Shown piece after piece: positions 1 through 33,030 of a stretch of 33,030 nt of DNA. Each line of letters opens with the position of its first letter. Position 1 is the first letter of the stretch. The notes below the pieces were generated by a model. That model was not told where the DNA came from and searched no databases. It saw nothing but the letters and a program-made list of their open reading frames with translations. A program made the translations under genes and the position numbers. The DNA is taken from contig NZ_JAAKZG010000027.1 in the NCBI RefSeq assembly GCF_011045115.1, positions 1-33,030 on the forward strand. The letters run 5' to 3'. The stretch is from Mesorhizobium zhangyense. Lineage in GTDB: Bacteria; Pseudomonadota; Alphaproteobacteria; Rhizobiales; Rhizobiaceae.

Positions 1-22
1 CTGATTTTTCATTGCAAATATC

Positions 23-77
23 GCGGACTGAAATCACGCTGAAGTTCGCCTGGCAAATGTCGGTCGCAAAAGTCCGC
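23..77. repeat. Inverted repeat upstream of the resolvase gene
   Basis: The 7-base arms GCGGACT (23-29) and AGTCCGC (71-77) are exact reverse complements 41 bases apart, just upstream of the resolvase start. Serine resolvases usually act at a res site next to their gene, so this may be part of one or an operator. The arms are short and the spacing long, so chance is possible. Confidence 0.3.
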
Positions 78-99
78 CTAAAGCGGTTACAGAATTGCC

Positions 100-654
100 A
101 TGGCCCGCATCGGATACGCTCGCGTCAGCACCATAGATCAGGACCTCGATATTCAGAACGAGCGTCTGAAGGCCGCAGGTTGTGAAATCATCCGATCAGA
201 AACCGGATCAGGATCGTCCCGGAAAGGACGGTCCGAGCTGGAGACCATCATGCAGTTTTTGCATACGGGCGACGAACTGGTGGTTCTACGGCTTGACCGG
301 CTCGGGCGATCCACACGCGACGTTCTCAATCTCGTTCATGAGCTTGACGAAAAGGGCGCGTCACTCCGCATTCTTGAGCCCGAAGTCACGACAGCCGGAA
401 GCATGGGTCGAATGGTTATCACCATTCTCGGCATGGTCGCCGATATGGAACTCAAGTTCATCAAAGACAGGCAACGAGCGGGCATCGACGCGGCAAAAGC
501 TGACGGCATCTACAAGGGCAGGAAAAAGAATGTCGATGACGCGGAAATCCGCAGACGGGTCGCGGCTGGCGCAACGAAAACCGCCGTTGCTCGTGAGCTG
601 AACATTTCCAGGATGACTGTCTACCGCGCCTTGGAAGGTCAAGGTTCGCAGTAA
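100..654 (+). CDS. Serine recombinase, resolvase/invertase family
   Basis: A 184-residue small serine recombinase, the usual length for Tn3-type resolvases and Hin/Pin invertases, which cut and rejoin DNA at short sites through a 5'-phosphoserine link. The N-terminus GYARVSTIDQDLDIQ carries the nucleophilic serine at residue 10. RLDRLGRSTRDVL (about 66-78) is the conserved arginine-rich catalytic segment, and IDAAKADGIYKGRKK marks the link to the C-terminal DNA-binding domain. That domain ends in a Hin-like helix-turn-helix, ATKTAVARELNISRMTVYRA. The frame is intact and no key residue is missing. It sits directly before a truncated DUF1612 gene on the same strand, so its insertion or a related rearrangement may have removed the front of that gene. 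No transposase partner lies in the window. It could be a transposon resolvase or a plasmid multimer-resolution protein. Confidence 0.93.
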   Translation: MARIGYARVSTIDQDLDIQNERLKAAGCEIIRSETGSGSSRKGRSELETIMQFLHTGDELVVLRLDRLGRSTRDVLNLVHELDEKGASLRILEPEVTTAGSMGRMVITILGMVADMELKFIKDRQRAGIDAAKADGIYKGRKKNVDDAEIRRRVAAGATKTAVARELNISRMTVYRALEGQGSQ

Positions 655-662
655 GCTTCAGC

Positions 663-1603
663 GTGATTGCACGTTCGCCATCTGTCTTTGAGTTGGCCAA
701 AATCGCAGCTTCGGGCCGACTGGGCCTTGAAGGCTTGCGCAGCCTGCGCGGCCGCGGTGACGTAGTCACCGGTCCTTTCGGTGACATAATCACGGTCACA
801 ACCACCGGCAGCGACGTTGTCAGCGATGTTGCCGCCGGCGACAGGACGCAACCGGGCGAAAACCCGCCGTCTGGTGAGGAGACAAAAAATCCGATTGGGA
901 GAGGGCAGGGGGATGAGGACAAAAATCCCCTGGCCGCGGAAATGGCGGCGATCGATGCGCTGCTGGCGCGCTCGGAGGCCGCACTCGCGGCAGCAAAATC
1001 GCCCATGCCCAAAACGGCCCCGGACAGAAATGCGCTGGTCTACGATCTCGACTGGGACGAGGACGCGCGGCTGCAGGAGTGGCGCGCGGTCTTGGGCGAG
1101 ACGAATAATTTGCCGCCGGTGTTGCGGGCGGCGCTCGCCCTCGACGCCTGGAATGTTCTGGAGGTCCTGCAGCATGCGCCCTGGCTCGGCCGGCTGTTTT
1201 GCGCCTCGATCCTGCGCCAGGCCGGCCTCACCACGGCGGCGCATCTGGCAGCGCTCAATCTTGGCCTAAAATCCATTCCCGTCGAGCGCCGCCGGCACCG
1301 CGACCGCGAAACCCGCTTGCTGGCGCTTCTCACCGGCATCACCGCGGCGGCCGAGGCCGGGCTGAAGGAGCACGATCGGCTGATGCTTGCCCGCCAGACA
1401 ATGACGCGCAAACTTTTAGGCCGGCGGGCGTCGTCGAAACTGCCGCAACTGATCGAACTCGTGCTCTCCCGGCCGCTCGTCACCGCCGGAACAGTCGCCA
1501 GGCGATCGGCGTGACGCCGCAGGGGGCGGTCCGGATCATCGAGGAGCTGAAGTTGCGCGAGATGACGGGGAGGGGGAGGTTTCGAGCCTGGGGGGTGATT
1601 TGA
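663..1603 (+). pseudogene. DUF1612/helix-turn-helix protein relic, truncated and frameshifted
   Basis: The translation contains DPLVYDLDWDEDARL-like text (here NALVYDLDWDEDARLQEW), PWLGRLFCASILRQ, GLKSIPVERRRHRDRETRL and RRASSKLPQLIELVLSRP. This is the pattern of the rhizobial DUF1612 (RHE_PE00001-type) proteins, which are of unknown function and end in a helix-turn-helix. The family is normally about 350-400 residues. Here the N-terminal 80 or so residues are missing, and the match starts just after the resolvase gene stops. A one-base deletion near 1498-1500 breaks the frame: the first frame stops at 1514, while the true C-terminus (QAIGVTPQGAVRIIEELKLR ... GRFRAWGVI) continues in another frame to a TGA at 1601-1603. 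Both defects mark it as a dead relic. Assignment to the family is from recall of its motifs. Confidence 0.8.
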
Positions 1604-1626
1604 GCAGAGTATTGTAATCCGAGAGG

Positions 1627-1648
1627 GGTTCAAATCCTGCCCCAACCA
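1627..1648 (+). other. Fragment like the 3' end of tRNA-fMet (possible att remnant)
   Basis: The sequence GGTTCAAATCCTGCC followed by CCAACCA resembles the T-arm and 3' end of bacterial initiator tRNA, which runs GGTTCAAATCCTGCC-CCCGC-AACCA. A few acceptor-stem bases are missing here. The 5' part of the T-stem and the rest of the tRNA are absent, so this is not a functional gene. Integrative elements that use tRNA genes leave such 3'-end copies at their boundaries. The rest of 1604-2152 holds a dispersed-repeat copy (1742-1890), a possible gene-end relic (1894-2020) and otherwise nothing I recognise. Confidence 0.45.
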
Positions 1649-1741
1649 CTTTCATCATAAAGCCGTTCCGATCTGACCATGGGCTGATTTGCGGACTTTC
1701 ATAAAAGGGAACTGTTTCGACGAAAAAGTTCGAATCACATG

Positions 1742-1890
1742 GGGCGCGCCAAATACCGACGGTTGCCCTCCGCAATACGCTAAATTCGCCGAGCGTACAT
1801 CCTTGCATCTTCCAGAAGATGGCCCCGCGCAGAAAAGCGTAGAAACGGCGGCGTTCGGCGGTGAAATAGTTCGAATCGCGTCCGGTCGAC
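1742..1890 (-). repeat. Dispersed decayed repeat, copy A
   Basis: On the minus strand this segment is clearly similar to 12852-13002. Both encode the string FTAERRRFYAF near one end and a GIWRA string near the other (here TVGIWRAP; in the other copy IDGIWRAAP). The similarity shows that it descends from coding DNA whose frame has been lost. Copy A lacks the terminal part that copies B, C and D share. I do not recognise the protein family. Nearby sequence is junk-like, with no ORF of its own. Confidence 0.6.
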
Positions 1891-1893
1891 TGC

Positions 1894-2020
1894 TTATCGC
1901 TCGCCCCAAGGCACAGGGTCGAGCAGCCAGTCCACATCTGAATCGCTGTTGAGATAGCACTTCGGCGGGCGGTAGGCCTTCCGTTTGATGAGGCGCACTA
2001 CCGACGCGCCGCCCAGTAGC
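1894..2020 (-). pseudogene. Possible C-terminal relic of an unknown protein
   Basis: One minus-strand frame, ending at a TAA complementary to 1894-1896, reads VVRLIKRKAYRPPKCYLNS and then DSDVDWLLDPVPWGER before the stop. The balanced composition and proline/tryptophan pattern look like a genuine protein C-terminus rather than a shadow. There is no start or upstream domain, and a run of nine G bases (2024-2032) lies at its upstream edge. I do not recognise the family. Confidence 0.3.
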
Positions 2021-2152
2021 GTTGGGGGGGGGCAGGTCACGCATTCTCACATTAACTGCCGTGTCTCGAATCGAGTGTCGAGGTATCCTATTGAAATAGT
2101 TACAGATATAATCTCATGATTAAATGCAAAACGGCATGAATATAAGATTTAA

Positions 2153-2845
2153 TTATTCAGTCTTGAGAAGCGCTCTTATCTCACTTGCAACAACTTGATT
2201 GCTTGAAAGGACAGGTATTTTGATTTCTGCCTGCAGGTGGGGGATGATAAATGCCGTGCGTAGAGCGGTGCAAGAGATGAACAAACCATCTATATCACTA
2301 CCCTCAGAGAGGATTCTGCAAGAATTAATATAGTCTAAAATTGTTGGCTGCTGGTATCTATCGCTATGGTCTAACTCAAATCGTTGATCTCTCAGCACCT
2401 GAAAACCTGATTGGGAAAGAAAATCACGAACGGCTCCATGTAATTTTATAGAGTACGGCGAAATTAGTCCTATTCTCTCTATTCCAGCTCTCCTCAATGC
2501 CGAAACACACGCCGACGCTGGATCGATTACAGGAACATTGGGCCGAATTTTGCTTATTATCGCTCTCACAGTTTCGGTGCCTAAAGCCATGGCCGCGGAT
2601 GTGCACCCAAAGACAATCGCGTCCATTTCGCTTGTCGGCAATAAGCCCTTCACTGCAAGTTCAATGCTGGTACTCATGTCCCTGTATGGATCGTCAGGGC
2701 TTCGCGTTTCTCGTACCATTCGGTTCGTTGAGATTTCGATGTTTTCTCCTACGAGATGATTCCGCAAGTCGGTTTCGATCGTAGGGTCAATGTCGAGAGC
2801 AAGAAGGCCCACGATCGACTGGTGAGTGAAGTTTATAGGTCGCAT
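2153..2845 (-). CDS. Asp/Glu/hydantoin racemase superfamily protein (maleate isomerase/arylmalonate decarboxylase-like)
   Basis: A 230-residue cytosolic protein. Two cysteine motifs half the protein apart, AIVFGCTSAA (Cys81) and LFISCTALRT (Cys192), are the paired catalytic cysteines of this superfamily. Members racemise Asp, Glu or 5-substituted hydantoins, or isomerise maleate, by two-base chemistry at a carbon next to a carbonyl. GLISPYS at about 126-132 fits the second Rossmann-like half seen in maleate isomerases and AMDase. It lies downstream of the M24 hydrolase gene on the same strand, 94 bases away, at the end of the transporter operon, so a role in that catabolic pathway is likely. 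The DNA is visibly richer in A+T than its neighbours, which suggests separate acquisition. The substrate is not predictable from sequence; the context favours a hydantoin or amino-acid-like compound. Confidence 0.8.
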   Translation of the reverse strand: MRPINFTHQSIVGLLALDIDPTIETDLRNHLVGENIEISTNRMVRETRSPDDPYRDMSTSIELAVKGLLPTSEMDAIVFGCTSAAMALGTETVRAIISKIRPNVPVIDPASACVSALRRAGIERIGLISPYSIKLHGAVRDFLSQSGFQVLRDQRFELDHSDRYQQPTILDYINSCRILSEGSDIDGLFISCTALRTAFIIPHLQAEIKIPVLSSNQVVASEIRALLKTE

Positions 2846-2939
2846 AGTGCATTCTCTTCGACTGCATTCTCAATGGTGTTCATAGCGTTCGGCCATTGGC
2901 TGACGGTAAAGCTTGCTTGCCCTAGCGCTGTTGGATTGG

Positions 2940-4106
2940 TTAGTTGAGGATGAGTTCAGCCGGCGCGCTTGTAAGCTTCTCGACGCCGTTTTTCAGAACT
3001 CGTGCGGTCTCTCCTGACGAAACACGCAAACCGCTTTCGGTATCAGTCAAGGAGGGATGGATGAAGATGGTCATGTTCTCTTCAATCACCTCTTCCGAGC
3101 CGGATATAACCATGGGTGCAGCAACCCAGGTCGGCGGATAGCAAATTCCCATCTGGTATCCGTAAGATTTCCGCAAATAAGCATCGAGACCGTACTTGCG
3201 GTAGGTGTCGCTTATGGCAGTGTGGATCGCACCGACGGTGTTGCCCGGCCTCATCTGAGCCATCCCGGCTTCGCGGGCTTCTTCCACCTTCTTCAAAAGG
3301 TCTGACAGACGTTGCTTTGGAACGTCTCCTGTCAGGACATGGAAATAGACGGCCGTATGATAATGGCGGTAGCCGCAGCCGATCTCGAACATAAATTGGT
3401 CGGTATCGGCAACGTAGTTCCGCCCAGAGGTGTAGCGCCCGAGCTTTGACGCTGGACCGCAGCCAATGGGATATCTCAGCGCGCAAGGGTCTCCATCGTT
3501 TTCATAGATCGCCTGAGCCAGCGCACTGAAAATCTTGCCCTCGAAGACGCCTGCCCTGGTCTCGCGGATTGCGGCGTCCGTCATCAGATGCACGATATTG
3601 GCGGACTGGCGCATCTTCTCGATCTCGGCCTCTGACTTCACCAGCCGCCAACGGTCGATCATCGCCGAAGCATCATCGAATGTGCAGAAGTCGGTCAGCG
3701 ATGATACAATCTCGACATAGAGATCGGCTCGATGTCCCATGGTGTTGTACTGGATGCCGACGCGCTTGCCTGCCAAACCTCGGTCGCTCAGCAACGTCTT
3801 GATCGCGGCACCCCGGCTGGAACCCGCCAACTCGTCGAAGGTGCGGTGATCCCCAATGATCGAACTGTAGAGAACGTTGTTGTAGTCCGCCTGTCGGCCG
3901 AGGTAGGTAACCCCGCCATCTGCGGTCACCAGCATCGTATGGAAGACGTAGTATCCATCTGTGTCGAGGCCGGTCAGCCAATACATGTCCTCGCTCTTGA
4001 AGAGGAGAACGGCGTCGTATCTGCTTTTCCGGATGGCCTGTTTCGCCTTATCAAGACGAGCGGCATATTCGGCACGGGAAAAGTGAAGCCGAGGAAGGTC
4101 GGTCAT
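2940..4106 (-). CDS. M24-family hydrolase, ectoine hydrolase DoeA/creatinase-like
   Basis: A 388-residue protein with the creatinase N-terminal domain (about 1-150) and the M24 pita-bread domain (about 155-380). The C-terminal half carries SYGYQMGICYPPTWV and EVIEENMTIFIHP, close in pattern to DoeA (EutD), which opens the ectoine ring, and more distantly to creatinase. In metal-dependent M24 aminopeptidases the first ligand pair is DxG...D. Here the stretch is FEIGCGYRHYHTAV, with Glu241 and Ala252 in those positions, so this is probably a metal-independent amidinohydrolase or ring hydrolase, not a proline peptidase. I chose the ATG at 4106 because GGAG lies 8 bases before it; a GTG nine bases upstream is also in frame. 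It follows the ABC transporter genes (gap 38 bases), and the enzyme probably acts on the imported compound. No ectoine-specific partners (eutB/eutC/doeB-type) are present, so ectoine itself is not supported. Confidence 0.85.
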   Translation of the reverse strand: MTDLPRLHFSRAEYAARLDKAKQAIRKSRYDAVLLFKSEDMYWLTGLDTDGYYVFHTMLVTADGGVTYLGRQADYNNVLYSSIIGDHRTFDELAGSSRGAAIKTLLSDRGLAGKRVGIQYNTMGHRADLYVEIVSSLTDFCTFDDASAMIDRWRLVKSEAEIEKMRQSANIVHLMTDAAIRETRAGVFEGKIFSALAQAIYENDGDPCALRYPIGCGPASKLGRYTSGRNYVADTDQFMFEIGCGYRHYHTAVYFHVLTGDVPKQRLSDLLKKVEEAREAGMAQMRPGNTVGAIHTAISDTYRKYGLDAYLRKSYGYQMGICYPPTWVAAPMVISGSEEVIEENMTIFIHPSLTDTESGLRVSSGETARVLKNGVEKLTSAPAELILN

Positions 4107-4144
4107 GAAATTCACTCCGGTTCTGGTAGAGCAGCCAACGGCGG

Positions 4145-4888
4145 CTACAGGATTTTTGACAGGAAGCTCCGAAGCCTCTCGTCTTCGACATGCTCGAAGA
4201 ACTGGCTTGGGGAAGCATCCACCAGGAGCTGACCGTCGGCCATGAACACGATCCGGTCCGCCACTTCGCGGGCAAAGCCCATCTCGTGCGTGACGACGAT
4301 CATGGTGATGCCGGAACTTGCGAGTTCCTTCATGACGTTCAGCACTTCGTTGACGTTTTCAGGGTCCAGTGCCGACGTAGGTTCGTCGAACAGCAGTATC
4401 TGAGGCTCCATGGCCAGAGCACGGGCAATGGCCACACGCTGCTGCTGCCCTCCTGACAACTGGCTTGGATATTTTGAGGACTGCTCGGAAATTCCAACCC
4501 GCTTCAGCAGTTCCCGGGCCTTGTTTTCGGCCCCGGAACGGTTCATGCGACCGGTTCTCCGTGGGCTGAGCGTCAGATTCTCCAAGACTGTCAGGTGCGG
4601 GAAAAGATTAAAGTTCTGGAACACCATGCCGACGTTGCGGCGAACCGAAAGCAATTCCTTCGGAGCGCCGGGCAGCGTGGTTTCGCCGACCTCGATCTGT
4701 CCGCCGTCGATATCCTCCAGTCCGTTGATGAGACGAAGGAACGTGGATTTTCCGCTGCCGGAAGGTCCGACTATGCAGACCACTTCGCCAGCGTTGACTT
4801 TGAGATCGACGTTTTTCAGGACATGTGCCGTGTTGAAGCTCTTGTTGATGCCGCGTGCATCAACAATCGGTTTGCCAATAGGTGACAT
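4145..4888 (-). CDS. Polar amino acid ABC transporter, ATP-binding protein
   Basis: A 247-residue ATPase of the GlnQ/HisP (PAAT) class that drives uptake across the inner membrane. Walker A GPSGSGKST is at 41-49, the Q-loop MVFQNFNLFPHLT at about 88-100, the signature LSGGQQQRVAIARAL from 144, Walker B ILLFDEPTSALD at 164-175, and the switch histidine in VVTHEMGF. All catalytic residues are present. The ATG at 4888 begins MSPIGKPIVDA, the usual position relative to the first strand. A longer frame upstream only overlaps the permease gene. The start lies 5 bases after the stop of the upstream permease, so the genes are co-transcribed. Confidence 0.95.
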   Translation of the reverse strand: MSPIGKPIVDARGINKSFNTAHVLKNVDLKVNAGEVVCIVGPSGSGKSTFLRLINGLEDIDGGQIEVGETTLPGAPKELLSVRRNVGMVFQNFNLFPHLTVLENLTLSPRRTGRMNRSGAENKARELLKRVGISEQSSKYPSQLSGGQQQRVAIARALAMEPQILLFDEPTSALDPENVNEVLNVMKELASSGITMIVVTHEMGFAREVADRIVFMADGQLLVDASPSQFFEHVEDERLRSFLSKIL

Positions 4889-4893
4889 GAATT

Positions 4894-5556
4894 CTATCCA
4901 ATCTGCTGGCGCATGTGCGCCTCTATGAATCGCGAGGCCATGCTGAACGGGAAGATCAGGATGAAGTAGAGGACAGCGACCGCCGTGAAGAATTCGAAAT
5001 AGCGAAAGCTTAGCGATCCCAGCGTCTGTGCCTGATAGATCAGCTCCGTGACGCCGATAGCCGATACGAGGCCCGACATCTTTACCAACTGAGTGACGAG
5101 CAGAGCCGACGAAGGCAGCATAGCGCGTACGGCCTGAGGAATGATCACGTCGATCCAGACCCAGAATTCCGACAATCCGACGGCGCGAGCAGCCTCCCAC
5201 TGTCCACGGCTTACCGACTGAATTCCTGCCCTAGCGATCTCGGCAAAGTAGGCACCGGCCACCAGTGACATTGAAATTACGCCAGTCTGCCAAGCACTCG
5301 GGGCTGCCGTGAAAATGAACGGGCCGCAGAAGTAAATCCAGAAGACAAGAACCGTTTCTGGCAAGGCTCGGAAGGTGTTGATATAGAAGGTAGAAAGCCA
5401 GTAGAGCGGACCGGTTCGCATAAGTTTGCCGCAGCAGGCGAGGGCGCCAACGATGTAGCCCGACACGAGCGCCAGGCCGACCAAGGCTATGGTCGTCCAG
5501 AGGCCGCCGAGGATTTCGTAACGATACTGGTAGAGAATGCTCCAGTCGGAATTCAT
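4894..5556 (-). CDS. Polar amino acid ABC transporter permease 2
   Basis: A 220-residue inner-membrane permease of the HisM/GlnP type with several hydrophobic helices. The early segment YEILGGLWTTIALVGLALVS is the typical first transmembrane segment. The family's YINTFRALPETVLVFW stretch (usually ...RGTPLLVQ...) and the EAA loop QWEAARAVGLSEFWVWIDVIIP, which contacts the ATPase, are clear. The ATG at 5556 gives MNSDWSILYQYRYEI, matching the usual PAAT permease start, and overlaps the stop of the preceding permease by four bases (ATGA). It forms the membrane heterodimer with the product of 5553-6371. Confidence 0.93.
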   Translation of the reverse strand: MNSDWSILYQYRYEILGGLWTTIALVGLALVSGYIVGALACCGKLMRTGPLYWLSTFYINTFRALPETVLVFWIYFCGPFIFTAAPSAWQTGVISMSLVAGAYFAEIARAGIQSVSRGQWEAARAVGLSEFWVWIDVIIPQAVRAMLPSSALLVTQLVKMSGLVSAIGVTELIYQAQTLGSLSFRYFEFFTAVAVLYFILIFPFSMASRFIEAHMRQQIG

Positions 5557-6371
5557 CGGCGTGCCCTCTGATCCGATCCAAGTATATCCTCCAGCTTGTA
5601 TGCTAGACTGCCAAATGAGTAACCCAGGGCCCAGTAGACCAGACCGACGAACGTCATCACCTCGATGGGCTTGTGGGTATAGGTCGCAATATTCTTTGTC
5701 TGGGTCATCAGTTCGCCCACAGACAGAAGGGATAGTATGGCGCTCGCCTTGAAGAAACCGACCGCGATGGTGGCCAGCGGAGGAATGACGATCCTCAGGG
5801 CTTGCGGAAGGATGATATCCACCCACTTCGACCAAGTAGGCAAGCCGAGCGCCTCAGCAGCCTCATATTGCCCTTTCGGAACTGCAAGTATGCCCGTGCG
5901 GGCGATATCGGTGAGGTAAGCAGCGGACTGCATCGTCATCGCGATCAGGCCACTCTGCAGTGCTGTTGTGTTTACCCCGGTGACCACTGGCATGGCGAAA
6001 TGTACCCAGAACAGCTGAACGATCAGCGGGGTGTTCCGCCAAATCTCGACATACGCTGTGACGACCATCCTGACAGGTCGCGGCCCCTGAATGATCAGAA
6101 CCGCCAGGACGATCCCCACGATCAGCCCGATAACGATCGCAGTCGATGTGATCCCCAACGTCGTGCCAATCGCCCACAGAAACGTGTAGCGATACTGGTA
6201 GACGACCGTGAAATCCAAGGCAGCAATTGCCTTGAAATTCACGAAGTTGAGGACCGTCGCGATGACCGCCAACGCGATGACGGTCGAAATGATGTAGGAC
6301 CACGGGAGGCTTTGCCTGAGAGCTTTTTTCGATGCCAGCAAGCTTCCTCCGGAAACTGCTTGATAGCTCAT
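5553..6371 (-). CDS. Polar amino acid ABC transporter permease 1
   Basis: A 272-residue permease with an N-terminal extension of about 40 residues, including a hydrophobic helix (WSYIISTVIALAVIATVLNF). The PAAT core follows: YRYTFLWAIGTTLGITSTA, the VEIWRNTPLIVQLFW motif and the EAA loop GQYEAAEALGLPTWSKW. The ATG at 6371 overlaps the stop of the binding-protein gene by four bases (ATGA), a sign of translational coupling, and its own stop overlaps the next permease the same way. Extension upstream of 6371 would only read into the binding-protein gene. Confidence 0.93.
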   Translation of the reverse strand: MSYQAVSGGSLLASKKALRQSLPWSYIISTVIALAVIATVLNFVNFKAIAALDFTVVYQYRYTFLWAIGTTLGITSTAIVIGLIVGIVLAVLIIQGPRPVRMVVTAYVEIWRNTPLIVQLFWVHFAMPVVTGVNTTALQSGLIAMTMQSAAYLTDIARTGILAVPKGQYEAAEALGLPTWSKWVDIILPQALRIVIPPLATIAVGFFKASAILSLLSVGELMTQTKNIATYTHKPIEVMTFVGLVYWALGYSFGSLAYKLEDILGSDQRARR

Positions 6372-7183
6372 TTCTTGATCTCGTTGATTTCCAGCGCACC
6401 GAGCCACTTCTTGTTCAGCGCAGGCAGAACACCGTTTTGCTCCAGGCGGGAAAGCGCAACGTTCAGGTACTGCTGGAAGTGATATTCTCCCTTCGGCACC
6501 ATGAATGCGAAAGGCGTCGGCAGGATAGGATCTTTCGTCAGTAGCTTGTAGCTGAGCTGTGGATTGTTCTTGATGAACGCAATGTTCCCTGCGCGGGTGG
6601 TCACCGCAGCAGTGACCCTTTTCGCAGATACTTCCAGGAGCGATGCATTAGACGTATCTCCAAGGAGAGCCTTCAATTCGGCCTTCTTGAAAGTATCCCT
6701 CGACCACCGATCCTCAGCCGTTCCAGCGACGAAAGCGATAGTATTTCCCGGCCGATCCAGGTCATCGAGCGTGTTGATAGGAGAATCTGACGCCACGAAA
6801 ACTGCGCTGGAATCGTATGAAAATGGTTGCGTAAAAAGCACCTGCTCTGCACGAGCAGGAAGAACAAAACTAGGCGCGAAAGAAACATCACATTTTCCTG
6901 TTGTTATGCTTTGCATAATTACGGGCCAAGGTGTGTCGGCAATTTCAATTTTTACATTCAACAGCTTCGCAATCTCGGCTCCGATGTCGAGATCCAGTCC
7001 CTCCCACTCGTTGGTAGCGGGGTTTTTGACCGCGTAAGGGAAATAATTCGCCATGCATACGGTCATCACCCCCTTAGCCTTGATCTTCGCGAGCATATCG
7101 TCTGCTGCTCGGGCGACGGATGTCGTCATGCCAAAGGCGGCGGTCATTAATCCGATAACCAGCAGTTTCTTGGTGAGCATCAT
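6368..7183 (-). CDS. Amino acid ABC transporter substrate-binding protein
   Basis: A 271-residue periplasmic binding protein (SBP_bac_3 family). It has a clear signal peptide (MMLTKKLLVIGLMTAAFGM, with a cleavage region near SVARAADD) and then the type II fold: GVMTVCMANYFPYAV, the GLDLDIGAEIAKLL ligand loop, and ITTGKCDVSFAPSFVLPARA in place of the usual ...R(A/T)E segment. It captures the substrate for the two permeases and the ATPase encoded downstream. As first gene it sets the operon order: binding protein, permease, permease, ATPase, M24 hydrolase, racemase-like protein. The ligand is not readable from sequence. Family members bind amino acids, opines, ectoine and related compounds. Confidence 0.93.
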   Translation of the reverse strand: MMLTKKLLVIGLMTAAFGMTTSVARAADDMLAKIKAKGVMTVCMANYFPYAVKNPATNEWEGLDLDIGAEIAKLLNVKIEIADTPWPVIMQSITTGKCDVSFAPSFVLPARAEQVLFTQPFSYDSSAVFVASDSPINTLDDLDRPGNTIAFVAGTAEDRWSRDTFKKAELKALLGDTSNASLLEVSAKRVTAAVTTRAGNIAFIKNNPQLSYKLLTKDPILPTPFAFMVPKGEYHFQQYLNVALSRLEQNGVLPALNKKWLGALEINEIKK

Positions 7184-7220
7184 TTCGTTCCCCTGTTATC
7201 GCCATTCGAGGCTTTGTTTA

Positions 7221-7252
7221 TGCACTGTGTATTTTTGATCTATACGACACCT
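7221..7252. promoter_or_regulatory. Candidate regulator-binding region upstream of the transporter operon
   Basis: The 207-base gap between the binding-protein gene (starts at 7183, minus) and the phosphoesterase gene must hold the transporter operon's promoter. It contains CACTGTGTAT at 7223-7232, then ATACGACAC at 7242-7250, giving a loose dyad (GTGT...ACAC). The 9-mer ACTGTGTAT recurs at 10281-10289 in front of the GntR and amidohydrolase genes. Shared binding by the GntR protein is inferred. Confidence 0.4.
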
Positions 7253-7391
7253 CATTTCGTCGCAAGTAAAAATTCCGAATGCGACAAATAATTCCGACAG
7301 TTAGGACGCAACAATACAAGAAAAACGCGATATAGACTGCGCGTCGAAATATCGATGCACATCGGAATTCCGCTATACTTACATGGACGAG

Positions 7392-8138
7392 TTACGCTGC
7401 AGCGTACCCAGTCTTAATCGCCGTTGCCCAATCCGAGCGCCCAAGACTCTCCGCATCTTGGGCCGCCGATTTCCAGTCGTAGTCCACCAGATGGAACTCG
7501 ACGGACCAGCGTCCCTCCCGTTTGTTGATAATCGCATATCGGGCGTGGATCGAACCGGCATCCATCCTGTGGAAATTGGCTGGATTGCGATCAGCCCAAG
7601 CAGGCAGGCCAACGCTTCCAGGATTGACAATCAGTTGGCCGTTATCGAGTTGCGTCGAACGTTGGATATGCGTGTGGCCGCACAGCATGAGCGTCACATC
7701 GGGATCAATATCAGCCGCCAAAGCAGCCACCTCATCTTTCCGACGGGCAACCGGTCGACCATCGACGATATCCTCCAGGAAATACTCAAGGTCCGACCGA
7801 GGAGAGCCGTGAAGGAGAAGAACGTCTTCAATGCGTCTCGATGCGGGTTTCTCCTTGAACGACGCCACTCGTTCTCTGCCGAGACATTTGAGAGCGTAAG
7901 CATCGCTTGTGTTGAGATCGGAATCAGCCAGCGTCAGGAGCTGACGCTCATGATTTCCGGCGATTGATACCGGCTTCAGAGCAGCAATACGGTCGAAGGT
8001 TTCGAGCGGTCGTAAAGGTCCTGAAACCGTGTCCCCTAGATCGAAGAACAAATCGCAGCCTCGCGCCCGGGCATGCGTTTCGACAGCCTCCAAAGCGATA
8101 GCGTTGCCATGTATGTCGGACAGAACTGCAATGCGCAT
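7392..8138 (-). CDS. Metallophosphoesterase (YfcE/calcineurin-like fold)
   Basis: A 248-residue cytosolic phosphoesterase with all dinuclear-metal motifs: SDIHGN (Asp8, His10), the GD motif in FDLGDTVSG (Asp36), GNHE (Asn62, His63), HGSP (His110) and GHTH (His155, His157). The family hydrolyses phosphodiesters or phosphomonoesters; many single-domain bacterial members have no known substrate. It is the last gene of the minus-strand run GntR, small protein, CobW-like GTPase, phosphoesterase, 14 bases after the GTPase gene. Its metal need and the CobW neighbour suggest, but do not prove, a metal-related link. Confidence 0.9.
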   Translation of the reverse strand: MRIAVLSDIHGNAIALEAVETHARARGCDLFFDLGDTVSGPLRPLETFDRIAALKPVSIAGNHERQLLTLADSDLNTSDAYALKCLGRERVASFKEKPASRRIEDVLLLHGSPRSDLEYFLEDIVDGRPVARRKDEVAALAADIDPDVTLMLCGHTHIQRSTQLDNGQLIVNPGSVGLPAWADRNPANFHRMDAGSIHARYAIINKREGRWSVEFHLVDYDWKSAAQDAESLGRSDWATAIKTGYAAA

Positions 8139-8152
8139 GTTTGAACTCCGCT

Positions 8153-9157
8153 TCAGTTACACGGAATGGACGAAAATCGGCTGCTGGCAGTAGGCGCACG
8201 CGGAAATCTCCGCTCCACAAACCTCTGGTAGCTTGATCGGATGCTTGCCTGATCGATGCTGTGGACAATGAAGACCAGATGGCAGTCATCCGGCCTAGCT
8301 TCCTTTTCGGGCATGTGTGTTGGCGGATGCATGGTGCGTTGGACACCATGGATTGCCAGCAGTCCTCGAGAGGCGTCTGTTTTCAGCAGGCCCTTCACGC
8401 GGACAATCCGGTCGCCGTGAGCAAAGAGAAGAGCCGAAAGCCACAAAGTGAAAAGCGGCCAATCGACGGTTTCGGTTATGGGCAGGACGAAAGATTGGAA
8501 GTCTGATGTCTCGCCGCTTGCGGATGGTTCCTGAATGGCCGGACGAGGAAATGTTCTCGAATCCTCGGCAAACAGCTCTTCCTCCCTGAATTCCGGCGAC
8601 TGAGCATCGACAAGCTCAAGGTCGGGTACCAGCGTTCGGAGCTTGAGCTGCACGGCATCAAAATCCACGGCCGCCCTCAAATCGGACTTCGTGAGGATCG
8701 CTAGATCGCTGACGGCGATTTGTTGCCGGGTCTCTGAATAGGTGTCGATACTGCCTATCCCGGCGACGGCATCGACGGCGGAAACAACCCGGACCAGCCT
8801 TAAGTTGGCCTTCAACCACGCATCTTCGGCCAGGACCGCAATGACCGGCGTCGGATCGGCAAGACCGGAGGTCTCGAAGATGACCCTCTTCATCTTCGCT
8901 TTGTCGGCCTTTGCGCGCTTTACGATATTGTAGAAGGCACGACTGATATCTTCCTTCCGTGCCAGTCCATTTGAAATGATCTCTGCATCATCAGGCATTC
9001 CGACATACAGACGATTATCGACCGCGACCTCGCCGAACTCATTGACGATAACGCCCGTTTCTTCACCGCCGATCCGCTGAAGGAGCCTTTGAACCAGCGT
9101 CGTTTTCCCCGAGCCCAGAAAGCCGGTCACGATCAGAACCGGAAGACGATCATCCAT
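8153..9157 (-). CDS. CobW/COG0523-family GTPase lacking the CxCC motif
   Basis: A 334-residue G3E-family P-loop GTPase, a group that includes zinc chaperones (ZNG1/YeiR/ZigA), nitrile-hydratase activators and CobW. The P-loop [11 protein letters not shown] is at 10-20, [11 protein letters not shown] at 37-47, ETSGLADP at 95-102 and the base-recognition motif LTKSD near 158. A CobW C-terminal domain follows (about 230-320). The metal-binding GCxCC motif that should follow NEFG...NG is missing: the sequence is [12 protein letters not shown]. The ATG at 9157 begins [13 protein letters not shown], right for the family, and overlaps the stop of the small gene upstream by 8 bases. It may activate a metalloenzyme of this cluster, such as the amidohydrolase at 10366. 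Confidence 0.88.
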
Positions 9158-9470
9158 CGGCAACCTCCACCCTGTCCTCTGCGAGGGGATCGAAGGCTGT
9201 TCCGGACATCTTTTGAACCAGCGGCCAGACATCGGACAGTGTCGGCGCAACAGCGAAGCGGCCTGCGTGGTCATGAAGCGAGAGCGCTTCGCCATCCCAG
9301 TCGGCACATCGAAGCTCGCGGGATACGAGAACCGAGTTCAGTATTTCAAGCCGACGCGCCCGCTCCCGTCGGTAGTGCATGATGTCATCGAACGGATAGC
9401 GTTCGTTTCGCAAGCGACTGAAGTCGCTCCAATGTTCACCCGCCCCAAATATCGCGCAGACCTCGCACAT
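9150..9470 (-). CDS. Small conserved-looking protein of unknown function, coupled to the CobW-like GTPase
   Basis: A protein of about 106 residues that I do not recognise. From the ATG at 9470 it begins [20 protein letters not shown], so Cys2 and Cys5 form a CxxC pair at the very N-terminus. The rest is charged, with an arginine-rich stretch ([13 protein letters not shown]), and has no membrane segment. The start is one base after the GntR stop (TGA-G-ATG), and its own stop overlaps the GTPase start by 8 bases, so translation of all three is probably coupled. An alternative ATG at 9500 would overlap the GntR gene. The tight coupling to a GTPase that has lost its own cysteine motif suggests a partner role; this is inference. 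Confidence 0.65.
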
Positions 9471-9471
9471 C

Positions 9472-10248
9472 TCAGAAAACAACCTCCCGCTTGCCGCCAA
9501 GGTTGACTTCCATCTTTTCCGTCAGGCTTTGGATCAGCGTTTCGGATACCCGCTTCCTGGCGAGATTCGCATGGGACCGGGCAAGCTCTTCGGCACGATC
9601 CGGATCAGACCGCTCGATGGCCTCGACCATCTCATCGTGCTCACGAAGAATGTTACCGACATGCGCCAGATAGGCCTCCTCCGAAGAATAGGCCTTGTAG
9701 GTCATCGCCAATCTGGAAATTCTGAGGTTGCCGGTGAGAAGCTGAAGGTAGAAATCGGCTACAACCCGGTTGTTGCAGCATTGCGCGATTGCGGCGTGAA
9801 AATTCCAGTTTAGGTCGAGCATCTCATCGGCAAGCCGATGGCCTGCAGCGCGCTTGAAGGCATCGCACTCCCGCTTCACCACTTCGATCTGGGAATCTTC
9901 TCGCCGGATTGCCGCCCAGCGCGTGACGAGCCGCTGCGCGACGTCGAAAGCTTCGAGATGTTCGCGAATATCATTCCAGCCCATCGGGGCAACCCGGGCA
10001 CCACGATTGGGCAATAGCTGGACAAGGCCCTCCCCAGCCAGCCTGACCAAAGCCTCACGCACCGGAGTGCGGGAAAGCCCCAGCTTTGCGACAATGACAG
10101 CTTCCTCAAGGTCGGACCCCGGCTCAAGCGCCAGGGACACGATTGCATCCCGGAGGGCACGATAGGCGAACTCGCTACTGCCTCCCTTGGTGATTTTCTG
10201 GACCGCCTTTTCCCCGGCGGCTTCCGCTCCCTTTTTGACGCGCGGCAT
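9472..10248 (-). CDS. GntR-family transcriptional regulator (FadR/FCD type)
   Basis: A 258-residue regulator. A winged helix-turn-helix lies at about 25-95 (YRALRDAIVSLALEPG, LSRTPVREALVRLAGEGLV, LLPNRGARVAP), followed by an all-helical FCD effector domain at about 105-235 with the metal/effector histidines (NWNFHAAIAQCCNN, REHDEMVEAI, SHANLARKRV). FCD members usually sense carboxylates or amino-acid-derived acids and repress catabolic genes. The ATG at 10248 has AAGGA 9 bases upstream; a TTG six bases earlier is possible. The gene is divergent from the amidohydrolase, and the shared ACTGTGTAT element (10281 and 7224) makes it the likely regulator of both this locus and the transporter operon. 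Confidence 0.93.
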   Translation of the reverse strand: MPRVKKGAEAAGEKAVQKITKGGSSEFAYRALRDAIVSLALEPGSDLEEAVIVAKLGLSRTPVREALVRLAGEGLVQLLPNRGARVAPMGWNDIREHLEAFDVAQRLVTRWAAIRREDSQIEVVKRECDAFKRAAGHRLADEMLDLNWNFHAAIAQCCNNRVVADFYLQLLTGNLRISRLAMTYKAYSSEEAYLAHVGNILREHDEMVEAIERSDPDRAEELARSHANLARKRVSETLIQSLTEKMEVNLGGKREVVF

Positions 10249-10280
10249 TCTCAAGTGTCCTTTTTATCGATTGTGCGTTG

Positions 10281-10300
10281 ACTGTGTATAGACCGTGTAT
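10281..10300. promoter_or_regulatory. Candidate GntR operator in the divergent promoter region
   Basis: Between the GntR gene (start 10248, minus) and the amidohydrolase (start 10366, plus) there is TGTGTAT at 10283-10289 and CGTGTAT at 10294-10300. These are two near-identical heptamers 11 bases apart, about one helical turn. The first belongs to a 9-mer shared with 7224-7232 upstream of the transporter operon. Autoregulation and cluster control by the GntR protein is a reasonable inference. Confidence 0.45.
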
Positions 10301-10365
10301 TTATGAATGGCAACCACAAAGCAGCGAGCGGCGACACCGCCGTCAATTTTTCAGAAGAGGATTTC

Positions 10366-11766
10366 ATGATGTCAGAGCTGGTCTACGATCTGATCATAAG
10401 TGGCGGAACTTATTGGACTTCCAGCGGCAGCTGCAAGGCGGACATTGCGGTTTTGGGCGACAAGATCGTGGCAATCGGCACCGCATTTCCTCATGCGAAG
10501 AAACGGATTGACGCCAGGGGGTTGGACATCCTACCGGGCATTTGGCACGTTCATTGCCACTTCCGTGAACCTGGTCACAGCTACAAGGAAGATTTCGAAA
10601 GCGGGACGCGCGCAGCCGCCGCAGGTGGTGTGGCCGTCTGCATCGACATGACCAACAACACTCCACACCCGACGACACTTGAAGACTTCGAGGCGAAGAA
10701 GGCGCTCGTCGCACCCAAAGCCCACATCGATTATGCGCTCTATGGCGGAGGCCTGTACCCGCAGACCGTCGATCAATTGGCCAAAGCCGGTGCGATCGGG
10801 ATCAAGATTTTCAACACGCGGCATATCAAGGAGGTGTACCCGTACATCTCAGAGCTTGGCGTTCTGGATCACGGTATCCTCTATGAACTTTATGAGGCCA
10901 CTCGCGATACTGGCTTGCGAGCATCCGTGCACCACGACGACCCGGAATGGTGCAAGCGAATGACGTTCCGCGACTACATTGAGAAGGGGCGCACAGACGC
11001 TGTCTCCTACCATGAGAGCTTCGCCAAGGGATACATGTACGGCCATGGCATGGTCGCAGGGCTGGCATCCTCGCTCTATTATGCACGCGTCGCAGGTGTG
11101 AAACTGCATGTTCTGCATTTGGGCGTCATGCCGGTCGGAGCATACGAGATGATCCGCCACGCGAAATTCGACCTGGGCCAGGAGGTTACTGCGGAACTGG
11201 AACTGGGCTCGATGTTCATGACACGCGAGCAGATGAGAAAGGTCGGGCCGAATTCCTACAACTGGGCGCACAGCCCTGAAGATGGATGGAACAGCATCGA
11301 GTCTGGCGTAGCGGACGTAATCGTTCTGGAGCACGCGCCTCATACTTTCGAGGAAACCAAGCCCGGCTGGGAGGACATGTTCTCCATCCCTCTCGGCATG
11401 ACGGGCGCGCAGGAATTCGTGCCGATGATGCTTAACGCCGTACACAATGGAAAACTGACGCTCTCGAAGATCGCCACATTGGCAGCCGAACGTCCGGCAC
11501 AGCTTTACGGGCAATACCCCAAAAAGGGCGTTATCCAGGTCGGGTCTGATGCCGATTTCACCATTGTCGACATGAACGCGGAGATCGTTTTCCGCAAGGA
11601 AGACATGTTCTCCAAGGCCGGTCACACGAGTTGGGAAGGTATGAAGGCGAAAGGCGTCCCACAGCACACAATCGTGCGGGGGCAGTCCGTGATGGAGCAT
11701 GGCAGGGTTATCGGATCGCCGGGTTACGGAATGTTCATTACGGGAAAAGCCGCTACGCAACGCTAA
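10366..11766 (+). CDS. Dihydroorotase/hydantoinase-like amidohydrolase
   Basis: A 466-residue metal-dependent cyclic amidase of the amidohydrolase superfamily (dihydroorotase, allantoinase, D-hydantoinase group), which opens cyclic amide rings. The metal motif is HVHCHFREPG (His63-x-His65), the lysine that would be carboxylated is in IGIKIFN (Lys147), and further histidines are in ASVHHDDPEW (189/190) and KLHVLHLG (248/251). The usual catalytic Asp before HAPH is Glu322 here (VIVLEHAPHT), and the position normally Asp in DxHxH is His61. I chose the ATG at 10366 (MMSELVYDLIISGG) because AGAGGA sits 4-5 bases upstream; an ATG at 10303 adds an unlikely tail. It is divergent from the GntR gene. 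With the racemase-like protein it suggests hydantoin or cyclic-ureide use, but no N-carbamoylase is present. Confidence 0.85.
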   Translation: MMSELVYDLIISGGTYWTSSGSCKADIAVLGDKIVAIGTAFPHAKKRIDARGLDILPGIWHVHCHFREPGHSYKEDFESGTRAAAAGGVAVCIDMTNNTPHPTTLEDFEAKKALVAPKAHIDYALYGGGLYPQTVDQLAKAGAIGIKIFNTRHIKEVYPYISELGVLDHGILYELYEATRDTGLRASVHHDDPEWCKRMTFRDYIEKGRTDAVSYHESFAKGYMYGHGMVAGLASSLYYARVAGVKLHVLHLGVMPVGAYEMIRHAKFDLGQEVTAELELGSMFMTREQMRKVGPNSYNWAHSPEDGWNSIESGVADVIVLEHAPHTFEETKPGWEDMFSIPLGMTGAQEFVPMMLNAVHNGKLTLSKIATLAAERPAQLYGQYPKKGVIQVGSDADFTIVDMNAEIVFRKEDMFSKAGHTSWEGMKAKGVPQHTIVRGQSVMEHGRVIGSPGYGMFITGKAATQR

Positions 11767-11783
11767 TTCGTTGGGACATAGCA

Positions 11784-12527
11784 ATGACAATCGACGCACT
11801 TACAGATTGCATCACCTATGCGTATATCGATGAGCCGCCTTTCGGTTACTTGGGGCCGGCAGGCGAAGCAGAGGGCTACGACATCGATATCGCGCGTTAC
11901 GTCGCTAGTGAGATGGGGTTCGACGCTTTCAAAGCGCAAATGGTGTCTTTTGGTGAGCTAGCTGAAGGGGTGAGTGCCAATCGTTGGATGATAAACACAG
12001 CAATGTTTACAACAGCGGAGCGCTCAAAAGTCGTTTCCTTTAGTCGCCCTATATGGCGTCTGAAGGATGGTTTTGCCATGCGTAGAGAGGATGGCCTCGA
12101 TATCGAGAATTATGAGGATTTAGCCCTTAGAAAAAACCTCAGAGTTGGGGCGGTTCGAGGAAATGTTCAGGTCCAACTAGCGTTAGAAGCAGGCCTGAAT
12201 CCGGCAAATCTGACGCTGTTTAAAACTCAAGCCGAGGTATTCGATCAAATTATGAACAATAATATTGATGTTTATCCCGGAGCGGCCTTAGCGCACCGCC
12301 GTTTCATTTCCAGAGCGGGCCTCACTGGGCTGGAGAATAGGAGTGTTGCAAGGGATGAGCTTCCTGGAGGGCAGGCGTTTGGGGCTTTTTCATTTAATAA
12401 GGAAGCCGTTGGCTTTGCATCAGCTTTTGACGATAAACTTGATGCCTTTCTTGGCAGCAAAGAGCATAGAGCCATTGCTGGCAGACATGGCTTGGATGAC
12501 TGGGAGGCTCTGCTGGCCCCAGCATAA
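11784..12527 (+). CDS. Substrate-binding-protein fold (SBP_bac_3) without a signal peptide
   Basis: A 247-residue protein whose pattern is that of amino-acid-binding proteins: ITYAYIDEPPFGYLGPAGEA, EGYDIDIARYVASEMGF, SFGELAEGVSANRWMINTAM, FTTAERSKVVSFSRPIW and a second lobe with LRVGAVRGNVQVQLAL. From the ATG at 11784 (17 bases after the amidohydrolase stop) it begins MTIDALTDCITYAY with no basic-hydrophobic leader, so it should stay in the cytoplasm unless a leader is encoded elsewhere. A longer upstream frame only overlaps the amidohydrolase gene and gives no leader either. Its A+T content is higher than that of the preceding gene. It may be a cytoplasmic ligand sensor or an enzyme on the binding-protein fold, or a binding protein that lost its leader. 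Confidence 0.75.
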   Translation: MTIDALTDCITYAYIDEPPFGYLGPAGEAEGYDIDIARYVASEMGFDAFKAQMVSFGELAEGVSANRWMINTAMFTTAERSKVVSFSRPIWRLKDGFAMRREDGLDIENYEDLALRKNLRVGAVRGNVQVQLALEAGLNPANLTLFKTQAEVFDQIMNNNIDVYPGAALAHRRFISRAGLTGLENRSVARDELPGGQAFGAFSFNKEAVGFASAFDDKLDAFLGSKEHRAIAGRHGLDDWEALLAPA

Positions 12528-12551
12528 TTGCAAATACTACCAAACAGGTGT

Positions 12552-12632
12552 CTAGGCCCTGTTGATATAAGTGGGCATCCATAGTTTTGCGGCGGCGATT
12601 GCCAAGAAGCCAAGGAACGAGACGGCGGTTTT
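12552..12632 (-). pseudogene. Possible transposase C-terminal relic
   Basis: One minus-strand frame ends KTAVSFLGFLAIAAAKLWMP then TYINRA and a stop. This looks like the end of an IS5-type transposase (…KTA.SFLGFL.LAA..LW…). Nothing upstream continues the domain convincingly. It lies in a 603-base gene-free stretch (12528-13130) that otherwise holds dispersed-repeat copy B and no feature I can name. Confidence 0.3.
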
Positions 12633-12806
12633 GGATGGGAGCACATCAATCTCACCGGAGAGTATCGCTGGCCAAAGCCCTAGCGTAGGATTCCGCCCCC
12701 TCCCGCGAATGACCCCAGATAGGACCGCCTCGACTGCCGGCCGACACACCTAGACCGATTCCTCCTGTTATTTCAGTAGTTTACTATCGATCTTCCAGCC
12801 CTCATT

Positions 12807-13002
12807 TTAGAGGGCTATAGCGTAGACGTAGTTCTCATCATCGCCCGGCGCGGCGCGCCAAATACCGTCGATTGCCCTCCACAATACGCTGTAGCCGCCG
12901 AACGTACGCCTATGCATAGAACGAAGGACAGTCGGTGCGCGAGAAGGCGTAGAAACGACGGCGTTCGGCGGTGAACAAGTTCGAATCGCTTACGGTCGAA
13001 CT
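12807..13002 (-). repeat. Dispersed decayed repeat, copy B
   Basis: This is the most complete copy. On the minus strand the segment shared with copy A (12852-13002) contains FTAERRRFYAF. After a frame change it reads TFGGYSVLWRAIDGIWRAAP and ends GDDENYVYAIAL plus a stop. The terminal part (12807-12860) is shared with copy C at 23077-23130, and the last codons with copy D at 19201-19251. All copies end at the same stop position, so they look like relics of one gene family's 3' end. No intact member lies in the window and I do not know the family. Confidence 0.65.
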
Positions 13003-13130
13003 ACGCATTTGGCTGTCCCTGACGTCGGAAATCTATGTGGCATCGCCCCATCAGCACGCTGTCTGAGGTAGCTAAATGAGTGAACGGGGCGGATCCAGGC
13101 GCCGACACCAATTCGCCGCTCGTGTAATTA

Positions 13131-13887
13131 TCAATATTCGTCGAGTGCCTCCAGCACGAGTTCCGCCGTAAGCGCGCTGCTGTACTGCTGCTGGCCGGTG
13201 ATAAGACGTCCGTCGCGAATGGCGAACGGTTCGTTGGCACCATGGCACAGGAAGCTGGTGCCCTTGATGCCAGCGGCCTCGCTCTGGATGGTGTATTCGT
13301 TGAGCGTCATGCCGAAGGCGGCGTTGACCTCCTCTTCCTCCTCGTCGGTGAAGCCGGTCCATTTCTTGCCGTCGGCGAGCAGCTTCCCGTTGGACAGATG
13401 GGTCCACAATAGGAGGCCGGACCCGTGGCAGATCAGAGCGACGATCTTGTCTTTCTCATAGAAGGACGCGATCAGATCATGCAGTGCTGTGCCATCCTTG
13501 AAGGTCAGCAGCGGCCCGCCGCCACCGGCCACCCAGACCGCGTCGTAGCCTCCACCGACACGGCGCTGATCGGGATGGTGTTCTTCAGCATCGCACCGAA
13601 TTTCGTGTGGTGTGCGAAGCCCAGGCTGATGAGGTCGTCGGCATAGGCGCCACCGGGCGTGCGGGGATCGCTATGGGTTCGAACATCACCTCGCCGCCTT
13701 TCGGCGAGGCGAGATCGACCTGATGTCCAGCTTCGGTGAACATCAGGAAGGCGCGCGTCATTTCCTCGGCGAAGAAGCCAACCGGAAAGCCCTTGAGCGT
13801 GGTCGTGTTGGAAACAATCGACAGGATGCTGCGTGGCTTGCGCTTTGCGCCGATGCGGGTTTCGATTTTCAGGTCTGATGCAGGCAT
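13131..13887 (-). pseudogene. DJ-1/PfpI family protein (type 1 glutamine amidotransferase-like), two frameshifts
   Basis: Joined across frames, this encodes a protein of about 250 residues of the DJ-1/PfpI/Hsp31 superfamily, whose members act as glyoxalases, deglycases or chaperones. The start MPASDLKIETRIGAKRKPRS and ILSIVSNTTTLKGFPVGFFA come from one frame. A second frame gives TPGGAYADDLISLGFAHHTK, and a third gives YDAVWVAGGGGPLLTFKDG and ALICHGSGLLLW with the nucleophile-elbow cysteine. The breaks lie near 13671 and 13560, each explained by a one-base change. Two independent shifts make a real pseudogene likely, though sequencing error at both cannot be excluded. The active-site Cys is still encoded. 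It is separated from the kefB-type operon by about 145 bases. Confidence 0.8.
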
Positions 13888-14032
13888 TGAAAGGCCTTTT
13901 CTTATCTCGTTTTGCAGGATGGCTGGCGCCAGGGCTGTCGATTGCAGCGGCATCAATCTCCTGAGGCGGCGAAGCGTCAGGGGCGGCGGAGAACGCCGCT
14001 GCAAAATGCCCGGAAGCTATTTGTCGCCGAAA

Positions 14033-14527
14033 CTACTCCAGCGTGAACGTGTCGGCACTGCACGCGCCCAACACGTCCGGCGTGTATTTGCGCCAGTCAT
14101 CGATGCTGAGCATCCCGATGCGAACAGCGCCATCCCCGAGCTGATGGCTCATGTCCATGACGGTAAGCCATCGCACCGGCTCATCGCAAAAGCCGTTCTT
14201 GCCCTTGTTTTGCGAGAAGAACGCGTCAGCATTGAGGACCTTGTATACGTTTCCGCCGTAGTCCGCATCGCTGCCGTTGTTCCAGACGTCGGCGTACTGG
14301 AGCTTCAGTTCCCCTTTGAGCTTGGAGAAACTCGCCGACGTGCGACTGAGCTTCATTGTGTTTCCCAAGGTCGAAGACGTGCCATCGGACAGGGCAGAAT
14401 AGGAGCGCGCATTGTCGGTCGGCATGGGGTCGATTTTTGATTTCGCGGCGGCGCCGAAGGCAAACAGCAAGCCAACGGGAGCTGCGACTAGTAGGCCGGT
14501 CAACGTCCTGCGTCTGGATTTTGTCAT
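14033..14527 (-). CDS. Secreted protein of unknown function
   Basis: A 164-residue protein with an N-terminal export signal: a basic start MTKSRRRTLTGLL, then a hydrophobic stretch ending near FAFGAAAKS. The mature part is polar and holds only two cysteines (114 and 156), which could form a disulfide in the periplasm. I recognise no domain; recurrent features are YADVWNNGSDADYGGNVYK and LTVMDMSHQLGDGAVRIG. A good ribosome site (GAGAGGAAAATCC then ATG) supports the start. It lies 18 bases after the DUF924 gene and is probably the last gene of that operon. Confidence 0.75.
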   Translation of the reverse strand: MTKSRRRTLTGLLVAAPVGLLFAFGAAAKSKIDPMPTDNARSYSALSDGTSSTLGNTMKLSRTSASFSKLKGELKLQYADVWNNGSDADYGGNVYKVLNADAFFSQNKGKNGFCDEPVRWLTVMDMSHQLGDGAVRIGMLSIDDWRKYTPDVLGACSADTFTLE

Positions 14528-14545
14528 GGATTTTCCTCTCTCTAT

Positions 14546-15121
14546 CTATCCCTGAAAGCCGCCTGCTTCGAGAAACCCAGCTTCCTGCGCAGTTGCGGCG
14601 CGGCCCAACATGAAATTGCGGTGCGGAAAGCGTCCAAAACGGCGGATGATGTCGCGGTGGCCTTCAGCGTGATCGAGCCATGGCTGCCCCAATCGAGCAT
14701 TGAGTTTCACCGATAGGTCCTGGTCGGCGATATCTTCCGAATGCGCGAAGGGCAGGCAGAAGAACAGCCGCAGATCCGGCTCGACCTGCTCCATGTGCCC
14801 GGCATCGAGCGCCAGACGGGCGTAGTGCCGCGCCAATGGGTCGGTCGCATACATGTGCGCTGTCCCGCGAAACGCATTGCGCGGGAACTGGTCGGTCAGG
14901 ATCAGCAAGGCGAGAGCGCCTTTCGGGTTTTCGATCCAGCCGTCATGTCGCCGCGCCGCGACCGCCATGTGAAGATCGAAGTAGCGGTCCCGGAAGATGC
15001 GATCGAAACCCTCATCCTTGTCGAACCACCGACCTAGCGCCCCAGCGTCCTTCCAGAAGCCGACGACCTCCGAAATCAGCTCCTCGTCTCCTCGGGGTCG
15101 CATCCTGAGCGCGGCGATCAT
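14546..15121 (-). CDS. DUF924 family protein
   Basis: A 191-residue protein with the DUF924 pattern: VVGFWKDAGALGRWFDKDEG near the start, LALLILTDQFPRNAFRGTAH with YATDPLARHYARLAL in the middle, LRLFFCLPFAHSED, and RRFGRFPHRNFMLGR near the end. The family is helical and its molecular role is not established. The ATG overlaps the antiporter stop by four bases (ATGA), so the two are translationally coupled. This pairing suggests a link to cation/proton homeostasis or stress, but that is context only. Confidence 0.92.
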   Translation of the reverse strand: MIAALRMRPRGDEELISEVVGFWKDAGALGRWFDKDEGFDRIFRDRYFDLHMAVAARRHDGWIENPKGALALLILTDQFPRNAFRGTAHMYATDPLARHYARLALDAGHMEQVEPDLRLFFCLPFAHSEDIADQDLSVKLNARLGQPWLDHAEGHRDIIRRFGRFPHRNFMLGRAATAQEAGFLEAGGFQG

Positions 15122-16923
15122 GATGAAGCCTCCCGCTCCGTAGGCTGGCCCTTACCTGGAGCATTGCCATGGATCAGGTCGCGGCCGGCATAGATGCCGT
15201 CGGCGGTCTCAAGGGCGAAGCGCTCGGAATCGCGTCGGCGAACGTCCTCCATCACGCGCACGCGTTCCTCCTCGTCCACATCCATCATTTCAAGCGCCTT
15301 CTGGCCGAGTGCCAGCGCCGATTCGAAGGTCTCACGGATCTGATAGTCGACGCCTGCATGGATCAGTTCAATGGCATGCTCGCGATCGAAGGAGCGCGCC
15401 AGCACCGGCACCAGCGGGAACTCTGCCTTGACTAGTTCCGCGATCTTCAGACTCGCCTCGCGGTCATTGACGGCGATGACGACGAGGCGGGCGTCAGGGG
15501 CGCCGGCAGCATGAAGGATGTCGAGGCGCGCTCCGTCGCCAAAATAGACCTTGAACCCGAAATCCTGCGCATCGCGGATGGCGTCCGTGTCGGTCTCGAT
15601 GATGGAGATCGAGCAACCATTCGCCAGCAGCGGCTGACTGACGATCTGGCCGAAGCGACCGAAGCCGATCAGGAGAGCGCTGGCTGATAAGCCGTCGGCG
15701 GCCTCGACCCCGTCCATCGATGGCGCAGGCTTCGGCATCAACCGGTCGTGCAGGATGATCATCAGCGGGGTGAGCGCCATCGAGACGATGATGGTCGCCG
15801 TCAGGATGGCGTTGGCCTCGCCGTCGATGATGCCGACCGATGCGGCCGCAGCGTAGAGGACGAAGGCGAATTCGCCGCCCTGCGCCATCAGCACGGCGCG
15901 TTCGATCGCTTCCCGGTTGCCAGCCCGGAACAGGCGGGCGACCGCATAGATGCCAATGGTCTTCAGCATCATGTAGGCGATGACGGCGACGAGGATGAGA
16001 CGCCAGTTGGCGGCGATCACCGCAAGATCGAGCGACATGCCGACGCCGAGGAAGAACAGGCCGAGCAGGATGCCGCGGAACGGCTCGACATCGGCCTCGA
16101 GCTGGTGGCGGAAGGAAGATTCCGACAGCAGCACGCCGGCCAGGAAGGCCCCCATCGCCATCGACAGGCCGCCCAGTTGCATGGCGAGCGCAGCGCCGAG
16201 CACGACGAAGAGCGCCGCTGCCGTCATCACCTCGCGCGCCCTGGCCTTGCCGAGAATACGAAACAGCGGGTCGAGCAGATAGCGGCCGGCAACGATCAAG
16301 CCAAAGATCGACGCGAGGCCGATGGCGACGCCAGTCAGCCGACTGGCGAGCGTGGCGTTCTCGCCGCCGGGCGCCAGAAAAGCGACAAGCGCCAGCAGCG
16401 GCACGATGGCCAGGTCCTCGAGCAGCAGGATCGCGACGATCCGCCGGCCTTTCGGCAGCCCCATCGCACGGCGCTCCTCGAGCATCTGCATGACGATAGC
16501 AGTCGAGGTCAGCACGAAGCCCGTGCCCGCGACGAAGCCCTGAGGCACCGAATAGCCGAGCGTCAGGCCGACACAGGTGAGCAGCCCGATGCACAACGCG
16601 ACCTGGAGAAGGCCAAGACCGAAGATCTCACCCCGCATCGACCACAGCCGCGAGGGCTGCATCTCCAGCCCGATGATGAACAGGAACATGACGACGCCGA
16701 GCTCGGCGACGTGCAGGATTGATTGCGTATCGGAGAACAGGCCGACGCCGAACGGTCCGATCACTAATCCCGCGGCAAGATAACCGAGCACGGAACCGAG
16801 GCCGAGCCGCTTGAATAGCGGCACAGCGACGACCGCCGCGCCGAGCAACACGACGACCGGAATGAGATCGAAGCCGCCATGTGAGGCGGCCTCAGCAGCA
16901 TGCGAAACAGTATTCGCGGCCAT
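15118..16923 (-). CDS. Monovalent cation:proton antiporter, CPA2 family (KefB/KefC-like)
   Basis: A 601-residue inner-membrane antiporter. Residues about 15-390 form the Na/H-exchanger domain with a dozen or so helices, including LGYLAAGLVIGPFGVGLFSD, ELGVVMFLFIIGLEMQPSRL and GGEFAFVLYAAAASVGI. From about residue 414 a TrkA-N Rossmann domain starts with LLIGFGRFGQIVSQPL (GxGxxG), continues with a D/E nucleotide-ribose position (IIETDTDAI) and ends in a charged tail. Kef systems export K+ in exchange for H+ in response to electrophile-glutathione adducts or related signals. No KefF/KefG-type flavoprotein accompanies it. A small membrane protein gene lies 3 bases upstream and DUF924 overlaps downstream. 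Confidence 0.93.
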   Translation of the reverse strand: MAANTVSHAAEAASHGGFDLIPVVVLLGAAVVAVPLFKRLGLGSVLGYLAAGLVIGPFGVGLFSDTQSILHVAELGVVMFLFIIGLEMQPSRLWSMRGEIFGLGLLQVALCIGLLTCVGLTLGYSVPQGFVAGTGFVLTSTAIVMQMLEERRAMGLPKGRRIVAILLLEDLAIVPLLALVAFLAPGGENATLASRLTGVAIGLASIFGLIVAGRYLLDPLFRILGKARAREVMTAAALFVVLGAALAMQLGGLSMAMGAFLAGVLLSESSFRHQLEADVEPFRGILLGLFFLGVGMSLDLAVIAANWRLILVAVIAYMMLKTIGIYAVARLFRAGNREAIERAVLMAQGGEFAFVLYAAAASVGIIDGEANAILTATIIVSMALTPLMIILHDRLMPKPAPSMDGVEAADGLSASALLIGFGRFGQIVSQPLLANGCSISIIETDTDAIRDAQDFGFKVYFGDGARLDILHAAGAPDARLVVIAVNDREASLKIAELVKAEFPLVPVLARSFDREHAIELIHAGVDYQIRETFESALALGQKALEMMDVDEEERVRVMEDVRRRDSERFALETADGIYAGRDLIHGNAPGKGQPTEREASS

Positions 16924-16926
16924 CGG

Positions 16927-17196
16927 TCAGCCCCTCGCCACTTGCCAGGCGACGAGCGCGGCGATGACAGCCGGCACGGCGAAGACGACGAGGAGGATCG
17001 GCAGTTCCTGCGCCACGGTGTAGCCAGCCTTGTTGAGGCCGACCCACATGTTGACGAGCGCCACGACCAGCCAGACAGGCACAAACACTTTCGCCGCCGC
17101 AGCGACCCCGGCGACATCTCCGCCCCAGAGCTTCCCGAACAGGGCGAACACGCCGAGCAGAAGGACGCCTCCGGTGATGACAAGCAGCATGTGCAT
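16927..17196 (-). CDS. Small integral membrane protein upstream of the antiporter
   Basis: An 89-residue hydrophobic protein with three likely membrane segments: MLLVITGGVLLLGVFALFGK, then about 40-62 (KVFVPVWLVVALVNMWVGL), then ELPILLVVFAVPAVIAALVA at the end. The ATG at 17196 has AGGA 6 bases upstream and is preferred over an upstream in-frame codon at 17223. Its stop is 3 bases before the antiporter start, so they form one operon. I do not know the family; an accessory role with the antiporter is inferred from position only. Confidence 0.75.
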   Translation of the reverse strand: MHMLLVITGGVLLLGVFALFGKLWGGDVAGVAAAAKVFVPVWLVVALVNMWVGLNKAGYTVAQELPILLVVFAVPAVIAALVAWQVARG

Positions 17197-17276
17197 GTAT
17201 GGTCCTTCCCCTCGTAATGGCAAAAGATCGGCCTGGCTTTATGGACAGGCCGCCCCGAACTTGCTTGCCCGAGACC

Positions 17277-18050
17277 CTACTTGGTCGTGTAACCGCCATT
17301 GACGAGAATGGACTGGCCGGTCATCCACCAGCCCTCCGAGACCATGAAGCGGATATAGGGCACGATGTCCTCGATATCGGTCAACCCGGTCCTGGAGAAG
17401 TTGGACAGCGCCGCTGCGGTCTTGTGATAGGCGACCGCGTCCTCGCCCTCGGCCGGATAGAAGAAGGGCGTGTCCATCGGGCCGGGGCCGATCGCCGTCA
17501 CCGAGATGCCGCGTTCACCGAACTCCTTGGACGCTGCCCGCGTGAAATGCTCGACCGGCGCCTTGGTGCCGGCATAGGCGGCGTAAAAGGGCGTGTAGGC
17601 GCCGAGCAGCGACGTGACCAGCGTGCAGACCTTGCCGTTGTCGTTGAGATGCTTGCCGGCTTCCTTGAGGAAGAAGAAGGCGGTCTTGGAATTCACCGCT
17701 GTCATCTCATCGTATTCCGCTTCCGAGATCTCGACGATCGGCTTCTTCAGAACCTTGCCGACGGTGTTGATGGCGATGTCCGGTTTGCCGATGGCGGCGA
17801 CCGCGTCGGCAAAGAGTTTCTCCATCGCGCCGGCCGTGGTGAGGTCGGCCTGGAATGCGACGGCCTCGGCGCCGGCGGCCTTGACGGCGGCCACGGTCGC
17901 GTCGGCATCCGCCTTGGTCGAGGCGCTGTTGTAGTGGATGGCGATCGCCTTGGCGCCATGGGCGGCGAGATCGCGTGCAATCAGCCCGCCGAGGTTCTTC
18001 GCGCCGCCGGCGATGACGACGGTTTTGCCCTTGATGCTGTGGTCGGTCAT
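17277..18050 (-). CDS. SDR-family oxidoreductase
   Basis: A 257-residue short-chain dehydrogenase/reductase. The nucleotide-binding glycine motif is AGGAKNLGG (about 14-22), a variant of TGxxxGxG. INTVG (95-99) replaces the usual NNAG, and the catalytic residues are Ser147 (LVTSLLG), Tyr159 and Lys163 (YAGTK). GPGPMDTPFF is the substrate-loop region and GQSILVNGGY the usual C-terminus. AGGAGG lies 8 bases before the ATG. It is divergent from a LysR gene across 142 bases containing a perfect palindrome, so that LysR protein probably controls it. The substrate is unknown. Confidence 0.93.
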   Translation of the reverse strand: MTDHSIKGKTVVIAGGAKNLGGLIARDLAAHGAKAIAIHYNSASTKADADATVAAVKAAGAEAVAFQADLTTAGAMEKLFADAVAAIGKPDIAINTVGKVLKKPIVEISEAEYDEMTAVNSKTAFFFLKEAGKHLNDNGKVCTLVTSLLGAYTPFYAAYAGTKAPVEHFTRAASKEFGERGISVTAIGPGPMDTPFFYPAEGEDAVAYHKTAAALSNFSRTGLTDIEDIVPYIRFMVSEGWWMTGQSILVNGGYTTK

Positions 18051-18141
18051 GGGATGGCCTCCTTTGCCAATACGGCGACCACATCGGCGGCCGCTTTCGT
18101 TGGGAAAACATATCGTCTAGGATTGGCTGATAAAGATGGTC

Positions 18142-18164
18142 ATTCTGACATCACCTGTCAGAAT
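18142..18164. promoter_or_regulatory. Perfect 9-base palindrome between divergent SDR and LysR genes
   Basis: The arms ATTCTGACA (18142-18150) and TGTCAGAAT (18156-18164) are exact reverse complements separated by 5 bases. The site lies in the 142-base divergent intergenic region, 28 bases before the LysR start. LysR regulators bind dyads of this size (T-N11-A core), so it is the best candidate operator for the adjacent regulator. Confidence 0.65.
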
Positions 18165-18192
18165 ATCGGCACAATGAAGGACCGCTCTCACA

Positions 18193-19095
18193 TTGGATCG
18201 TATCGACCTATTCCGCGTCTTCACCCGCGTCGTCGAATGTTCGAGTTTCACTCGCGCCGCCGACACGCTCGGGATCCCGCGCTCATCGGTGTCGGCGGCC
18301 GTGCAGGAGCTGGAGAGTCGCGTCGGCGCGCGCCTGCTTCATCGCACCACCCGCAAGGTCTCGCCGACGCAGGACGGCACGGCCTTCTACGATCGCTGCC
18401 TGCGTGTCATCGCCGATGTTGAGGATACGGAAAACCTGTTTCGGCAGACTGCGGCCCAGCCGTCAGGCAAGCTTCGGATCGATGTCCCGGGCCGCATTGG
18501 ACGTCTCATCATTGCGCCGACGCTGCCGGAATTTCTCGATCTCTATCCGCAGATCGATATCGACCTTGGCGTCACCGATCGCGCGGTGAACCTGGTCGAG
18601 GACAGCGTCGATTGCGTGCTGCGCGTCGGGCCGCTCGACGATTCGGGACTGATCGCAAGGCCGATCGGCAGGCTGCTGCTCATCAATGTCGCCAGCCCCG
18701 CCTATCTGAAGCGCCATGGCAACCCTGAAAGCCCTGACGATCTCGGCGACCATTGGGCTGTCAACTACGCTTCGCCCTCCAATGGCAGAGTCGAGGACTG
18801 GGAATGGGTAGAGCATGACGCGCTGCGTACTATGCCGATGCGTGGCCGGGTCACCGTCAACAGCGCCGAGGCGTACATCGCCTGCTGCCTTGCGGGCCTC
18901 GGCTTGATCCAAATCCCGGCTTATGACGTTCGCATCCATCTGGACGCGGGTGAACTGGTTGAAGTCATGCCGAGTCACCGGGCCGAGGCCATGCCCATGA
19001 CATTACTCTATCCACACAGGCAGCATCTTTCGCGACGAGTGCAGGTCTTCGCCGATTGGCTTGAGGCGCTGCTCAAACGGCAGCTCTTGAAATAG
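18193..19095 (+). CDS. LysR-family transcriptional regulator
   Basis: A 300-residue LysR protein. The N-terminal winged helix-turn-helix reads RVFTRVVECSSFTRAADTLG and IPRSSVSAAVQELESRVGAR followed by LLHRTTRKVSPTQDG. The effector domain starts about residue 90 (GKLRIDVPGRIGRLI). The start is a TTG at 18193 with AAGGA about 11 bases upstream; no ATG gives the conserved DRIDLFRVF start. It is divergent from the SDR gene, the usual arrangement for a regulator and its target. Confidence 0.93.
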   Translation: MDRIDLFRVFTRVVECSSFTRAADTLGIPRSSVSAAVQELESRVGARLLHRTTRKVSPTQDGTAFYDRCLRVIADVEDTENLFRQTAAQPSGKLRIDVPGRIGRLIIAPTLPEFLDLYPQIDIDLGVTDRAVNLVEDSVDCVLRVGPLDDSGLIARPIGRLLLINVASPAYLKRHGNPESPDDLGDHWAVNYASPSNGRVEDWEWVEHDALRTMPMRGRVTVNSAEAYIACCLAGLGLIQIPAYDVRIHLDAGELVEVMPSHRAEAMPMTLLYPHRQHLSRRVQVFADWLEALLKRQLLK

Positions 19096-19200
19096 GCGGC
19101 CCGCTACGTGCAGTCCGATCACTGTCGACTACATTCGTGTGACAATAAAGGATGTTGGCGGGAAGGCATTTCTTGAAAATGGCGAAGTCAGCCAAAGTGG

Positions 19201-19251
19201 CGGGCCACGCCCGATGAAGATGAGAAATACGTCTACTCTATAGCCCTCTAA
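19201..19251 (+). repeat. Dispersed decayed repeat, copy D (gene 3' end)
   Basis: In one plus-strand frame this reads RATPDEDEKYVYSIAL followed by TAA, matching the ends of copies B and C (RAAPGDDENYVYAIAL and RAAPGDDDNYVYSIAL). Only the last ~50 bases are similar. It lies in the gap between two LysR genes that point toward each other. Confidence 0.55.
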
Positions 19252-19272
19252 CGCCGCCTTTTTTCGAGCCGG

Positions 19273-20199
19273 TCAGGTGGGTGGCATCAACGCCTCGACG
19301 AGCGCATCCACGACCACGCGCACCTTGGGAGCCAGATCACGCGAGCGCGGCCAAAGCGCGGAAATGGGGCCATCTTCCGTGGGGGTGGGAATTGGCACCA
19401 CCTCAAGCCGCCCGCTGCGGAGATCGTCCGCCGCAAGCCAGGTCGAGAGATAGGCTAGCCCCAGTCCGTTCACGGTTGCGTCCCGTAGAGCCTCGCCATG
19501 GCTGATCGTGTGGCGCGGCTGGATGACGAACGAGCGGACGTTTCCATCCGGGCCGGAAACCGCCCATGGCAGAGGGCGGCCATCCTTGGCGAAGGCGAGA
19601 CAGTCGTGATCGACGAGTTCCTCCAAGGAGGTCGGACGCCCCCGACGGTCAAGATAGGTCGGCGCGGCGCAGATGATTGAGCATTGCGTACCAATGCGCC
19701 GCCCGATCAGGCTGGCATAATCTCCAGGGTCGCCAAGCCGGACCACAAGGTCGATGCTTTCCTCGACGAGATCAACTTGGCGGTCCGTGAATGAGATATC
19801 GAGATTGAGATCGGGGTTCCTGTCCGCGACCTCCTTGAGCACGGGCATAACGCACAACCGGCCGAACGAGATCGGCAGATTGATCCGCAAGGTTCCCGAG
19901 ACGACGCGCGTTCGCGAGGCCAGCAGTGTCTCCGCTGCATTCAGTTCCTCCAGCACCTTGAGGCAGCTCTGGTAATAGGCCTGCCCCTCGGCCGTTAGGT
20001 TCAGACTGCGCGTGGTGCGGTCCAGCAGCCGGATGCCGAGACGCTCTTCGAGACGCGCCACACTCTTGCCGGTCGCGGATTTCGACACGCCCATGCGTGC
20101 GGCGGCGGCCGTGAAACTGCCCGCTTCCACCGCATGCACGAAGGCGGAAATGCCTTGAAGGTGGGAATGAATGTTCAGGCTCATCGGATTGGCGATCAT
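19273..20199 (-). CDS. LysR-family transcriptional regulator
   Basis: A 308-residue LysR protein of the large AaeR/DhcR-like group. The helix-turn-helix is FVHAVEAGSFTAAAARMGVS then KSATGKSVARLEERLGIRLL and DRTTRSLNLTAEG. The effector domain starts near residue 100 (GTLRINLPISFGRLCV). The ATG at 20199 is used here; a second ATG at 20184 (MSLNIHSHLQ) is equally possible, as neither has a good ribosome site. It is divergent from the MDR dehydrogenase gene across 86 bases and is the likely regulator of it. Confidence 0.93.
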   Translation of the reverse strand: MIANPMSLNIHSHLQGISAFVHAVEAGSFTAAAARMGVSKSATGKSVARLEERLGIRLLDRTTRSLNLTAEGQAYYQSCLKVLEELNAAETLLASRTRVVSGTLRINLPISFGRLCVMPVLKEVADRNPDLNLDISFTDRQVDLVEESIDLVVRLGDPGDYASLIGRRIGTQCSIICAAPTYLDRRGRPTSLEELVDHDCLAFAKDGRPLPWAVSGPDGNVRSFVIQPRHTISHGEALRDATVNGLGLAYLSTWLAADDLRSGRLEVVPIPTPTEDGPISALWPRSRDLAPKVRVVVDALVEALMPPT

Positions 20200-20231
20200 A
20201 TGGAGGAAGTGTTCGCAAAATACATCGCAAC

Positions 20232-20243
20232 CACATCCATGTG
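20232..20243. promoter_or_regulatory. Short dyad in the LysR/dehydrogenase divergent region
   Basis: CACAT, CC, ATGTG forms a perfect 5-base dyad about midway between the two divergent genes, and could be part of the LysR binding site. It is short, so confidence is low. Confidence 0.3.
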
Positions 20244-20285
20244 ATTGTCAATAAGGTCCTCGCTTAACATGTGAAAGGACCGACC

Positions 20286-21329
20286 ATGAGCGAGACAATG
20301 AAACGATGGCAGTTGCCGTCATTCGGACTGAAGAACCTGGAATTGGCCGAGGCGCCAGTGCCTGGGCCGGGCAGCAACGAACTCCTGATCCGGGTTGCGG
20401 CGGTCTCCCTCAACTATCGTGACAAACTGGTGGTCGAAGGCGAGTTGCTGCCCGACAGGCCAACCATGCCGTTCGTTCCGGTATCGGACATGGCGGGAGA
20501 GGTCGTGGCAACCGGCGCTGACGTATCGCGATTCAAGGTCGGCGATCGGGTGCTCGGAAACTTCTGGACGCAATGGATCGACGGTGAGCCGCCACGGGAG
20601 ATGGCCCGGCATGGCCTGTCGCTCGGCGGACCGCTGCCAGGCATGTTGGCTGAATATGTGACGCTACACGAGGGCGTCGCCGTCAAGGCGCCCGCGTCGT
20701 TGACGGACGAGGAAGCCTCCACCTTGCCGGTTGCGGCGTTGACGGCATGGTCCGCCCTGATCGAGACAGGTCATCTGAAAGCGGGCCAGACGGTTCTGGT
20801 GCAGGGCACCGGCGGCGTTGCTCTGTTCGGACTTCAGTTTGCGCAGGCCTTCGGAGCCCGTGTGATCGTCACCTCGCAGAGCACGGAGAAGCTGGGGCAC
20901 GCGAAGGCGCTCGGCGCTTTCGGCGTGATCGATACGCGTGCCAACCCAGACTGGTCGGCTGCAGCGCTGGACCTGACCGACGGGCGTGGTGTCGATCATG
21001 TGCTCGAACTGATCGGCGGCGACAATATCAGCCGGTCGGCGGCCGCCCTGGCGAGCGGCGGGCGTATCGCCCAGATCGGCTTCATGAAGGGAGCGGAGAT
21101 CGTGCTGTCAGCGGTTCCCATGATGCTCAAAAGGGCCATCATCCAGGGCATTTCGGTCGGGCATAGACGGGCTTTCGAGGTCATGAACCGCGCCATTGAT
21201 GAACACGGCATCAAGCCGGTGATCGACAAGGTCTACGCCTTTGAGGATGCACGAGCGGCGTTCGATCATCTCGAACGCGGGCCGTTCGGTAAGGTGGTCG
21301 TTCGGTTCAAGAGTGAAGTTGAAAGCTGA
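20286..21329 (+). CDS. Quinone-oxidoreductase-like medium-chain dehydrogenase (zinc-free type)
   Basis: A 347-residue NAD(P)-dependent alcohol dehydrogenase/enone reductase of the MDR superfamily. The GroES-like domain ([34 protein letters not shown]) is followed by a Rossmann domain with [18 protein letters not shown] at about 167-184, then [17 protein letters not shown]. It lacks the catalytic-zinc Cys/His set and the structural-zinc cysteines of classic alcohol dehydrogenases, so it probably reduces quinones or enones. The ATG at 20286 has AAAGGA 6 bases upstream; a GTG at 20271 is less likely. Divergent from the LysR gene at 20199. Confidence 0.93.
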
Positions 21330-21423
21330 TTTTCAAATCCGCCCTGTCATGGCGTGCGGTGTTCGGCGGGGTTTGCGTAGCTATGGCGCAGGGTATCGCG
21401 CCATGGCGTAGAATCGGCGGGGC

Positions 21424-21447
21424 TGGCGGAACGGGAGGGATTCGAAC
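21424..21447 (-). other. 24-base copy of a tRNA 3' end (probably tRNA-Ser), possible attachment site
   Basis: The minus strand reads GTTCGAATCCCTCC followed by CGTTCCGCCA: T-loop, 3' T-stem, 3' acceptor strand, discriminator G and encoded CCA. The sequence to its right does not continue as a tRNA, so only the part from the T-loop to CCA is present. This is exactly what tyrosine-integrase elements leave when they recombine in the T-arm. No integrase gene is in the window. The 5' partner (GGAACGG acceptor) is inferred. A hairpin (ATGGCGC/GCGCCAT, 21383-21404) lies nearby but has no U-run. Confidence 0.6.
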
Positions 21448-21564
21448 TTAGAGGTTTTCTCCTCGTTTGACTTGAGAGCGAAATGCCAAGGTCAGTAAGT
21501 CGGATCCAGGGCCACAAACCTAAGCCGTCCAGCTAAAGCGGGCCCTAGCAGGCTGTTGAAGAAG

Positions 21565-21909
21565 TCAGTCGCGTTCGCAGACGAAGCCTGAATCGTCGCC
21601 GTTGTGAATGTAGAAGTGCCCGACGAGGCGGCCGGCGGTGCCCATTGCGGCCCATCCTCGACCGCAGACGGGGTCGTTGTCGTCTTGTCCTTCCCACGAG
21701 AACTCCGCGCAGGCCGATCCGTCGCGCGCGCCGTAGCGGACGTCGAGGAAGCCCTTGAGCGCGCCGAAGGCGATTTCGCCGTCCGTGGCGCCTTTGAAGC
21801 TGAGATGCGCCTCCTCGACCAGGCCGAGGAAGTCATTGTCCCAGTTGTCCATCTCGACAATGCGCCAGCGGCCGGCAAAGGCCTTGGCGAAGGCCGGAAC
21901 CTTTGCCAT
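21565..21909 (-). CDS. IS passenger protein of unknown function
   Basis: A 114-residue protein inside the IS. Its ATG overlaps the transposase stop (TGATG at 21911-21907), so it is translationally coupled. It begins MAKVPAFAKAFAGRWRIVEM and contains LSFKGATDGEIAFGALKGFL, FSWEGQDDNDPVCGRGW and GHFYIHNGDDSGFVCERD, a soluble beta-rich pattern. I recall near-identical proteins as hypotheticals beside IS5-type transposases, but no function. It may help transposition or be cargo. Confidence 0.7.
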   Translation of the reverse strand: MAKVPAFAKAFAGRWRIVEMDNWDNDFLGLVEEAHLSFKGATDGEIAFGALKGFLDVRYGARDGSACAEFSWEGQDDNDPVCGRGWAAMGTAGRLVGHFYIHNGDDSGFVCERD

Positions 21910-22999
21910 CAGGCGGTCTCCGTCATGAGCTTGGGCAGCCGCACCAGATTGTAGGCGGCTGCCGCGAAGGTGAAGGCCCATCCGACACGGTCGCGACCGC
22001 GGAACTTCGTCTTGTCCTGCCCCGCGACCGTCTTGATCCAGCCGAACGCCTCCTCGATGCGCTTCCTGATGCGCTGGCTGGCGGCATAGCCGCCGTGGCG
22101 GGTCGTGCGGCCGTCGATCGCCGAACGTCGGCCGCTGGTGTTCCGCGCCACGTGCGGCGTCACCTTCATCGAGCGCAACTCGTTGACGAGGTCCTCCGTG
22201 TCGTAAGCCTTGTCGGCGCCGAGCGTGATCCGCGTGGCCGATCGGCCAGGGGCTCGATCATATGCAGCGCCGCCACCCACTCGGCATGCCCGTCGGCGAA
22301 GGTCAGGCAGGCGTCGACCAGAAGACCGTGGCGGTTCTCCATCAGGCCATGCCCCATGAAGCACAGCTTCGCCTCCTTGCCCTTGCCCTTCTTGTAGAGT
22401 CTGGCCTCCGGGTCGGTGGTCGAGCCATGGGTGTCGTTGGCCCGCTTCTGCCCGTGGAAATCCGCTTCGGCATTGCGCCCACCGCCTTGAACCGGCGGCT
22501 CACCGGAGCCATCCCTCGGCTTGACGCTCTTCATCGACGCCCAGGCCTCGATCAGCGTGCCGTCGACCGAGAAGTGATCGCTCGACAGAAGCCGCTTGAC
22601 CCTGGGCTGCGCCAGCACCGCCGCCAGGAACTTCGCCGCGATGTCGCCTTCCAGCAGCCGGTCGCGGTTCTTTGAGAATGTCGAGTGGTTCCACGCCGCG
22701 TCATCAACCCCGATGCCGACGAACCAGCGGAACAGAAGATCGTATTCCAGCCGCTCCATCAGGAGCCGTTCCGAGCGGATCGAGTAGAACGCCTGAAGGA
22801 GCATCGCCCGCAGCAGCTTCTCCGGCGGGATCGACGGCCGCCCGATCGGAGAATAGAGCGCCGCAAACTCCCCTTTCAACGCGTCGAGCGCCTCGTTCAC
22901 GATCATCCGGATCGCTCGCAGCGGATGGTCGCGCCGAACCCGAGCCTCCAGATCCACGTAGCTGAAAAGCTCGCCCGTCCGCTTGTCCTCACCGCGCAT
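21909..22999 (-). pseudogene. IS5-family DDE transposase, frameshifted
   Basis: The first frame (from the ATG at 22999, MRGEDKRTGELFSYVDLEAR) runs through DALKGEFAALYSPIGRPSIP, SERLLMERLEYDLLFRWFVG and the first catalytic Asp in HFSVDGTLIEAW. The second frame carries TRITLGADKAYDTEDLV with the second Asp and RKRIEEAFGWIKTVAG with the Glu, ending LVRLPKLMTETA. The frames join near 22230-22240, where one base appears to be missing (ADR then ATRITLGADK). All three DDE residues survive, split over two frames. There is no A-rich slippery heptamer, so I read it as a mutation, not programmed frameshifting. Confidence 0.85.
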
Positions 23000-23076
23000 G
23001 CATCGGTCTCCGAATCCCTTCGAAGACAATGAATCACGGCGAACGCCCTGCGGCGAGCGGCTTTTTCAACAGCCTG

Positions 23077-23130
23077 CTAGAGGGCAATAGAGTAGACGTA
23101 GTTATCATCATCACCCGGCGCAGCGCGCCA
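23077..23130 (-). repeat. Dispersed decayed repeat, copy C, cut by the IS
   Basis: On the minus strand this reads WRAAPGDDDNYVYSIAL followed by TAG, matching copy B at 12807-12860. The TAG lies within the CTAG used by the IS. The following 260 bases (23131-23391) hold no gene I recognise; a short plus-strand frame there has no domain pattern. Confidence 0.6.
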
Positions 23131-23391
23131 GATTCTACAACAAATTCAAATTGTTACTTTTCGTACGATTCTCATTGCCGCTTGGGCTAGGGAAATTGCA
23201 ACCACATTGCAACGAAGGCGATGGAAGCTGAACTCGGGTCGCAACATCGTCTCACAACGGAGAACGTGTGGGCGAAGCTATTGCCGCTCGATCACGCCCA
23301 TCGGACGACGACATCGCCAGCAGCGTCTTGTGGATATTGTGCGCCGGGACGGGATACCATGTGATGGACTAACTCGATGCACATCAAGCAG

Positions 23392-23877
23392 CTAACCAAT
23401 ATAATTTCGCAGCTGGCTGACCATTGATCGGTAGTCTTCGTCGCGCAGCACAATTCTACCCGCGTTCTGGAATATCCGTGCGTGTCCCGGTCGGTCTCCC
23501 AAAAAACGCGGCTTTATGTGGCAGTGCAAATGCGGGACGACATTGCCCTGGATTTCAAGATTGATTTTGATGGGCGAGAGAACGCGTTGAAGCGCCTGGC
23601 TTGCATCAGCGATATCATCGACGAATCTGCTACGAACTTCCTTCTCCAATTCGAACAGCTCGACCGCATGGCTGCTCAGGACAAGAATGCTATAGCCTCT
23701 GATATACTGATTTTGGCCCAATATCCACCGTGAAACCCTGAGATCGGCGACCTTGTGCCCTTCCGAACTTACGGCCGTGTCGGCCTCAAGCAGACTGCAT
23801 AGTTCACACGCTGTGCCTGTAATGCGGTTTTGCCATTTCTGGTCGAGTTTCCATTCTGCCTCTCTGTCATCGTTCAT
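23392..23877 (-). CDS. HIT-family protein
   Basis: A 161-residue histidine-triad protein, a family of nucleotidyl hydrolases and transferases (HINT, Fhit and relatives). The triad is in VVPHLHCHIKPRF (His116, 118, 120), with the upstream nucleotide-binding region SRWILGQNQYIRGYSILVLS. CELC (Cys24, Cys27) near the N-terminus could form the zinc site seen in many bacterial HIT proteins. It is divergent from the TctC gene across 257 bases. There is no clear functional tie to that operon, though nucleotidyl or phosphate chemistry is possible. Confidence 0.9.
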   Translation of the reverse strand: MNDDREAEWKLDQKWQNRITGTACELCSLLEADTAVSSEGHKVADLRVSRWILGQNQYIRGYSILVLSSHAVELFELEKEVRSRFVDDIADASQALQRVLSPIKINLEIQGNVVPHLHCHIKPRFLGDRPGHARIFQNAGRIVLRDEDYRSMVSQLRNYIG

Positions 23878-24012
23878 TTTGGTTCAATGCCCATGTCGGC
23901 GGCGGATCGCCTCAGCCAATGTCCCTACAGATGCAGTGACAAAGTAGTCGATAAAAATTTCCTTGTCCCTTCATCAGAGAAGCCGACAGACTGACCGCGC
24001 TTCACATGCACC

Positions 24013-24030
24013 ACTTGTCGAACAACAAGT
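24013..24030. promoter_or_regulatory. Dyad upstream of the tripartite transporter operon
   Basis: ACTTGT (24013-24018) and ACAAGT (24025-24030) are perfect reverse complements 6 bases apart, 104 bases before the TctC start. The spacing contains T-N11-A, the LysR-type core, so this is the best candidate operator for the LysR protein encoded at 27138. Confidence 0.45.
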
Positions 24031-24134
24031 TTATTTTCATGGCCTTGCGACCGGCAGCAGGGAGATTGTCATGGGACTGTCAAGCAGATTGCACAAGGAG
24101 GGTGCGCTTGACAGATCAGCAAGGGAGAGATGAC

Positions 24135-25112
24135 ATGATCAATCGACGTAATATGCTTTTGGCGACTGCCGCTGTTTTTGGAACGGCGCAACTGACTGCA
24201 CCCCGCCAAACTTTCGCTCAGGATTCGGTGTTTGACCGATTCAGCCTGTTTGTGCCGTCTGGTGTCGGTGGAGGCTGGGACGGTGTGGCTCGAGCAATCG
24301 ACCAAGTTGGGCGTAAAGCGGGACTGCTCTCGCAAGTCACCATTGACAATGTTCCGGGTGCGGGCGGAACGGTCGGCCTGCCGCTGTTCATAAATCAACA
24401 TCGGGGCCGCGATAGCTCCCTGATGATTGCCGGCAACGTTATGATGGCAGCCATCATCACGAATAAGACCCCCTACGGCTTGCAGGATGTTACTCCTGTC
24501 GCCAGGTTAACGCAGGAAGCCAGTGTAATTGCGGTCGGTGCTTCCAGCCCCTACCAGACAATCGACGACCTAGTTGACGCGCTAAAGAAGAACCCGGGTC
24601 TTCCTATTGGCGGAGGGTCAGCTGGTGGAATCGACCACATTATCCTTGGCTTAACTCTGAAGGCGATCGGCGCCGACGTGACCAAGGCCAATTACGTCGC
24701 TTTCTCGGAAAAGGCCCAAGCTATGGCCTCGATGATGGAGAACCAAGTTCATGCCGCTTTGAGCGGTTACTCTGAGTATGCCGAACAAATCAGGGCTGGT
24801 AATCTGCGCGCGCTGGCAACAACTGGAGAGCTTCCGTTGGAAGGGGCAGGCGTTCCAACGCTCAAGCAGATCGGTATTGACGTTGCACTGACAAGTTGGC
24901 GCGGCGTATTTGCTCCCCCGGAAGTTTCAGAAGAACAAGTTGCAAGGTTGGTGGGGCTCATAACGGCGGTTCACGACCAGCCGGATTGGAAGCAAATACT
25001 CAAAGACCGGCAATGGGACGATGCGTTTGCGACGGGTCCCGATCTCAAGGCAGCCATCGCCAATGATCGTGCGGCTATACAAACGGCCTTAAAGGCAATC
25101 GGTCTAGCCTAA
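24135..25112 (+). CDS. tctC: Tripartite tricarboxylate transporter substrate-binding protein (TctC/Bug family)
   Basis: A 325-residue periplasmic receptor. The signal peptide MINRRNMLLATAAVFGTAQ ends near TFAQDS and has a twin-arginine-like start. The mature Bug fold shows LFVPSGVGGGWDGVARAIDQ, VTIDNVPGAGGTVGLPLFIN, LPIGGGSAGGIDHIILGLTL and LTSWRGVFAPPEVSEEQVAR. Bug proteins bind carboxylates (citrate, malate, tricarballylate, aromatic acids), usually through the carboxyl groups. The ATG at 24135 has GGGAGA upstream; the longer frame from 24006 adds an unlikely leader. First gene of the transporter operon. Confidence 0.93.
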   Translation: MINRRNMLLATAAVFGTAQLTAPRQTFAQDSVFDRFSLFVPSGVGGGWDGVARAIDQVGRKAGLLSQVTIDNVPGAGGTVGLPLFINQHRGRDSSLMIAGNVMMAAIITNKTPYGLQDVTPVARLTQEASVIAVGASSPYQTIDDLVDALKKNPGLPIGGGSAGGIDHIILGLTLKAIGADVTKANYVAFSEKAQAMASMMENQVHAALSGYSEYAEQIRAGNLRALATTGELPLEGAGVPTLKQIGIDVALTSWRGVFAPPEVSEEQVARLVGLITAVHDQPDWKQILKDRQWDDAFATGPDLKAAIANDRAAIQTALKAIGLA

Positions 25113-25113
25113 C

Positions 25114-25632
25114 ATGACGAAATTTGCACGACTTCGGCGTTCAGGGGCATTACCTGACGTCATCATCGGCGTTGCCATGGTGCTACTAGCAGTGGCCATG
25201 GCGATGGCGATCGCGACGATTAAGACATCCCCAGGATATGCCTACGTTGGCCCCAGGGTGTTTCCGTTCGCGGTAGCCTTGTTCCTGGGCCTCGTGGGCA
25301 TGGGTCTCGCGATCTCGGCATTTCTTGGCGTAGACGGGAGCGGCTCTGCTGATTTTCCCGACACGTCTCCTGGAAAGCCAAGCCCAACCATGGCGTGGGT
25401 CGTTGGTGGCTTAGTCGCCAATTTGGTTGGACTTGCTTTGCTTGGATTCGTGTTTGCGGCGATCATCCAATACGTCATGACCGCTCGCGGTTTTGGAAGT
25501 CGCAGATGGAGGCTCGACGCCGTCTGTGGGCTCGCTCTCGCTTCTTGCGCCTACTTACTGTTTTCGGAGGTCCTCAAGGTAAACATACCTGCCGGTCCCG
25601 TACTGGAGCTAATACATAAATGGATAATCTAG
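25114..25632 (+). CDS. tctB: Tripartite tricarboxylate transporter small membrane subunit (TctB family)
   Basis: A 172-residue membrane protein with four likely helices: [60 protein letters not shown] and [20 protein letters not shown]. The pattern [13 protein letters not shown] is the TctB signature region. It starts one base after the TctC stop and overlaps TctA by 13 bases, so the three subunits are co-translated. Confidence 0.92.
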
Positions 25633-27137
25633 TTTCGCTTGCATATGGCTTCAGCCAAGCAATGACGCCGATAAACATCGCGTGGGCGTTCCTGGGCTGC
25701 TTCGTGGGTACAGCGATCGGGGTTCTCCCTGGCATTGGACCCGCATTAACGATAGCAGTTCTATTGCCTATTACGGCGCAGGTACCGGCTAGTGCCGCGT
25801 TTATTTTTTTTGCGGGCATTTACTACGGTGCTGGCTACGGCGGCTCGACAACATCGATTCTGCTGAACATCCCGGGCGAAAGCTCAACGGTCATAACGGC
25901 AATTGAGGGCCACCAGATGGCGCTCAACGGACGCGCTGGGCCTGCTTTGGCCACTGCCGCGATAGGGAGCTTCGTTGCCGGCACAATTGGAACTGTTGCC
26001 CTCACGGTGTTTGGTCCGCTCGTGGCCCAGATAGGCCTTAAGTTCGGCCCGACCGAAATGTTTGCTATCATGATTTTCGCATTCATGACATCGGCCGCGG
26101 TTCTCGGTAATTCGATGCTCCGAGGGCTCGCATCACTTGGCATTGGCTTGAGTTTGGGCATCGTGGGGGTGGATTTGCAGACAGGACAATCCCGCCTAAC
26201 CTTCGGTGTTCCAGAGCTTCTCGACGGTATTGACGTAATCATGGTTGCTGTCGCCCTGTTTGCAGTCGCCGAAACACTACACACGGCGCTGTTGTGGCGA
26301 CCAGACGGAGTAACCGTGATCAAGCCTCAGGGGGCAATGTGGCTAACTCGACGGGACTGGCAGCGGAGTTGGAAGCCTTGGTTGCGTGGAGCTGCGGTTG
26401 GCTTCCCGCTGGGCGCACTACCACTGGGCGGCGGAGAAATCCCCACCTTTGTATCCTACGCTCTGGAGAAGCGGTTATCCAAGCGGCCAGACAAATTTGG
26501 CCGTGGGGCCATCGAAGGTGTGGCTGGGCCTGAAGCCGCCAACAATGCTGCCGGTGCAGGTGTTTTGGTGCCGATGCTCACTCTGGGTCTGCCGACATCA
26601 ACGACGGCGGCGCTTTTGCTGACGGCCTTTCAGAACTACGGGATTCAGCCTGGACCATTCCTATTTGCCACCCAAGGACCGTTAATCTGGACCTTGATTG
26701 CGAGTCTCTATATCGGCAACGTCATTTTGCTGGTGCTGAATCTACCCCTGATCAGCTTATGGGTACGAATTTTGCGTATTCCCCCGCATCACTTCTTTGC
26801 TGGGGTCCTGATCTTCGTCACAATCGGCGTTTACGGGATCAGCGGTTCGATATTCGACGTTGCGCTTCTTTATCTTATCGGCGGAATCGGTCTTGTCATG
26901 CGCAGATACGGATTTCCACCTGCGCCTGTCATTATCGGTTTGGTTCTGGGGCCGTTGCTGGAGCAATCCTTCAGACAATCAATTGCGATAGGCCAAGGTG
27001 ATCCGGGGGTGTTCCTCTCTCGTCCGATCGCTTGCGCTTTGCTGGTGGTCGCTCTGATTATTCCTATTCTGATCGGTATCATGTCGCTCATTAATTGGAT
27101 CAAGCAACCGCCGGTCGGCGTAGACTCGGGGTCGTGA
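25620..27137 (+). CDS. tctA: Tripartite tricarboxylate transporter large permease subunit (TctA family)
   Basis: A 505-residue permease with about 11-12 membrane helices. The family signatures are [40 protein letters not shown] with GESS, and in the second half [20 protein letters not shown] followed by TTAALL. It imports the acid captured by TctC using the ion gradient. The stop is directly followed by the ATG of a LysR gene, which is probably in the same transcript. Confidence 0.95.
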
Positions 27138-28055
27138 ATGCTGAAAAAGGACGCGCGGCTGAGAGCATTCCACACCGTTGTTACGCTCGGCAGCTTTACA
27201 AGAGCAGCAGACGCACTTTCGCTGAGTCAGCAAGCAGTGTCGTTCCAAGTCAAATCCCTTGAGGACGAACTTGGAACGCGGCTACTGCAAAGGCAGGGGA
27301 AGAACATTGGCCTAACCGAAACCGGCGAGATATTGTTTCGCTACGCCAAACAGATTCTCGATCTATACTCGGCGGCCGAAGACGCCTTGGCCAAAAAAAC
27401 TGGATCGATGGGAGGATCGTTGAGCATCGGGGCGACCGGGAGTATCGCCAAATACTGTCTGCCAAGAGCGATTGGAGAGTTCCGCAAGGCTCATCAATCG
27501 GTGACAGTTGCAGTCTCGGTGGCCAACTCAGAGCGAGTCGCCGAGCTTCTATCTCAGGAGGCTGTTGACTTAGGGATCATCAGCGGCGGCTCAGTAGAGC
27601 TCAGTCGTTTCATAGTCGAACCGTTCTTCGAGGATGAGCTAGTTTTCATTGCGGCCAGCAAAAATCCCCTGACTTCAAGAAAATCGTTGTCGTTGCGTGA
27701 ACTTTTGGCTTCCCAGTTTATCATCCGCGAAAAAGGCTCGGGTACCAGAGACCTCATGGAAGGATATTTTCGCGATCGCGGCATCGATGGATCTGCACTT
27801 TCCGTGTCGACGATGATGGGCAGCACGGATGCTGTCAAAGCGTCTGTGGCGTCTTCAGACGGAATCGCGATGGTTTCCAAGCTATCTCTAGGGGGGCCCG
27901 GAAACGAGGATTTAACGATATTGGATGTCGAGACCGATCCCCTCGTTCGCAGTTTCTACATCGTGCGGCTGCGTGACAGCTACTTGCGTCGTGTTCTAGA
28001 TCACTTCGTTAGAGCATTGCGCACCAGCAATTCGTTCCGGTCCCCGGGACATTAG
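27138..28055 (+). CDS. LysR-family regulator of the transporter/catabolic operon
   Basis: A 305-residue LysR protein of the CysB/CbbR-like branch. The helix-turn-helix is FHTVVTLGSFTRAADALSLS followed by QQAVSFQVKSLEDELGTRLL. The effector domain starts near residue 92 and has the branch motif FIIREKGSGTRDLMEGYF. The ATG immediately follows the TctA stop, so it is transcribed with the transporter rather than divergently, unusual for LysR genes. It probably senses the imported acid or a product and acts at 24013 and/or the 154-base gap before the CoA-transferase. Confidence 0.93.
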   Translation: MLKKDARLRAFHTVVTLGSFTRAADALSLSQQAVSFQVKSLEDELGTRLLQRQGKNIGLTETGEILFRYAKQILDLYSAAEDALAKKTGSMGGSLSIGATGSIAKYCLPRAIGEFRKAHQSVTVAVSVANSERVAELLSQEAVDLGIISGGSVELSRFIVEPFFEDELVFIAASKNPLTSRKSLSLRELLASQFIIREKGSGTRDLMEGYFRDRGIDGSALSVSTMMGSTDAVKASVASSDGIAMVSKLSLGGPGNEDLTILDVETDPLVRSFYIVRLRDSYLRRVLDHFVRALRTSNSFRSPGH

Positions 28056-28209
28056 CGCGGCCAATCCAGCAATAAAGCAGAGTCATCGCGGTCCGTCGAT
28101 ATTCACGGATGATGCATTCCCACAATTTACTAGACTGGCCACAAAGACGATCTGTTAGATTTCGTCACCCTGCTCCGCCATTGTTCCTACCATCAAACAG
28201 GAGGAGCGT

Positions 28210-29403
28210 GTGCAGAAAGCAGCACTAGCAGGAATAAGAGTTCTCGATCTATCGAGACTCGTTGCGGGGAACATGGCAACCCTGCAGCTCGCCGACTTTG
28301 GCGCAGATGTTATTAAGATTGAGCAGCCTGGAACTGGCGATCCACTTCGCCAGTGGCGGAAAAGCAATCTTGACCTGTGGTGGCGGGAATATGGCCGAAA
28401 CAAGCGCAGCCTATCCTTGAATCTTAAGTCACCGCGTGGCCGGGCGATTCTGCTCAAGCTCGTTGCCCAGTCGGACGTGCTCGTCGAAAACTTCATTCCT
28501 GGAAAGCTTATAGAGATCGGTCTCTCCTACGATATTCTTCTGGAGACCAATCCCAAACTCGTGATCCTCAGCATAACCGCCTGGGGACACGATGGTCCCT
28601 ACCGAGACAAGCCTGGGTTCGGTACTCTCGTCGAGGCGATGAGCGGTTTTGCTTCCATGCTCGGCTTTGCAGACCGCCCACCAACCCTGCCACCCATCCC
28701 AATCGCGGATATGATCACCGGCCTTTATGGGGCGCTGGCTTGCATGATGGCCCTTCGCCACCGCGACGCGACAGGCGCGGGGCAAGTCATTGACCTGTCA
28801 CTGTTAGAAGCAATGTATTCTGTGTTGGGCCCGGTTGCGGCAGAGTACGAGAGAACAGGCAAGTTTCCAAAAAGGAATGGAAACCGTTCGCCAAATTCGG
28901 CGCCGCGCAACAGTTACAAGACATTGGACGACAAATGGATCGCACTTTCGGCTTCTACGCCGCTGATGGCTGAGAAACTGTTCAAATCCGTCGGGTTGGA
29001 GGACGTGCTGCAGGACGAGCGCTTTAGCACTAATGAGGCGCGGGTCCGAAATGGAGATGAGACCGACACGATCGTGGCTAATGCGATACGAAAGTTCACT
29101 TTGTCCGACCTGATGGCGCTCTTCGACGAAACTGGAGTTGCAGGAGCACCAATTTACGACGTTCCGCAATTCGTGGAGGATCCGCATGTTAAGGAGCGCG
29201 GTATCTTAATCGAGGTGAATGATCCGAAGCTGGGATCATATAGGATGCATGCTCCACTACCTCGCTTCAGCAGTTCGCCCGGCGCAATTCGCTTCCCCGG
29301 CGCTAGGCTCGGCCAGCACAATCAAGAGATATTGTCTTCCCTACTGAATCTGGAGGAGGCCGATATCAACGAGTTGCAGGCCGCCGGAGTTATCGGATCA
29401 TGA
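28210..29403 (+). CDS. Class III (CaiB/BaiF, formyl-CoA-transferase family) CoA-transferase
   Basis: A 397-residue CoA-transferase that moves CoA from an acyl-CoA donor to a carboxylate. The start LAGIRVLDLSRLVAGNMATL with QLADFGADVIKIEQPGTGDP is the family N-terminus. NKRSLSLNLKSPRGR is the CoA-binding stretch, and Asp167 (PIADMITGLYGALA) is the catalytic aspartate that forms the anhydride/thioester. GTG start at 28210 with AGGAGGA about 5 bases upstream. The stop overlaps the lyase gene by 4 bases, so CoA activation and cleavage are coupled. In itaconate or citramalate pathways the same class makes the CoA ester that is then split. Confidence 0.94.
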   Translation: MQKAALAGIRVLDLSRLVAGNMATLQLADFGADVIKIEQPGTGDPLRQWRKSNLDLWWREYGRNKRSLSLNLKSPRGRAILLKLVAQSDVLVENFIPGKLIEIGLSYDILLETNPKLVILSITAWGHDGPYRDKPGFGTLVEAMSGFASMLGFADRPPTLPPIPIADMITGLYGALACMMALRHRDATGAGQVIDLSLLEAMYSVLGPVAAEYERTGKFPKRNGNRSPNSAPRNSYKTLDDKWIALSASTPLMAEKLFKSVGLEDVLQDERFSTNEARVRNGDETDTIVANAIRKFTLSDLMALFDETGVAGAPIYDVPQFVEDPHVKERGILIEVNDPKLGSYRMHAPLPRFSSSPGAIRFPGARLGQHNQEILSSLLNLEEADINELQAAGVIGS

Positions 29404-30182
29404 GCCGATCTCCGTTTGCATCCCCTGAGCTTTGGCCAACGGCCATCACGACTTTCGACCATGATGACATCGTCATCCGTGGTAAAAAGGTCGAAGACTT
29501 AATGGGACATGGTAATTTCGGTGACATTGCCTTCCTGCTTCTAAGCGGCCGTATGCCGTCTCCCGCCGAATCAATGGTCTGGAACGCAGTGATGATCGCG
29601 TCGTGTGATCACGGACCCACCTCGCCCTCGACTTTCGCGGCAAGGGTCGTGGCAAGCGGTAATCGCCGGGCGCCGGAGGCTGGCGTCGCTGCCGGAATTC
29701 TCGCTATCGGTGATGCTCATGGTGGCGCTGGTGAGGAGGCCATGACTTACATTCGCGAGGCGTTGACGGTCAAGGCGATCGAAGGTCTATCCAGCGCGGC
29801 CGCCGCCGAGAAAATAGTGGATCGATACCGGCAGGCGGGGCTACGTCTTCCTGGCATGGGACATCGATTTCACGCCGTTGATCCTCGAACCAAGCGTCTT
29901 TGGGACCTTGCCCAACAGTGGGGCGTAGCGAGCGGGGGAGTCGCCATGATGGCTAAAATACAAATGGCGCTCTCAGCCTCAGTCGGTCGCGAGATGCCCG
30001 TAAACGTGGACGGGGCAATTGCGGCTGCCCTTGTAGACCTAGGTTTCGACCCTCCAATTGGACGCATGGCTTTTATTCTTGGAAGAGCCGCGGGCATTGC
30101 GTCGCACGTCCTTGAAGAACTGGCCCGAGAAAAACCGATGCGCTTCCGCTTCGACTTTTCCTATGACGGCCCTCAGCAATAG
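29400..30182 (+). CDS. Citrate-synthase-fold lyase, citryl-CoA lyase-like
   Basis: A 260-residue protein, much shorter than citrate synthase (about 430), matching the compact citryl-CoA lyase/ATP-citrate-lyase C-terminal type. The catalytic set is complete: His107 in GDAHGGAG, His155 in GMGHRFH and Asp204 in VNVDGAI, with Arg229 in LGRAAG. This class cleaves citryl-CoA to acetyl-CoA and oxaloacetate, or the reverse. It overlaps the CoA-transferase by ATGA. Its 2-oxoacid product would pass to the PEP-mutase-family enzyme, 14 bases downstream. If that product is phosphonopyruvate, the substrate would be the CoA ester of 2-phosphonomethylmalate; this is inference. Confidence 0.9.
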   Translation: MSRSPFASPELWPTAITTFDHDDIVIRGKKVEDLMGHGNFGDIAFLLLSGRMPSPAESMVWNAVMIASCDHGPTSPSTFAARVVASGNRRAPEAGVAAGILAIGDAHGGAGEEAMTYIREALTVKAIEGLSSAAAAEKIVDRYRQAGLRLPGMGHRFHAVDPRTKRLWDLAQQWGVASGGVAMMAKIQMALSASVGREMPVNVDGAIAAALVDLGFDPPIGRMAFILGRAAGIASHVLEELAREKPMRFRFDFSYDGPQQ

Positions 30183-30196
30183 GTAGTGAACTGCAA

Positions 30197-31069
30197 ATGG
30201 CAAAACTTTCCGATTTGCGTGATGCAATCGATCAAAAGCTGCTCGTAAGAGCAATGGCAGCCCACTCACCGCTCTCCGCATTGCTGGCAGAAGAGGCTGG
30301 CTTCGATGCACTTTGGGCCTCCGGCTTCGAGCTCTCGGCGCTCTACGGTCTAGCCGATGTCAGCCTGATATCGATGACACAGCATCTCGATATGGTGCGG
30401 GCGATGGGTGAGCAATCGTCGCTGCCGATCATCGCCGATATCGATACCGGTTTCGGCAACGCGATTAACGTAATCTACGCCATCGAGCAGTATGAACGTG
30501 CCGGTGCTGCTGCCGTCGTCATCGAGGACAAGACCTTTCCGAAGGTGACTAGTCTCGTAGCCGACGGCCGGCAAGATTTGCTGAGGCTTGAGGAATTCCA
30601 GGGCAAGATTCGCGCAGCGATTGCGACTCGGTCTGATCCTAACTTTCTGATCATCGCTCGCACAGAAGCGCTGATCGCAGGACTCGGCGAGGAAGAAGCA
30701 CTAAAGCGCGCCGCGGCCTATGAGGCGGCGGGCGCCGACATGATCCTTGTCCACTCCAAGCAGAAGACCCCAGACGAGGTTGAGAGCTTCGTCCGCGCCT
30801 GGAGTGGGAAGGCGCCGGTCGCAATCGTTCCCACGGCCTACCCGGAAATGAACGAGGAACGCATCAAAACACTCGGTAAGATCGCCATCGTGATCTACGG
30901 CAACCATGCCATCCGCGCATCAGTGACAGCGATGAAGGATGTTTTCGCACGCATCCTCAAGGACGGCGGCATCCACAACGTCAACCGGGACATCGTCTCG
31001 GTAGAGGAGGTGTTCCGTTTGCAGAAGATGGATCAGGTCAAGGCCGACGAGAAGCGCTTCCTCGCCTGA
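30197..31069 (+). CDS. Phosphonopyruvate hydrolase-type enzyme (PEP mutase/isocitrate lyase superfamily)
   Basis: A 290-residue TIM-barrel enzyme. AMAAHSPLSALLAEEAGFDA, WASGFELSALYGLAD and ADIDTGFGNAIN (metal Asp81/Asp83) match phosphonopyruvate hydrolase PphA (PalA) of Variovorax from recall, more closely than methylisocitrate lyase. The gating loop EDKTFPKVTSLVADG has Lys116, Thr118 and Ser119. PEP mutases have Asn where phosphonopyruvate hydrolase has Thr118, and here Thr falls at exactly that number. Arg155 (IIARTEA) and His186 (LVHSKQKTPDE) are also conserved. The reaction is hydrolysis of 3-phosphonopyruvate to pyruvate and phosphate. Alternatives are PEP mutase or oxaloacetate decarboxylase activity. 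It is last in the catabolic run and is followed by a Na/Pi cotransporter-family gene. Confidence 0.85.
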   Translation: MAKLSDLRDAIDQKLLVRAMAAHSPLSALLAEEAGFDALWASGFELSALYGLADVSLISMTQHLDMVRAMGEQSSLPIIADIDTGFGNAINVIYAIEQYERAGAAAVVIEDKTFPKVTSLVADGRQDLLRLEEFQGKIRAAIATRSDPNFLIIARTEALIAGLGEEEALKRAAAYEAAGADMILVHSKQKTPDEVESFVRAWSGKAPVAIVPTAYPEMNEERIKTLGKIAIVIYGNHAIRASVTAMKDVFARILKDGGIHNVNRDIVSVEEVFRLQKMDQVKADEKRFLA

Positions 31070-31178
31070 CACTGTCTGCGCCGGACTGAAGTCTTGAGGA
31101 CCCCGCATTCGCTGCGTTCGCGTTGATGGCGCCGAGCCAGGGCGTTCGTCAAATCCGGTTCATATTAGGGACGTCCCA

Positions 31179-32816
31179 ATGCTTGACCTGATTGGCGCTG
31201 TCGCACTGCTACTATGGGGTCTTCGGATGGTGAAGACCGGCGTGAGGCGGGCGTTTGGCGCCCGTCTGCGCCGCTGGATAGCGGCCGGCACACGTAACCG
31301 GCCGATGGCTTTCGGCGTCGGCCTTGCCGCCACTATGGCGCTGCAGAGCAGCACGGCTACTGCATTGATGACAGCCTCATTCGCTGGCAGTGGCTTTATG
31401 AACTCGGCCATGGCCCAGGCCATCATGCTTGGCGCCAACGTTGGCACCAGCCTGGTCACGCGGATTTTAGCCTTCGACATCCACTGGCTGGCGCCTCTGT
31501 TGGTCGCCGTCGGTGTCGGTATGTTTACCATCAGCGAAGCCAAGCCACACAAGGGGATCGCGCGGGCCGTGCTTGGCCTTGGTCTAATGCTACTGTCCCT
31601 CCACCTTCTCGGACAATCGACCGAACCGATGCGGCAGTCTGAAGTAGTGCGCGCTCTGATGGCATCACTTGATACGGTGCCGATGTTGGCCGTTATTGTC
31701 GCCGCCGTGCTGGCAATCAGCTCTTCATCGAGCCTCGCCATCGTCCTGCTCGTTATGTCGTTGGCTGCCAGCGGAACAGTCGGACCCAGTCTCGGCGTTA
31801 CCCTGATTCTTGGCGCCAATCTCGGCGGCGCTATTCCTCCAGTGTTGGCTACGCTTGGTGATGGGCCGCCGGCGCGACGGGTGACAGTTGGCAATCTCGC
31901 CGTCCGGATGCTCGGCTGCGTGGTCATGTTGACCTTCGTCGATCAGGCGGCTTCGGCTCTCTCAGGCTTCGCCTCGGACCCAGCGCAACTCGTTGTTTAC
32001 GCGCACATCGCATTCAATTTGCTGCTCGCCGCGATCATGATGCCGCTGCTCGATGCCTTTTCGTGGGCGATGCGCCGGCTGCTGCCGGAAACTCCGATGC
32101 AGGGCGACGGTTCTCGCCATCTCAATCAGGCAAGTCTCAGCAATCCGGCAATGGCGCTTGCCGGTGCAGTCCGAGAGACGCTGCATATCGGCGACAGCGT
32201 GATCAGCATGTTGCAAAAGAATCTGGAAGCGTTGCGCCGGAACGATACCAAGCTCTGCTCCGATATTGCTGCGATGGACGACGAGGTCGATCGCCTGAAC
32301 GAACAGGTCAAGGTCTATCTCTCCAATCTGAACCGGACCATCCTCGAGGAGGATAATGCCCAACGTTCGGCCGAGATCGTTTCCTACGCCATCAATCTCG
32401 AACATATCGGCGACATCATCGATAAGAACCTGCGCGATCTGGTCGAGAAGAAGATCAGGAACCAGCTCAGCTTCTCAGCCGAAGGCGCCGCTGAAATCGA
32501 GGACTTCTATATGCGCACGCTGGAGAACCTGCGCATAGCGCAGAGCGTCTTCGTCGCCCGTGATGTCGGCCTTGCTCGGCAGCTCGTCGGCATGAAGGTC
32601 GATGTTCGGCATTACGAGCAGCAATCAGCGGCGAACCATCTCCATCGCCTGCGCGACGGCAGGATAGAGAGCGTCCAGACCAGTGCGCTGCACCTCGACA
32701 TCCTGCGCGACCTCAAGCGCATCAATGCCCACGTCACTTCCATCGCCTATCCCATTTTGAAGGAAGCGGGTGAGCTGCGTGATTCGCGTCTGATAGAGGC
32801 GAAAGGTCCGGCATAG
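31179..32816 (+). CDS. Na/Pi cotransporter family protein with PhoU-like C-terminal domain
   Basis: A 545-residue membrane protein of the NptA/PNaS family. Two inverted repeats carry the signature: QSSTATALM (56-64) with GANVGT (85-90), and in the second half LAISSSSSLAIVLLVMSL with LILGANLGGAIPPVL. Residues about 330-520 are a helical PhoU-like domain (IEDFYMRTLENLRIAQS, ...HLHRLRDGRIESVQ...). Family members move phosphate with sodium; some bacterial ones act as low-affinity exporters. AGGGA precedes the ATG at a normal distance. It lies 109 bases after the phosphonopyruvate-hydrolase-type gene on the same strand, so a role in handling released phosphate is plausible, though it may have its own promoter. 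Confidence 0.92.
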   Translation: MLDLIGAVALLLWGLRMVKTGVRRAFGARLRRWIAAGTRNRPMAFGVGLAATMALQSSTATALMTASFAGSGFMNSAMAQAIMLGANVGTSLVTRILAFDIHWLAPLLVAVGVGMFTISEAKPHKGIARAVLGLGLMLLSLHLLGQSTEPMRQSEVVRALMASLDTVPMLAVIVAAVLAISSSSSLAIVLLVMSLAASGTVGPSLGVTLILGANLGGAIPPVLATLGDGPPARRVTVGNLAVRMLGCVVMLTFVDQAASALSGFASDPAQLVVYAHIAFNLLLAAIMMPLLDAFSWAMRRLLPETPMQGDGSRHLNQASLSNPAMALAGAVRETLHIGDSVISMLQKNLEALRRNDTKLCSDIAAMDDEVDRLNEQVKVYLSNLNRTILEEDNAQRSAEIVSYAINLEHIGDIIDKNLRDLVEKKIRNQLSFSAEGAAEIEDFYMRTLENLRIAQSVFVARDVGLARQLVGMKVDVRHYEQQSAANHLHRLRDGRIESVQTSALHLDILRDLKRINAHVTSIAYPILKEAGELRDSRLIEAKGPA

Positions 32817-32921
32817 ATCCGACCAAGAATTTGGGTTCGGCAAGGGAAGGGATCAAATGAGCGCTTCGGGGAGCCAGATGTCTTGTGGGGCGCCGACAGC
32901 GTACCGACCAGGAGGAAACAG

Positions 32922-33015
32922 TTGGACATGCGTCATCTTCGACACTTCGTGGCGGTTGCCGAGGAATTGCACTTCACGCGGGCGGCTGCGCGCCTCGCCA
33001 TCGAGCAATCCCCCC
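32922..33015 (+). pseudogene. LysR-family regulator, 5' end only, interrupted
   Basis: The reading MDMRHLRHFVAVAEELHFTR then AAARLAIEQSP is a LysR helix-turn-helix start. The TTG at 32922 has GGAGG 6 bases upstream; an ATG at 32928 is in frame. After about 31 codons the match stops, where family members continue with LSR.I..LE. The next bases look like an insertion-sequence end, so the gene is probably disrupted. Confidence 0.7.
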
Positions 33016-33030
33016 GGTTCTGTTGCAACG
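33016..33030. mobile_element. Possible left end of an IS6-family element
   Basis: The last 15 bases, GGTTCTGTTGCAACG, match the start of IS6-family terminal repeats (such as GGCTCTGTTGCAAA in IS6100) at most positions, and occur exactly where the LysR homology breaks. The window ends here, so no transposase can be seen. Confidence 0.5.

Follow-up and report, generated by a model that had tools for sequence, protein, structure and literature searches.

In Sinorhizobium and Rhizobium, the rhizopine systems (mos/moc) have linked genes for synthesis and catabolism, and rhizopine genes carry NifA/sigma-54-type promoters. Citryl-CoA lyase is known for its role in the reductive TCA cycle, and citrate-like acids are the common cargo of tripartite tricarboxylate transporter (TTT) systems. 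The phosphonoalanine pathway of Variovorax sp. Pal2 is described as consisting of the aminotransferase PalB, the phosphonopyruvate hydrolase (PPH) PalA, the transporters PalCDE and the LysR-type regulator PalR (PMC10574752). The formation of 2-phosphonomethylmalate (2-Pmm), a phosphonate analogue of citrate, from acetyl-CoA is given as established in the FR-900098, fosfomycin and pantaphos pathways (PMC12871164).

The window, i.e., the whole stretch of DNA that was analysed (33030 bases, an entire contig), contains an array of eight open reading frames at 24135–32816, all on the + strand. The sequence-only reading had named these eight genes, and both the open reading frames and the family profiles agreed with its names:

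24135–25112, + strand: TctC, periplasmic solute-binding protein of the TTT (PF03401, E 3.8e-24)
25114–25632, + strand: TctB, small membrane subunit of the TTT (PF07331, E 4.2e-17)
25620–27137, + strand: TctA, large membrane subunit of the TTT (PF01970, E 7.1e-147)
27138–28055, + strand: LysR regulator (PF00126 and PF03466)
28210–29403, + strand: CaiB-type (class III) CoA-transferase (PF02515, E 5.9e-114)
29400–30182, + strand: citryl-CoA-lyase-like protein, CCL (NF004869; best PDB match 6hxp)
30197–31069, + strand: PPH, PalA-type (TIGR02321; best PDB match 2dua)
31179–32816, + strand: Na/Pi cotransporter-family protein with a PhoU domain (PF02690 and PF01895)

The start codon of TctC is the ATG at 24135, and the intergenic gaps from TctC to Na/Pi are 1, −13, 0, 154, −4, 14 and 109 bases, the fifth of them being the ATGA overlap of CaiB and CCL that had been noticed earlier and was confirmed. 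TctA, TctB and TctC are all present and mutually adjacent. The window ends 214 bases past the Na/Pi gene, where, according to the tail sequence, a further LysR gene apparently starts.

The locus shares with the Pal2 pathway the family of the C-P cleaving enzyme, a LysR-type regulator and a linked transporter, as far as that pathway is described in PMC10574752. In contrast to Pal2, an aminotransferase is missing from the window; CoA-dependent cleavage would supply the phosphonopyruvate, and uptake would proceed via the TTT. The window CCL is of the same short citrate-synthase-derived type as citryl-CoA lyase, but its partners here are a class III CoA-transferase and a C-P hydrolase. The pathways of FR-900098 (FrbC), pantaphos (HvrC) and fosfomycin, as they are described, would share the compound with the window operon and form the carbon-carbon bond that the operon is proposed to break: they build antibiotics or a phytotoxin, whereas the window operon is read as a breakdown operon in a genome without phosphoenolpyruvate (PEP) mutase.

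The window hydrolase is a member of the PPH family (PalA-type), for which the hydrolysis of phosphonopyruvate is presumed. It passed the cut-off of the curated PPH equivalog TIGR02321 (395.9 bits; cut-off 374.4) and its best PDB match was the Variovorax PPH 2dua (E 8e-110). In a tree of 52 rows, it was located inside the 24-row PPH set together with the Pal2 PPH (support 98/96), and the PEP mutase and PPH groups corresponded to one change each. The loop residues are EDKTFPKVTSL in the window protein, EDKTFPKDTSL in 2dua and EDKLFPKTNSL in the Mytilus PEP mutase; thus, the window protein has Thr at the position occupied by Asn in PEP mutase, a difference within the EDK-x-FPK-x-[T/N]-S loop that we take to mark PPH versus PEP mutase. 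PEP mutase identity was rejected by this residue together with a score below the cut-off of the model (289.8 bits; cut-off 319.55), and methylisocitrate lyase identity was ruled out by the model score (164.2 bits; cut-off 354.4). The oxaloacetate decarboxylase type was rejected as well, as the PA4872 structure matched far more weakly than PPH (99.6 vs. 369.6 bits). The earlier call of a phosphonopyruvate-hydrolase-type enzyme is thus right by curated cut-off, PDB match and tree, and the lyase or decarboxylase type that would have spoken against it is disfavoured by cut-offs and tree.

The window CaiB contains a full-length CoA_transf_3 domain (residues 6–371 on profile positions 1–366), reached no NCBIfam equivalog cut-off (best NF052585, 272.5 vs. 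cut-off 750) and is 60% identical to the A. vitis protein and ~72% to those of Sinorhizobium. It presumably forms the CoA thioester of 2-Pmm. The CCL, a short citrate-synthase C-domain protein with the citryl-CoA lyase 6hxp as the best PDB match, exceeded the cut-offs of NF004869 (subfamily; 233.2 vs. 212) and NF004868 (197.9 vs. 193) and was below the equivalog models NF004864, NF004867 and NF004865. Presumably, it is a 2-phosphonomethylmalyl-CoA lyase releasing acetyl-CoA and phosphonopyruvate. Its identity is 95% to Mesorhizobium temperatum, ~65% to Sinorhizobium/Ensifer and 55% to A. vitis. Residues such as N88 and R89 were found in 7/7 members of its clade, which represent three lineages only, and in 0/37 other CCL-type proteins.

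CCL-type matches at E 1e-20 were found in 92 of 146 genomes of the genus Mesorhizobium, of which only M. temperatum has the same CCL (95%), all other matches showing at most 38% identity. At the same threshold, 91 of 394 genomes of the window's family had a match (the window genome included), and one other genome (G430, 64%) exceeded 42% identity. A contig scan with CCL, which reached close relatives only, gave five loci, and plasmid records gave 124 matches, all below 60% identity, with A. vitis at the top. The CaiB of B. guangxiense (52%), whose neighbours are TcuA and a CoA ester lyase, seems to belong to a different system and was rejected as the same one.

The same operon was found in M. 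temperatum (locus L035), where window positions 23388–32395 align at 90.8% DNA identity and TctC is 94% identical. The gene order from TctC to PPH is conserved there, so the array is more than a chance arrangement, and the Na/Pi reading frame looks broken. Beyond the operon and convergent with it lies a PEP mutase gene (TIGR02320, 344.2 bits; cut-off 319.55), along with genes for a homocitrate-synthase-like protein and a methyltransferase; the group ends within ~4 kb of the operon's end. A Pantoea agglomerans protein shares 60.5% identity with the synthase and comes from a cluster with the order aepX, monooxygenase, synthase homologue, aconitase-type protein, methyltransferase, GNAT and MFS, which resembles the published hvr (pantaphos) operon; PMC7858074 describes HvrC of that operon as homologous to the characterised 2-Pmm synthase. 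NifV (homocitrate synthase) identity was rejected because M. temperatum carries a separate NifV-type gene (at 39%), the nifV cut-off was missed (397.7 vs. 462.9) and, in the tree, the protein grouped with six proteins from hvr-like contexts (97/98), apart from 19 Mesorhizobium NifV proteins. It is considered a candidate 2-Pmm synthase.

A second such locus is carried by an Agrobacterium vitis plasmid (L158), with TTT-CaiB-CCL-hydrolase, PEP mutase and a citrate-synthase-fold protein. The window TctC is ~36% identical to each of the two A. vitis TctC proteins, TctA is 57% identical to its A. vitis counterpart, and LysR is 42% identical to the LysR preceding the PEP mutase. The A. vitis hydrolase has the loop EDKVFPKRTSL, lies under both cut-offs with a higher score for the PEP mutase model (287.8) than for the PPH model (189.6), and has a long branch in the 52-row tree. 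The candidate synthases of M. temperatum and A. vitis differ in fold (Pfam); the latter is a candidate 2-Pmm synthase by its context and by a presumed correspondence to Psf2. Its plasmid relatives, among the 25 of 106 listed, had at most 45% identity and were annotated as citrate/methylcitrate synthases or unannotated.

The sequence-only reading had proposed a search for co-occurrence, and CaiB, CCL and hydrolase were indeed found together in M. temperatum and A. vitis, both with PEP mutase and a candidate synthase within 10 kb. A further 19 rhizobial loci that combine PEP mutase with PPH were retrieved, and all of them contained an aminotransferase in the synthesis arm; a PalB-like aminotransferase adjoined PPH in 16 of them, and CaiB or CCL was found in none (0/19) at the thresholds used. 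Thus, 2/2 CaiB/CCL loci with PEP mutase were without both aminotransferases and 19/19 aminotransferase-type loci were without CaiB/CCL (Fisher p 0.005, with strain kinship ignored and only two independent joint loci). This suggests that the breakdown enzymes vary jointly with the synthesis enzymes across loci. Ten PPH loci from other families of the class did not contain CaiB/CCL. Among the 19 loci, only that of Rhizobium indigoferae (L209) showed a Na/Pi symporter and a PhoU protein beside PPH (62% identity for the best piece). The earlier proposal of 2-Pmm as the substrate gains support from the assigned PPH identity, the linkage to synthesis genes in two relatives and the contrast with the 19 loci.

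Of the two halves, the window organism, a soil bacterium related to legume symbionts, seems to possess only the one for consumption. A PEP mutase search of its genome, in which all 11 candidates were scored, returned only the PPH (43%) and a 29% match; a PF13714 protein on contig 56 (242 bits) was rejected as a PEP mutase, since the loop is missing and it does not match PEP mutase. The search for a 2-Pmm synthase in this genome gave a best match of 31%, regarded as absence, and no nifH over the cut-off was found.

The upstream regions of the M. temperatum PEP mutase and synthase genes contain motif pairs that resemble NifA/sigma-54 sites, and the CaiB upstreams of loci L036–L039 and L196 contain a TGT-N10-ACA site with a TGGCACG-type −24/−12 element. 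No such pair was found upstream of the A. vitis PEP mutase. A stricter scan, with GC required at −12, revealed the pair in 6 of 25 PEP mutase upstreams (the 25 include 6 rows that lacked a clear loop motif and were treated as PEP mutase) vs. 8 of 557 other genes; a relaxed scan gave 11/25 vs. 10/557, its criterion having been loosened post hoc after viewing the rows. In the window operon, the sole TGT-N10-ACA site (24385) and the −24/−12-like match (24872) lie inside TctC, 487 bases apart, and were given no weight.

Gene content, families and linkage were observed, and we infer from them every reaction, both transport directions and the regulation. Taken together, they make it probable that these genes form an operon, induced by its substrate, for the use of 2-Pmm or a simple derivative. 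TctABC would bring in 2-Pmm, CaiB would move CoA onto its carboxymethyl group and the CCL-like protein would cleave the thioester in a retro-Claisen reaction to acetyl-CoA and phosphonopyruvate. Hydrolysis of phosphonopyruvate by PPH would then yield pyruvate and phosphate; surplus phosphate would be dealt with by the Na/Pi-PhoU protein, and LysR, presumably a substrate-responsive activator, would regulate expression. The synthesis side next door in the two relatives would consist of PEP mutase followed by condensation of phosphonopyruvate with acetyl-CoA.

Whether 2-Pmm itself or a derivative (e.g., an O-methyl ester or a dehydrated or isomerised product) is imported would leave the last steps the same. 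Such a derivative is a sub-case of the preferred explanation, with which its probability overlaps, and seems conceivable though somewhat doubtful. The synthase gene is followed by that of a methyltransferase both in M. temperatum and in Bradyrhizobium sp. 62B (56.6% identical), so the real compound in M. temperatum may be methylated, and the hvr operon is reported to include HvrF, a putative O-methyltransferase (PMC7858074). However, the A. vitis stretch, whose gene table is incomplete, shows no annotated methyltransferase, and no esterase or demethylating enzyme was recognised in the window operon by open reading frames and domain profiles. It is rather unlikely that the substrate of CaiB-CCL is an ordinary tricarboxylic acid (citrate, homocitrate or methylcitrate), with PPH an accidental or independent neighbour or degrading phosphonopyruvate from elsewhere. 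This would agree with the usual cargo of TTT systems and with four Sinorhizobium/Ensifer genomes that carry CaiB-CCL without PPH or PEP mutase within ~10 kb, two of the four having neither genome-wide at E 1e-30. It is opposed by the spacing of CCL and hydrolase (14 bases in the window, overlapping in A. vitis), by PEP mutase and a candidate 2-Pmm synthase near both related loci, and by the separate NifV-type gene in M. temperatum.

The operon could also serve detoxification or self-protection, clearing 2-Pmm or related citrate mimics that would inhibit aconitase-type enzymes rather than feeding the cell. Synthesis and breakdown genes do occur together in two relatives, and 2-Pmm is described as lying en route to antibiotics and a phytotoxin, but protection would be an odd purpose for a dedicated importer that has a binding protein of its own, and the Na/Pi protein suggests bulk release of phosphate; we regard this function as improbable. 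A synthetic direction of CaiB-CCL (acetyl-CoA and phosphonopyruvate to 2-Pmm), at least in Sinorhizobium, would fit the nif-type motifs at the CaiB upstreams, yet the window pair stands between an importer and a hydrolase that would consume the precursor, and PEP mutase is absent at E 1e-30 from two of the Sinorhizobium/Ensifer genomes, which makes this direction very improbable.

With 2-Pmm breakdown as the preferred reading, the side-by-side genes for synthesis and uptake in M. temperatum and A. vitis suggest a make-it-and-eat-it nutrient system. The linkage of synthesis and catabolism at these two loci and the nif-type motifs in M. temperatum are reminiscent of rhizopines; the differences are that a phosphonate would take the place of the inosamine and that the window genome has the catabolic half and no nifH over the cut-off. 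We tentatively propose "phosphonate rhizopines", whereby nodule bacteria may make phosphonates as private nutrients and linked LysR-type operons may take them up and mineralise them. In nodules, NifA/sigma-54 PEP mutase operons would make 2-Pmm in M. temperatum and a phosphonoalanine ester in other rhizobia, and the front end would match the compound (CaiB-CCL or PalB) with PPH shared. In this scheme, the window organism, with neither nifH nor synthesis genes in its genome, would consume what others produce.

No description of a CoA-dependent route into the PPH pathway was found in the portions of open-licence PubMed Central papers that a search returned, and the terms "citryl" and "phosphonomethylmal" are absent from a phosphonate-degradation review. 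Likewise, titles and abstract beginnings of open-licence PubMed Central papers on rhizopines and phosphonates contained nothing on phosphonate rhizopines, and the returned portions on phosphonates, bacteroids and NifA did not describe this system. If the proposed pathway is true, it would be a CoA-dependent route into the PPH pathway that breaks the C-P bond without C-P lyase or an aminotransferase, and 2-Pmm would gain a role beyond antibiotic synthesis. The pairing with synthesis genes leads to a testable prediction on exchange between nodule and soil bacteria and, if true, would extend the opine/rhizopine idea to phosphorus.

Eight + strand genes are located head to tail in the window operon (24135–32816) and encode TctC, TctB and TctA of a tripartite tricarboxylate transporter, a LysR regulator, a class III CoA-transferase (CaiB), a citryl-CoA-lyase-like protein (CCL), a phosphonopyruvate hydrolase (PPH)-family protein and a Na/Pi cotransporter-family protein. 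The intergenic gaps from TctC to Na/Pi are 1, −13, 0, 154, −4, 14 and 109 bases, and the contig ends at 33030.

Features in and upstream of the window operon
22166–23029, − strand, transposase-type protein (DUF772), upstream
23392–23877, − strand, HIT-domain protein, upstream
in the operon, + strand, CCL, 260 residues
in the operon, + strand, hydrolase of the PEP mutase/isocitrate lyase superfamily, 290 residues
in the operon (last gene), + strand, Na/Pi cotransporter-family protein with PhoU

As the sequence-only reading had proposed, the operon most likely serves the uptake and CoA-dependent breakdown of 2-phosphonomethylmalate (2-Pmm), with enzyme roles that are predicted. TctABC would import 2-Pmm, CaiB would form a CoA thioester on its carboxymethyl arm, CCL would split the thioester into acetyl-CoA and phosphonopyruvate, and PPH would convert the latter to pyruvate and phosphate, which the Na/Pi-PhoU protein would handle. 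LysR would sense the substrate, as such regulators do in other C–P hydrolase operons according to a review (PMC10574752).

The window hydrolase scored 395.9 bits against the PPH model TIGR02321 (curated cut-off 374.4) and remained under the cut-offs of the PEP mutase (289.8 versus 319.55) and methylisocitrate lyase (164.2 versus 354.4) models; its nearest solved structure is the Variovorax Pal2 PPH (2dua). Its loop EDKTFPKVTSL carries Thr at the position of Asn in the Mytilus PEP mutase (EDKLFPKTNSL), the residue that divides PPH from PEP mutase activity. A 52-row tree, with one change each for the PPH and PEP mutase groups, placed it inside the PPH set, most rhizobial members of which are adjoined by a gene similar to PalB, the aminotransferase of the Variovorax sp. 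Pal2 phosphonoalanine pathway. The PPH PalA is described as very specific for phosphonopyruvate in the same review (PMC10574752).

A genome scan with the window CCL as the query revealed five loci. In Mesorhizobium temperatum (L035), the operon is kept beside candidate synthesis genes: window 23388–32395 aligns with L035 3984–12986 at 90.8%, and the synthesis genes are convergent with the operon and end less than about 4 kb from its end.

Candidate synthesis genes of the M. temperatum locus
13207–14040, convergent with the operon, methyltransferase
14089 (stop) to 15237 (ATG), − strand, homocitrate-synthase-like protein, Shine-Dalgarno-like sequence ahead of the ATG
convergent with the operon, PEP mutase (TIGR02320, 344.2 bits, cut-off 319.55)

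The Na/Pi gene of M. temperatum (11813–13232) is apparently split over two frames; the window copy is intact. The window transposase-type gene lies directly upstream of the conserved block (start ~23388), and the block may have moved as an island.

The M. temperatum homocitrate-synthase-like protein could have been NifV, and this was rejected because of its score under the NifV cut-off (397.7 versus 462.9), its tree placement with six context relatives (support 97/98) apart from 19 Mesorhizobium NifV-type proteins, and a separate NifV-type gene elsewhere in the genome (39% identity). Among the best 60 of 163 records, the closest plasmid relative is from Bradyrhizobium sp. 62B (73.7%), followed by those of A. 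tumefaciens and B. japonicum (63%), Burkholderia stagnalis (61%), Pantoea agglomerans onion strains (60.5%) and Streptomyces scopuliridis (58%); annotated nifV proteins listed there reach at most 45%. Further relatives (49–57%) are encoded by Candidatus Stammera capleta, a symbiont of beetles, on small unannotated plasmids of 9 kb (CP144773.1–CP144861.1, CP145604.1). A PEP mutase-family gene is located within 10 kb of the synthase relative in five of six fetched stretches. None was found at that distance in Bradyrhizobium 62B, but the gene after its synthase encodes a methyltransferase that shares 56.6% identity with the M. temperatum one. In gene order, the Pantoea cluster is similar to the hvr operon; PMC7858074 describes HvrC of that operon as a homologue of the characterised phosphonomethylmalate synthase.

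A second case is a plasmid of Agrobacterium vitis CG78 (L158, with identical match positions in another record of equal length). It encodes LysR, PEP mutase (346.8 bits, above cut-off), a citrate-synthase-fold protein, a TauE-type exporter, a sugar-phosphate-isomerase-like protein, TctA, TctB, two TctC, CaiB (60% to the window), CCL (55%), a PEP mutase-family protein and GntR. The PEP mutase-family protein, the hydrolase candidate, is below the cut-offs of both the PEP mutase (287.8 bits) and PPH (189.6) models; it falls on the PPH side of the tree (100/99) on a long branch, and the Thr of its loop EDKVFPKRTSL, together with its PTAYP and IYGN motifs, is PPH-like and not PEP mutase-like. The citrate-synthase-fold protein is under all citrate synthase cut-offs listed (best 398.4 versus 421.3). 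Psf2 of fosfomycin synthesis is a citrate-synthase-type 2-Pmm synthase. Thus, the M. temperatum and A. vitis loci present two candidate 2-Pmm synthase folds (PF00682 and PF00285) with a CaiB-CCL-hydrolase breakdown set.

Of 146 genomes belonging to the same genus as M. temperatum, 44 had a match at E 1e-40 when PPH and PEP mutase were searched for in one pass. Full-length PPH-level matches (at least 353 bits) were found in 25 genomes, 24 of which had a PEP mutase-level match (202–234 bits), on the same contig in 23; the remaining 19 comprised 17 with PEP mutase-level matches only and two with fragments. Seventeen loci from 16 of these 23 genomes were compared together with stretches from two Sinorhizobium/Ensifer genomes and from one plasmid of Rhizobium indigoferae, giving, without M. 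temperatum, 19 loci with both genes. With gene families assigned from representatives, the synthesis arm of all 19 includes an aminotransferase, a nucleotidyltransferase and a gene similar to CDP-alcohol phosphatidyltransferases, and a PalB-like aminotransferase adjoins PPH in 16; CaiB, CCL or 2-Pmm synthase was found in none at the bit-score thresholds used. Neither aminotransferase was found in the two CaiB, CCL and PEP mutase loci (M. temperatum, A. vitis), and the swap gave a Fisher p of 0.005 with related strains counted as independent. Among ten further PPH loci, which come from different families within the class (L197–L206, some on short contigs), none contained CaiB or CCL and one contained a PalB-like enzyme. 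In R. indigoferae, PPH has an Na/Pi symporter and a PhoU protein as neighbours, an arrangement also present in the window; no Na/Pi match was found in the other 18 of the 19 loci. The rhizobial loci (L209:12663–27089 in R. indigoferae; L111–L149) combine genes for PEP mutase, an aminotransferase, a cytidylyltransferase and a CDP-alcohol phosphatidyltransferase with those for LysR, a PalB-like aminotransferase, PPH and ABC uptake, and are a candidate phosphonoalanine-ester synthesis-and-breakdown system.

Several results are against the 2-Pmm breakdown reading. In the Sinorhizobium/Ensifer loci (L036–L039, L196), neither PPH nor PEP mutase nor TctA was found within ~10 kb of the CaiB-CCL pair, which in L036 is accompanied by a cupin-domain gene; PPH-level (355–360 bits, below cut-off) and PEP mutase-type genes are present elsewhere in two of four named genomes, and neither was found in the other two at E 1e-30. 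In addition, the window genome has no PEP mutase, 2-Pmm synthase or nifH over cut-off, and the methyltransferase of M. temperatum suggests that the compound made there may be methylated.

Residues N88, R89, E244, K245 and R248 are common to all seven members of the window CCL clade, which represent three lineages, and are absent from the 37 other CCL-type proteins in the comparison; these positions (88–89, window 29661–29666, and the C-terminal EKPMR, 244–248) are possible phosphonate-binding changes.

Upstream of the M. temperatum synthase, a TGT-N10-ACA site (15381, −) and a TGGCACGCCTTTTGCA element (15287, −) were found, and a similar pair with an off-consensus −12 element precedes its PEP mutase. 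A stricter first scan of the fetched stretches found the pair in 6/25 PEP mutase upstreams versus 8/557 other open frames of more than 200 residues; a looser rule, chosen post hoc after the rows had been inspected, gave 11/25 versus 10/557. The eleven represent about four promoter types by eye, including related strains. Four of the ten other frames are Sinorhizobium/Ensifer CaiB genes, whose NifA-site-like and −24/−12-like pair (upstream of 8811 in L036–L039 and 8138 in L196) is similar to that of the M. temperatum PEP mutase. No sigma-54-type element was found upstream of 21 PPH genes, most of which are not operon-first, and no UAS-linked element was seen ahead of the window CaiB or TctC.

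The proposed route would be the reverse of 2-Pmm synthesis as far as phosphonopyruvate, followed by hydrolysis; it resembles the citryl-CoA lyase reaction before that stage and shares the PalA pathway from it onward. No description of a joined CoA-dependent route to PPH was found in searches of open-licence PubMed Central papers, among them a phosphonate-degradation review. All enzyme families are known; what would be new is their combination into one route that is paired with genes for synthesis. The promoter-like motifs and the linkage in gene order fit a possible role of phosphonates as rhizopine-like nutrients, that is, private nutrients made in the nodule.
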